This document shows, in pieces, positions 1-48,114 of a stretch of DNA of 48,114 nucleotides. This DNA is from Candidatus Moraniibacteriota bacterium. Its GTDB lineage: Bacteria; Patescibacteriota; Minisyncoccia; Moranbacterales; UBA11712. The notes beneath the pieces are model-generated. The model had not been told where the DNA came from. It did no database searches and saw nothing but the letters and a program-made list of their open reading frames with translations. Position 1 is the first letter of the stretch, and every line of letters starts with the position of its first letter. The stretch spans positions 1 to 48,114 of the forward strand of contig JAQVJV010000005.1 of the NCBI GenBank assembly GCA_028695025.1, in the 5' to 3' direction. The position numbers and the translations under genes are program-made.

Positions 1-127
1 GTTTCTCTTGGCTCGAAAAATGCCGAAGGCTTTGGAAGAACTGTGAACGAAAACTCAATTCAAGTTTGCAAATGATAGTTTTGTGTTTCGTGAGAGTATT
101 GTTAAAAAGATATTGAACAGTTACTAA
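1..127 (+). mobile_element. 3' end of an IS5-like insertion sequence: transposase C-terminus plus terminal inverted repeat
   Basis: Frame starting at position 3 reads FSWLEKCRRLWKNCERKLNSSLQMIVLCFVRVLLKRY*, resembling an IS5-family transposase C-terminus, with stop at 114-116. aaaagatattgaacagttactaa (105-127) is the exact reverse complement of 47989-48011. Confidence 0.8.
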
Positions 128-3110
128 ATGGTATAAATTTGGATCAATTGATGTTCAGCTTAGTTCTGGCGTTTCGCAGACTATCGCTGGAGCCAATTTT
201 AATTTTCAGGCAGAAATAAAAAACGAAAATGATTTGCCGATTGTTGATGGAAATTTGTATTTGAAATTATTCAAACGGCAGGAGCAATTAGCTGATGGAA
301 GTGTGAATTATTTTGAACAAATCCCTCCTGAAGAGTTGAGAAATAATGCTGACTATTTGATGGATCAATGGGATGCTGCTGAAAATATCAATCTTGATGG
401 GAAAGCGGTTGAGAAGAAGGATTTATCTTATCATCTGTCAAATTATCTTCCTGACGGCGAATATTATATTGTTCCATTTTTCCAATCGGCTCATAAATTC
501 AATTATCTGGGCCTTCCTTTTACCAATGATGTGACTGGAAGCGCATTGAGGTTTACGCTGAAAAACAGTCAGGCGGAGGGAAGCGTTCTTTTTGATATTA
601 ATTCGGTAAAGGTAAATGGCGACCTTTATAATTTTGTGGGATTTATCAAGAGTTATTCGGAAGATGAGGATGTTGTCTTGAATGCCCCGTTAAAAAATAC
701 CACTGGCAAAGCGCAAGATGTAAAGATAACCTGGAATACCTATTATTGGGACAATATGAGAAAAGAAAACCGGATTGATAATCGTAGCGAAAGCGTACAA
801 CTCGCGCCGGGTGAAACGAAAAATCTTGAGTACAAAGTGAAAAAGAACAGTTACCCGGTGAATTATGTGGTGGTGACTGCTGATCAAAATGGAGCAAAGT
901 CTGTTTTGGATATACGTTTTGCGAGGAATACCAAGGAGTTGGTCAGGATAAATTCCCAAGGACTCGACAAATTCCCGTTGCAGAAAGGCGAGGATAGCAC
1001 GATTTATTTGACAGCTCATGCGGTCAAGCAAAATGAAAGTCCTTATGTTCAGTTGCCGGATAAAGATGGCAATTTCTCTGAACAAGATTCTGAACAACTT
1101 CAGAAGGAGTGGGAAAGCAAGCAGGAAAGGTATGCCATACATACAGCTTTGTCGGACGAAGCCGGAAATGTTATTCAAGAGAGTGATTACAGCGGAATTA
1201 TCACCGGTGATGTTATGGGATTTGAACAAAATTTCAAGCCAGATCAGGCTTATAATTATGTTGTGCTGACAACCGAAATAAAAAATAATGAGGGAGAAAT
1301 TATTGATCAAAATGCCACAATCTTTGACTGTTCAAAAATAAACTCCATAAAATGTTCCGCCAATACTGCTCAAAATATCTGGATCGATAAAATAGTCAAA
1401 AGTGTTTTCTTTCTTGCGCTGATCATGTTGCTTGGGGGCTTAGGGCATTACGCCTACAAGAAAAAGAAAAATAATCCCAGTGCTTTTATGCTGGCACTTC
1501 TAATAATATCAGCGGGATTGCTTTTTTGCGGCAGTGCTGATGTCGCGCAAGCGAAAAGCGTGGCGGTTTCTCAGCCGTATGTTCCTTCGCTGGCTTATCT
1601 TTGGGGCGTAACAGGGGGCAAGGCCTGGGCGCCGGTGGGAAATATTTCAGGCACGGTGAAATACTCCTCCACTTCGACTGCAGGTGATGCATATCGCAAT
1701 GTCAGTCCAGGAGACGTGTTCTGGATCGAGGATTCCACGCATACGGATTCAAATTCAATAAGCTGGTATATGACCGGGTTGAGTGGTGATACCCCTCCTG
1801 GTTTCTGGAGGGCTGGAGCAAGCGGAGATAGTTTGCCATATTATCGCTTGCCCTATACTCCAAACCCGTCAAATACGTCCGATGTCGACGTGACCCAATC
1901 CTTGAATCCTCCGGATATCACAATTTCAACCTCTGGCCCCGTGAGTTGCGTCCAAGACGGATATCTTAAATGGCGCTGTACTGTATTGGAAGGTGGCGGT
2001 GAAATCAGTATCAATGTGCGTTATGGATCAACGTATGGTTATTACTATTATAAAAGTAGTGTCACTTGGGATCCGTGTTCATTAGGCGGGCCAGACTGCA
2101 GTGGATCTGGTGATGGTTATGCATGTGTATATCAGTATTGCGAGACTACAGAGACTAATTCCGGTAAACTTCAGTCGAAAATAAGACCAAGTAGAAACTT
2201 CGTGTTTTATTATTCTGGAGGCTGTGATTATTTGTGTACCGCGACTGGCTGTTCCATTCCGGCTACTCGATCATTAGGAGGGCCTAACAGAGGAAGAGGG
2301 GTTTCGTGTGCGGGTGATTATACCATCAATATCCCCGGTCAAGTTATAAATTATCGATATAATGCTGGTCCGGCCAATACCCCGCCAACTTCTCCCCATT
2401 GCATCAATTGCCCGGGCACCCTTAATGTGAATACGGATGGAACGTTTACTATCGGAGGTTCGACTGATGCCGAAGGAGATCAAATAATATATCAAATCGA
2501 ATGGGATCCGGCAGGTGCCCCGGGTTTATACGAGGATAGCAATTCCGGACCGGCAAGCGGCTTTCAATATGCCACTCTCCATCAGTGGATAACTTCGGGC
2601 TTGAAGAGTTTCCGCTTTAGGGCGATTGAAGCCTTGAATCCTTCGAATGCTTCGGCTTGGGTGGATGGAAGTGTAGCTATCTTGGAAATACCTGTCGATG
2701 GTGCCTGTAAAACTCCCCCAAATAATAGTGATTCGTTTTGTCCCGGCGATATTCCAAATCCAGGAACTATGGATGCCGGCGAATTATGTAATTCCTATGA
2801 TCCGGCTAATCCCCCTTCGGTTTCGGGGACTTGGAATTGGACTTGTTCCGGCCAATACGGAGGTTCTTCTGCGAATTGCCGGGCAATCCAGGCTGCATCC
2901 GTTGTGGCAGCTTGCGGATCGGACGTCAATTTCTGCACAGACAACACTTCGAATCCTTGTGTTGCCGGAAATATCTTCAGCGGGTTTTCCAATGAGAATG
3001 CTTATAGTGTCACTTGGACCTGTACGGGAAGGTGCCCCACAACTTCTGTTTCCTGCACTGCTCCCGGCAAAAAAAGTTGCGGTTGGATTGAGACGAATCC
3101 GAGCAACTAA
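117..3110 (+). pseudogene. Large secreted/membrane surface protein, 5'-truncated by the IS insertion (open frame from 117; the 958-aa call starts at TTG 234)
   Basis: The frame is open right after the IS end (TVTKWYKFGSIDVQLSSGVSQTIAGANFNFQAEIKNEND...), with no signal peptide or SD. Two TM helices lie mid-protein, followed by Cys-rich modules and a C-terminal SCGWIETNPSN. Confidence 0.6.
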
Positions 3111-3145
3111 AAAAACAGCCTGTGGATAACCCAAAATATTACGAT

Positions 3146-3173
3146 AAAAAAGCCCCTTTGACGGGGCTTTTTG
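3146..3173 (+). terminator. Intrinsic terminator
   Basis: aaaaagcccc-tttgac-ggggcttttt perfect stem with T tract. Confidence 0.85.
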
Positions 3174-3197
3174 CTTGTGGTAAAATTCTTTATAGAT

Positions 3198-3213
3198 ACA
3201 CAATATATAGTAT
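3198..3213 (+). promoter_or_regulatory. NrdR box upstream of nrdR
   Basis: ACACAATATATAGTAT closely matches the palindromic NrdR-box consensus (acaCwAtATaTwGtgt), about 45 bp before nrdR. Confidence 0.65.
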
Positions 3214-3256
3214 GAAAAGGGATCCATAGGGATATCCTTTATTAATTCTCGAAATT

Positions 3257-3721
3257 ATGCTTTGTCCATATTGCAACTATCCGGACACCAAAGTGATCGA
3301 CTCGCGTGAAACGAGCGACGGGAAGGTGATCCGCCGCCGCCGGGAATGTCTCGCGTGCCAGAAAAGATTCAGTACCTATGAACAGCTGGAACTGCTGAAC
3401 TTCGTGGTAGTGAAAAAAGACGGGCGCAAGGAAGACTACAAGCGGGAAAAATTGGAAAACGGATTGCGAAAAGCGCTCGAAAAGAGGCCGGTGGAAGAAA
3501 GAAAAATTGAAGAAGCGGTGGACGAAATTGAATACAAATTGCAGATCAACCGCAACTGCGAAATTCCCAGCCGGTTGATTGGGAAGCTGGTTCTCGAAAA
3601 ACTGAAAGAGCTGGACGATGTGGCTTATCTTCGGTTCGCATCGGTATACAAAGGTTTTGGCAGTGCGGAGACGTTTGCAAAAGAAGCGGAAAAAATACAG
3701 AACGAAAAAATAAGAAGCTAA
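3257..3721 (+). CDS. nrdR: Transcriptional repressor NrdR
   Basis: MLCPYCNYPDTKVIDSRETSDGKVIRRRRECLACQKRFSTYE zinc ribbon plus ATP-cone. Confidence 0.95.
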   Translation: MLCPYCNYPDTKVIDSRETSDGKVIRRRRECLACQKRFSTYEQLELLNFVVVKKDGRKEDYKREKLENGLRKALEKRPVEERKIEEAVDEIEYKLQINRNCEIPSRLIGKLVLEKLKELDDVAYLRFASVYKGFGSAETFAKEAEKIQNEKIRS

Positions 3722-3788
3722 GAAGAAAATTAAATAATTTTATATATTTTTAAAAAATAATTAACTTAGGGGAGGTAAAAACAAAAAT

Positions 3789-5954
3789 ATGATTGCAGTC
3801 AAGAAAGGCCAGAAAATGGTCAAAAAAAACAAAGGTTTTAAAAACCAGGTCACGCGGGTCGTAAAGCGCGACGGCCGGGTGGTGAAATTCGAGCAAGATA
3901 AAATCACAAAAGCAGTGATGAAATCTTTTGCGGAAACCGGCGAAGGAAAGGAAAAAGAGGCGCAAAAAGTTGCCGACAAAGTGGTGCGGCTGCTCAACAA
4001 AAATTACAAAAAAGGCAACGTGCCGGAAATTGAAGAAATTCAGGACTTGGTCGAGCGCGTTCTCATGATTCTCGACTTTGAAGAAACGGCCAAAGCCTAT
4101 ATTCTCTATCGCGAACAGCACCGAAAAATCCGCGAGTCGGAGGAATCGCTCAAGGAAGCGGTTGATCTGGTTGACAAATACATAAAAGAAATCGACTGGC
4201 AAGTGAAGGAAAACGCCAATATGAGCTATTCTCTCCAAGGGCTCAATAATTATATTTCATCCATCGTGAGTTCGAAATATTGGCTCAACCGCGTCTATTC
4301 AAAAGCCATCCGTGACGCGCACGATGAAGGAGATTTTCATATCCACGACCTTGACAAAATTGCAGCCTATTGTTGCGGTTGGGACCTTCAAGATCTCCTT
4401 CGGCGCGGTTTTACCGGTGTTCCGGGAAAAATTGCTTGCAAGCCGCCAAAACACTTGAGGACCGCTCTTGGGCAAATCATAAACTTTTTCTATACCCTCC
4501 AGGGGGAGGTGGCGGGAGCTGAAGCCTTTTCCAACTTTGACACGCTTCTCGCGCCTTTCGTGCGCTATGACGGCCTGTCATACAACGACGTGAAGCAATC
4601 GATGCAGGAATTTGTTTTCAATGTGAATGTGCCGACCCGGGTGGGTTTTCAGACGCCGTTCACGAACATCACCATGGATATGGTGTCGCCGAAAACTTTG
4701 GCCGAAGAAGCAGTGGTCATCGGCGGCGTGCCGCAGCCGGAAAAATACGGAGAATTCCAGGAAGAGATGAATATGATCAACAAAGCTTTTGCCGAGGTGA
4801 TGTCGGAAGGGGATGCCAATGGCCGGGTCTTCACTTTCCCGATCCCGACCTATAATATCACCCCGGATTTCGACTGGAACAATGATAATTTCAAGGCGAT
4901 TTGGGAAATGACCGCCAAATACGGGATTCCCTATTTTGCCAATTTCGTGAATTCCGACATGAGCGTCGAAGACGCGCGTTCCATGTGCTGCCGTTTGAGG
5001 CTCGATAACCGGGAACTTCACAAGCGCGGCGGCGGGCTTTTCGGAGCGAACCCTCTCACGGGTTCCATCGGGGTGGTGACAATCAATCTGCCCCGCATCG
5101 GATATCTTGCGAAGAACAAAAAAGATTTTTACGCGCGCATCGACAGATTGATGGATATCGCGAAAGAAAGCCTTGAGACTAAGAGAAAACTGATCGAAAA
5201 TTTCATGAAAAAAGGCCTTTATCCTTATGCTCGGTTCTACTTGGACGCGATATACAAGCGGCGCGGACAGTATTGGTCAAACCATTTTTCCACGATCGGC
5301 ATTGTTGGCATGAATGAAGCACTGGTGAATTTTATGGATGAAACGACAGCCAGCCCAAAGGGAATCAAATTTGCCGAAGAAGTTCTCACCCACATGCGGG
5401 ACAAAATGGTGAAATATCAGGAAGAAACCGGAAACTTGTACAATCTTGAAGCAACGCCGGCCGAGGGAACCGGATATCGCCTGGCCAGGAAAGACTTGGC
5501 TAAGTTCCCCGATATGATTTTCGCAAACGGACAAGTCACCGAAAAAAACAAGATAGATCCGTATTATACCAATTCTACCCAATTGCCGGTGGGCCATACG
5601 GATGATCTGTTCGAAGCGCTCGAGCTTCAAGAACCGCTCCAGACAAAATATACCGGTGGAACAGTCCTTCACGGGTTTCTCGGCGAGCGCGTCCAAGATG
5701 TGGAAACGACCAAAAAATTGGTGAAAACGGTTTCGGAAAAGTTTTCTTTGCCCTATTTCACTTTGACGCCGACGTTCAGTGTTTGCCCGACGCACGGGTA
5801 TATATCCGGTGAACACCATGTTTGCCCGAAATGCGTTGTTGAGCAAAAATGCGAAGTCTACTCGCGTATCGTCGGCTACATCCGCCCGGTCCAGCAATGG
5901 AATACCGGAAAAGCGACTGAATTCGAGGATCGAAAAGAGTTTGTTGTATCTTGA
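3789..5954 (+). CDS. nrdD: Anaerobic (class III) ribonucleoside-triphosphate reductase
   Basis: N-terminal ATP-cone, NrdD core, C-terminal Zn site (CPTHGYISGEHHVCPKC) and glycyl-radical-like RIVGYIRPVQQWNTGK; SD ggggaggt. Confidence 0.93.
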   Translation: MIAVKKGQKMVKKNKGFKNQVTRVVKRDGRVVKFEQDKITKAVMKSFAETGEGKEKEAQKVADKVVRLLNKNYKKGNVPEIEEIQDLVERVLMILDFEETAKAYILYREQHRKIRESEESLKEAVDLVDKYIKEIDWQVKENANMSYSLQGLNNYISSIVSSKYWLNRVYSKAIRDAHDEGDFHIHDLDKIAAYCCGWDLQDLLRRGFTGVPGKIACKPPKHLRTALGQIINFFYTLQGEVAGAEAFSNFDTLLAPFVRYDGLSYNDVKQSMQEFVFNVNVPTRVGFQTPFTNITMDMVSPKTLAEEAVVIGGVPQPEKYGEFQEEMNMINKAFAEVMSEGDANGRVFTFPIPTYNITPDFDWNNDNFKAIWEMTAKYGIPYFANFVNSDMSVEDARSMCCRLRLDNRELHKRGGGLFGANPLTGSIGVVTINLPRIGYLAKNKKDFYARIDRLMDIAKESLETKRKLIENFMKKGLYPYARFYLDAIYKRRGQYWSNHFSTIGIVGMNEALVNFMDETTASPKGIKFAEEVLTHMRDKMVKYQEETGNLYNLEATPAEGTGYRLARKDLAKFPDMIFANGQVTEKNKIDPYYTNSTQLPVGHTDDLFEALELQEPLQTKYTGGTVLHGFLGERVQDVETTKKLVKTVSEKFSLPYFTLTPTFSVCPTHGYISGEHHVCPKCVVEQKCEVYSRIVGYIRPVQQWNTGKATEFEDRKEFVVS

Positions 5955-5970
5955 ACTTAGCTTGGAAATA

Positions 5971-6015
5971 TCGCCGAAGATTTGAATTTTCTGCAAAAAT
6001 TCCAAATCTTCGGCG
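5971..6015 (+). terminator. Stem-loop between nrdD and nrdG (attenuating or processing hairpin)
   Basis: tcgccgaagatttgaatttt / aaaaattccaaatcttcggcga inverted repeat. Confidence 0.5.
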
Positions 6016-6032
6016 ATTTATGATATATCTTT

Positions 6033-6728
6033 ATGACACTCGGTGGTCTTCAAAAACTGACGCTTATTGACTATCCCGGCCATATCGCGGCGACGGTTTT
6101 TACGGCCGGTTGCAATTTCCGCTGTCCCTTTTGCCACAATCCGGAACTGGTATCGGGCATAAAGTATGACGTATCAAGCGTCCTGGTTGATGATTTTTTT
6201 AAGTTTCTAAACGGACGCGAGGGGAAACTTGAAGGCGTATGCATCACGGGCGGCGAGCCGACGATCCAGCCGGATATTGCGGATTTCATCCGGAAGATAA
6301 AAAATCTGGGATTCAAGGTCAAGCTGGACACGAACGGGACGCGTCCTGACGTTTTACGGACGCTATTTTCCGAAAAATTGGTCGATTTTGCGGCGATGGA
6401 CATCAAAAATACGCCGGAAAAATACGAAAAAACGACGAATGCCAGTTTGGACATCGAGCGTATTAAATTGAGCGTGAACCTTATCCAAAACAGCGGGGCG
6501 GATTATGAATTTCGGACGACGGTCGTTCCGGGGCTGCACGAGGAGACGGATTTCAAGGAAATCGGCCGGTGGCTCAAAGGCGCGAAAAAATATGTCCTGC
6601 AGGAATTTGAAGATAAGGGGAAGGTGCTTAATCCCGGAATGATGAGGAAACTGAAGGGTGAAAAGCCGGATCTGGAAAAAATTGCCAAAAAATTGGAGAA
6701 GTATTTTGAAAAAGTGGAGATACGGTAA
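6033..6728 (+). CDS. nrdG: Anaerobic RNR activating protein, radical SAM
   Basis: CNFRCPFCHNPELV (CxxxCxxC), GGEPTIQPD; directly follows nrdD. Confidence 0.88.
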   Translation: MTLGGLQKLTLIDYPGHIAATVFTAGCNFRCPFCHNPELVSGIKYDVSSVLVDDFFKFLNGREGKLEGVCITGGEPTIQPDIADFIRKIKNLGFKVKLDTNGTRPDVLRTLFSEKLVDFAAMDIKNTPEKYEKTTNASLDIERIKLSVNLIQNSGADYEFRTTVVPGLHEETDFKEIGRWLKGAKKYVLQEFEDKGKVLNPGMMRKLKGEKPDLEKIAKKLEKYFEKVEIR

Positions 6729-6818
6729 ATTTGAAAAACCAAATTTGAAATTTAAAATCAATGACAAATTAAAATTGAATCACTGAAAATTCATTTCAAA
6801 TTTCAAATTCTCAAATAT

Positions 6819-7073
6819 ATGCTCAAAAAATTGCTTCTACTGTTTATATTGCTGGTCATAACCGTCTCTTGGCTCGGAGGGATTTGGTCGGTTTCTTTTT
6901 CGCCTTTCACGCTGTCCATCCGAAAACCGGAAAAAGATTTTTTGAAAACAGCGGCCAAAAAGGCAAAAAATTTGATATACCGCGAAGCGACGATCCACAA
7001 TCCGCCGGGCGATATGGTTCCAGATCAAATCGATGATAAAATTTTGAATGAAGTGAAAGAGAGGATAAACTAA
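6819..7073 (+). CDS. Small membrane-anchored hypothetical protein
   Basis: 84 aa with N-terminal TM segment; 6 bp before apbE. Confidence 0.55.
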   Translation: MLKKLLLLFILLVITVSWLGGIWSVSFSPFTLSIRKPEKDFLKTAAKKAKNLIYREATIHNPPGDMVPDQIDDKILNEVKERIN

Positions 7074-7079
7074 TTTTTC

Positions 7080-8036
7080 ATGCTCGCGTCTGTGAAAAAA
7101 GAGATCATAAAATCTGCCTTTCGCGCGCTCGGGACGGAAATTCTGATTCAAATTGCCGTTAATGCTTCCGAAAAAGAAAAAGCCGGGAAGGATATTGAAA
7201 AGGCCAAGGAAATATATCGGCAAAAAGAAAAAATATTTTCCCGTTTTGATCCGGAAAGCGAAATGAGCCGACTCAACCAAAATCTCGGCGTGTGGCAAAA
7301 TGCCTCGCCGGATATCTTGTACCTATCTCAGCGGATTTTGGAATATGGAAAAATCAGCGGGGGATTATACGATCCTCGCATTGTTGAAATCCTTGAGAAA
7401 ATCGGATATGACAAAGATTTTCGAAGTTTGGATTTTGCGAACAAAAAATCCGGCGCGGATTTTGATCCGATAAATTCTGACCTGGCCGAAGATTTGAAAA
7501 TCGACGGCGGGAAAATATTTTTCGGACGAAGGATGGATTTTTCCGGCGTGGCGAAAGGTTATATCACCGATTGCGCCACGAAATTTTTGAAGGAATCGGG
7601 TTGGGAGAATTTTTTGGCCGATTCGGGCGGGGATATGTATGCCGCCGGAAAAAATGCCGAAGGCGAGGATTGGAAAATCGAAGTGGAGGGGGCCGATCCG
7701 GAAAAATTGATGCTCGAAATTTCCGAAAGAGGAGTTGCAACTTCAGGAATCAGCCGCAAAAAATGGGAAATTGCCGGAAAAAAATACCACCATCTCGTGA
7801 ACCCGAAAAATCCGAATGAATATTCCTACGAGCTCCGCACGGTTTCCGTGATTTCTGAAAATGTGGAAAACGCCGACGGTCGGGCGAAAACACTTGTGCT
7901 CATGGGGAAAGAAAAGGGATTCGATTTTGCGGAGCAGAACAAAATCGCCGCGGTGTTTTTGGATTACCGGGGAGATATAAATATCACTTCCGAAGCAAAG
8001 AAATTCGTCTCACCCGAACATTCAATGTTCGGGTAA
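7080..8036 (+). CDS. apbE: FAD:protein FMN transferase (ApbE family)
   Basis: FRALGTEI, SRFDPESEMSRLN, DFSGVAKGYITDCATKFL, FLADSGGDMYAAG motifs. Confidence 0.9.
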   Translation: MLASVKKEIIKSAFRALGTEILIQIAVNASEKEKAGKDIEKAKEIYRQKEKIFSRFDPESEMSRLNQNLGVWQNASPDILYLSQRILEYGKISGGLYDPRIVEILEKIGYDKDFRSLDFANKKSGADFDPINSDLAEDLKIDGGKIFFGRRMDFSGVAKGYITDCATKFLKESGWENFLADSGGDMYAAGKNAEGEDWKIEVEGADPEKLMLEISERGVATSGISRKKWEIAGKKYHHLVNPKNPNEYSYELRTVSVISENVENADGRAKTLVLMGKEKGFDFAEQNKIAAVFLDYRGDINITSEAKKFVSPEHSMFG

Positions 8037-8041
8037 ATCGT

Positions 8042-8263
8042 ATGCGAATATATATAAAAGCAATTCCGCGGGCGGGGCGGAACGAACTGAAAAAAATATC
8101 AGAGGAGGAATATCGGGCTTATGTGGTTGCCGCTCCCGAGAAGGGGAAAGCCAACGAAGCGGTTGTGAAATTGTTGGCCGAGTATTTGGGCATTTCTAAG
8201 GCAAAAATAGCCATTGTCGCCGGCCGATCCATCAGGACCAAAATCGTGGATATTGACAAATAG
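8042..8263 (+). CDS. DUF167 / YggU family protein
   Basis: MRIYIKAIPRAGRNEL...AAPEKGKANEAVVKLLAEYLGISKAKIAIVAGRSIRTKIV. Confidence 0.88.
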   Translation: MRIYIKAIPRAGRNELKKISEEEYRAYVVAAPEKGKANEAVVKLLAEYLGISKAKIAIVAGRSIRTKIVDIDK

Positions 8264-8281
8264 CTTTTGAAGGTGTATAAT
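8253..8281 (+). promoter_or_regulatory. Sigma70-type promoter
   Basis: TTGACA-17 bp-TATAAT, exact consensus, overlapping the end of the DUF167 gene. Confidence 0.8.
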
Positions 8282-8350
8282 AGGTAGGTTGTGAAAAACC
8301 CCCGCAACGACGGGTTAAAAATATAAAATTTATATTTGGAGGCGCTATAA

Positions 8351-8695
8351 ATGCCATTTGCATCACTTAATCTTTTTCCTCATGTTGTTCAGTTTGCCGG
8401 AGCTCAAATAGCACTCGCTTTAGCAAAAAAAAGTGAAAGCTTGCCGGTCATCTATGATACAAGAATTCGGGAATTTACCGAAAGGTTAAGAGGAATCTAT
8501 AAATCAGTTGAATATTATCAGCAAGATCATATTCAACCTTTTATAAATTTTGAAAAAATTAAGTTGATATCCAAAACAGCGGACAGTATCCAGGGATTAA
8601 TTGAGCAACATAGATGGAGTCTCAGTCCGACTGTTGCTGAAGAAATAAAAGGACTGTTAATTGGTTGTGAGCGAGAGATTAGCAGTCTAATATAA
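8351..8695 (+). CDS. Hypothetical protein
   Basis: 114 aa, SD ggagg; consensus promoter upstream. Confidence 0.65.
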   Translation: MPFASLNLFPHVVQFAGAQIALALAKKSESLPVIYDTRIREFTERLRGIYKSVEYYQQDHIQPFINFEKIKLISKTADSIQGLIEQHRWSLSPTVAEEIKGLLIGCEREISSLI

Positions 8696-8707
8696 TCAAT
8701 CTTTTTC

Positions 8708-8747
8708 GAAAGGCGGTTGCCGGGAAAATTTCCAGCGGCCGCCTTTT
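8708..8747 (+). terminator. Intrinsic terminator
   Basis: aaaggcggttgc...gcggccgcctttt. Confidence 0.7.
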
Positions 8748-8778
8748 GCTTTATATCCGCGCGGGATATAATTGAGAC

Positions 8779-10251
8779 ATGACCAAATCGCGCGTGTTTT
8801 TCATTCTTGCCTCAAGCTTTCTTTTTGGAGTTTTTACGGCATCGTTTTTCCTGTCGGTTGTTGGCGGCAGTTTGCTTCTGATTTTAACAGCCGTTGCTGT
8901 TGCTATTTTCATCCTCAATCCCAAAAATCAAACAGCGATAGTCATTTCTGCCGCTGTTTTGTTTTTTACGCTCGGTTTGTGGCGTACGGAAAATTCCATA
9001 AACAACGCAAAATACAATCTGGCAAACGATCGAATCGGCCCCGCCGAATTTCAAGCTGTGGTCATCCGCGAACCGGAAACGGGCGAAAAAGTCCAAAAAG
9101 TGGTCGTGGAAGACGGAAAGAAAGGCAAAATTCTTCTCAACGCCGACATTTTCCCGAAATACGAATACGGCGACCGGCTCCAAGTAAGTTGCATCCTCGC
9201 AGAGCCCAAAAATTTCGATGAAAAGTTTGACTACCGGATGTATCTCGCCAAAGACAAAATATATCGCCTTTGCAGTCGGCCGCAAATCACGGGTCTTGGC
9301 AAAAGCAAGGGAGGAAAAATATATTCGGCGATCCTTGCCGTGAAAAACAAATTCGAGGCAAGCCTCTCGGCCGTTTTTCCCGATCCGGAAGGGGCTTATC
9401 TCAAGGGGCTTCTTCTCGGCGGCAGCAACCGGATGACCGGCGAATTTTCGGACGCTTTTTCGCGGACGGGAACGACGCACACGGTGGCGGTATCCGGATA
9501 CAACGTGACGATCGTTGCCGCTTTTCTTATGGAAGCGGGGATACTGATGGGCCTGTGGCGCCAGCAGGTTTTTTCTTTCGCACTGTTGGGCATAATATTT
9601 TTCGTCCTCGCGACCGGTTCGCCCGCTTCCGCCGTGCGGGCGGGAATCATGGGAAGCCTTGTCATTTGGGCAATGAAAGAAGGGCGGCTCGCCAATTCCC
9701 AAAACGCCATCTTGGCGGCCGCCGGCGTAATGCTCGCTTTCAATCCTCTGCTTTTGCGCTACGACGCCGGATTTCAATTATCGTTCCTTGCGACGCTCGG
9801 GATCGTCTATCTTTCGCCGGCATTTGAAAAATATTTCGAAAAAGCGGGGAAAATCAGCCTCATTAAAGAATCTTTGTTCCTTTCGATCGCCGCGCAGATT
9901 TTCGTTTTGCCGGTCATCCTCAACAGTTTCGAAAACCTTTCCGTCATCTCGCCGCTTGCCAATTTGCTCATCCTTCCGGCAATTCCCTACATCATGCTCG
10001 GCGGATTCGCGGCGGGGATCGCGGGTTTCGTGTTTGCTCCGCTTGGGAAAATCATCGGCTTCTTGCCGTATATCTTGCTAAAATTCGAGCTATTTATTGT
10101 CCAATGGCTCGCAAATATCCCTTGGGCTTCGCTCGAGATCAAAAATTTCGGATGGAAACAGATCGCGGCTTACTACACAATTCTCTCGGGCTTTTTGTTC
10201 TGGTATTATGGAAAAAACAGGATAAAAATAAAACCAGCCGATGAAAAATAG
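8779..10251 (+). CDS. comEC: ComEC/Rec2 competence (membrane channel) domain protein
   Basis: Multi-TM, HTVAVSGYNVTIVAAFLMEAG, GSPASAVRAGIMGSLV, competence-domain signature; no MBL domain in this ORF. Confidence 0.88.
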   Translation: MTKSRVFFILASSFLFGVFTASFFLSVVGGSLLLILTAVAVAIFILNPKNQTAIVISAAVLFFTLGLWRTENSINNAKYNLANDRIGPAEFQAVVIREPETGEKVQKVVVEDGKKGKILLNADIFPKYEYGDRLQVSCILAEPKNFDEKFDYRMYLAKDKIYRLCSRPQITGLGKSKGGKIYSAILAVKNKFEASLSAVFPDPEGAYLKGLLLGGSNRMTGEFSDAFSRTGTTHTVAVSGYNVTIVAAFLMEAGILMGLWRQQVFSFALLGIIFFVLATGSPASAVRAGIMGSLVIWAMKEGRLANSQNAILAAAGVMLAFNPLLLRYDAGFQLSFLATLGIVYLSPAFEKYFEKAGKISLIKESLFLSIAAQIFVLPVILNSFENLSVISPLANLLILPAIPYIMLGGFAAGIAGFVFAPLGKIIGFLPYILLKFELFIVQWLANIPWASLEIKNFGWKQIAAYYTILSGFLFWYYGKNRIKIKPADEK

Positions 10252-11134
10252 GATTCATCTTTTTGCCATTTTGATCCTCATTGCAGTTTTTCTGTATCTA
10301 TCTTACCAAGTTTTTGTAGGCGTTGGACGTCTACAAATCATTTTTCTCAATGTCGGGCAGGGGGATTCGATCCTCATCCAGAAAGGGACGAAACAGATCC
10401 TCATTGACGGCGGGCCGAACGGAAAAACGGAGCTCGCGGAATTGGGAAAACACATTCCTTATTTCGATCGCGAGATTGAGGCGGTGATTGTGACGCATCC
10501 GGATCGGGATCATATAGGCGGGCTTTCGGATGTTGCCCGGAATTATAAAATAGGCAAGGTGGTCGAAACCAAAGCCGAAAAAGATACGGCGGCTTTCGGG
10601 GAGTGGCGGGAAATCATCGCTTATGACGGGGTCGAAACGGTTGAAGCTGTCCGCGGCGACGAAATCAATTTCGGCGGCGTGAAAATCCGGATCCTTTTTC
10701 CTTTCGGGAGTGTTGGAGCGGCCGCCGGCGACGCGAACAATTCTTCGGTTGTCGCGCGGCTCGACTACGGCGGGAATTCCTTCCTTTTCACGGGTGATCT
10801 GGAAACGGCGGGGGAGGGGCAGATTCTCAAAAGCGGCGAAAATATCAACGTCGATGTTTTGAAAATCGGGCATCATGGCTCAAAATCATCTTCTTCGGAG
10901 GAATTTCTCGATGCGGCAAGTCCGGAAGAGGCGGTGATTTCTGTCGGAGTGAAAAATTCCTACGGCCACCCGCACGCGGAGACACTGTCCAAGCTGGAAA
11001 CGAGAAATATAAAAGTGCATAGAACGGACGAAGACAGCGATATTATATACGAATGCAAAAATCCGGAATCGAAGTGCGCCCGCGCGCAGGACTTGACAAA
11101 AGTGAAATTTTGGGCCAAACTGTGGGGAAAATAA
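10241..11134 (+). CDS. ComEC-type metallo-beta-lactamase-fold protein (separate ORF)
   Basis: FLNVGQGDSILIQKGTKQILIDGGP, VTHPDRDHIGGL, KIGHHGSKSSSSEEFL; overlaps the upstream ORF by 11 nt. Confidence 0.88.
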   Translation: MKNRIHLFAILILIAVFLYLSYQVFVGVGRLQIIFLNVGQGDSILIQKGTKQILIDGGPNGKTELAELGKHIPYFDREIEAVIVTHPDRDHIGGLSDVARNYKIGKVVETKAEKDTAAFGEWREIIAYDGVETVEAVRGDEINFGGVKIRILFPFGSVGAAAGDANNSSVVARLDYGGNSFLFTGDLETAGEGQILKSGENINVDVLKIGHHGSKSSSSEEFLDAASPEEAVISVGVKNSYGHPHAETLSKLETRNIKVHRTDEDSDIIYECKNPESKCARAQDLTKVKFWAKLWGK

Positions 11135-11173
11135 AAAAATCTTTGACAATAAAAGGAAAAAAGGAGAGAAAAA

Positions 11174-11626
11174 GTGAAAAATATTAAAAAAATATTTATC
11201 TTTTTTCTTTTTTGGGTAGGGGTGATGTTTATTTGTTTGTTATTAAAATCATCTCCGAGAATAACGGTTCGCTATATTCATGAACCGTTTAATAGAAGTT
11301 CTTATTTTTCCCAGAAAAATAATCCGGAGGTTGTCGCTAAGATATATGATTATTTCGTATTTGTTCCCGGTGATTTTTTTATCGGCAACGAGTACGAAGG
11401 CGATCCGGTTGTTTATTTTCCCTATGAAAAAGAGGGAAAAGGGAATTGCAAAAAAAACTATTGGGAGGCTTCTGGCGGTTTGGACTGGGAGCATATCCTC
11501 CCTTTTCTTTTCCAGCAAGATAACCGCGTTGGGATTTATACCAATAGTCCTTCCCGCGCCGTGGAAATATTAAAAAAGAAAAGAAGATTTTCATTTTTTT
11601 ATTTTCCGGAAAAATATGAATACTAA
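11174..11626 (+). CDS. Hypothetical membrane-anchored protein (GTG start)
   Basis: 150 aa, N-terminal TM, SD aaggagag. Confidence 0.55.
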   Translation: MKNIKKIFIFFLFWVGVMFICLLLKSSPRITVRYIHEPFNRSSYFSQKNNPEVVAKIYDYFVFVPGDFFIGNEYEGDPVVYFPYEKEGKGNCKKNYWEASGGLDWEHILPFLFQQDNRVGIYTNSPSRAVEILKKKRRFSFFYFPEKYEY

Positions 11627-11725
11627 AAGCTCTGGACTTGGAGGACCCGGGGCTTGTTTCTTTGGAAAAATAATCATTATTTTTGCTTTATATTAGCTAA
11701 ATTTTAGCATATATACTTCTCACAA

Positions 11726-11754
11726 TTGACATTGCGCTTTTTTTATGATAAAAT
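11726..11754 (+). promoter_or_regulatory. Sigma70-type promoter
   Basis: TTGACA-17 bp-TAAAAT. Confidence 0.7.
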
Positions 11755-11823
11755 AAATGGTTGCGTCGAAAGTGGCGTAAAAAAGTTGTAATTTTAACAA
11801 AAATATCATAGAGGAGACCGGGT

Positions 11824-12471
11824 GTGGAAAAAGAAACCGTTCAAGACATTAAGTTTTTTGGCATAATTATTGCTTTCCTTCTCTTGCTTATTGCCTGTGT
11901 GGCATTGCTCAGTTATGGCTGTTATTTATCCGGGGTGAGTCATGGCAAGAAGGAAAAAGTGGCTCTCTATGAAATGCTTATGGAAGAGCAAAGCAAAGCG
12001 GGAGCTTACGTTATCGCTCATTATGAAAAGGCGATAACAAGCCTCAAGTCCGCTTTCGACCAACGGAAAATAGCGATAGAGACCTACAAGGGCCTCTATT
12101 ATGCCGAGCGGAGAGATCGCCAGCTCAAAGATCGCCAGATCGGCATGATCGAAAATTCGCTGGCCGAACTCTGTCGGCGTTCCAAAATCGAGCCGAATTT
12201 GAAGATCTACTTCAATCGGCAAAAGCTGGAACCGTGGACGCCGATTCGTCTTTTCAATGCCGGTGCGATGCCGGCGGGAAAATTCGTCGACAAAAATGGC
12301 TACATTTTACCGCATCATGTCAAGGCTGGTGAGCGAGCGATTTTCCTCGGTCAATACGACTGCGGTGCGGTGCTGGTTTATTGTTGCGACGGCCAATTTG
12401 CCGGGCGGATCTTGACTTTCGTGCCTTGGAAGACTTATGTCAAACAGGGCGTGTTGGTTTATCACTTCTAG
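11824..12471 (+). CDS. Hypothetical membrane-anchored protein (GTG start)
   Basis: 215 aa, N-terminal TM, SD agaggaga. Confidence 0.65.
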   Translation: MEKETVQDIKFFGIIIAFLLLLIACVALLSYGCYLSGVSHGKKEKVALYEMLMEEQSKAGAYVIAHYEKAITSLKSAFDQRKIAIETYKGLYYAERRDRQLKDRQIGMIENSLAELCRRSKIEPNLKIYFNRQKLEPWTPIRLFNAGAMPAGKFVDKNGYILPHHVKAGERAIFLGQYDCGAVLVYCCDGQFAGRILTFVPWKTYVKQGVLVYHF

Positions 12472-12487
12472 ATTTAGGGGGGAGAAG

Positions 12488-12637
12488 ATGAAGACTAAAG
12501 AAGTTATTTTTTGGCTATTCCTGGTTTTGGCTGTCTCTTTCGGTATTGGGACAGTTCAATATCGGATGGACTTTGACAGTCCATTTCCGAAGAGTCAGGT
12601 AAGCCAATTTTTTGGAGGGTGCGGTTTAAAACGCTAG
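12488..12637 (+). CDS. Small membrane protein (49 aa)
   Basis: SD ggggggag; MKTKEVIFWLFLVLAVSFGIGTVQYRMDF...; ORF track extends it upstream to 12437. Confidence 0.5.
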   Translation: MKTKEVIFWLFLVLAVSFGIGTVQYRMDFDSPFPKSQVSQFFGGCGLKR

Positions 12638-12648
12638 CACCCCTGAAG

Positions 12649-12690
12649 CCGGCCCGTTTGCTGAAATCTAGCGAACGCGGCCGGTTTTTT
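12649..12690 (+). terminator. Intrinsic terminator
   Basis: ccggcccgtttgct-gaaatct-agcgaacgcggccgg-tttttt. Confidence 0.85.
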
Positions 12691-12781
12691 CTTGCCCAAA
12701 ATAGATATGTTTGCTAATATCCAGTTGTTAGCTGGAATGGCTAATGCGTTTTTATAATCAAATAAATTTCTTGAAAACTGT

Positions 12782-13861
12782 ATGAAGTACGAAAAAGAAT
12801 TCCCACTGTTCAAAACAAAAGTGGAAGGACTCGACAAAAAGTTCGATTTAAACGATGTCGAGCAAAGAAAAGAATATTTTTTGGCGAAAGCCGGGTCTGA
12901 AATTGAAAAAATAAAAAAATACATTGATGAAGGGAAAACTTTTATAGTTTATCTTCTCGGGAAGAAAAATGCCGGAAAGGGAACCTATACAAAACTTTTG
13001 ATGGAAATTTTCGGACGGGATAAAATAGCCCATCTCTCTGTCGGTGATATCGTTCGTGATATCCATGCTTCGATGGAAGACCCGGAGAAGAAAAAAGAAC
13101 TTATCGAATATCTTGAAAATAATTACAGGGGATATATCACGCCTGATCAAGCTATTGACGCGCTTCTGGGGCGAGATCAGAAGAATCTTCTTCCAAATGA
13201 ATTCATCATGGCGATGGTGAAGCGTGAGATTGATAAAATCGGCAAAAAAATCATTTTCATCGACGGCTTTCCAAGAAATCTTGATCAAGTCTCATACTCT
13301 CTGTTTTTCAAACAACTTGTCGACTATCGCGAAGATCCCGACATTTTCATCGCGATTGATATTCCGGAAGCGGTAATTGATGAACGGATGAGGTGGCGGC
13401 GGGTTTGTCCGATTTGCCATACGCCACGTAATTTGAAACTTTTCACAACCAAAGAAGTGGAATATGATGAGAAAGGCAAGCAATTCTATCTTATTTGCGA
13501 CAACCCTGATCATGAGCGCTCCCGGATGTTTGGAAAAGAAGGCGATGAAATGGGAATTGAATCAATTCGAGACAGGCTGGAACTCGATGACAAGCTTATT
13601 GAAAAAATATTTTCTTTACATGGAATCAAGAAAGGCTTGATTAGGAATGCTGTTCCGGTGGAGGTGGCCAGGGATTTTGTTGAAGATTATGAAATTACGC
13701 CAGAATATTATTATGAATACGACGATGCGGAAAAGAAAGCGAAGACTCTTGAGCGGCCTTTTGCCGTTAAAGACGACGAAGGCGTTGAAGTATACAGTTT
13801 GCTGGCGCCGCCAGTGGCTGTTTCTTTAGTTAAGCAATTGGTAAATCTACTGGGTCTATAA
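12782..13861 (+). CDS. Adenylate kinase-like nucleoside monophosphate kinase (second paralogue)
   Basis: P-loop GKKNAGKGTY, IDGFPRN signature, Cys-containing lid (CPIC...CDNPDH); extended N- and C-termini. Confidence 0.8.
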   Translation: MKYEKEFPLFKTKVEGLDKKFDLNDVEQRKEYFLAKAGSEIEKIKKYIDEGKTFIVYLLGKKNAGKGTYTKLLMEIFGRDKIAHLSVGDIVRDIHASMEDPEKKKELIEYLENNYRGYITPDQAIDALLGRDQKNLLPNEFIMAMVKREIDKIGKKIIFIDGFPRNLDQVSYSLFFKQLVDYREDPDIFIAIDIPEAVIDERMRWRRVCPICHTPRNLKLFTTKEVEYDEKGKQFYLICDNPDHERSRMFGKEGDEMGIESIRDRLELDDKLIEKIFSLHGIKKGLIRNAVPVEVARDFVEDYEITPEYYYEYDDAEKKAKTLERPFAVKDDEGVEVYSLLAPPVAVSLVKQLVNLLGL

Positions 13862-14361
13862 TGAAAATCATCCTCATGATGGCGGTGACGGCTGACGGGA
13901 AGATTGCCCGCTCGGCCGATCATTTTCCGGATTGGACTTCAAAGGAAGATAAAAAAATGTTCGCCGAAACGACGAAAAAAGTTGGTGTTGCCATTTTCGG
14001 TGAAAATACTTTCCGTACTTTCCTCAGAGCCTTGCCGGAGCGGTTGAATGTTGTTTTCACGCTCGAAAAAAATCCTCCCAAACAGGAGGGTGTGAAATGG
14101 GTGAGCGGAGAACCGGAAAAAATCTTGAAAGATCTGGAAGATTCGGGATATAAATCGGCCATCCTTGGCGGGGGAGCGGGACTCAACTCGCAGTTTTTGG
14201 AAAAGGGCTTGATCGATGAAATTTGGCTTACCATCGAGCCGAAAATTTTCGGGGAAGGGCTTGGAGTTTTTAGCAAAGAACTAAGCGCGGATTTGAAATT
14301 GCTTGATGTTGAAAAAATAAACGATGATTCGGTGGTGTTGAAGTATGAGGTGGTGAAATAG
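13861..14361 (+). CDS. RibD C-terminal / dihydrofolate reductase-like protein
   Basis: MKIILMMAVTADGKIARSADHFPDWTSKEDKKMF...GGGAGLNSQFLEKGLIDEIWLTIEPKIFGEG. Confidence 0.85.
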   Translation: MKIILMMAVTADGKIARSADHFPDWTSKEDKKMFAETTKKVGVAIFGENTFRTFLRALPERLNVVFTLEKNPPKQEGVKWVSGEPEKILKDLEDSGYKSAILGGGAGLNSQFLEKGLIDEIWLTIEPKIFGEGLGVFSKELSADLKLLDVEKINDDSVVLKYEVVK

Positions 14362-14453
14362 TTGGCAGTTGACAATAGTTTTCGATTTGAGTAATTTTAA
14401 TAGGCCTTATCAGAGGCTTTTTCTTTTTACAATATTTCCAAGGGGGTGTCGTT

Positions 14454-14801
14454 ATGTGTCTTTATCCAAAGGAAGATCATGGAGTAATTACTGGCGTGAA
14501 TTTGTTAGTAGTAAATAAGTGCTGGGTTTGCGGATTTTGGTGTTTCTCTTCACAGCTTCATCTAAACACTTTTGGATTCAATCAACTGAAGACTGTTCAA
14601 ATTTGCAAACATTGCGCTCAAGAAGCCATGCCAGGAGAAATTTTACTTGCCATTGCAATGAATATCGGCGGTTTTAGGATCGCTTGTGCTACGTGGAATT
14701 GTTATGAAAGGTTTCGCTTGGGGGTGGCGAGCGCCATAAAAAATTTATTCGAGTATAGACAGTGCGAACGTTCATATGATTCCCCTGCGCCGTCTTCCTG
14801 A
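14454..14801 (+). CDS. Hypothetical Cys-rich protein
   Basis: 115 aa, SD aaggggg; CWVCGFWC...CKHC. Confidence 0.55.
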   Translation: MCLYPKEDHGVITGVNLLVVNKCWVCGFWCFSSQLHLNTFGFNQLKTVQICKHCAQEAMPGEILLAIAMNIGGFRIACATWNCYERFRLGVASAIKNLFEYRQCERSYDSPAPSS

Positions 14802-14808
14802 CAATTTT

Positions 14809-14844
14809 GGCCGGGGTTCCTATGGGATTCCCGGCCTTGTTTTT
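14809..14844 (+). terminator. Intrinsic terminator abutting the next promoter
   Basis: ggccgggg...cccggcc-ttgttttt. Confidence 0.8.
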
Positions 14845-14871
14845 GACAAAAATAATATTTGGCAATATAAT
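14843..14871 (+). promoter_or_regulatory. Sigma70-type promoter of the aromatic-rich leader
   Basis: TTGACA-17 bp-TATAAT, exact consensus. Confidence 0.85.
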
Positions 14872-14881
14872 CAAGACAGTT

Positions 14882-14962
14882 ATGAAAATCATTTTAACCA
14901 AAACCTATTTTTTCTTTTTCTGGTTTAGCCAATCGGCCGGTTTTGGTTTGAGCAGAATTTGA
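14882..14962 (+). CDS. Putative aromatic-rich leader peptide (26 aa)
   Basis: MKIILTKTYFFFFWFSQSAGFGLSRI*, start 10 nt after the -10 box; contains tat ttt ttc ttt ttc tgg ttt; followed by mutually exclusive hairpins and a terminator. Confidence 0.65.
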   Translation: MKIILTKTYFFFFWFSQSAGFGLSRI

Positions 14963-15017
14963 CGGAAAAAGAAAATTATGGACAAACCAAACCCGGCCAG
15001 TGAGGTCGGGATTTTTT
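14896..15017 (+). promoter_or_regulatory. Putative transcription attenuator (segments 1:2, 2:3, 3:4)
   Basis: Seg1 aaccaaaacc 14896-14905; seg2 ggccggttttggtttg 14935-14950; seg3 caaaccaaacccggcc 14983-14998; seg4 ggtcggg 15004-15010, then T6. 1:2 = 10 bp, 2:3 = 15 of 16 pairs, 3:4 = 7 bp with one G-U. Confidence 0.7.
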
Positions 15018-15040
15018 ATTTTTTTAAGGAGGTTGGTTCT

Positions 15041-15589
15041 TTGAAAAAAACAGAAAAAGTCTATTTGCGATTAAATTGTTTTCGACAGCTATTTCTTGGG
15101 ATTAATTCACCAGGGATAAATGAAAAAGTTGTTGATTTTATGAAAAATTTAACGGTATCCAATAATACCAAAAGGATGGAATTTAATCCCGAGAAGCTCT
15201 TGGAAGAGTTGGACTTATTAAAAAGAAATAAGGCTATTCCTCTTGATTCATCTTTCGGGTCGGCCGGATACTTTCTTTTTAGTATCGCCGCCCACTGCCT
15301 CTCCAAGGATCCTATTTACGCAAATCACTTGATCCAAATGCTTAAATGGCCGGAAGTGAAATTTGCATGGGATAATAACTCGAGAGCAATTATTATTGCG
15401 ACTGCACTTGTTTCAATGCCCGGAGAATTATCCCAATGTATTCTTCAAGAAGTTGCGTCAATTCTTGAGGAGGATTATCCGGAAATAGACCAGATGATAA
15501 TGCTGGCTATCAATAAGAGATTGCAAGCCAGTAATATCCCAAGAATTGTCCATTTTGGCGATGGCTTCTTGTATGTTTCGGCTGGTTAA
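15041..15589 (+). CDS. Hypothetical protein under the aromatic-rich leader (TTG start)
   Basis: SD aaggaggt at 15026-15033, 7 nt before in-frame TTG 15041 (ORF track start 14978 would span the terminator); 182 aa, no domain recognised. Confidence 0.7.
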   Translation: MKKTEKVYLRLNCFRQLFLGINSPGINEKVVDFMKNLTVSNNTKRMEFNPEKLLEELDLLKRNKAIPLDSSFGSAGYFLFSIAAHCLSKDPIYANHLIQMLKWPEVKFAWDNNSRAIIIATALVSMPGELSQCILQEVASILEEDYPEIDQMIMLAINKRLQASNIPRIVHFGDGFLYVSAG

Positions 15590-15612
15590 TAATATTTGCC
15601 AGCTAACTAGCA

Positions 15613-15645
15613 AAAGGGCGGAGTGAAAGTACTCTGCTCTTTTTA
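15613..15645 (+). terminator. Intrinsic terminator
   Basis: aaagggcggagt-gaaagt-actctgctctttttt stem with G-U pairs, T tract. Confidence 0.75.
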
Positions 15646-15663
15646 CATTGTGGATAACCCGTC

Positions 15664-15692
15664 TTGACGAAAGGCCTCTTTCGGAGTAATTT
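15664..15692 (+). promoter_or_regulatory. Probable promoter of the second leader
   Basis: TTGACG-17 bp-TAATTT (weak -10). Confidence 0.45.
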
Positions 15693-15703
15693 AGAATACG
15701 GTT

Positions 15704-15820
15704 ATGAAAAATATTGCCACCGCGAAAAGTTATTCCATTTTGCTGATTCTTGCCCTCGTGCTCATTATTATGAGCGCATCCTTTTCGCTGGCCAGAGTTT
15801 TCCATAAGATAGCCCACTAG
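15704..15820 (+). CDS. Putative branched-chain-rich leader peptide or small TM protein (38 aa)
   Basis: MKNIATAKSYSILLILALVLIIMSASFSLARVFHKIAH*; near-leaderless gttATGaaaa like the 14882 ORF. Confidence 0.5.
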   Translation: MKNIATAKSYSILLILALVLIIMSASFSLARVFHKIAH

Positions 15821-15873
15821 GCAAAAAAGAAACTCGATAGAAAATTCCAACCCGGCGAAAAGGCCGGTGTTTT
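15716..15873 (+). promoter_or_regulatory. Putative second attenuator
   Basis: Seg1 gccaccgcgaaaa 15716-15728; seg2 ttttcgctggc 15782-15792; seg3 ccggcgaaaa 15852-15861; seg4 gccgg 15863-15867 with T-rich tail. 1:2 = 11 bp with a 2-nt bulge; 2:3 = 10 bp with one G-U; 3:4 = 5-bp terminator. Confidence 0.5.
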
Positions 15874-15911
15874 CTTTGACAATTTTTTTAAAAGGGATGA
15901 GGAGGAAGGGC

Positions 15912-16139
15912 ATGGAAAGGCAATGGGAAAAATACTTTAAGCTAATAGTTTTGAATTCGTGGGTTCCTTCGGGCACTATTTGCCCATTTTGCGAATGGGA
16001 AATCTATTCTTCGGAAAAAGGATCCAATGTTTACATTTGTGGTTGTGGAATCCATAAATATGATTTCCTTCAAATTATTGAGTTAGCGATGAACTCCAAA
16101 AATGTTTATGGCAATGGTAAATGGATAATTCCCTACTAG
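15912..16139 (+). CDS. Small Cys-containing hypothetical protein (zinc-ribbon-like)
   Basis: SD gaggaggaaggg before ATG 15912 (track start 15867 lies in the terminator); CPFCEW...CGCG. Confidence 0.6.
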   Translation: MERQWEKYFKLIVLNSWVPSGTICPFCEWEIYSSEKGSNVYICGCGIHKYDFLQIIELAMNSKNVYGNGKWIIPY

Positions 16140-16152
16140 AAAGGTAAATAAA

Positions 16153-16371
16153 ATGGATCAAAATATGTCCGAAGTTGTAGTAAATAGGTTGGTATATCAT
16201 ATTCCAGTTGATTGTCCAAAGCTGGTAGACGGCCAGCCGGCGTGCTCATTGAAATATCTTCTCCAATTTAATTGGGAGTGGATTGAGAGAGGAGTAAGAT
16301 GCCTTTGTTTTTTATGTAAAACGGAAAATTGTTTCCAGAAACAGAGGATGCAAAAAAATTTGGCAAGCTAA
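16153..16371 (+). CDS. Small Cys-containing hypothetical protein
   Basis: 72 aa; ...RCLCFLCKTENC... Confidence 0.5.
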   Translation: MDQNMSEVVVNRLVYHIPVDCPKLVDGQPACSLKYLLQFNWEWIERGVRCLCFLCKTENCFQKQRMQKNLAS

Positions 16372-16378
16372 TTTCCTT

Positions 16379-16432
16379 TAGGGAAGGCTGATTGCGCCGC
16401 GCCGCAAGTCACATCAGTCTTCCCTTTTTTCT
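16379..16432 (+). terminator. Long intrinsic terminator
   Basis: agggaaggctgat / atcagtcttccct 13-bp stem then tttttt. Confidence 0.85.
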
Positions 16433-16474
16433 TTTTCTGTGATAAATTTCAAGCGTAAATATTAAGGAAAATAT

Positions 16475-16606
16475 ATGGCGAGCCTTGAAGAACAAATAGA
16501 AAATATGGCAAAAGATATAGATCGGATGAGGGATACCTTGGATGATTATCGAAGGACTCTTGAAAAAATAGCTGGTCAGGTTAAGAAATTAGAAGAAGGG
16601 AAATAA
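16475..16606 (+). CDS. 43-aa coiled-coil protein
   Basis: MASLEEQIENMAKDIDRMRDTLDDYRRTLEKIAGQVKKLEEGK*; upstream aagga; below track length cutoff. Confidence 0.5.
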   Translation: MASLEEQIENMAKDIDRMRDTLDDYRRTLEKIAGQVKKLEEGK

Positions 16607-16612
16607 ACTAAA

Positions 16613-16903
16613 ATGGCCATAGAAAAGGAAGCGCAAGTTTTGGAAAAAACAGATTGGGCTGATCCGAAATTGGAGGGCAAAGTCTTTACAAAAAATGGGT
16701 TCAGGGTTGCGGATTTAACTCCTTATGATCCAGATAATATAATGGAAAGGGCGGCCTATGAAGGCTTAAAGGTTTTTTGTGGAAATATAAGCGATGCTGC
16801 CTATCCTTATGGGATATGGGATCAGGATGGAAAAACACGATACGTCCACAATTTTCAAAAAAAAGAAAATTTGTCTGATTTTGATTTAGTTTTGAAGGGT
16901 TAG
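16613..16903 (+). CDS. Hypothetical protein
   Basis: 96 aa, 6 bp after the preceding small ORF. Confidence 0.5.
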   Translation: MAIEKEAQVLEKTDWADPKLEGKVFTKNGFRVADLTPYDPDNIMERAAYEGLKVFCGNISDAAYPYGIWDQDGKTRYVHNFQKKENLSDFDLVLKG

Positions 16904-16911
16904 TTTTTCGC

Positions 16912-16980
16912 CGGGCTGTAGTATATCGGTAGTACCCCGGCACTGAATTGCTACGCAATTAGTGCGGGGCAGGTGCAAGA
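16912..16980 (+). other. tRNA-like remnant with palindromic insertion
   Basis: tagtatatcggtagtac resembles the D-arm of the adjacent tRNA-Pro (tagtataacggcagtac). GCACT/AGTGC encloses palindromic gaattgctacgcaatt; no closing acceptor strand seen. Confidence 0.3.
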
Positions 16981-16994
16981 TGAAGAAATATCAA

Positions 16995-17065
16995 CGGGAT
17001 ATAGTATAACGGCAGTACGCGTGCATGGGGTGCATGTAGCCCCGGTTCAATTCCGGGTATCCCGA
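16995..17065 (+). tRNA. tRNA-Pro (GGG anticodon)
   Basis: Full cloverleaf: acceptor cgggata/tatcccg, D gtat/gtac, anticodon arm cgtgc-atGGGgt-gcatg, T arm cccgg-ttcaatt-ccggg, discriminator A; C1:G72 as in bacterial tRNA-Pro. Confidence 0.85.
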
Positions 17066-17068
17066 CAC

Positions 17069-18046
17069 ATGGAAAATGTTATTGAAGTCAAAAATTTGGT
17101 GAAAAAGTTCGGTGAAGTGACGGCGGTGGACGGCGTTTCTTTCGAGGTGAAAAAAGGAGAAATATTCGGATTTTTGGGACCGAACGGTGCCGGAAAATCA
17201 ACGACAATCAGCATGCTTTCAACACTTGCGGAGCCGACATCGGGGTCTGCGGCCATCAACGGTTTCGACGTGAGCGAGAACCGCGACGATGTGCGAAAAT
17301 CTATCGGTCTTGTTTTTCAAGACCCAACGCTTGACGACCGTCTCACGGCTGAGGAAAATCTTCGTTTTCACGCCCGGCTCTATGGTGTTTCCAATGAAGA
17401 TTATGAAAAAAGAGTGGAGGAAGTACTTGACTTGGTTGAACTCAAAGATCGGCGGCATGATTTGGTCCGGACATATTCAGGCGGGATGAAACGGCGGTTG
17501 GAAATAGGACGAGGGCTCATTCATTATCCAGCGGTACTCTTTCTTGATGAGCCGACAATAGGGCTTGATCCGCAGACGCGGGCGCATCTTTGGGAATATA
17601 TCTTGCGGCTCAAAAAAGAAAAAGAAATGACGATTTTCATGACGACGCACTATATGAACGAGGCGGAGTATTGTGACCGGATTGCAATCATAGACCGGGG
17701 GAAAATCGTGGCACTTGAAACTCCAGAGAGGCTCAAGAAAAATATCGGTGGAGACATTATACAAATGAAGAGCGCAGAAAAAGAAAAGCTGGTTCGAGAA
17801 ATCAAGGAAAAATACGATATCGGAGCAAAATCCGGCGAACATGATATTGTGCAGATTGAAGTGGCAAATGCTGAAACATTTCTTCCACGTCTTTTCAATG
17901 AACTTGATACGAAAATCAATTCGATCGAAATGCGCCGGCCGACGCTCGACGACGTTTTTTTGAGCCTTACCGGAAAGCGTATCCGCGAGGAACACGCGTC
18001 GGGAAAAGACGATATCCGGGCGCATATGAGAATGAGAGGGAGATAA
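17069..18046 (+). CDS. ABC transporter ATP-binding protein (DrrA/NodI-like)
   Basis: GPNGAGKST, YSGGMKRRLEIGRGL, LFLDEPTIGLDP; start reset to 17069 because the track ORF (16973) runs through the tRNA. Confidence 0.92.
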   Translation: MENVIEVKNLVKKFGEVTAVDGVSFEVKKGEIFGFLGPNGAGKSTTISMLSTLAEPTSGSAAINGFDVSENRDDVRKSIGLVFQDPTLDDRLTAEENLRFHARLYGVSNEDYEKRVEEVLDLVELKDRRHDLVRTYSGGMKRRLEIGRGLIHYPAVLFLDEPTIGLDPQTRAHLWEYILRLKKEKEMTIFMTTHYMNEAEYCDRIAIIDRGKIVALETPERLKKNIGGDIIQMKSAEKEKLVREIKEKYDIGAKSGEHDIVQIEVANAETFLPRLFNELDTKINSIEMRRPTLDDVFLSLTGKRIREEHASGKDDIRAHMRMRGR

Positions 18047-18062
18047 TTTTATATTTATATCC

Positions 18063-18842
18063 ATGAATTTTTCAGCCATTTATATAATTTGGGAGCGGGA
18101 AATAATCCGATATTGGAGGGACAAAATCAGGATTGTGACAACGTTCATCCAGCCTTTGATGTTTTTGGCCATCTTTGGTACAGGTCTTCGCTCCACACTT
18201 GCTTCAAGCAGTCTCGGGATTGATTTTCTCAAATTCATGTTCCCTGGAATCATCGCGATGAATGTGATGGGGGTGGCTTTTTTCTCGACAATTTCCACGG
18301 TTTGGGATCGTGAATTCGGATTTTTGAAGGAGATCCTGGTGGCGCCTGTTTCGCGAATATCCATCGTCTTCGGAAAATCTTTGGGAGCGACCGCAATTGC
18401 CGCAACGCAGGCTCTTTTGCTCCTGATTCTTGCGCCCCTAATTGGCCTTTCTTTTCCTTTGAGCATTGTCCCGGAATTGTTTCTTTTCATGCTACTTCTC
18501 GCCTTTACGATTTCGGGACTGGGATTACTCATCGCTTCGCTTATGAAATCGCTCGAAAGCTTCGGGCTTTTGATGCAGCTTTTGGTTTTTCCGATGTTTT
18601 TTCTTTCCGGAGCTTTTTTCCCGCTCCAAAATGTGCCTGGCTGGATGAAGATTCTTTCGGCAGTCAATCCGCTTTCCTATGGAGTAGATGCATTGAGAGA
18701 GATAATTCTGAGAACCCAAATTGCGCCGGGAGAAATTGCCAAAATCATTCTTCGTTCTCCCGTGGAAAATGCCGGATACCTGGTTCTGTTTTCAATCATT
18801 CTCATTTTCGCAGCAGTTGTCGCTTTTAACCGGCAAAATTAA
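18063..18842 (+). CDS. ABC-2 type transporter permease
   Basis: Multi-TM; FLSGAFFPLQNVPGWMKILSAVNPLSYGVDALRE; follows the ATPase. Confidence 0.9.
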   Translation: MNFSAIYIIWEREIIRYWRDKIRIVTTFIQPLMFLAIFGTGLRSTLASSSLGIDFLKFMFPGIIAMNVMGVAFFSTISTVWDREFGFLKEILVAPVSRISIVFGKSLGATAIAATQALLLLILAPLIGLSFPLSIVPELFLFMLLLAFTISGLGLLIASLMKSLESFGLLMQLLVFPMFFLSGAFFPLQNVPGWMKILSAVNPLSYGVDALREIILRTQIAPGEIAKIILRSPVENAGYLVLFSIILIFAAVVAFNRQN

Positions 18843-18941
18843 TATTTTCCATATTTATTATAGATGAGGTTGGTCCGGAAAAGCTTTTTTGTTTTTCGTT
18901 ACTCTGCTAAAATAAAAGAAAATAAATGCTAAAGAAAAAAT

Positions 18942-19214
18942 ATGTCCGAAAAAAGAGTTTTCGAGGCCGAACAAGCAAAGGAAATCGGCGAGAAATTGGG
19001 GATCAAATGGGATAAATTTGATGTTGATCAATTTCGTATGGGAATGGATGTGGAGCTCGAACACGGGACCGTTGATTCAAACACTGACGTGACAAATGAT
19101 GATCCTATTCTTACTGGGAAAATCGCCCTAGCGCACCTCAATGAATTTCCGGATTATTATACCCGGCTTTATGCCATGGAAGAGGAAGCGGAAAAATTCT
19201 GGGAAGGAAAGTGA
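18942..19214 (+). CDS. DUF5661-like protein
   Basis: MSEKRVFEAEQAKEIGEKLGIKWDKFDVDQFRMGMDVELEHG...ALAHLNEFPDYYTRL. Confidence 0.7.
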   Translation: MSEKRVFEAEQAKEIGEKLGIKWDKFDVDQFRMGMDVELEHGTVDSNTDVTNDDPILTGKIALAHLNEFPDYYTRLYAMEEEAEKFWEGK

Positions 19215-19238
19215 GTTTCAAAAAATAACTTCGAAAAA

Positions 19239-21293
19239 ATGGAGGAAAATAAAAACAAAGAGGCTAATTTGAAGTATCTTTTGGTCATTTCAGCCGCGCT
19301 TGTTGTTTTTGCCGGGCTGTTTTTTGTATACCAAGACCAATGGAAGGGCGTGAGTTTTCCGTTGATTGAGGATAACTTGCCCAATTTGAACCAGCAAAAA
19401 CCGGAGAAAGTGAAAAAGTTTTCTTCGGCGGAGGAATTTAGGGAATATATAGAAAAGGGGAGAAATATTTCCGAACTTTCCGTTGGGCAAGGCATATCCG
19501 GCAGTTTAGGGATGCTTGAAATGCAATCAAATGACGCTTCAAAAGTTCCGCAGGCCACGAGTCTTGCGGCTGTGCCAGAGCGGTTTTCTGTGACCAATAT
19601 TCAGGTGGCCGGCATCGATGAGCCGGACATAGTGAAAACGGACGGAAAAGAAATATATTTTTCCTCTTCCCGGTCGGAATTGGTGCCGCTTCGGGACATG
19701 GATCAATCAAGCAATTCTTCGATACCTTCTCCGATCCGCGACACAGGGGGGACAAAAGCGATCAAGGCTTTTCCTTTGGAAAATTTAGCGCTGGATACAA
19801 AATTGGATAGAAATGGCGATCTTCTTCTTATTGGGAATACGCTCATTATCATTCCTCCTGAAAGATACTACTGGTCAAAGGATGCGAGCATGATATATGG
19901 CTACGATGTTACTGACCCGAAAAATCCCAAAGAGATCTGGAGTATTGAAATGAAAGAATCGGCTTCCATTGCCGCCGCCAGGCTCTATGACGGGAAGATT
20001 TATCTTGCCATAAAGACGGATATTTCCGATGAAAACAATTTTTGCGATATGGAGCCGCTAGTTTGGGATGGAAAGCCTTGGCGCATGGACTGTTCCGAGA
20101 TATACCATCCAGCATCAGTTGTCCCGGTCGACGCGACATACACAGCTATGATTTTGGATCCGGCGACAGGGGAAATCAAGAAAAATGTGAGTTTCGTCGG
20201 ATCAAGCGATTATTCTTCTTCGGTCGTTTATATGTCCGGAAACGCCCTTTATTTCACTTATTATACTCCCGGAGATCGGTTGAAAATTCTCCTAACTTTT
20301 TTCTCTGAAAACAAAAATCTGATTCCGGATTGGCTCTTGGAAAAACTGGAAAAACTGGAAACGTATGATATTTCCGCTTCAGCCAAATCAACCGAGATTG
20401 GAAATCTCATTGGGCGGTACCAGAAATCTCTTTCAAGCGATGACCGCCTCAAATTGAACAATGAAATCGGGAATCGGATGTCTGATTTCTCAATCAAGCA
20501 CAGCCGCGATTTTGGGAGTACTAACATCATAAAGATGCGCAGTGATGATCTTTCAATCAGGGCAACCGGAGTTGTTCCGGGAAAATTGCTCAATCAATTT
20601 TCACTCGATGAATATAACAACAATTTACGCGTGGCGATCACAGCTGGTGAAAATTTTTTCAACTGGGGATTGGGAGCGGGGAATAGCGCGGGAACGGTTA
20701 GCGATGTCTATATTCTCGACGATGATTTGAAGATGAAGGGGTCAGTTGTTGGTCTTGGAAGGGGCGAGAAAATATATGCTGTTCGCTTCATTGGGAACAA
20801 TGGCTACGTTGTCACTTTCAAACAAACTGATCCTTTCTATGTTCTTGATCTCTCGGATTCGGAAAATCCCAAAGAGGCGGGAGAGCTCAAAATTCCGGGA
20901 TATTCTTCATATCTTCATCCAATTGCGGAAAACAGGATTCTCGGGGTGGGAGAGGAAGGCGGAAAAGTGAAAGTTTCCCTTTTTGACGTGGCCGACCCGT
21001 CCAGTCCGGAAGAAATCGCGAAATATAACCTTGATGAATATTGGTCGGGAATTTCCGAAACCCATCATGCCTTTCTCCAGGATGCGGAACATGAAATTTT
21101 CTTTTTGCCGGGATCAAAAGGCGGCTATATCTTTTCCTATACGGAGGACGGCTTCAATCTTGAAAAAACAATTTCCCAGGCAGGCGTGGAGCGGGCGCTG
21201 TATATAAACGACTATTTGTATGTGATCGGCGAAAATGGCCTGGTTGTCCTGGATGAGAAAAATTGGAATAAAGTGAAAGAATTTGATATATAA
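19239..21293 (+). CDS. Membrane-anchored beta-propeller domain protein
   Basis: N-terminal TM, VAGIDEPDIVKTDGKEIYFSS, repeated propeller blades (Beta_propel family-like). Confidence 0.85.
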   Translation: MEENKNKEANLKYLLVISAALVVFAGLFFVYQDQWKGVSFPLIEDNLPNLNQQKPEKVKKFSSAEEFREYIEKGRNISELSVGQGISGSLGMLEMQSNDASKVPQATSLAAVPERFSVTNIQVAGIDEPDIVKTDGKEIYFSSSRSELVPLRDMDQSSNSSIPSPIRDTGGTKAIKAFPLENLALDTKLDRNGDLLLIGNTLIIIPPERYYWSKDASMIYGYDVTDPKNPKEIWSIEMKESASIAAARLYDGKIYLAIKTDISDENNFCDMEPLVWDGKPWRMDCSEIYHPASVVPVDATYTAMILDPATGEIKKNVSFVGSSDYSSSVVYMSGNALYFTYYTPGDRLKILLTFFSENKNLIPDWLLEKLEKLETYDISASAKSTEIGNLIGRYQKSLSSDDRLKLNNEIGNRMSDFSIKHSRDFGSTNIIKMRSDDLSIRATGVVPGKLLNQFSLDEYNNNLRVAITAGENFFNWGLGAGNSAGTVSDVYILDDDLKMKGSVVGLGRGEKIYAVRFIGNNGYVVTFKQTDPFYVLDLSDSENPKEAGELKIPGYSSYLHPIAENRILGVGEEGGKVKVSLFDVADPSSPEEIAKYNLDEYWSGISETHHAFLQDAEHEIFFLPGSKGGYIFSYTEDGFNLEKTISQAGVERALYINDYLYVIGENGLVVLDEKNWNKVKEFDI

Positions 21294-21359
21294 AAGGGAT
21301 GAAATTATAATAAGCAAGGGCGGTTTACAAGTTCCGCCATCTTTGGTTTTGATCCGAAA

Positions 21360-21944
21360 ATGATCAAGAAAGACGAATGTCTCAACAAAACCGACGAAGA
21401 ATTGGTTGCCCTGACGATTGAAAACCAGGATTTTTTTGCGTGCCTGGTGGATCGCTACACCGACAAGCTCACCCGCTATATCATGCGGATTTCCGCTTCT
21501 AACCGCGAAGATGCTGAAGATCTTCTCCAGGAAATTTTCGTGAAGGCCTATCGCAACCTCAATGATTTCGATCTGGATCTCAAGTTTTCCTCGTGGATAT
21601 ACCGGATTGCCCACAACCAGGTGATCAGTAGCTGGCGAAAGACGAAATCGCGCCCGCAAGTAGTAAAATTTGAAGCTGATGGGGATTTTTTGAAGTTTAT
21701 TGCCGCTGACGAGGATTTGGCCCTTGATACGGAGCGGAAATTTCGGGCCGAAGAGGTGCGGGCAGTGCTTGAAAAACTGGATGATAAATATGAAGAGGTA
21801 CTGGTGCTCAAATTTTTGGAAGGGAAAGATTACAAAGAAATATCTGACATTTTGCAAAAACCGCTGGGAACGGTAGCGACTCTCATCAACCGGGCGAAAA
21901 AACAGCTGAAAACAATCATCGAGGAGGAGAATATTAATTTTTAG
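21360..21944 (+). CDS. ECF-type RNA polymerase sigma factor
   Basis: Region 2 DAEDLLQEIFVKAYRNL...FSSWIYRIAHNQVISSWRK; region 4 YKEISDILQKPLGTVATLINRAKKQLK. Confidence 0.92.
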   Translation: MIKKDECLNKTDEELVALTIENQDFFACLVDRYTDKLTRYIMRISASNREDAEDLLQEIFVKAYRNLNDFDLDLKFSSWIYRIAHNQVISSWRKTKSRPQVVKFEADGDFLKFIAADEDLALDTERKFRAEEVRAVLEKLDDKYEEVLVLKFLEGKDYKEISDILQKPLGTVATLINRAKKQLKTIIEEENINF

Positions 21945-21956
21945 GCGGCGAAAAAA

Positions 21957-22721
21957 ATGGAGAAGCTAGGCGACAAAATTCTCGACAAAATCAAGAAAGA
22001 AAAAATCGAACCGCGTCCCAAGTGGCAGTTTCTTCTCCGCGACTGCTCCGTCTGGCTTTTTTTCCTGGTGTCGCTGGTTGTCGGCGCAGTGGCTTTTTGC
22101 GTTTCGCTTTATATTTTCCTGAACAACGATTGGGACCTGTACCAATATTTGCACACGACCCTGGTCGGCCATGTCCTCATTTCCATCCCTTACGTCTGGA
22201 TAGCTATCCTGGTCGCCTTTGTCCTGATCGCCAACTATAATTTCAAATACACCCGCAACGGATACCGCCATGAAACTTTCTTGGTTGTCGGGTTGAGCGT
22301 TGCTGGAAGCCTTCTTTTTGGGGCATTTTTGCACTCGATGGGAATGGGGGAGCGGATTGAGAACGCCGTGTCTGACGGTTTGCCTTTCTATGAAAAAATG
22401 GTTTGCTGCGGCAATCGGAAAGATATTTGGGATCATCCGGAAAACGGCCTTTTGGGCGGGGAAATCACCGATGTGTTTGATCCTGAAAATTTCGAAGTGA
22501 AGGATTTTCAGGGCGCATTTTGGTCGGTCCGGGAAACGGATGATACCATCGAATATGCGCCGCTTCAGATGATTGTCGGCGAAGAAGTGAAGATCATCGG
22601 GGAAAAAGAAGGCCCGGACATTTTTTGGGCGCGGGAAATCCGTCCTTGGAAAGATCGGGGTGAAAAAAGAAAAACGATTGACAGGATAGTTCCGTTCATG
22701 CCGCCCATGCTGAATAATTGA
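21957..22721 (+). CDS. Multi-TM protein, candidate anti-sigma partner
   Basis: Cytosolic N-terminus plus about 3 TM helices and extracytoplasmic domain; 12 bp after the ECF sigma gene. Confidence 0.6.
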   Translation: MEKLGDKILDKIKKEKIEPRPKWQFLLRDCSVWLFFLVSLVVGAVAFCVSLYIFLNNDWDLYQYLHTTLVGHVLISIPYVWIAILVAFVLIANYNFKYTRNGYRHETFLVVGLSVAGSLLFGAFLHSMGMGERIENAVSDGLPFYEKMVCCGNRKDIWDHPENGLLGGEITDVFDPENFEVKDFQGAFWSVRETDDTIEYAPLQMIVGEEVKIIGEKEGPDIFWAREIRPWKDRGEKRKTIDRIVPFMPPMLNN

Positions 22722-22734
22722 CCTGAAGCAAAAA

Positions 22735-22757
22735 ACCCGGCAAACACCGGGTCTTTT
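22735..22757 (+). terminator. Intrinsic terminator
   Basis: acccgg-caaaca-ccgggt-ctttta. Confidence 0.7.
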
Positions 22758-22771
22758 ATATTGAAAAATTT

Positions 22772-23404
22772 CTATTCCAAACAACAATCAATGGCTTTTC
22801 GCACCAAATCGCCTAACTTTCCCAAAAATCCGGCGTTTTTGCTTGCGTTGGTGGATGCCGGTTGGCTATTTTCGGCTAAAGAGACTTTCTTCTCCGAAAC
22901 GGAATCGGCTTTGTCGGCATTGTCGATGCTGTCTGGCTGTTTGTCGTGGACATTCAAAGCGTTGTCGCCGATTTTCTTGATATCATCGGTGTTGATAAGT
23001 TTCATGTTGAGCCCCCAGAAGAGAGAATAAAGGTCATAAGCTTTTTCAAAAAGCTCGCGGGCTTCTTCCTTGTTGCCCATGCCTTGTTGCTTGGTTCCCA
23101 CTTCCATGACCCGCATCGAAGCGGCAAGAAGGTGTTTCGAAATGCACCAAACTTCCCCTTCGTATTCTTTGATGATTTTTCGCAAAAGCTCCCCGCGCAT
23201 TTTGCGGACTTCCTGGAGAAGGCCATAATATTCCGGTTTTCCTGTTTTGGCTCCGGTGAAGAAAAAATGTTCTTCGATCGAGACCAGGTTCATAATGGCG
23301 ATAGTAAGGTCCTGGTCCGACGAGAGATCCATTTTGTCGGATTTTTTCATCTCGTCGACGCGCTCGATTAGTTCGTTTATTTTTTGGAGTTTATCTTCGG
23401 ACAT
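22772..23404 (-). CDS. Hypothetical alpha-helical protein
   Basis: 210 aa, no antisense alternative with better coding character. Confidence 0.65.
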   Translation of the reverse strand: MSEDKLQKINELIERVDEMKKSDKMDLSSDQDLTIAIMNLVSIEEHFFFTGAKTGKPEYYGLLQEVRKMRGELLRKIIKEYEGEVWCISKHLLAASMRVMEVGTKQQGMGNKEEARELFEKAYDLYSLFWGLNMKLINTDDIKKIGDNALNVHDKQPDSIDNADKADSVSEKKVSLAENSQPASTNASKNAGFLGKLGDLVRKAIDCCLE

Positions 23405-23496
23405 TGTGGTTATGATACAAATATGCGGATCCTATGCAAATCTACAAATTTGAATATTCCCTATATTTGCATTTATTCGTGTATTTGTACTGTTAT

Positions 23497-24021
23497 TTAA
23501 CAAGTATAATACAAAAGCAAGCTGGCGATGATGATAGGGAGGATGGCAAAAACGATTTTTTGTCCCTGGAAAAAAGATTTTCCGTCGTTTTTCTTCCTGG
23601 TGAAGACGTGAATGAATGTGCCAAGAGCAAGCAATAGGCTTCCGAGCGTAATCCCAAAAAGCAATTTGTCGATGCCGCAAATCTGGTGGAAGGGATGTCC
23701 GATTTTTCCTTTGAGCCAAAGGGGAATAAGGATAATGGCATAATAGGCGGCAAAGACGGCGATTTTTCGGCCTTTGAAGCGGATATTTTTCTTGTCGAGC
23801 CAAGTGATGGTCCAAACCGACATGGAAACGATGAGGGCCCCGATCCAAAGTCCGGAAATGGAATCGTCAATTCCCAGCCATTCGGCAAGCCCGAGCCCCG
23901 CACCGACTGCCACAGTGCAAACAGGACAAACAGCGAAAACTTGCTTGGCGGAAAAAACGAAAGATGCTATAATTATAAATAATATCTTTGTCATTGTTTT
24001 TTTGTCTGAATTGATCTTCAT
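23497..24021 (-). CDS. Multi-TM protein with CPVC motif
   Basis: Signal-like N-terminus ...VFAVCPVCTVAVGAGLGLAEWLGIDDSISGLWIGALI then several TMs. Confidence 0.7.
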   Translation of the reverse strand: MKINSDKKTMTKILFIIIASFVFSAKQVFAVCPVCTVAVGAGLGLAEWLGIDDSISGLWIGALIVSMSVWTITWLDKKNIRFKGRKIAVFAAYYAIILIPLWLKGKIGHPFHQICGIDKLLFGITLGSLLLALGTFIHVFTRKKNDGKSFFQGQKIVFAILPIIIASLLLYYTC

Positions 24022-24052
24022 GCTTAGTTCAGGATAATACTAAAATCAATGC

Positions 24053-24081
24053 TTGGCAAATAAAAACTATTCTGGTAAAAT
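24053..24081 (+). promoter_or_regulatory. Promoter of surface-protein cluster
   Basis: TTGGCA-17 bp-TAAAAT. Confidence 0.6.
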
Positions 24082-24099
24082 AAAAAACAAGAACGAAAA

Positions 24100-25065
24100 A
24101 TGAAAAAAACAAAACTCAAAAAATTTTCTCAAAAGAGTACGAAGATATTTTTTTCTGTCGCGCTTTTTATTTTGGTTTTTGGAATGGCAAGCGTGGTGAA
24201 GATCCAGGCGGGCAGTTCTGACAGTGTGACTGGTTGGCTATGGGGAGGAACTGATGATGGTGTCGGCAATACGACCAACGTCGGCTGGATCAGCGCGAAT
24301 AGCACGAACACTGGCGCGCCTGTTTCCTATGGGATCAATGTCCCATCAAGCGATGGAAATGTCAGCGGTTATGCCTGGAGCGAAAACATTGGCTGGATAA
24401 GCTTTAATTCCAGTGATTTGACAGGGTGCCCTTTAGGAACATGCAACGCTAGAAGGGAGGGGGATTATCTTAAAGGCTGGGCAAGGATAATTGGTATCAA
24501 AACCGAGCTGGTTGCGGGAAATTCTGGTGGCTGGGAAGGTTGGATAAGCTTGGATGACAAAAACGGCACCAATAAATACGGGATCCAAATAAGCAAAATG
24601 TTGGGAGTGGGAAGCGGAAGCCACACCTATGCGTGGTCTGATGAGCTCGGCTGGATCGATTTTGGCCAAGCGAAAGTGAAAAATTGTCCGGCGATTTCCT
24701 GCGCGACAAGGCAAGTATGTTCAGGAAGCAGTTTTTCAAGCTGTGACTCCACGTTTTGTAGCCGTCCGTCCGGGGATACGGATGTTTCTTGTTCGCCAAG
24801 CGGGACTTCCTGGACCTGCGACAACGGATGCGGGACTACTATCAATTGTTCTGCAAGTCTCCTGTCAGATGTGGACGGAGCTTGCGGAGATTGGAACGGA
24901 TGCAGTAATCCAACCGGTGATTATTGCTCTTCCGGAACGAGAAGTAATTTGGCTGAAAATAACTACGAATCCAGCTGGGATTGCGAAGGGCAGTGTGGTG
25001 GCACGGATGTTCATTGCTCGGCCAACGGTCTCAAATCCTGCGGCTGGATCGAAACAAATCCATAG
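24100..25065 (+). CDS. Secreted surface protein with GWISF-type repeats and Cys-rich C-terminal module
   Basis: Signal peptide; YAWSENIGWISFNS, GGWEGWISLDD, YAWSDELGWIDFGQ repeats; C-terminal GLKSCGWIETNP*. Confidence 0.75.
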   Translation: MKKTKLKKFSQKSTKIFFSVALFILVFGMASVVKIQAGSSDSVTGWLWGGTDDGVGNTTNVGWISANSTNTGAPVSYGINVPSSDGNVSGYAWSENIGWISFNSSDLTGCPLGTCNARREGDYLKGWARIIGIKTELVAGNSGGWEGWISLDDKNGTNKYGIQISKMLGVGSGSHTYAWSDELGWIDFGQAKVKNCPAISCATRQVCSGSSFSSCDSTFCSRPSGDTDVSCSPSGTSWTCDNGCGTTINCSASLLSDVDGACGDWNGCSNPTGDYCSSGTRSNLAENNYESSWDCEGQCGGTDVHCSANGLKSCGWIETNP

Positions 25066-25106
25066 TTTTCGCATAACAATAATTTGTAATACATAACAAA
25101 AATAAT

Positions 25107-25892
25107 ATGAAGAAAATCATTTACTGGTTCTCTGTAGTTGTAGTGGGAATCGCTCTCGGTCTCGCGCTCCAATTCGCGCGGGCTTGGACTGAACCGGTTG
25201 CCACGCCTCCCGGCGGAAATCTGGGAGCGCCGATAAACACGGGAGGCACAACGCAAACCAAATCGGGGGACATTTGCACGACTTATGGGGGAACGACAAA
25301 GTGTTTGAGCAGTTCCGGCGGAGGTTCTCCAAGTGTAAGTATGTGTGTGTGTAGATTAGTTTATTCATATGTATCATGCGGTAATGGGTGGTATACGGAA
25401 GTTCAGAAAAATTGCGGGGAAGGATGGGAAAGTGCCATGACCTTTGGTTTTGCTTCAAACGAATTTCCAAATTGCGCCTGGCAGAATAGCAATATATATT
25501 TCCCTTGCGATGATGATATTTCGCATATTAGTTCAGATTTTCTCTATGAAGGGGATCATAATGCGAGCGCTTGCACGGATGAAGGCGGAGTGGTTGAAGT
25601 TTTAGACGGCGAGAGGGTTTGTCATTTCACGTATAGTTCTCCGAAGTCGGGTTGCCCCAGCGGATGGACAAGATATGGGGATTGGTCGGCAACCAGTAGC
25701 GATTCGGTTTCATGTTCAAGTTGCACGTCCTGCACTGTCACCGGATCACATTCCTGGGGGGATACGCCGGTGGAAAGTTGTGAATATAGTGTACCAACGA
25801 TTAGTGGTAGTGGCATTTCATGTTCATGGGGTTCATGGGCGACAACGACTACTCTTTGCTTGAAGAAGTTAACGGAAGCAGCTTGCTATTAG
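25107..25892 (+). CDS. Secreted/pilin-like surface protein
   Basis: N-terminal TM then AWTEPVATPPGGNLGAPINTGGTTQTKSG, a sequence style I associate with CPR surface proteins; Cys-rich C-terminal part. Confidence 0.6.
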   Translation: MKKIIYWFSVVVVGIALGLALQFARAWTEPVATPPGGNLGAPINTGGTTQTKSGDICTTYGGTTKCLSSSGGGSPSVSMCVCRLVYSYVSCGNGWYTEVQKNCGEGWESAMTFGFASNEFPNCAWQNSNIYFPCDDDISHISSDFLYEGDHNASACTDEGGVVEVLDGERVCHFTYSSPKSGCPSGWTRYGDWSATSSDSVSCSSCTSCTVTGSHSWGDTPVESCEYSVPTISGSGISCSWGSWATTTTLCLKKLTEAACY

Positions 25893-25919
25893 GCTTAATT
25901 TTTAATCGAATATTTCTTT

Positions 25920-26468
25920 ATGCAGGAACAAAACATGAAAAAAATATTATGGGGCGTTTCGGCGGTTCTAATGATTCTTGTCGCGGTGATAATTTTCCAG
26001 CAAATGACGCTGTTGAAACTGAAAAAAAACTTCCAGCAAGTCTTTCCCGACATGGACGACGCGGAAAACGTATCTTCTCCGGAGGACGGGACATCTGGTC
26101 AGATAGGGCCGGATGGCTATGATATTGCTGAACCAAGCGAAGTGAAAACTGTGAGAAATAATATTATAAACCAGACCAATATTATAAAAGGAGTGATAAC
26201 AAAAAAGGAAGGAGATGCCCTTTGGGTTGAGGCTGATGTGGTTGATTTGCGAAATCTGGCGAAAGGCGATCTTTCCCCGGAAGGCATGAAGAATCTGCCG
26301 ACTGTGAAAAAGACTTTTGAAGTGGCAATCAACGGCAAGACGGAATTTGAATCAATAACCAAAGATGAATTGGCAAAAGATATGAAAGTTGGGGTGTTTG
26401 CGGAAGAACTTGTTTATAAAGTTGAAAAGTTAACAGCCTTGAAAATCGGCAAATCCGACGAAGAATGA
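25920..26468 (+). CDS. Membrane-anchored hypothetical protein
   Basis: 182 aa, N-terminal TM; likely start at 25935 (MKKILWGVSAVLMILVAVII). Confidence 0.6.
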   Translation: MQEQNMKKILWGVSAVLMILVAVIIFQQMTLLKLKKNFQQVFPDMDDAENVSSPEDGTSGQIGPDGYDIAEPSEVKTVRNNIINQTNIIKGVITKKEGDALWVEADVVDLRNLAKGDLSPEGMKNLPTVKKTFEVAINGKTEFESITKDELAKDMKVGVFAEELVYKVEKLTALKIGKSDEE

Positions 26469-26653
26469 TTTCCTCCTCTTATGAAAATATTTATTGTTTA
26501 GCGAAGCGAGAGAAATTAAAGCAAGATTCGATTTCCGAGCGAGTGACAACATCAAAATGGTAAATACCCTGTGTCTTGCCGCGGAACCCGCAGGATCCAA
26601 GGCTTGCCCTGGGGTTAATACCGATTTATTTAAGCGATTAAGTTTCCCTCCAG

Positions 26654-28162
26654 ATGCTTGACAGGGTCAACAGATTTTTCCTGAAATTGGAAAATAGTGA
26701 CATTCCAATATTTTTTTATGTGGTCTCGTTTTTTTTCTTGACGCAATTGAGGAATTTTTTCGAGCAATTTTCGACGGGTGTTCCCATCAGATTTGACATA
26801 TTTCTTCATTATACCCTTTTTTATGTCGCGCTTGCTCCGGCTTTGATCCTTTTTTTCCATCATTTTTCGCGAATTTCAATTGCCAAAACCGCCAAAGTCG
26901 TCTTGGTTTTTTTCGTGATTATAGTTTTGCCTCCAGTCATCGACCTTATTCTGACGAGAGGAGAGGGCGTGTGGATAGGATATCTCAATGATAAAATTTC
27001 ATTGCGGAATTTTTTCTTCGGAGGGCTGTTTTTTTCAAATGATGTCAGTCCGGGCATAAAAATAGAAATTGCCGTAATGCTGGCAGCTTCATTTCTGTAT
27101 TTCCGGTCAAAAAAAAGTTCTCTCTCAAAAGGTGCGTTGCTGTCATTCGGTGTTTATTCCATCATTTTTGTTTTTTCAAGAATACCTTTTCTCCTAAATC
27201 TTTTTTTGTCGCTGGCAGGTTGTGATTATGTTTTTCTTCTTTATGACAAACTTCTTTCCAATTTTTTCAGCATAATTGCTCTTGTTTTGTTCCTGTTCGT
27301 TTTTCGATGCGCGAATCCCGCTTATTTCAAAGCAATTGTAAAAGATTTTCGATATAAGCGGTATCTTTTTTACGCCCTAATGGTTATTCTTGGCGTGGCG
27401 ATTGCCGGATCACAGCGATTCGTTCTGTCTTTTGGGATTGTCCTGGATATCATTCTGTATCTCATTTCGCTTATCTTTGCCTCTCTCTTCTCGATTGTTA
27501 CCAATGATATTACAGATATTGATATCGACCGAATTTCCAACAAAAACCGGCCTTTGGTTACGGGGGCAATCGACCAATATAACTACGAAATCATTGCTTG
27601 GATTTCACTGGCGCTTTCATTGTCCCTCTCGATGTTGGCGGGCGGGTTTTCCGGTTTCTTTTTTATTGTATTGTTTATCGGCGTTTATTTCCTTTATTCC
27701 ATGCCCCCGTTTCGCTTCAAGAGAGCGACCTTTTTTTCAAAAATTGCGATTTCCCTGAATTCATTCGTATTGGTTTTGTCCGGTTATCATCTTTTGACGG
27801 GGACGCTGAAAAATTTTCCTTCCGGGATATGGCCTTTTTTCCTGATTGGCATAACGGCTGCTGCCAATTTTATCGACCTCAAAGATTATGCCGGGGACAA
27901 AAAAGCCGGAATAAAAACTCTGCCCGTTGTTTTTGGCGAAAGAAAAGCGAAATTACTAATCAGCATCTTTTTCATTTTTGCGTATCTGATGCCTTTATGG
28001 CTTCTTAATGACCAAATAAAAGGAAAATTGGTTTCGTCGGCCCTTTTGCTTTTAGCCGCTGTTCAATTTTTTCTGATCAACAGGAAAAAGTACAGCGAAA
28101 GGCCGGTTATGATTGTCATCCTGATCAGTGTCTTGATTATTTTATTTTCCTTTAGGGGGTGA
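26654..28162 (+). CDS. UbiA-family prenyltransferase with N-terminal multi-TM extension
   Basis: NDITDIDIDRISNKNRPL and NFIDLKDYAGDKKAGIKTLPVVFG signatures in the C-terminal half; about 240 aa of extra TM sequence before it. Confidence 0.85.
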   Translation: MLDRVNRFFLKLENSDIPIFFYVVSFFFLTQLRNFFEQFSTGVPIRFDIFLHYTLFYVALAPALILFFHHFSRISIAKTAKVVLVFFVIIVLPPVIDLILTRGEGVWIGYLNDKISLRNFFFGGLFFSNDVSPGIKIEIAVMLAASFLYFRSKKSSLSKGALLSFGVYSIIFVFSRIPFLLNLFLSLAGCDYVFLLYDKLLSNFFSIIALVLFLFVFRCANPAYFKAIVKDFRYKRYLFYALMVILGVAIAGSQRFVLSFGIVLDIILYLISLIFASLFSIVTNDITDIDIDRISNKNRPLVTGAIDQYNYEIIAWISLALSLSLSMLAGGFSGFFFIVLFIGVYFLYSMPPFRFKRATFFSKIAISLNSFVLVLSGYHLLTGTLKNFPSGIWPFFLIGITAAANFIDLKDYAGDKKAGIKTLPVVFGERKAKLLISIFFIFAYLMPLWLLNDQIKGKLVSSALLLLAAVQFFLINRKKYSERPVMIVILISVLIILFSFRG

Positions 28163-28180
28163 GGGGTTGTATTTTACGAC

Positions 28181-28207
28181 AAAAAACCGGAGATGATCCG
28201 GTTTTTC
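28181..28207. terminator. Bidirectional terminator between UbiA and rpmB
   Basis: aaaaaccgga-gatga-tccggttttt. Confidence 0.8.
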
Positions 28208-28227
28208 TATTAAGAATAAAGAATAAT

Positions 28228-28395
28228 TTACTTACTTTCTGTTTTCAGGCACTTTGTGCAGACTTTCAAGCGGCGGTTGCCGATCTTTTTTGACTGCAGA
28301 TTGACGGCGACGGTCCTTTTTGAGGCGATATTGGAATGGGAGCGGGACTGGGATGATTTGGGCCCGCGTCCGCATATTTGGCAAGTTCGGCTCAT
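28228..28395 (-). CDS. rpmB: Ribosomal protein bL28
   Basis: MSRTCQICGRGPKSSQSRSHSNIASKRTVAVNLQSKKIGNRRLKVCTKCLKTESK* (55 aa, below track cutoff); four-Cys form. Confidence 0.92.
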   Translation of the reverse strand: MSRTCQICGRGPKSSQSRSHSNIASKRTVAVNLQSKKIGNRRLKVCTKCLKTESK

Positions 28396-28545
28396 AACGC
28401 GTAACACGTAACACGTAACGCACAGCGAAACATTCGTATCGTTTCGAGTTATGCGTTTCGAGTTATGCGATTAGGTTGCTTATTTACAAAACTCACGATA
28501 TCATAAGAAAAGATTTTTAGCAAGAGCGGTGTAATAACAAAAGAT

Positions 28546-29235
28546 ATGCCCGATCTAATTCTTCTCATTATAATCCTCATTATGTCGGCGGTGGTCCACG
28601 AGGTTTCGCACGGCTTTGCGGCTTTTTGGCTGGGGGATCCGACAGCCAAATATATGGGCCGGCTCACGCTCAATCCTCTGAATCATTTGGATCCTTGGGG
28701 GTCGTTTCTCATGCCGGCGCTTCTTTTGCTCCTGTCCGGCGGGCGTTTTTTCTTTGCTTCGGCCAAACCAGTGCCGTATAATCCGTATAATCTCCGCAAC
28801 CAGAAATACGGGCCGGCGATTGTGGGGGCGGCCGGGCCGATGTCGAACATAATAATCGCACTGGTTTTTGGAATATTTCTCCGAATTTTCATGATGGCGG
28901 GTCTTGTTCCGGCAAGTGATGCGATAACTCTCGTCGGCAATATTTTCACCGGTGCTAATCTTGTTGGCTCGGGCATGAGTGTCATTGCGATAATCTTCAC
29001 CATGATTATCTATGTGAATATCCTCCTGGCTATTTTCAATCTCATTCCCATTCCGCCGCTTGATGGCTCAAAACTCTTGTTTGCAATTCTTCCGATGCGG
29101 GAGGAAACGAAAATCCGCCTTGAGCAATACGGCTTGATTTTTGTCATTCCCCTTGTCATCCTTCTTTCCGAGCCGATTTTCACGGTTATTTCCTGGATCG
29201 AATTGATATTTTTCCGAGTTGTTTTAGGAGTTTGA
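28546..29235 (+). CDS. Site-2 protease family (M50) membrane metalloprotease
   Basis: HEVSHGFAA, NLIPIPPLDGSK. Confidence 0.9.
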   Translation: MPDLILLIIILIMSAVVHEVSHGFAAFWLGDPTAKYMGRLTLNPLNHLDPWGSFLMPALLLLLSGGRFFFASAKPVPYNPYNLRNQKYGPAIVGAAGPMSNIIIALVFGIFLRIFMMAGLVPASDAITLVGNIFTGANLVGSGMSVIAIIFTMIIYVNILLAIFNLIPIPPLDGSKLLFAILPMREETKIRLEQYGLIFVIPLVILLSEPIFTVISWIELIFFRVVLGV

Positions 29236-29260
29236 CGATTAAATTCATTTTTTGTAAAAT
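29232..29260 (+). promoter_or_regulatory. Promoter giving a near-leaderless transcript
   Basis: TTGACG-17 bp-TAAAAT; ATG 29271 is 10 nt after the -10 box. Confidence 0.65.
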
Positions 29261-29270
29261 TATATTTACC

Positions 29271-29633
29271 ATGAAGAAAAAAAATGAAAAAAAGAAAGAA
29301 GAAATGACTCTGCAAAAACTTGCTGGAATGGTTCAAAGAGGATTTATTGAATTGGAAAGTAAAATGAGTACAAAGTTTGATGAAGTTGAGTCTAGATTAG
29401 AAAAGGTTGAATCGAAACTTGACGGAATCGAATCACGATTGGATAAAATTGAATCAAGGCTTATAAACATTGAAAATAGGTTGGATAACGTAATTCTTGA
29501 GATGGCAGATATGCGAAAGGATATTACGAATAAACTGGAAGACAATGTTAGAAAAATTGAACTAAAAAAACTGGAAAAAAGGGTCGCTATCTTGGAAAAA
29601 GTTATCATTGGACAGAAAAAAGTTGACATATAA
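29271..29633 (+). CDS. Coiled-coil protein with tandem 7-residue repeats
   Basis: ESRLEKVESKLDGIESRLDKIESRLINIENRLDNV. Confidence 0.75.
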   Translation: MKKKNEKKKEEMTLQKLAGMVQRGFIELESKMSTKFDEVESRLEKVESKLDGIESRLDKIESRLINIENRLDNVILEMADMRKDITNKLEDNVRKIELKKLEKRVAILEKVIIGQKKVDI

Positions 29634-29651
29634 TGAATATTTTTATATTAT
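29623..29651 (+). promoter_or_regulatory. Promoter of rpsL operon
   Basis: TTGACA-17 bp-TATTAT overlapping end of the coiled-coil gene. Confidence 0.75.
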
Positions 29652-29685
29652 CTATTTTGCTAGTTAGGTAGCACTTGTTTTTCTT

Positions 29686-30099
29686 ATGCCTACAATCAAT
29701 CAACTCAAAAAAAGACCGCGGAAGACTGCGTCGAAAAAATCGAAATCCCCAGCCATGGGGCGGATTTTCAATACCAAGAAAAACCGGCCTTTTGAAACAA
29801 ACAGCCCGTTCAAGCGGGGAGTTTGCGTGAAAGTTTCTACCACAACTCCCAAAAAACCGAACTCGGCGCTTCGAAAGATCGCCCGTGTGCGGCTTTCCAA
29901 TGGGATGGAAGTGACGGCATATATTCCCGGAATCGGCCACAACTTGCAGGAACACTCAATCGTGATGATCCGCGGCGGAAGAGTGCCGGATTTGCCGGGA
30001 GTCCGTTATCATGTCGTGCGGGGAGTGCTTGATTCGGCGGGAGTAAATGAACGGAAGCGGGGCCGGTCGAAGTACGGAGCGAAAAAACCTAAAGAATAA
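29686..30099 (+). CDS. rpsL: Ribosomal protein uS12
   Basis: [12 protein letters not shown]...[13 protein letters not shown]...[30 protein letters not shown]. Confidence 0.97.
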
Positions 30100-30227
30100 A
30101 CGCACTGATTTTGCGCAAATTTAAAACAAGTTCCATACAGAAAGCGCAGATTGTATTGTTATGAATAATATATCTGTGTCATCAGCGTCAAATCTGCTTA
30201 AAATCTGTGTTTAATTTGTGAGCCATT

Positions 30228-30695
30228 ATGCCAAGAAGAAAAAGAGTATTTAAGAAAACTTGGAAGATAGATCCGAACTACGGCAGTTTGCTTGTGGGCC
30301 GTTTTGTCGGCCATCTGATGCAAGAAGGGAAAAGAAGCATCGCTGAAAAAGTGGTGAGGGATTCTTTTGACATTATTCATGAGCGTACCAAAAAAGGGGG
30401 CTTGAATGTTTTTGAGCAAGCTATCAAAAACGTGTCTCCCCTCGTCGAGCTCAAATCCCGCCGGGTGGGCGGCGCCAACTATCAGGTTCCGGTCCAGGTG
30501 GCGGGCGACCGTCGGGCGACGCTTGCCATGCGCTGGATAATTTCTGCTGTGAGATCGAAAAAAGGCAAAAAAACCGCGGAAAAATTGGCAGACGAGCTTC
30601 TCGATGCCGCTCAAAAGCAGGGCGCGGCGATGAAGAAACGGGAAGATACCCACCGGATGGCGGAAGCGAACAAAGCATTCGCCCATTTCGCGTAA
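30228..30695 (+). CDS. rpsG: Ribosomal protein uS7
   Basis: MPRRKRVFKKTWKIDPNYGS...VELKSRRVGGANYQVPVQV. Confidence 0.97.
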   Translation: MPRRKRVFKKTWKIDPNYGSLLVGRFVGHLMQEGKRSIAEKVVRDSFDIIHERTKKGGLNVFEQAIKNVSPLVELKSRRVGGANYQVPVQVAGDRRATLAMRWIISAVRSKKGKKTAEKLADELLDAAQKQGAAMKKREDTHRMAEANKAFAHFA

Positions 30696-30707
30696 AAATA
30701 AAACTCT

Positions 30708-32792
30708 ATGGCCAGACAATACTCAATAGAAAAATACAGAAATATAGGGATTATTGCCCATATTGACGCCGGGAAGACGACAACCACCGAGCGTGTTTTG
30801 TTTTATACCGGAATTTCCCACAAAATCGGGGAAGTGCACGAAGGGGAGGCGACGATGGACTGGATGGAGCAGGAGAAGGAGCGCGGAATAACAATCACTT
30901 CCGCCGCGACCACTTGTTTTTGGAAAGATTGCCAAATCAATATCATTGACACGCCGGGACATGTGGATTTCACGGTTGAGGTGGAACGGAGCCTTCGCGT
31001 TCTTGACGGAGGCGTGGTGGTTTTTGACGGAAAAGAGGGAGTGGAGCCGCAATCGGAAACAGTATGGAGGCAAGCGGACAAGTATAACGTCCCCCGAATG
31101 TGCTTCATCAACAAGATTGACAAAGAAGGGGCGGATTTTGAATATTCTTTCAATTCCATCATCAACCGGCTCAATCCGAACGCGGTGGCGGTTCAAATTC
31201 CCATCGGTGAAAGAGGCGACTTTTCCGGAATAGTCGATCTCATGAGGATGAAAGCGGTGTATTTTGAAGGCCAAATGGGAGAAATTGTGAAAGAGGACGA
31301 AGTTCCGGCGGAACTCTTGGAAAAAGCAAAAGAATATCGCGAAAAAATGGTGGAAAAAATTGCGGAAACGGATGACGCGCTCACGGAAAAATTTTTGGGC
31401 GGGGAGGAAATTCCGATGGAAGATCTGAAGAAAGCTCTTCGCCAAGCGGTGATTGACGTGAAATTATTCCCGGTTTTTTGCGGAACGGCTCTTCGCAACA
31501 AAGGCATCCAGCCGATCCTTGACGCGGTGGTGGATTATCTTCCGTCCCCGCTTGATATTCCGCCGGCGAAGGGAACTGATCCGAAAACCGAGGAAGAAAT
31601 CGAAGTGAAAGCCGACGACAACGAGAAATTTTCCGCCCTTGCTTTCAAAGTGGCAACAGATCCGTTTGTGGGACAGCTCACTTTTTTCCGGGTTTATTCC
31701 GGAACAGTGAAAGCGGGTTCGTATGTCCTCAATTCCACCAAGGGTGAAAAAGAGCGTATCGGGCGGATTCTCCAGATGCATTCCAACCATCGTGAAGAAA
31801 AAGAAGAAATTTATGCCGGCGGCATAGGGGCGCTTGTCGGAATGAAATATACAACCACCGGCGACACGCTTTGCGATCCGGAAAAACCGGTGATTCTTGA
31901 ATCAATCACTTTCCCGGAGCCGGTCATTTCCATTGCGATTGAGCCGAAAACAAAGGCTGATCAGGAAAAAATGGGCATGGCGCTCAAGAAACTGGCCGAA
32001 GAGGACCCGACTTTCCGGGTGCGGACCGACGAAGAGACGGGACAGACCATCATTTCCGGAATGGGCGAACTCCATTTGGATATCATCGTTGATCGGATGA
32101 AGCGTGAGTTCAAGGTGGAGGCCAATATCGGCCGGCCGCAGGTGGCCTATCGCGAAACGATCCGGAAAACGGCCGAAGCGGAAGGGAAATATATCCGGCA
32201 GTCGGGCGGTCGCGGACAATATGGCCACTGCTGGCTTCGGGTGGAACCGATGGAGCCGGGCAGCGGTTTTGAATTTGCAAATGAAATCAAAGGCGGTGTC
32301 ATTCCGCAAGAATATATTCCGCCGATTGAAAAGGGCGTGAAAGAAGCGCTTGACAATGGTGTTGTGGCCGGATACCCGATGGTGGATTTGAAAGTCGCGG
32401 TCTATGACGGGTCATTCCACGAAGTCGATTCTTCGGAAGCGGCTTTCAAAATCGCGGGATCCCTTGCGGTCCAGGAGGCGGTGAAGCGGGCGAATCCTAT
32501 CATCCTTGAGCCGATCATGAAGGTGGAAGTGACTACGCCGGAGAGCTTCATGGGAGACGTGGTGGGCGATCTCAACTCGAAGCGCGGCCAGATCCAGGAA
32601 ATGGAAGATCGGGGAGAGGGGAATGCGCGGGTGAAAGTCATCAAATCGACGGTGCCGCTCGCTTCCATGTTCGGTTATGCCACCCAGCTCCGCTCCATGT
32701 CCCAGGGACGGGCGAATTATTCCATGGAATTCGACCACTACGAGGAAGTTCCGCGAAACGTGGCGGAAGAAATAAAAGGAACTCACAAATAG
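30708..32792 (+). CDS. fusA: Elongation factor G
   Basis: [24 protein letters not shown], full-length EF-G. Confidence 0.98.
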
Positions 32793-32867
32793 AGAACGAA
32801 TATTAAACGAATGTTAGCGAAGAGTTTGTTCTAATTCGTGTTTAATTAGTTTATAATTAGCAAGTTT

Positions 32868-33140
32868 ATGCTTTCAAAGGACCTCAAAGAAATTATAGAC
32901 TTGTCCGGCGGGCGGTATATCATTGTCGAAAACGGGAGTCCGAAATATATCGTCATGAATTTCGACGAATATAAGTCGGCTATTTTCGACCGCAAGTCTT
33001 CCGTCCAATCGCTCACTGAAGAGGAGCTGATTGAAAGAATAAACACCGACATTTCCCTCTGGCGGGAAAAACAGGCCGAAGTGGAAAGCGACGCGCTGAT
33101 TGATGAGATCGAGGAGCTGGAAGATATTGAGTATGTGTAA
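32868..33140 (+). CDS. Phd/YefM-like antitoxin-family protein
   Basis: IIDLSGGRYIIVENGSPKYIVMNFDEYKSAI; no adjacent toxin ORF. Confidence 0.55.
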   Translation: MLSKDLKEIIDLSGGRYIIVENGSPKYIVMNFDEYKSAIFDRKSSVQSLTEEELIERINTDISLWREKQAEVESDALIDEIEELEDIEYV

Positions 33141-33199
33141 TCATGTAACTTGTAACACGCAACATTTTGTTACATGTTTTGCGTTTCACGAAAAAATCC

Positions 33200-33228
33200 T
33201 TGACATCTCAAAAACCTTGTGATAAATT
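33200..33228 (+). promoter_or_regulatory. Promoter upstream of tuf
   Basis: TTGACA-17 bp-TAAATT. Confidence 0.6.
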
Positions 33229-33245
33229 TTTATAAGTAAGAAATC

Positions 33246-33277
33246 CCCTCTTGATCCCCTTTAAAAAAAGGGGGAAA
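33246..33277. repeat. Palindromic repeat-type hairpin
   Basis: cccctcttgatcccctttaaaaaaaggggg. Confidence 0.45.
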
Positions 33278-33420
33278 ACGGGCGGACTGGACAAAAAATA
33301 AAAAGTATCCTACAATACTTTCACCAACTCAAAACGTATAATTTAATAAACTTCTAATAAAAAACGAATTTGCACAAATTCGAAGTTATGATTTGGGCGG
33401 ATTCGCAAGATAAAAAGAAT

Positions 33421-34614
33421 ATGGCAGCAGCAGTTTTTGAACGAACCAAACCGCACGTAAACGTCGGAACCATTGGACACGTCGACCACGGAAAAACTAC
33501 TCTTACCGCGGCTATTTTGCATGTCTTGAGCTTTTTGGGACAAGCCAAAGAAAAGCCGGTGGATGAAATCGACAAAGCGCCGGAAGAGCGCGAGCGCGGA
33601 ATCACCATCGCGACCGCCCATTGCGAATACGAATCCGAAAAGCGGCATTACGCCCACGTGGACTGTCCGGGACATGCTGACTACATCAAAAACATGATCA
33701 CTGGCGCCGCCCAGATGGACGGAGCTATTTTGGTCGTTTCCGCGACTGACGGCCCGATGCCGCAGACCCGCGAGCATATTCTTCTCGCCCGCCAAGTGGG
33801 TGTGCCGGCAATCGTCGTTTTCCTCAACAAGGTTGATATGGTGGATGATCCGGAACTCGTTGATCTTGTGGAAGCGGAAGTGCGCGAGCTTCTCACCCAA
33901 TATGAATTCGACGGCGACAATGCCTCTGTCATCCGCGGTTCAGCCTTGAAGGCTCTTGAATCCGGAAGCAAAGATGATGAAGCGGCCAAGCCGATCATCG
34001 ATCTCATTGCCGCGCTTGACGAAAAAATTCCGGAGCCGGTGCGCGACGTCGACAAGCCTTATCTCATGCCGATCGAAGATATTTTCTCCATTGAAGGACG
34101 CGGAACCGTGGTTACGGGAAGGATCGAAAGAGGCATCGTGAATGTGAACGACGAAGTGGAAATCGTGGGTCTTCGCCCGACAACGAAAACGATTGTTACC
34201 GGAATTGAAATGTTCAACAAGACTCTTGACAAGGGTCAAGCGGGCGACAACGCGGGAGTTCTCCTTCGCGGAACCAAAAAAGATGATGTTGAGCGCGGAC
34301 AAGTTCTTGCAAAGCCGGGGTCAATCACTCCGCACACTGAATTTGAAACCGAAGTCTATATTCTCACCAAAGATGAAGGCGGACGCCATACCCCGTTTTT
34401 CAAAGGGTACAAGCCGCAGTTCTATATCCGCACCACGGATGTGACTGGGGATGTGACCCTTCCGGAAGGAACAGAAATGGTGATGCCTGGCGACACGGTG
34501 AACCTTGGCGTGAAGCTGATGGCGCCGGTCGCGATGGAAGAAGGGATGAGATTCGCTATCCGCGAAGGTGGAAAGACGGTGGGTGCCGGAGTAGTGACAA
34601 AGATTACGAAATAA
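33421..34614 (+). CDS. tuf: Elongation factor Tu
   Basis: [21 protein letters not shown]; start reset from 33370 to [12 protein letters not shown]. Confidence 0.97.
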
Positions 34615-34623
34615 GCCTTTTCC

Positions 34624-34732
34624 ATATTCTCCCCTCCTGAAAAAGGAGGGGAGTTAGAGATGAAATATTGTTTCTTGAAAGACAGTATTTCGCCTCTAAC
34701 TCTCTCGATTTATATTTAGAGAAGGGTAGAAA
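34624..34732. repeat. Compound inverted-repeat element
   Basis: tcccctcc/ggagggga hairpin followed by agttagag...ctctaact enclosing gaaata...tatttc. Confidence 0.5.
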
Positions 34733-34757
34733 AATTACAGTAATGCGAATTTAAAAA

Positions 34758-35102
34758 ATGGCAACCAAGAAACAGCCGGAAGAAAAATCCGAAGAGGTAA
34801 AACCAAGAATAAGGATCAAGATCAAGGCCTACGATCACAAAGTGATTGATCGGAGTGCCCGCCAGATCGTTGAAACTGCCGAAAGGACAGGAGCGGATAT
34901 TGCCGGTCCGGTGCCCTTGCCGACCCAGATCAAGAAATACACGGTCAACAAGTCCAGCTTTGTTCACAAAGATGCGCGGGACCAGTATGAAATGAGAATT
35001 CACAAGAGACTCATTGATATTTTCAGCCCGACACCGAAAACGATTGACAGTCTCACAAATCTTGATTTGCCGGCGGGTGTGGATGTTGAGATAAAGATGT
35101 AA
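34758..35102 (+). CDS. rpsJ: Ribosomal protein uS10
   Basis: [39 protein letters not shown]. Confidence 0.97.
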
Positions 35103-35255
35103 TGTTCGGTGATCAAGGATCAGCGAACAGTGATCAGTAAAAATTGTTTAGTTAAAACTAATTTAAGTCCCATTCGGGGATACTGAACTAGTCGAAAAAA
35201 CTTTTTAGGAAGTTTTGGCTGGATTTGGTCCAGTTTTTTATTTAGAATAATCGCG

Positions 35256-35846
35256 ATGAAATTTATACTCGGAAAAAAACTTGGAATGACGACGATATAC
35301 GACGGGCAGAAAGGTGCGCAAAATGTGACGCTGGTTGAATGTTTGCCGAATGCGGTGACACAAATGAGAAGCGCCGAAAAAGACAAATATGAAGCTGTTC
35401 AAATTGGTTTGAAAAAAGAGAATATCAAGGATAAAAAGACGAAATCCGCAAAGAAAAATTTCCATAAGATAAAAGAATTCAAAGCCGAAGCGAAAGAATT
35501 GAAGGCTGGCGATGAAATCAAGATTGACCAATTCGAAGTGGGCGACAAAGTGAAAGTTTCCGGAACCACAAAGGCCAAAGGGTTTCAAGGTGTGGTGAAA
35601 AGGCACGGTTTTGCGGGGTCTCCCAAGACGCACGGACACAAGCATGACCTCCGGGCTCCCGGTTCAATCGGTTCATCTTTTCCGGAACATGTGATGAAAG
35701 GAAAGAGAATGGCCGGACGGATGGGCGGCGGACGTTCCACTGTCCGAAATTTGAAAATCGTGGAAATTGATAAGGAAAATAATATTTTGTTTCTCAAAGG
35801 CGCGGTTCCGGGGGTGAAGGGGAGGATTGTTGAGGTGGTTGGTTAG
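35256..35846 (+). CDS. rplC: Ribosomal protein uL3
   Basis: LGKKLGMTTIYDGQ...GFQGVVKRHGFAGSPKTHGHKHDLRAPGSIG. Confidence 0.97.
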   Translation: MKFILGKKLGMTTIYDGQKGAQNVTLVECLPNAVTQMRSAEKDKYEAVQIGLKKENIKDKKTKSAKKNFHKIKEFKAEAKELKAGDEIKIDQFEVGDKVKVSGTTKAKGFQGVVKRHGFAGSPKTHGHKHDLRAPGSIGSSFPEHVMKGKRMAGRMGGGRSTVRNLKIVEIDKENNILFLKGAVPGVKGRIVEVVG

Positions 35847-35944
35847 AAATTTGAAATTTTTAATTTGAAATTTGAAATGAATTTGAAAATTTAAAATTAT
35901 AAAATTGATTTTAAATTTAAAATTTCAAATTTAGAATTTATAAA

Positions 35945-36583
35945 ATGAAGTATTCCGTCCACAATTTGAAAGGAGAGAAAGTGAAAGACATCGAATTGTC
36001 CGAGGGCATTTTCGGCTTGAAGGAAAACGACGCGCTTCTCCATCAGGTTTATGTTTCCCAATACTCCAACCAGCGCCAGGTTTTGGCCCATACCAAGGAT
36101 CGCGCCGAACGGGCCGGATCCGGAAAAAAACCGTGGCGGCAAAAAGGAACCGGAAGAGCGCGGGTCGGATCGGTCCGGACTCCGGTTTGGAGAAAAGGCG
36201 GTATTGTTTTCGGGCCGACCAAAGATCGCAATTTCAAGCGCGATGTGCCGAAAAAAATGGGACAGAGGGCTCTTGCGGTGGCTCTTAGCGGAAAAGTAAA
36301 AGACAAAGAATTGATTTTGGTGGATAGTCTTGTGATGGCTGACGCGAAAACGAAAGCCATGGACGAAGCGATGAAAAATCTCAAGATCAGCGGAAAAGTT
36401 TTGATCGGTTTTTCGGAGAAAGAGGGTGATGTGAAGCGGGCGAGCCGAAATTTGCCAAAGGCGATGAATATCGACTCCAAAAATCTCAATGTGTTCGATG
36501 TTTTGAACCACAAGTTTCTCGTTTTGAGCGAAGAGGGAGTGAAGTTTTTGGAAGATAAATATAAATCGGCTAAAAAGCAATGA
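35945..36583 (+). CDS. rplD: Ribosomal protein uL4
   Basis: KPWRQKGTGRARVGSVRTPVWRKGGIVFGP. Confidence 0.96.
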   Translation: MKYSVHNLKGEKVKDIELSEGIFGLKENDALLHQVYVSQYSNQRQVLAHTKDRAERAGSGKKPWRQKGTGRARVGSVRTPVWRKGGIVFGPTKDRNFKRDVPKKMGQRALAVALSGKVKDKELILVDSLVMADAKTKAMDEAMKNLKISGKVLIGFSEKEGDVKRASRNLPKAMNIDSKNLNVFDVLNHKFLVLSEEGVKFLEDKYKSAKKQ

Positions 36584-36660
36584 ACAAAGAGCAACGATCA
36601 AAGATCAACGGACTCCTAAAATTATTTGTTCACTGATCTTTGATCATTGACCACTGAAGA
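36583..36660. repeat. Intergenic inverted repeat, copy 1 (GATCAAAGATCA word)
   Basis: gaacaaagagcaacgatcaaagatcaac ... ttgttcactgatctttgatcattgacc; about 80% identical by eye to 39665-39745. Confidence 0.65.
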
Positions 36661-36663
36661 AAT

Positions 36664-37161
36664 ATGGGCATTTTTGATAAAATTCTAGGAAAAGAAGAAA
36701 AGGAAGAAAAAAAACCGGCAAAAACCGAGAAGAAAACCGAGGTTAAAAAAGAAAAACCTGCGGATATTGTGTCTGAAAAGAAAGAGGTAGCAAAAAAAGA
36801 AGAGCCGAAGAAATCTAAAAAGAAACCGGAAGTAAAGAAAGAAACCAAAGCGCGAAAAGTGTCCAAAAAAGATGAAAATATTGCGCATAAGGTGCTTTTT
36901 GAAAATATTCTTTCCGAGAAATCAACGATGATGGCCGCAGAGAACAAATATGCGTTCAAGGTGGATAAAAAATCAGGAAAGAACCAGATCAAAGAAGCAG
37001 TGGAAGGATATTATGGAGTGCAGGTAACTGGGGTGAATACGATAAAGATCCATCCGAAGAAAAGAATTCACGGACGGACAATTGGATGGAAGAAAGGTTA
37101 CAAAAAGGCAATCGTGACGCTTCGGGAAGGAGATACGATTACAGCGGTGGAAGGCGTGTAA
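36664..37161 (+). CDS. rplW: Ribosomal protein uL23 with K/E-rich N-terminal extension
   Basis: L23 core IAHKVLFENILSEKSTMMAAENKYAFKVDKKSGKNQIKEAVEGYYGVQVTGVNTI after about 70 aa of K/E/P-rich sequence. Confidence 0.92.
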   Translation: MGIFDKILGKEEKEEKKPAKTEKKTEVKKEKPADIVSEKKEVAKKEEPKKSKKKPEVKKETKARKVSKKDENIAHKVLFENILSEKSTMMAAENKYAFKVDKKSGKNQIKEAVEGYYGVQVTGVNTIKIHPKKRIHGRTIGWKKGYKKAIVTLREGDTITAVEGV

Positions 37162-37245
37162 ATTGCATTGAACAAGGATCAAGGAACAGTGATCAATAAT
37201 TAATTTTAAAATATCGTTCTCTGTTTCATAAGCTATTGAATATAT

Positions 37246-38073
37246 ATGCCAGTTAAGATTTATAAAAAAACCAGTCCGGGAAGGCGGCAGATGTCGGTGA
37301 ATAAGCTCGACAAGAATTTTGATGATCCGGAAAAAAGCCTCACCAAATTTTCAAAGCGCCGGAAAGGGCGGGCCAAAGGAACGATTTCCGTGCGTCACAA
37401 AGGAGGCGGACACAAGCGGCTCTACCGCCAGATTGATTTCAAGATGGATAAGATCGGAGTTCCGGCAATTGTTGACCGAATCGAGAAAGATCCGAACCGT
37501 AGCGCCTGCATCGCCCTTCTCAAATATAACGACGGGGAAAAAAGATACAATGTGGCTGTTGAAGGAATGAAAGAAGGAGTGAAAGTGACAACGGCCGAAA
37601 AAGCCAATGTCCGGGTCGGAAACCGGCTTATGATCAAAAATATTCCAGTGGGAACACAGGTGTGCCTCGTGGAAATGTTTCCGGGAAAAGGGGCGCAGCT
37701 TGCCCGTTCAGCGGGTTCTTCGGTTACCCCTATGTCGGTTGAAGGAAACATGGCCCAGATCAAACTGGCTTCAGGTGAAATCAGGAAGGTGAGCGGGAAT
37801 TGTTATGCGACTGTCGGACAAGTAAGCAATTATCTGCACAATACGGTGATAATCGGAAAAGCGGGAAGATCGCGCTGGTTGGGAGTTCGTCCCACCGTCC
37901 GCGGAACAGTGATGAACCCGATTGACCATCCGCACGGAGGCGGTGAAGGCCGCCAGGGAATCGGACTCAAACATCCGAAGACCCCGTGGGGAAAGCCGGC
38001 GCTTGGAAAGAAAACCCGAAAGAAGCATAAGTATTCGAATAAGTTTATCGTTAAAGGAAGAAAGAAGAAGTAA
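37246..38073 (+). CDS. rplB: Ribosomal protein uL2
   Basis: KKTSPGRRQMSVNK...GRNNTGRISVRHKGGGHKR-like region; NPIDHPHGGGEGR. Confidence 0.97.
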   Translation: MPVKIYKKTSPGRRQMSVNKLDKNFDDPEKSLTKFSKRRKGRAKGTISVRHKGGGHKRLYRQIDFKMDKIGVPAIVDRIEKDPNRSACIALLKYNDGEKRYNVAVEGMKEGVKVTTAEKANVRVGNRLMIKNIPVGTQVCLVEMFPGKGAQLARSAGSSVTPMSVEGNMAQIKLASGEIRKVSGNCYATVGQVSNYLHNTVIIGKAGRSRWLGVRPTVRGTVMNPIDHPHGGGEGRQGIGLKHPKTPWGKPALGKKTRKKHKYSNKFIVKGRKKK

Positions 38074-38088
38074 TAAACGCTAAATAAT

Positions 38089-38418
38089 ATGTCGAGATCA
38101 CTCAAAAAGGGTCCCTATGTGGACGAAAAATTGCTCAAGAAGCTGGCTGATAAAAAGCCGGGGGACAAGACCGTCATCAAGACATGGTCGCGTTCTTCAA
38201 CGGTTGTTCCGGAAATGGTCGGGTTCACTTTTGGAGTTCACAATGGAAGAGAGCATATTTCAGTTTTCATAACAGAAGAAATGGTCGGCCACAAATTGGG
38301 CGAATTTTCCCTGACCCGCAAGTTTGTCCGTCATGGTGGAAAGATGCAGAAGGAACAGGAAGCGGCGGCCAAAGCCAAGGCGGCCGAAGTGTCAAAGGCG
38401 GCAAAAGCCAGTAAGTAA
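38089..38418 (+). CDS. rpsS: Ribosomal protein uS19
   Basis: [17 protein letters not shown]...[48 protein letters not shown]. Confidence 0.97.
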
Positions 38419-38471
38419 AATAATACAAATCCGCGAATCTGCATAAGATCCGCATCATTAGTGTTATATTT

Positions 38472-39014
38472 ATGATTGTTTCAGCCAAGCTCAAAAATTT
38501 ACGCAAGTCTCCCCGGAAAGTCCGGCTGGTTTCGAGTTTCCTTAGGGGAATGGACACTGACAAAGCGCAAAGCCAGCTCAAGTTTTTGGTGAAAGGGTCA
38601 GCTCCCCACTTTGAAAAACTGCTTTCAAGCGCGGTTGCCAATGCGGAAAACAATTTTGGCCTTGACAAAAACAATTTATACATAAAAGATATAATAGTTG
38701 ATGAAGGTCCGAAACTGAAGAGATGGCTTCCGCGGGCGCATGGACGGGCGACATTGCTTCTCAAAAGGACTTGCAGCGTGGAGATTGTCCTTGATGAAAA
38801 AGTGAAAGGCAAAGGGCGGAAAAAAGTGGCCAAACAGGAAATCAAAGATGTGAAAAAAACGGGAGTTGAGGAAAAAATCGGAAAAGAAGAAGCAAAAGAA
38901 GAGAAAAAAGAATTAGCCAAGGAGAAAGAATCAAAAGAATTCACGGATGAAAAGAAGAAGGGCGCGGGAGACAAGGGGATCCTCAAAAAAGTGTTTAGGA
39001 GAAAAAGCATGTAA
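38472..39014 (+). CDS. rplV: Ribosomal protein uL22 with K/E-rich C-terminal extension
   Basis: L22 core ending ...LLKRTCSVEIVLDEK, then about 65 aa K/E-rich tail. Confidence 0.93.
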   Translation: MIVSAKLKNLRKSPRKVRLVSSFLRGMDTDKAQSQLKFLVKGSAPHFEKLLSSAVANAENNFGLDKNNLYIKDIIVDEGPKLKRWLPRAHGRATLLLKRTCSVEIVLDEKVKGKGRKKVAKQEIKDVKKTGVEEKIGKEEAKEEKKELAKEKESKEFTDEKKKGAGDKGILKKVFRRKSM

Positions 39015-39026
39015 TTTCAAAGAATT

Positions 39027-39668
39027 ATGGGCCAGAAAGTCAATCCAAAAGGAATAAGGATCGGAATCACGAGCGATTGGAAATCGCGCTGGTTTTCCAA
39101 GAAAAATTTTTCCAAACAGCTCAAAGAAGACGTGGAAATCAGGAAACTGGTTTTTGAAAAGCTCAAAAATGCGGCAGTGGGAAGCGTTGAAGTGGAACGT
39201 TCAGTCGGTTCAATCTTGATTTTGATCAAGTCGGCGCGGCCGGGAATCATCATCGGACGCGGCGGAACCGGAATGGAAGATATCAAAAAGGCTATCAAGG
39301 ACGAATTTTTCCGGCAGAAGAAGGTGAATCTCAAGGTGGAAGTGGAAGAAATCAAGAATATGGAAGAAAATGCGATGGTGATCGCGCAGAATGTGGCCGA
39401 GCAACTGGAAAAAAGAATTCCTTTCCGGCGGGTGCTGAAAACCACTCTCGACCGGATGATGGAAAACAAGCGGATCAATGGAATCAAAGTTGAAATTTCC
39501 GGACGGTTGGGCGGAGCGGATATGTCCCGGCGTGAATGGCTTTCGAAAGGCAATTTGCCGCTTCACACTCTGCGGGCGGATATCGATTTTGCGAAAGCAG
39601 TTGCTCGAACTACTTATGGAGTGATCGGAGTGAAAGTTTGGGTGAATAGGGGGGAGAAATTTGAATGA
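39027..39668 (+). CDS. rpsC: Ribosomal protein uS3
   Basis: MGQKVNPKGIRIGI...SARPGIIIGRGGTGME...GGADMSRREW. Confidence 0.97.
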   Translation: MGQKVNPKGIRIGITSDWKSRWFSKKNFSKQLKEDVEIRKLVFEKLKNAAVGSVEVERSVGSILILIKSARPGIIIGRGGTGMEDIKKAIKDEFFRQKKVNLKVEVEEIKNMEENAMVIAQNVAEQLEKRIPFRRVLKTTLDRMMENKRINGIKVEISGRLGGADMSRREWLSKGNLPLHTLRADIDFAKAVARTTYGVIGVKVWVNRGEKFE

Positions 39669-39745
39669 ACAAAGAACAATGATCAAAGATCAATAGACTG
39701 CTAGATAAATATTGTTCACTGATCTTTGGCCATTGATCGCTGAAA
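39665..39745. repeat. Intergenic inverted repeat, copy 2 (GATCAAAGATCA word)
   Basis: gaacaaagaacaatgatcaaagatcaatagactg ... attgttcactgatctttggccattgatcgctg; related to 36583-36660. Confidence 0.65.
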
Positions 39746-39749
39746 TATT

Positions 39750-40157
39750 ATGTTGATGCCGAAGAAAGTAAAACATAGGAAACACCAGCGCGGAGGAAAG
39801 ATCCGGGGAAATGCCAAGCGGGGAACCGAAGTGAGTTTCGGAAGCGTCGGGCTCAAGTCTCTGGAAACCGGCCTTGTTTCTTCGCGGCAGATTGAGGCGG
39901 CCCGCCGGGCCATGACCAGATATGTCCAGCGCGGAGGAAAGATTTGGATCCGTATTTTTCCGGACAAGCCGATGACCAAGAAAGGGGCGGAAACTCCGAT
40001 GGGAAAAGGAAAAGGGACGGTGGATCATTTCGTGGCGGTGGTGAAGCCGGGCCGGATCATATTTGAAATGGACGGAGTGGCGCATAATATAGCCAAGCAA
40101 GCCATGAAATTGGCAGGAGACAAATTGAATGTGAAGACGCGAGTGGAAGAAAGGTAA
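39750..40157 (+). CDS. rplP: Ribosomal protein uL16 (start may be 39756)
   Basis: [37 protein letters not shown]. Confidence 0.97.
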
Positions 40158-40178
40158 TATAAAGTTAGTGTTATATTT

Positions 40179-40367
40179 ATGAAAGCGAAAGAAATCAGGG
40201 AAAAAAATGAAAATGAGCTCAAGAAAGATTTGGTTGAAATGAGGAACAAACTGGCCAAAATGCGGTTTGATATTTCCGGAAAGCAAGTGAAGAACCACCG
40301 GGAGTTTCGCAAGCTCAAGAAAGACATCGCTCGGATACTCACAATTCTCAAGACGCAAAAAACCTAA
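40179..40367 (+). CDS. rpmC: Ribosomal protein uL29
   Basis: MKAKEIREKNENELKKDLVEMRNKLAKMRFDISGKQVKNHREFRKLKKDIARILTIL. Confidence 0.94.
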   Translation: MKAKEIREKNENELKKDLVEMRNKLAKMRFDISGKQVKNHREFRKLKKDIARILTILKTQKT

Positions 40368-40384
40368 GAAGAATTATATTTTTT

Positions 40385-40639
40385 ATGGAAAAGAAGGCAA
40401 ATAACAATTCAGCAAAGAAGTTTTTGGAAGGGGTTGTCGTGAGCGGCAAGATGGACAAAACGGCTGTGGTGGCAGTGAATATTTTCAAGGCGCACCCGAA
40501 ATATTTGAAGCGATATCTCTCAACCAAGAAATACAAGGCTCATGATCCGGAGAATCGCGCGAAGGTCGGGGAGAAAGTGAAAATCAGGGAAACGCGCCCG
40601 ATGAGCAAGAGAAAGAAATGGGAAATAATTTATGAATAG
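40385..40639 (+). CDS. rpsQ: Ribosomal protein uS17
   Basis: [17 protein letters not shown]...[31 protein letters not shown]. Confidence 0.96.
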
Positions 40640-40647
40640 GGAATAGC

Positions 40648-41013
40648 ATGATTCAAGCTGAGACAAAATTGAAAGTAGCTGACAACAGCGGCGCCAAAAT
40701 GATCGAATGTTTCAAGGTGCTTGGCGGAACGCGCAGGCGTTATGCCCAAATCGGAGACGTTATTGTAGCTTCGGTTAAATCGGCGGAGCCGCGGTCGGCA
40801 GTCAAGAAAAAAGCGGTGGTGAAAGCAGTAATTGTGAGGCAGAAAAAATCTTTCCGGAGAAAAGACGGTTCATATATCCGCTTTGACGAAAATGCCGCAG
40901 TGATTGTGGACGGAAAAGACCCGAAAGGAACCCGCATTTTCGGACCGATTGCAAGAGAAATCCGGGATAGAGGTTTCATGAAGATTGTATCTCTCGCGCC
41001 GGAAGTCTGGTAG
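40648..41013 (+). CDS. rplN: Ribosomal protein uL14
   Basis: [27 protein letters not shown]...[13 protein letters not shown]. Confidence 0.97.
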
Positions 41014-41114
41014 ATAGAAATACAAATCCGCGAATATGCGAATCCTGAACTAACATTCGCGCCATTCGCAAATTCGTGTATTTGCATAAGATTCGCATCA
41101 TTAGTGTTATATTT

Positions 41115-41420
41115 ATGAAAGTTAGAAAAGGTGACAATGTGAAGATTCTCTCCGGAAAAGATCGGGGAAAGAAAGGAAAAATTTTCCGGGTTTTACCGCA
41201 ATCTGAAAAAGCGATAGTGGAAGGTTTGAATTTAGTGAAGAAGCATGTGCGCCCGCGACGCCAAGGGGAGAAGGGACAGAGAGTTTCTGTTCCGGCGGCG
41301 ATCAGCCTTTCCAGCCTGATGTTGGTTTGTCCGAAATGCGCGAAGGCGACTCGGGTCGGTTTCAAAGTCGGGGAAAAAAGCAAGTTCAGGATATGCAAAA
41401 AGTGCAAAAGCGAAATATAA
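41115..41420 (+). CDS. rplX: Ribosomal protein uL24
   Basis: MKVRKGDNVKILSGKDRGKKGKI; C-terminal CPKC...CKKC; start reset from 41076. Confidence 0.95.
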   Translation: MKVRKGDNVKILSGKDRGKKGKIFRVLPQSEKAIVEGLNLVKKHVRPRRQGEKGQRVSVPAAISLSSLMLVCPKCAKATRVGFKVGEKSKFRICKKCKSEI

Positions 41421-41429
41421 CAGCAAACG

Positions 41430-41993
41430 GTGAAATATATGACGAGTTTTCTCAAGGAAAAATATAATAAGGAAATTGTTCCGGCCCTCAAAGAGAAATT
41501 TGAGATAAAGAACGTGATGGCGGTTCCAAAAATTTTGAAGGTGTCAGTGAACAGCGGGATCGGGAAATATCAGAAAGAAAAGGAAGCGATGGATGAAATC
41601 GTGAAAGGGATCACCGATATAAGTTCGCAAAAACCGGTATTTTCCAAATCGAAGAAATCAATCTCCGGATTCAAGATCCGGGAAGGCCAGGAAGTGGGCG
41701 TTGCCGTCACGCTTCGCGGAGAAAGAATGTGGCATTTCTTGGAGAGATTAATTGGTTCAGCGCTTCCCCGGGTGAGAGACTTCCGCGGAATTGATCCGAA
41801 AAATGTTGATCGGGACGGAAATTTGAACATGGCGGTCCGGGAGCATCTCGTTTTCCCGGAAATTGTTCCGGAAAGCGTCCATAATATTTTCGGTTTTCAG
41901 GTAAATGTGACGACAAGCGCGAAAACAAGGGAAGAAGGATTGGAATTGTTCCGGTTGCTCGGTTTTCCATTCAAGAAAGAAGATAATCAATAA
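41430..41993 (+). CDS. rplE: Ribosomal protein uL5
   Basis: KEKYNKEIVPALKEKFEIKNVMAVPKILKVSVNSGIG...RVRDFRGI. Confidence 0.96.
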   Translation: MKYMTSFLKEKYNKEIVPALKEKFEIKNVMAVPKILKVSVNSGIGKYQKEKEAMDEIVKGITDISSQKPVFSKSKKSISGFKIREGQEVGVAVTLRGERMWHFLERLIGSALPRVRDFRGIDPKNVDRDGNLNMAVREHLVFPEIVPESVHNIFGFQVNVTTSAKTREEGLELFRLLGFPFKKEDNQ

Positions 41994-42002
41994 TCAACCA
42001 AT

Positions 42003-42188
42003 ATGGCCAAAACTTCCGTTGAAGCAAGAGCGAAAAAAAAGCCCAAATATTCCAGCCGAATCGTCCGGCGCTGTTGGAGGTGCGGGCGGAAAAGGGGCTA
42101 TATGCGCGATTTTGAAATTTGCCGCATTTGTTTCCGGGAGCTTGCGAGTGAAGGCCAGATTCCAGGCGTGAAGAAGTCAAGCTGGTAA
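42003..42188 (+). CDS. rpsN: Ribosomal protein uS14, zinc-binding type
   Basis: [25 protein letters not shown]. Confidence 0.96.
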
Positions 42189-42239
42189 TAACGAAAGTAT
42201 TTGTGTATTTGTAATTATTCGTAATTAGTAGAGAATATC

Positions 42240-42644
42240 ATGTTGGATCCAATTAGCGATATGCTGACAAGAATAAGAAACGCAAGCCGTGCGGGACACG
42301 GTGAAGTTTTGATGCCTCTTTCGAAATTGAAATTCAAAATTGCCGAGATCCTCAAGGAGAAAAATTTTGTGGAAAAAGCGGAAGAAGCAGAAATTGACGG
42401 ATACAAGCAAATTCGGATCTCTCTCAAGTATATCCGCAATGAAAAGGGCGAAAAGATGCCGTATATCCAAGGATTGCAGCGTGTGAGCCGGGAAGGACAA
42501 AGGATATATTCCGGAAAAGACAAATTGCCGATTGTGAGAAACGGTTATGGCTTTGCGATTGTGTCTACTTCAAGAGGCTTAATGACCGGGGATGAAGCGA
42601 AAAAAGCCGGAATCGGCGGAGAAATAATTTGTGAAATTTGGTAA
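42240..42644 (+). CDS. rpsH: Ribosomal protein uS8
   Basis: LDPISDMLTRIRNASRAGH...SRGLMTGDEAKKAGIGGEIICEIW. Confidence 0.97.
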   Translation: MLDPISDMLTRIRNASRAGHGEVLMPLSKLKFKIAEILKEKNFVEKAEEAEIDGYKQIRISLKYIRNEKGEKMPYIQGLQRVSREGQRIYSGKDKLPIVRNGYGFAIVSTSRGLMTGDEAKKAGIGGEIICEIW

Positions 42645-42652
42645 TAAATATC

Positions 42653-43198
42653 ATGAGTAGAGTTGGAAAAAAACCGATAACAATTCCCGATGGGGTGGAA
42701 GTGAAAATCTCGGGACAAAATATTTCTGTGAAAGGGCCGAAAGGCACCCTCGGTTTTGATTTCCATTGGGATGTTGAAGTGGGTCAGGCGGAAAAGGAAG
42801 TCCGGGTATCAATCAAAAAAGTGACCAAAGAAACCAAGGCGCTTTGGGGTCTCACCCGGGTTTTGATTTCCAATATGATCGAGGGAGTGACCAAGGGGTT
42901 TGAAAAGCAATTGGAACTTCACGGAGTGGGATACCGCATGGCGGTCCAGGGAAAAAAGTTGAATATGGCGCTTGGTTTTTCCCATCCGGTTGATGTGGAA
43001 GTTCCGGAAGGATTAGAGGCAAAGATTGAGAAGAATGTCCTTGCAATCTCCGGAATCGACAAGCAGAAAGTCGGCCAATTCGCCGCGAGCATCCGGGCGC
43101 TCAAGAAGGTGGAGCCGTACAAAGGCAAAGGATTCCGCTATGTCGGTGAAATTGTCCGCAAGAAGGCTGGAAAGAAAGCTGCTGGAGCAGAGAAGTAG
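42653..43198 (+). CDS. rplF: Ribosomal protein uL6
   Basis: MSRVGKKPITIPDGVEVKISGQNISVKGPKGTL...EPYKGKGFRYVGEIVRKKAGK. Confidence 0.97.
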   Translation: MSRVGKKPITIPDGVEVKISGQNISVKGPKGTLGFDFHWDVEVGQAEKEVRVSIKKVTKETKALWGLTRVLISNMIEGVTKGFEKQLELHGVGYRMAVQGKKLNMALGFSHPVDVEVPEGLEAKIEKNVLAISGIDKQKVGQFAASIRALKKVEPYKGKGFRYVGEIVRKKAGKKAAGAEK

Positions 43199-43206
43199 AG
43201 ATAATA

Positions 43207-43563
43207 GTGGCAAAAATAACTATGAAAAAGAATTTATCCAGAAAAAATAGAGTAAGAAGAGTGAGGGCAAAAATTGTCGGGACCGCCGAGCGGCCTCGTT
43301 TGTGCGTTTTTCGAAGCCTGAACCATGTCTATGCCCAAGTCATTGATGACTCGGCCGGAAAAGTGCTGGTTTCTATGGATGGCCGCAAGCTGAAAAATTC
43401 TAAGAATAGCATAGAAACATCCGGAAAAATAGGAGAAGAAATCGCGAAAATGTCGATTGAAAAAGGAATCAAATCGGTTGTTTTTGACAAACGCGGATAT
43501 AAATATCACGGCAAGGTGAAAGCGCTCGCGGACGGAGCAAGAAAAGGCGGACTGATTTTTTAG
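43207..43563 (+). CDS. rplR: Ribosomal protein uL18 (likely start 43222 or 43207)
   Basis: RPRLCVFRSLNHVYAQVIDDSAGKVLVSMDGRKL...FDKRGYKYHGKVKALADGARKGGLIF. Confidence 0.96.
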   Translation: MAKITMKKNLSRKNRVRRVRAKIVGTAERPRLCVFRSLNHVYAQVIDDSAGKVLVSMDGRKLKNSKNSIETSGKIGEEIAKMSIEKGIKSVVFDKRGYKYHGKVKALADGARKGGLIF

Positions 43564-43565
43564 TA

Positions 43566-43650
43566 GCTAGTATTTGGTATTTTGTATTTAGTATTTTAGA
43601 GTCCATAAAAAAATACAAAATACAAAATACTAAATACAACATACCAAGAT
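43566..43650. repeat. Intergenic inverted repeat (TAGTATTT/GTATTT word)
   Basis: tagtatttggtattttgtatttagtatttt ... aaaatacaaaatacaaaatactaaatacaacatacca. Confidence 0.8.
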
Positions 43651-44160
43651 ATGGCTAAGAAAAAATTTCAAACCAGAAGGGAAAAACCGGAGTTTGACCA
43701 GAAACTGCTTGATTTGGCGCGCGTCACCCGCGTGGTGAAAGGCGGGCGGCGTTTCCGTTTCCGGGCGACTTTGGTGATCGGCAACCGCAACGGAAAAGCG
43801 GGCGTGGGCGTGGCCAAGGGGACGGACGTGAGTGAAGCGGTGCGAAAAGCGTTCAATGACGCCAAGAAAAATATGGTCCAGGTGAAAAGATTCAATACGA
43901 CCATTGCTTGTCCTGCGGAAGCCAAAGTGGCAAGCGCCCGCGTGATGCTGAAACCCGCCAAAGCAGGCCGCGGTATCGTAGCCGGGGGAGCGGTGCGGGC
44001 CGTAGTGGAACTTTCCGGAATTCGCGATGTTGTCTCCAAATCGATGGGATCTTCGAACAAATTGAGCGTGGCGCGGGCGACTCTCGCGGCGCTGGAAAAT
44101 GTGAAAGTATTGAGCGGACGGTCCGACAAAGGGCAGAAAACGAAAAATAATGATCAATAA
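43651..44160 (+). CDS. rpsE: Ribosomal protein uS5
   Basis: RVTRVVKGGRRFRFRATLVIGNRNGKAGVGVAKGTDVSEAVRKA. Confidence 0.97.
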   Translation: MAKKKFQTRREKPEFDQKLLDLARVTRVVKGGRRFRFRATLVIGNRNGKAGVGVAKGTDVSEAVRKAFNDAKKNMVQVKRFNTTIACPAEAKVASARVMLKPAKAGRGIVAGGAVRAVVELSGIRDVVSKSMGSSNKLSVARATLAALENVKVLSGRSDKGQKTKNNDQ

Positions 44161-44169
44161 CTCGAAATA

Positions 44170-44589
44170 ATGCAGATTCATCAACTCAAAGTAAAATCAG
44201 CCAAAAAGAAGCAGCGTGTCGGGCGCGGCGGAAGGAAAGGTACCTATGCCGGTCGGGGAATGAAGGGCCAGAAATCCCGCAGCGGGTCGAGCGTCAATCC
44301 GATTTTCGAAGGCGGCCGTTCGACGCTGATCGAACATCTTCCCAAAATGCGCGGTTTCAAGTCACATCGTCCGAAAAACCAAGTAGTAGGCCTTGAACAG
44401 TTGGAAAAACATTTTGCAGATGGAGATATTATCAATCCGCAATCTTTGCTTCAAAAGAAACTTATTGATAAAATAAAAGTGCCGGTGAAAATCTTGAGCG
44501 ACGGGAAACTCAGCAAGAAGCTGACAGTCGAGAAATGCTTGATGTCAAAAACCGCAAAAGAAAAGATTGAAAAAGCGGGGGGAAAATAG
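44170..44589 (+). CDS. rplO: Ribosomal protein uL15
   Basis: KKQRVGRGGRKGTYAGRGMKGQKSRSGSSVNPIFEGGRSTLIEHLPKMRGF. Confidence 0.96.
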   Translation: MQIHQLKVKSAKKKQRVGRGGRKGTYAGRGMKGQKSRSGSSVNPIFEGGRSTLIEHLPKMRGFKSHRPKNQVVGLEQLEKHFADGDIINPQSLLQKKLIDKIKVPVKILSDGKLSKKLTVEKCLMSKTAKEKIEKAGGK

Positions 44590-44666
44590 TATCTGGCAGT
44601 TAGTATCTAGTATCTGGTATATTTTTTAAAAATAAAAAATACCAGATACAAAATACTAGATACAAA
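44588..44666. repeat. Intergenic inverted repeat (GTATCTAGTATCTGGTAT word)
   Basis: gttagtatctagtatctggtatatttttt / aaaaaataccagatacaaaatactagatac. Confidence 0.8.
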
Positions 44667-44668
44667 AA

Positions 44669-45940
44669 ATGATTGAAAAAATTCTCCAAGTCTGGAAAGT
44701 GAAAGAACTCCGGTCCAAAATCCTTTTTGTGCTCGGGATTCTGGTGGTTTTTCGCTTGGCGGCGAATATTCCCGTTCCGGGCGTGAACGTGAATGAACTT
44801 CGCCAGTTTTTTGAAAACAACCAATTTTTCGGGCTTCTCAACCTTTTTTCCGGCGGCGGTCTTCGCAATATTTCCATCGTGATGCTTGGGGTCGGGCCGT
44901 ATATCACCGCTTCGATCATCATGCAACTTCTCACGATGATTGTCCCACAGCTCGAACAGATTTATAAAGAAGAAGGCGAAGCTGGCCGTCAAAAATTCAA
45001 CATGTGGACGCGCTGGCTCACGGTGCCGCTTGCCGCGCTCCAGACTTTCGGAATGACAAAACTTTTCCAATCCCAAGGAATTTTCACGTCTCTTTCCGGT
45101 TTCCAGCTTCTTACTATCATCATCACAGCGACGGCGGGAACGATTTTTCTCATGTGGCTCGGGGAGCTCATCACGGAAAAAAACATCGGGAACGGCGTGT
45201 CGATCATCATCTTTGCCGGTATTGTGGCCGGGCTTCCGACTTCGCTCACCCAGCTTTTTGCCGTGTGGGATTCGTCGAAACTTTTCACTTATGTTTTTTA
45301 TCTGGCCTTTGCCATCGCAGTCATTGCGGCGGTTGTATTCGTGACGGAAGGCCAGCGCAATATCCCGGTTTCCTATGCCAAGCGGGTGCGCGGTAATCGG
45401 GTTTATGGCGGAACCTCGACGCATTTGCCTCTTCGGGTGAACCAGGCAGGAGTGATTCCGATCATTTTCGCGATGTCGATCATGCTTTTTCCGGGAATGA
45501 TTGCCAATTTTTTTGTGAACGCTTCCAATGAAACGGTGGCGAACATCGCGCTTTCTGTGAGTAACGTTTTCAAAAACCAGGTTTTCTACGGATCTCTTTA
45601 TTTCATCCTTGTCGTCCTCTTCACCTATTTCTATACCGCGGTCACTTTTGACCCGCACCAGATTGCCGAAAACCTGCAGAAACAGGGCGGCTATGTTCCC
45701 GGCATCCGGCCCGGCCAAAACACGATGGAATATCTTTCCCGGGTGCTGAACCGCATCACGCTTGCGGGGGCGATCTTCCTTGGCGCGATTGCCGTTTTGC
45801 CGTTCGTTGTCCAAGGACTTACCAATATCCAATCGCTTACGATCGGCGGAACAGGACTTCTCATCGTTGTCGCGGTGGTGATTGAAATCATGAAACAGGT
45901 CGAATCCCAGATGATCATGCGGGATTACGAGGGATTTTGA
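44669..45940 (+). CDS. secY: Preprotein translocase subunit SecY
   Basis: FRLAANIPVPGVN...LGVGPYITASIIMQLL...GNGVSIIIFAGIVAGLP. Confidence 0.98.
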   Translation: MIEKILQVWKVKELRSKILFVLGILVVFRLAANIPVPGVNVNELRQFFENNQFFGLLNLFSGGGLRNISIVMLGVGPYITASIIMQLLTMIVPQLEQIYKEEGEAGRQKFNMWTRWLTVPLAALQTFGMTKLFQSQGIFTSLSGFQLLTIIITATAGTIFLMWLGELITEKNIGNGVSIIIFAGIVAGLPTSLTQLFAVWDSSKLFTYVFYLAFAIAVIAAVVFVTEGQRNIPVSYAKRVRGNRVYGGTSTHLPLRVNQAGVIPIIFAMSIMLFPGMIANFFVNASNETVANIALSVSNVFKNQVFYGSLYFILVVLFTYFYTAVTFDPHQIAENLQKQGGYVPGIRPGQNTMEYLSRVLNRITLAGAIFLGAIAVLPFVVQGLTNIQSLTIGGTGLLIVVAVVIEIMKQVESQMIMRDYEGF

Positions 45941-46038
45941 TGCGCGGATACCGTACAAATTTTTGACGGATTATCGCAGATTACACAGATTTTAATCCGT
46001 GTAATCCGTACTAATCCGTATGTAATCTGATCAAATTT

Positions 46039-46737
46039 GTGAACATAATAGTTCTCGGTCCTCAAGGTTCCGGCAAGGGAACCCAAGCCGAAATTTTGGC
46101 GAAAAAATACAACCTCGAGCATATCGAAATGGGGAAGTTTTTGCGCGAAGTGGCAAAACTGGACACAAAACTTGGCCACCATATCCACGAGACCATCAAC
46201 CTCCAGGGAAAATTGGTCGATGATATCACGCTTAAAAAAGTCCTGCACGTGAAATTGGCCGATTTACCAAGAGAGCAAGGAATAATCTTTGATGGAGTGC
46301 CGCGACGTCAAGACCAACTATCCTATTTCGAAGATGCTATGCGGGAATTTGGGCGAAAAATAGGTGCAGTGATTGATATAAAAATTCCGGATGAAGAATC
46401 AGTCAATCGGATTTCCAAACGGCGCATTTGTCGGAAAAGCGAACATGTTTTGATCCTAGGAAAGGATGTCAAAAGCGAAGAAGAAAAATGTCCGATCTGC
46501 GGAAGTGAAATTTTTCAAAGGATCGATGACACTCCCGAAAGGATAAAAACCCGGCTGGAAATATATCATAAAGACACCAAAGAAGTTCTTGATTTTTATC
46601 GCGATAAGGGATTACTGATTGAAATTGACGGAGTTGGATCTGTTGAAGAGGTGAGCGATAGAATTATGAAAAAAATATCTGCTTTGGTAAAGAAAATTAG
46701 CTTAGAATGTCATCCCGGCCTCCGAGCCGGGATCTAG
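46039..46737 (+). CDS. adk: Adenylate kinase (GTG start)
   Basis: GPQGSGKGTQAEILA, FDGVPRR, zinc-lid-like CRK...CPIC; syntenic position after secY. Confidence 0.92.
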   Translation: MNIIVLGPQGSGKGTQAEILAKKYNLEHIEMGKFLREVAKLDTKLGHHIHETINLQGKLVDDITLKKVLHVKLADLPREQGIIFDGVPRRQDQLSYFEDAMREFGRKIGAVIDIKIPDEESVNRISKRRICRKSEHVLILGKDVKSEEEKCPICGSEIFQRIDDTPERIKTRLEIYHKDTKEVLDFYRDKGLLIEIDGVGSVEEVSDRIMKKISALVKKISLECHPGLRAGI

Positions 46738-46827
46738 GGTAAGATTCTCAGACTGCTATTCTTCTACAATTGATTATTGCTCGGTTTTTATTTTTACCCT
46801 GGATCCCGCATCAAGTGCGGGATGACA
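46709..46827. repeat. Nested palindromic repeat element overlapping the adk 3' end
   Basis: tgtcatcccggcctccgagccgggatctagggtaa ... taccctggatcccgcatcaagtgcgggatgaca; each end is itself a hairpin. Confidence 0.75.
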
Positions 46828-46850
46828 AAATAAAACGATTATTAGTGATT

Positions 46851-47621
46851 ATGATTTCTCTCAAGTCAAAAAAAGAAATAGAAGCAATGCGGGAAGGCGG
46901 GCGGATTTTGGCCGAAGTCTTGCGGCGCGTCAGCCATGAAGCAAAACCGGGAACCAAAACATCGGATTTGGATAGGCTCGCTCGCGAGCTTATTTTTTCA
47001 TCCGGCGCGCGCCCAGCTTTTCTTGGCTACAAGCCCGGCGGAAGCGGCGAGGGTTATCCGGCGGCAGTTTGCATTTCAGTGAATGACGAAATAGTCCATG
47101 GTCTTCCGGGAGAAAAAAAGATTCTTTTTGAAGGAGACATTGTGAAACTTGATTGCGGGGTGGAATATAAAAATATTTTCACCGATGCGACAGTGATGGT
47201 CGGGGTGGGGAAAATTTCCAAAAAAGCGGAGAAAATCATGCGGGTCACCAAAGAGTGCCTTGAGTTGGGCATTGGGGAGATCCGGCCGGGCGCAACGCTC
47301 AATGAATATGCAAAAGCGGTGGAAAATCATGCGCGTGAGAAAGGATTTGAAGTAGTGCGGGATCTTGTCGGCCACGGAGTGGGGCACGCCGTCCACGAAG
47401 CGCCGCAGGTTTTCAACTACGCCGACCCGCGGATGAAAAAAATCATTTTGCGCGAGGGAATGGCGCTCGCGCTCGAGCCGATGGTGAATGAGGGAACTTT
47501 TGAAATTGTCCTTTCTGAAGACGGCTGGACCTATCTCACCCGTGACGGGAAGCTGAACGGCCATTGGGAACATACAATTGTTGTCACTAAAGGAGGATGT
47601 GAGATAATTACGGATTTGTGA
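46851..47621 (+). CDS. map: Type I methionine aminopeptidase
   Basis: DEIVHGLPGEKKILFEGDIVKLDCGVEYKNIFTDATVMVGVG, GHGVGHAVHEAPQVFNY; start reset from 46770, which lies in the repeat. Confidence 0.95.
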   Translation: MISLKSKKEIEAMREGGRILAEVLRRVSHEAKPGTKTSDLDRLARELIFSSGARPAFLGYKPGGSGEGYPAAVCISVNDEIVHGLPGEKKILFEGDIVKLDCGVEYKNIFTDATVMVGVGKISKKAEKIMRVTKECLELGIGEIRPGATLNEYAKAVENHAREKGFEVVRDLVGHGVGHAVHEAPQVFNYADPRMKKIILREGMALALEPMVNEGTFEIVLSEDGWTYLTRDGKLNGHWEHTIVVTKGGCEIITDL

Positions 47622-47751
47622 ATCTTTCTTGTTTGCTGTTATGGAACAGCAAAATTTTCAATGATCAATTTACAATTTTCAAACAATTTTAAAATTTTGA
47701 AATTCAAAATTTATTGAAAATTGAGAATTGTAAATTGAAAACTTCAAATTA

Positions 47752-47793
47752 AAAAGCCCCCGGACGTTGCGTGAACGCTCGGGGGCTTTTTTG
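47752..47793. terminator. Intrinsic terminator after map
   Basis: aaaaagcccccggacgtt-gcgtg-aacgctcgggggcttttttt-type stem with T tract. Confidence 0.85.
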
Positions 47794-47988
47794 TCGAGAG
47801 CGGGGTCGGGCTCTCGTCAGGGATTACCATTTTCCTTTTCCTCCTTTTATGTGAAGAAAATTTCTGAAAACTACTTTGGTTAAGCCACCCAAGACAACGG
47901 TGCATAAAAACAGAAAAAATATAGCACTGTTGCTTAGCGGCAATGTAGCCATGTCTATTATAGCCCTAACGGCCAAATAAATTATGGC

Positions 47989-48114
47989 TTAGTAACTGTT
48001 CAATATCTTTTCTTTGATATATACTTCTTTGCAGAGCTTTGTTTAAGCCAAAAACAAACAAAACTATGCAAAGAAAAATGTATCCAAGCGACATTACTCG
48101 CGAACAATTTGAAA
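47989..48114 (+). mobile_element. 5' end of an IS5-like element: left TIR plus start of transposase (ATG 48066)
   Basis: TIR ttagtaactgttcaatatctttt 47989-48011; ORF MQRKMYPSDITREQFE... resembles IS5-family transposase N-termini. Confidence 0.8.

Follow-up and report, generated by a model that had tools for sequence, protein, structure and literature searches.

A short leader peptide gene followed by a switchable terminator very probably turns on small orphan genes when leucine is short in a bacterium related to Candidatus Moranbacteria, judging from its sequence and that of its relatives. The unit lies in the window, the 48,114-nucleotide stretch of DNA analyzed here, which belongs to a 0.98 Mb genome that is the sole member of its genus. 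We estimate the probability that the unit is a ribosome-mediated transcription attenuator, responding mainly to leucine supply, at about 0.85. The leader layout described in the original prediction is confirmed, and its reading as ribosome-mediated attenuation is well supported.

Organization of the leader unit

As listed in Table 1, a promoter is followed by a near-leaderless leader ORF, four RNA segments, an intrinsic terminator, and two small orphan genes that form the cargo. The promoter and leader ATG, the alternative helices (1:2, 2:3, and 3:4) with their T-rich tail, and the Shine-Dalgarno (SD) sequence and ATG of the first orphan are all present where they had been predicted. The -10 element matches the consensus at three of six positions. 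While the predicted 2:3 helix exists, its proposed length of 10 bp was too short: 15780-15791 form 12 pairs with 15852-15863, and eight more join 15795-15802 to 15840-15847. Segment 2 sits inside the ORF, about nine codons 5′ of its stop. An independent promoter between 15820 and 15912 would have spoken against attenuation; we looked for one and found no promoter-like site on the forward strand between the leader stop codon and the cargo ATG.

Table 1. Coordinates of the leader unit and adjoining features in the window.
Feature	Position	Strand	Remarks
DnaA-box-like TTATCCACA	15649..15657	-	6 nt 5′ of the target promoter -35
Target promoter TTGACG-17-TAATTT	15664..15692	+	-35 TTGACG 15664-15669; -10 TAATTT 15687-15692; from sequence
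Leader ORF, 38 aa, MKNIATAKSYSILLILALVLIIMSASFSLARVFHKIAH	15704..15820	+	ATG 15704; stop 15818-15820
Segment 1, partner of segment 2 (anti-antiterminator)	15716..15729	+
Control-codon run ILLILALVLII, between segments 1 and 2	15737..15769	+
Segment 2, partner of 1 or 3, within leader ORF	15780..15802	+
Segment 3, antiterminator with segment 2	15840..15863	+	Core 15852-15856 is the terminator 5′ arm
Segment 4	15863..15867	+
Intrinsic terminator CCGGC-GAAAAG-GCCGG with T-rich tail	15852..15890	+
Cargo 1, 75-aa orphan with CxxC and CxC	15912..16139	+	SD gaggagg; no family found
Cargo 2, 72-aa Cys-containing orphan	16153..16371	+	No family found
Probable operon terminator GGGAAGGCTGAT ... ATCAGTCTTCCC with T run	16381..16432	+	From sequence
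Sibling unit: Phe leader (MKIILTKTYFFFFWFSQSAGFGLSRI), attenuator, 182-aa orphan	14843..15589	+	Leader ATG 14882

We infer the following sequence of events from this arrangement. Transcription would begin 1-4 nt 5′ of the ATG, with a ribosome translating the leader close behind the RNA polymerase. When charged Leu-tRNA (perhaps also Val- or Ile-tRNA) is plentiful, the ribosome would run to the stop codon; segments 1 and 2 would then pair behind it, leaving segment 3 free, and the 3:4 terminator would end transcription. When Leu-tRNA is short, the ribosome would stall in the run, which separates segments 1 and 2, and 1:2 could not close. The long 2:3 antiterminator would form instead, allowing RNA polymerase to read into the orphans at 15912 and 16153.

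Two further features of the locus were recorded. The DnaA-box sequence TTATCCACA occurs exactly at the leader in four of seven family genomes (the window's genome, G005, G006, and, on the opposite strand, G003), and its place holds one mismatch in G001, G002, and G004 (equivalent places in L026-L031); control of the promoter by DnaA is possible. The stretch from a CxxC/CxxC orphan (14454-14801) to a tRNA-Pro gene (16995-17066) is variable and forms an island flanked by conserved genes. This orphan lies behind a dihydrofolate-reductase-like gene, as it does at the equivalent places in G002 and G005. Family members share a small coiled-coil gene at the island end, which in the window (16475-16606) lies just 5′ of tRNA-Pro(GGG).

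Conservation in the family

The leader peptide was found in seven of the eight genomes of its Moranbacteria family, representing five genera; in the eighth, a contig end interrupts the locus, and a cargo fragment lies at the very edge. DNA alignment shows the pattern TTGAC-17-TAnnnT in the same register in all seven, with the ATG 8-11 nt further on, so that the transcript should be near-leaderless. Each of the seven also has a GCGAAAA-type segment 1, a TTTTCG-type segment 2, a CGG-GAAAA-type segment 3, and a terminator, and a Leu-rich run lies between segments 1 and 2, ahead of the pairing of segment 2 with segment 3. The peptide measures 36-38 aa and has nine invariant residues; these include L16, L20, and most of FSLxRVFxKI. 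Its C-terminus (FSLxRVFxKIxN) is conserved at a fixed length to the stop codon. The ORF looks translated, since synonymous changes exceed non-synonymous ones (pN/pS 0.12-0.14 in two close pairs).

The peptide could not be detected outside the family: matches to a class-wide profile are at noise level, and four candidate relatives (L022-L025) proved to be chance matches. A collection-wide search with the DNA pattern returned only the six relatives already identified, plus three unrelated matches attributable to chance. The same pattern found no match in viral contigs and there is thus no sign of a phage element.

In five genomes (the window's, designated G000, and G001, G002, G005, and G006), a cargo ORF with an SD sequence starts 24-44 nt 3′ of the terminator. 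This gap leaves no room for a promoter, so the cargo can be reached only by reading through the terminator. No attenuated gene follows the terminator in G003 and G004, where the next gene encodes a coiled-coil protein and apparently has its own promoter. These leaders without cargo are the best argument for an added role of the peptide, or they may be relics of lost cargo.

Statistical support for the helices

Because covariation in an alignment of seven sequences is too weak alone, the helices were compared with nulls that preserve the peptide. For each genome, 1000 sequences were generated in which the peptide was kept by synonymous codons and the untranslated part was shuffled. The 2:3 helix was reached by 1, 27, 0, 0, 2, 3, and 5 of the 1000 null sequences (G000, G002, G001, G003, G005, G006, and G004, respectively), and the 1:2 helix by 99, 47, 33, 40, 6, 3, and 10. 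The pairing that would restore termination is therefore stronger than chance in each of the six relatives (null 3-47 of 1000), while in the window 1:2 alone is not significant (99/1000). Taken jointly, 1:2 and 2:3 were reached by at most 4/1000 null sequences in any of the seven genomes and never in the window.

Pairing also depends on the register of the two strands. When the partner strand was moved by 1-3 columns and paired cells were counted over the seven sequences, the paired fraction fell from 87% to 42-55% for 2:3, from 82% to 44-56% for 1:2, and from 86% to 19-40% for 3:4. RNAalifold picks the 2:3 antiterminator from the seven genomes. At the wobble site of a conserved Val codon, the pair with the partner base is AU, GU, GC, or UA among genomes, all synonymous. 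Covariation overall is modest, exceeding column shuffles weakly, as expected for seven sequences. Depending on the genome, the minimum free energy fold of the whole leader contains either 2:3 or the combination of 1:2 and 3:4, and the mutually exclusive states are hence close in energy.

Most of the conserved C-terminus (FSLxRVFx) is encoded in the 2:3 helix. This bears on whether the attenuator peptide is itself active, for example if the hydrophobic run and conserved C-terminus of the emerging chain make the ribosome pause or respond to insertion into the membrane. Such a dual role could account for the fixed distance from the C-terminus to the stop codon, the excess of synonymous over non-synonymous changes, and the persistence of the leader without cargo in two genera. 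However, we consider it unlikely: most of the conserved residues are encoded in segment 2 and are thus explained by RNA pairing, and a ribosome halted at the stop codon would leave 1:2 free to pair, which would cause termination rather than read-through.

Sibling leaders

A mechanical search for a promoter, a near-leaderless short ORF, a terminator, an SD sequence, and a gene, blind to 1:2 and 2:3, returned about 20 sites across the 224 kb that surround these loci. In the window it returned the target site and the neighboring unit and nothing else. Nearly all sibling peptides carry amino-acid runs (FFFFWF, LLLLLL...VVV, IFIIIISIII, NNNQNNN), which fall into Phe/Tyr, Ile, Leu, and Asn types. 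The 2:3 helix is significant in 11 of the 12 siblings tested (null at most 14/300); 1:2 is significant in a few only and is weak or missing in the majority. A ribosome at the stop codon could mask a segment 2 located near it, whereas the target, with about nine intervening codons, would need 1:2.

The siblings differ in what they precede. The neighboring Phe/Tyr leader occurs again both within the family and in other families of its order, before small variable ORFs in every case inspected; the unit in the window scores 29.8 bits against Rfam Phe_leader, below the cut-off of 55. An Ile leader comes after the target unit in five family genomes. Its cargo is an orphan in G002 and G006; in G001 it resembles citramalate synthase, scoring 377 bits where the equivalog cut-off is 450. 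In another genome (G116), an Ile-run leader lies directly 5′ of a clear citramalate synthase gene (745 bits, cut-off 450), and in two more (G021, G111) LLLL leaders lie 5′ of genes whose best family is 2-isopropylmalate synthase, at scores below the cut-offs. A leader is not universal at synthase loci, as none was found at those others from the LeuA/CimA search that were scanned for one. Matches between run and pathway played no part in finding the family leaders, and their agreement links the layout with amino-acid control. The Phe/Tyr and Ile siblings, together with the cognate biosynthetic genes in relatives, strengthen the earlier proposal that adjoining orphans respond to different amino-acid shortages.

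Individual loci illustrate the variety of these units. At L027:3565-5316 (minus strand; leader at oriented position 7472), the Ile-run peptide MKLKNIFIIIISIIITRLELSSEFSF precedes a citramalate synthase-like gene, and in the sister genome G002 a leader of the MKLKNIFIIIISIIITRLELSSEFSF type precedes an orphan instead, an exchange of cargo. About 2.4 kb upstream of the target leader in L029 (oriented), a Lys-rich leader-like unit (MKKDAKKTNFLAGFGLSKISAA) with Phe-type segments (GGCCGGTTTTGGTTT) is followed by a terminator, an SD sequence, and a 69-aa orphan; it is possibly a Lys leader. At oriented position 5652 of L096, an Asn-run leader (MRNVRNNNQNNNIPSRAGVCVLIGG) with terminator and orphan cargo stands in one array with Leu and Phe leaders.

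These siblings also help to assess the alternative raised in the original prediction, that the ORF encodes a real membrane micro-protein (36-38 aa in the family, 38 aa in the window) with an ordinary terminator of its own. On this view the helices would be incidental and the orphans read only by leakage. The peptide does have a hydrophobic stretch of 15-17 residues, whose run admits Phe, Met, and Ala, as expected of a membrane helix, and its invariant L16 and L20, conserved FSLxRVFxKIxN, low pN/pS, and retention without cargo in G003 and G004 would suit a functional protein. Nevertheless, the leader, 2:3 helix, and terminator are conserved together, FSLxRVFx falls in that helix, the cargo of five genomes has no other promoter, and siblings of the same layout carry runs unlike membrane helices (FFFFWF, NNNQNNN) and precede biosynthetic genes. 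Comparison of the seven genomes revealed 1:2 and 2:3 pairings co-conserved with the ORF, and not the conservation of a protein alone, which makes this alternative very improbable. A chance combination of a random short ORF and an ordinary terminator is negligible and already refuted by conservation in seven genomes of five genera, by the absence of any site in five dinucleotide shuffles of the 224 kb, and by the helix nulls, even though promoter-like and terminator-like sites are common in single sequences.

Other candidates were rejected. A scan of 163 kb drawn from other parts of the window's genome gave one loose match, at a looser threshold; it is doubtful and looks like chance. Perfect sigma-70 promoters elsewhere in this genome mostly mark ordinary gene starts. 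A T-box riboswitch was also considered, and no covariance model matched in the window, even at a relaxed threshold.

Amino-acid specificity and metabolic context

The run lies between segments 1 and 2 as predicted, but equal sensing of Ile, Leu, and Val is not the favored reading. Over the seven genomes the runs are composed mainly of Leu (L38, V18, F9, M8, I7). Given this dominance, and since five genomes have a distinct Ile leader alongside, the target most plausibly senses mainly leucine, or perhaps leucine and valine. The rare Leu codon CTA makes up 6 of the 38 Leu codons in the runs, compared with a 4% background, a suggestive figure drawn from related rather than independent sequences.

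The window's genome (99% complete) gave no LeuA/CimA family match at 1e-20 in a search that was positive in 13 of 14 control genomes, which is consistent with auxotrophy. Attenuators usually regulate a gene in the metabolism of the sensed amino acid, though this is not strictly defining. The cargo in the window consists of orphans with no link to leucine metabolism; the match to a pathway is seen only for siblings in relatives. The orphan cargo has no relative in the family by sequence and no Pfam or PADLOC family; its sole similarity at profile level, a weak one, is to the Cys-rich cargo found in relatives.

Comparison with known attenuators

Enterobacterial leu and ilv leaders (Rfam RF00512, Leu_leader) combine a Leu/Ile/Val codon run with segments 1-4, and the target shares both. 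In contrast to these, region 15649-15915 matches no Rfam leader family, Leu_leader included, and, as segment 2 lies about nine codons before the stop, termination would need 1:2 and not masking by a ribosome at the stop.

Within the Moranbacterales, the Ile and Leu leaders before citramalate synthase and LeuA-like genes resemble the target in their order of promoter, near-leaderless leader, terminator, and gene, and their amino acid matches the pathway. Their peptides and helix sequences cannot be aligned with those of the target, and their 1:2 helices are mostly weak or absent.

The leucine-rich attenuator peptide leader of Staphylococcus aureus ilvD controls ilv-leu biosynthesis (PMC5794164). 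Like the target, it comprises a short Leu/Ile-rich ORF, a terminator 3′ of it, and an alternative antiterminator, and the read-through on leucine shortage seen there is what we propose here (PMC5794164). It differs in being SD-led rather than near-leaderless, in its antiterminator, and in its cargo, the target being followed by orphans in a genome in which no LeuA/CimA was found (PMC5794164). Listeria Rli60 (Rfam RF02414, rli60) is a ribosome-mediated attenuator of ilv-leu that likewise has a leader peptide and exclusive antiterminator and terminator (PMC5864092). Branched-chain amino acid supply serves Listeria as a signal of the host environment, and by analogy might do so here; the two leaders are unrelated in sequence, and the Listeria cargo is a biosynthetic operon (PMC5864092).

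The target is new relative to known attenuators in its organism, its near-leaderless leader, its tandem amino-acid-specific units, and its exchangeable orphan cargo. In the open-access literature we found no paper combining attenuation and leader peptides with Patescibacteria, nor one combining leader peptides with Moranbacteria; Candidate Phyla Radiation and attenuator together returned a ribosome structure only. Attenuators of this kind, controlling exchangeable orphans without detectable LeuA/CimA, are thus apparently new in Patescibacteria.

Implications for the Moranbacterales

Nutrition sensing in the small genomes of Patescibacteria is largely obscure, and most of their genes are orphans. 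Attenuators whose specificity can be read would tie such orphans to one signal, shortage of a single amino acid, which is relevant to organisms obliged to take amino acids from others. The leaders provide a search handle for the orphans under their control and can be tested in Escherichia coli without culturing the source organism. More broadly, and tentatively, since we hold it at somewhat under even odds, tandem interchangeable attenuators specific for Phe/Tyr, Leu, Ile, Asn, and perhaps Lys may gate fast-changing orphans across the Moranbacterales. An auxotrophic, host-dependent cell would thereby detect which amino acids are not provided by its host and switch on accessory proteins to match.
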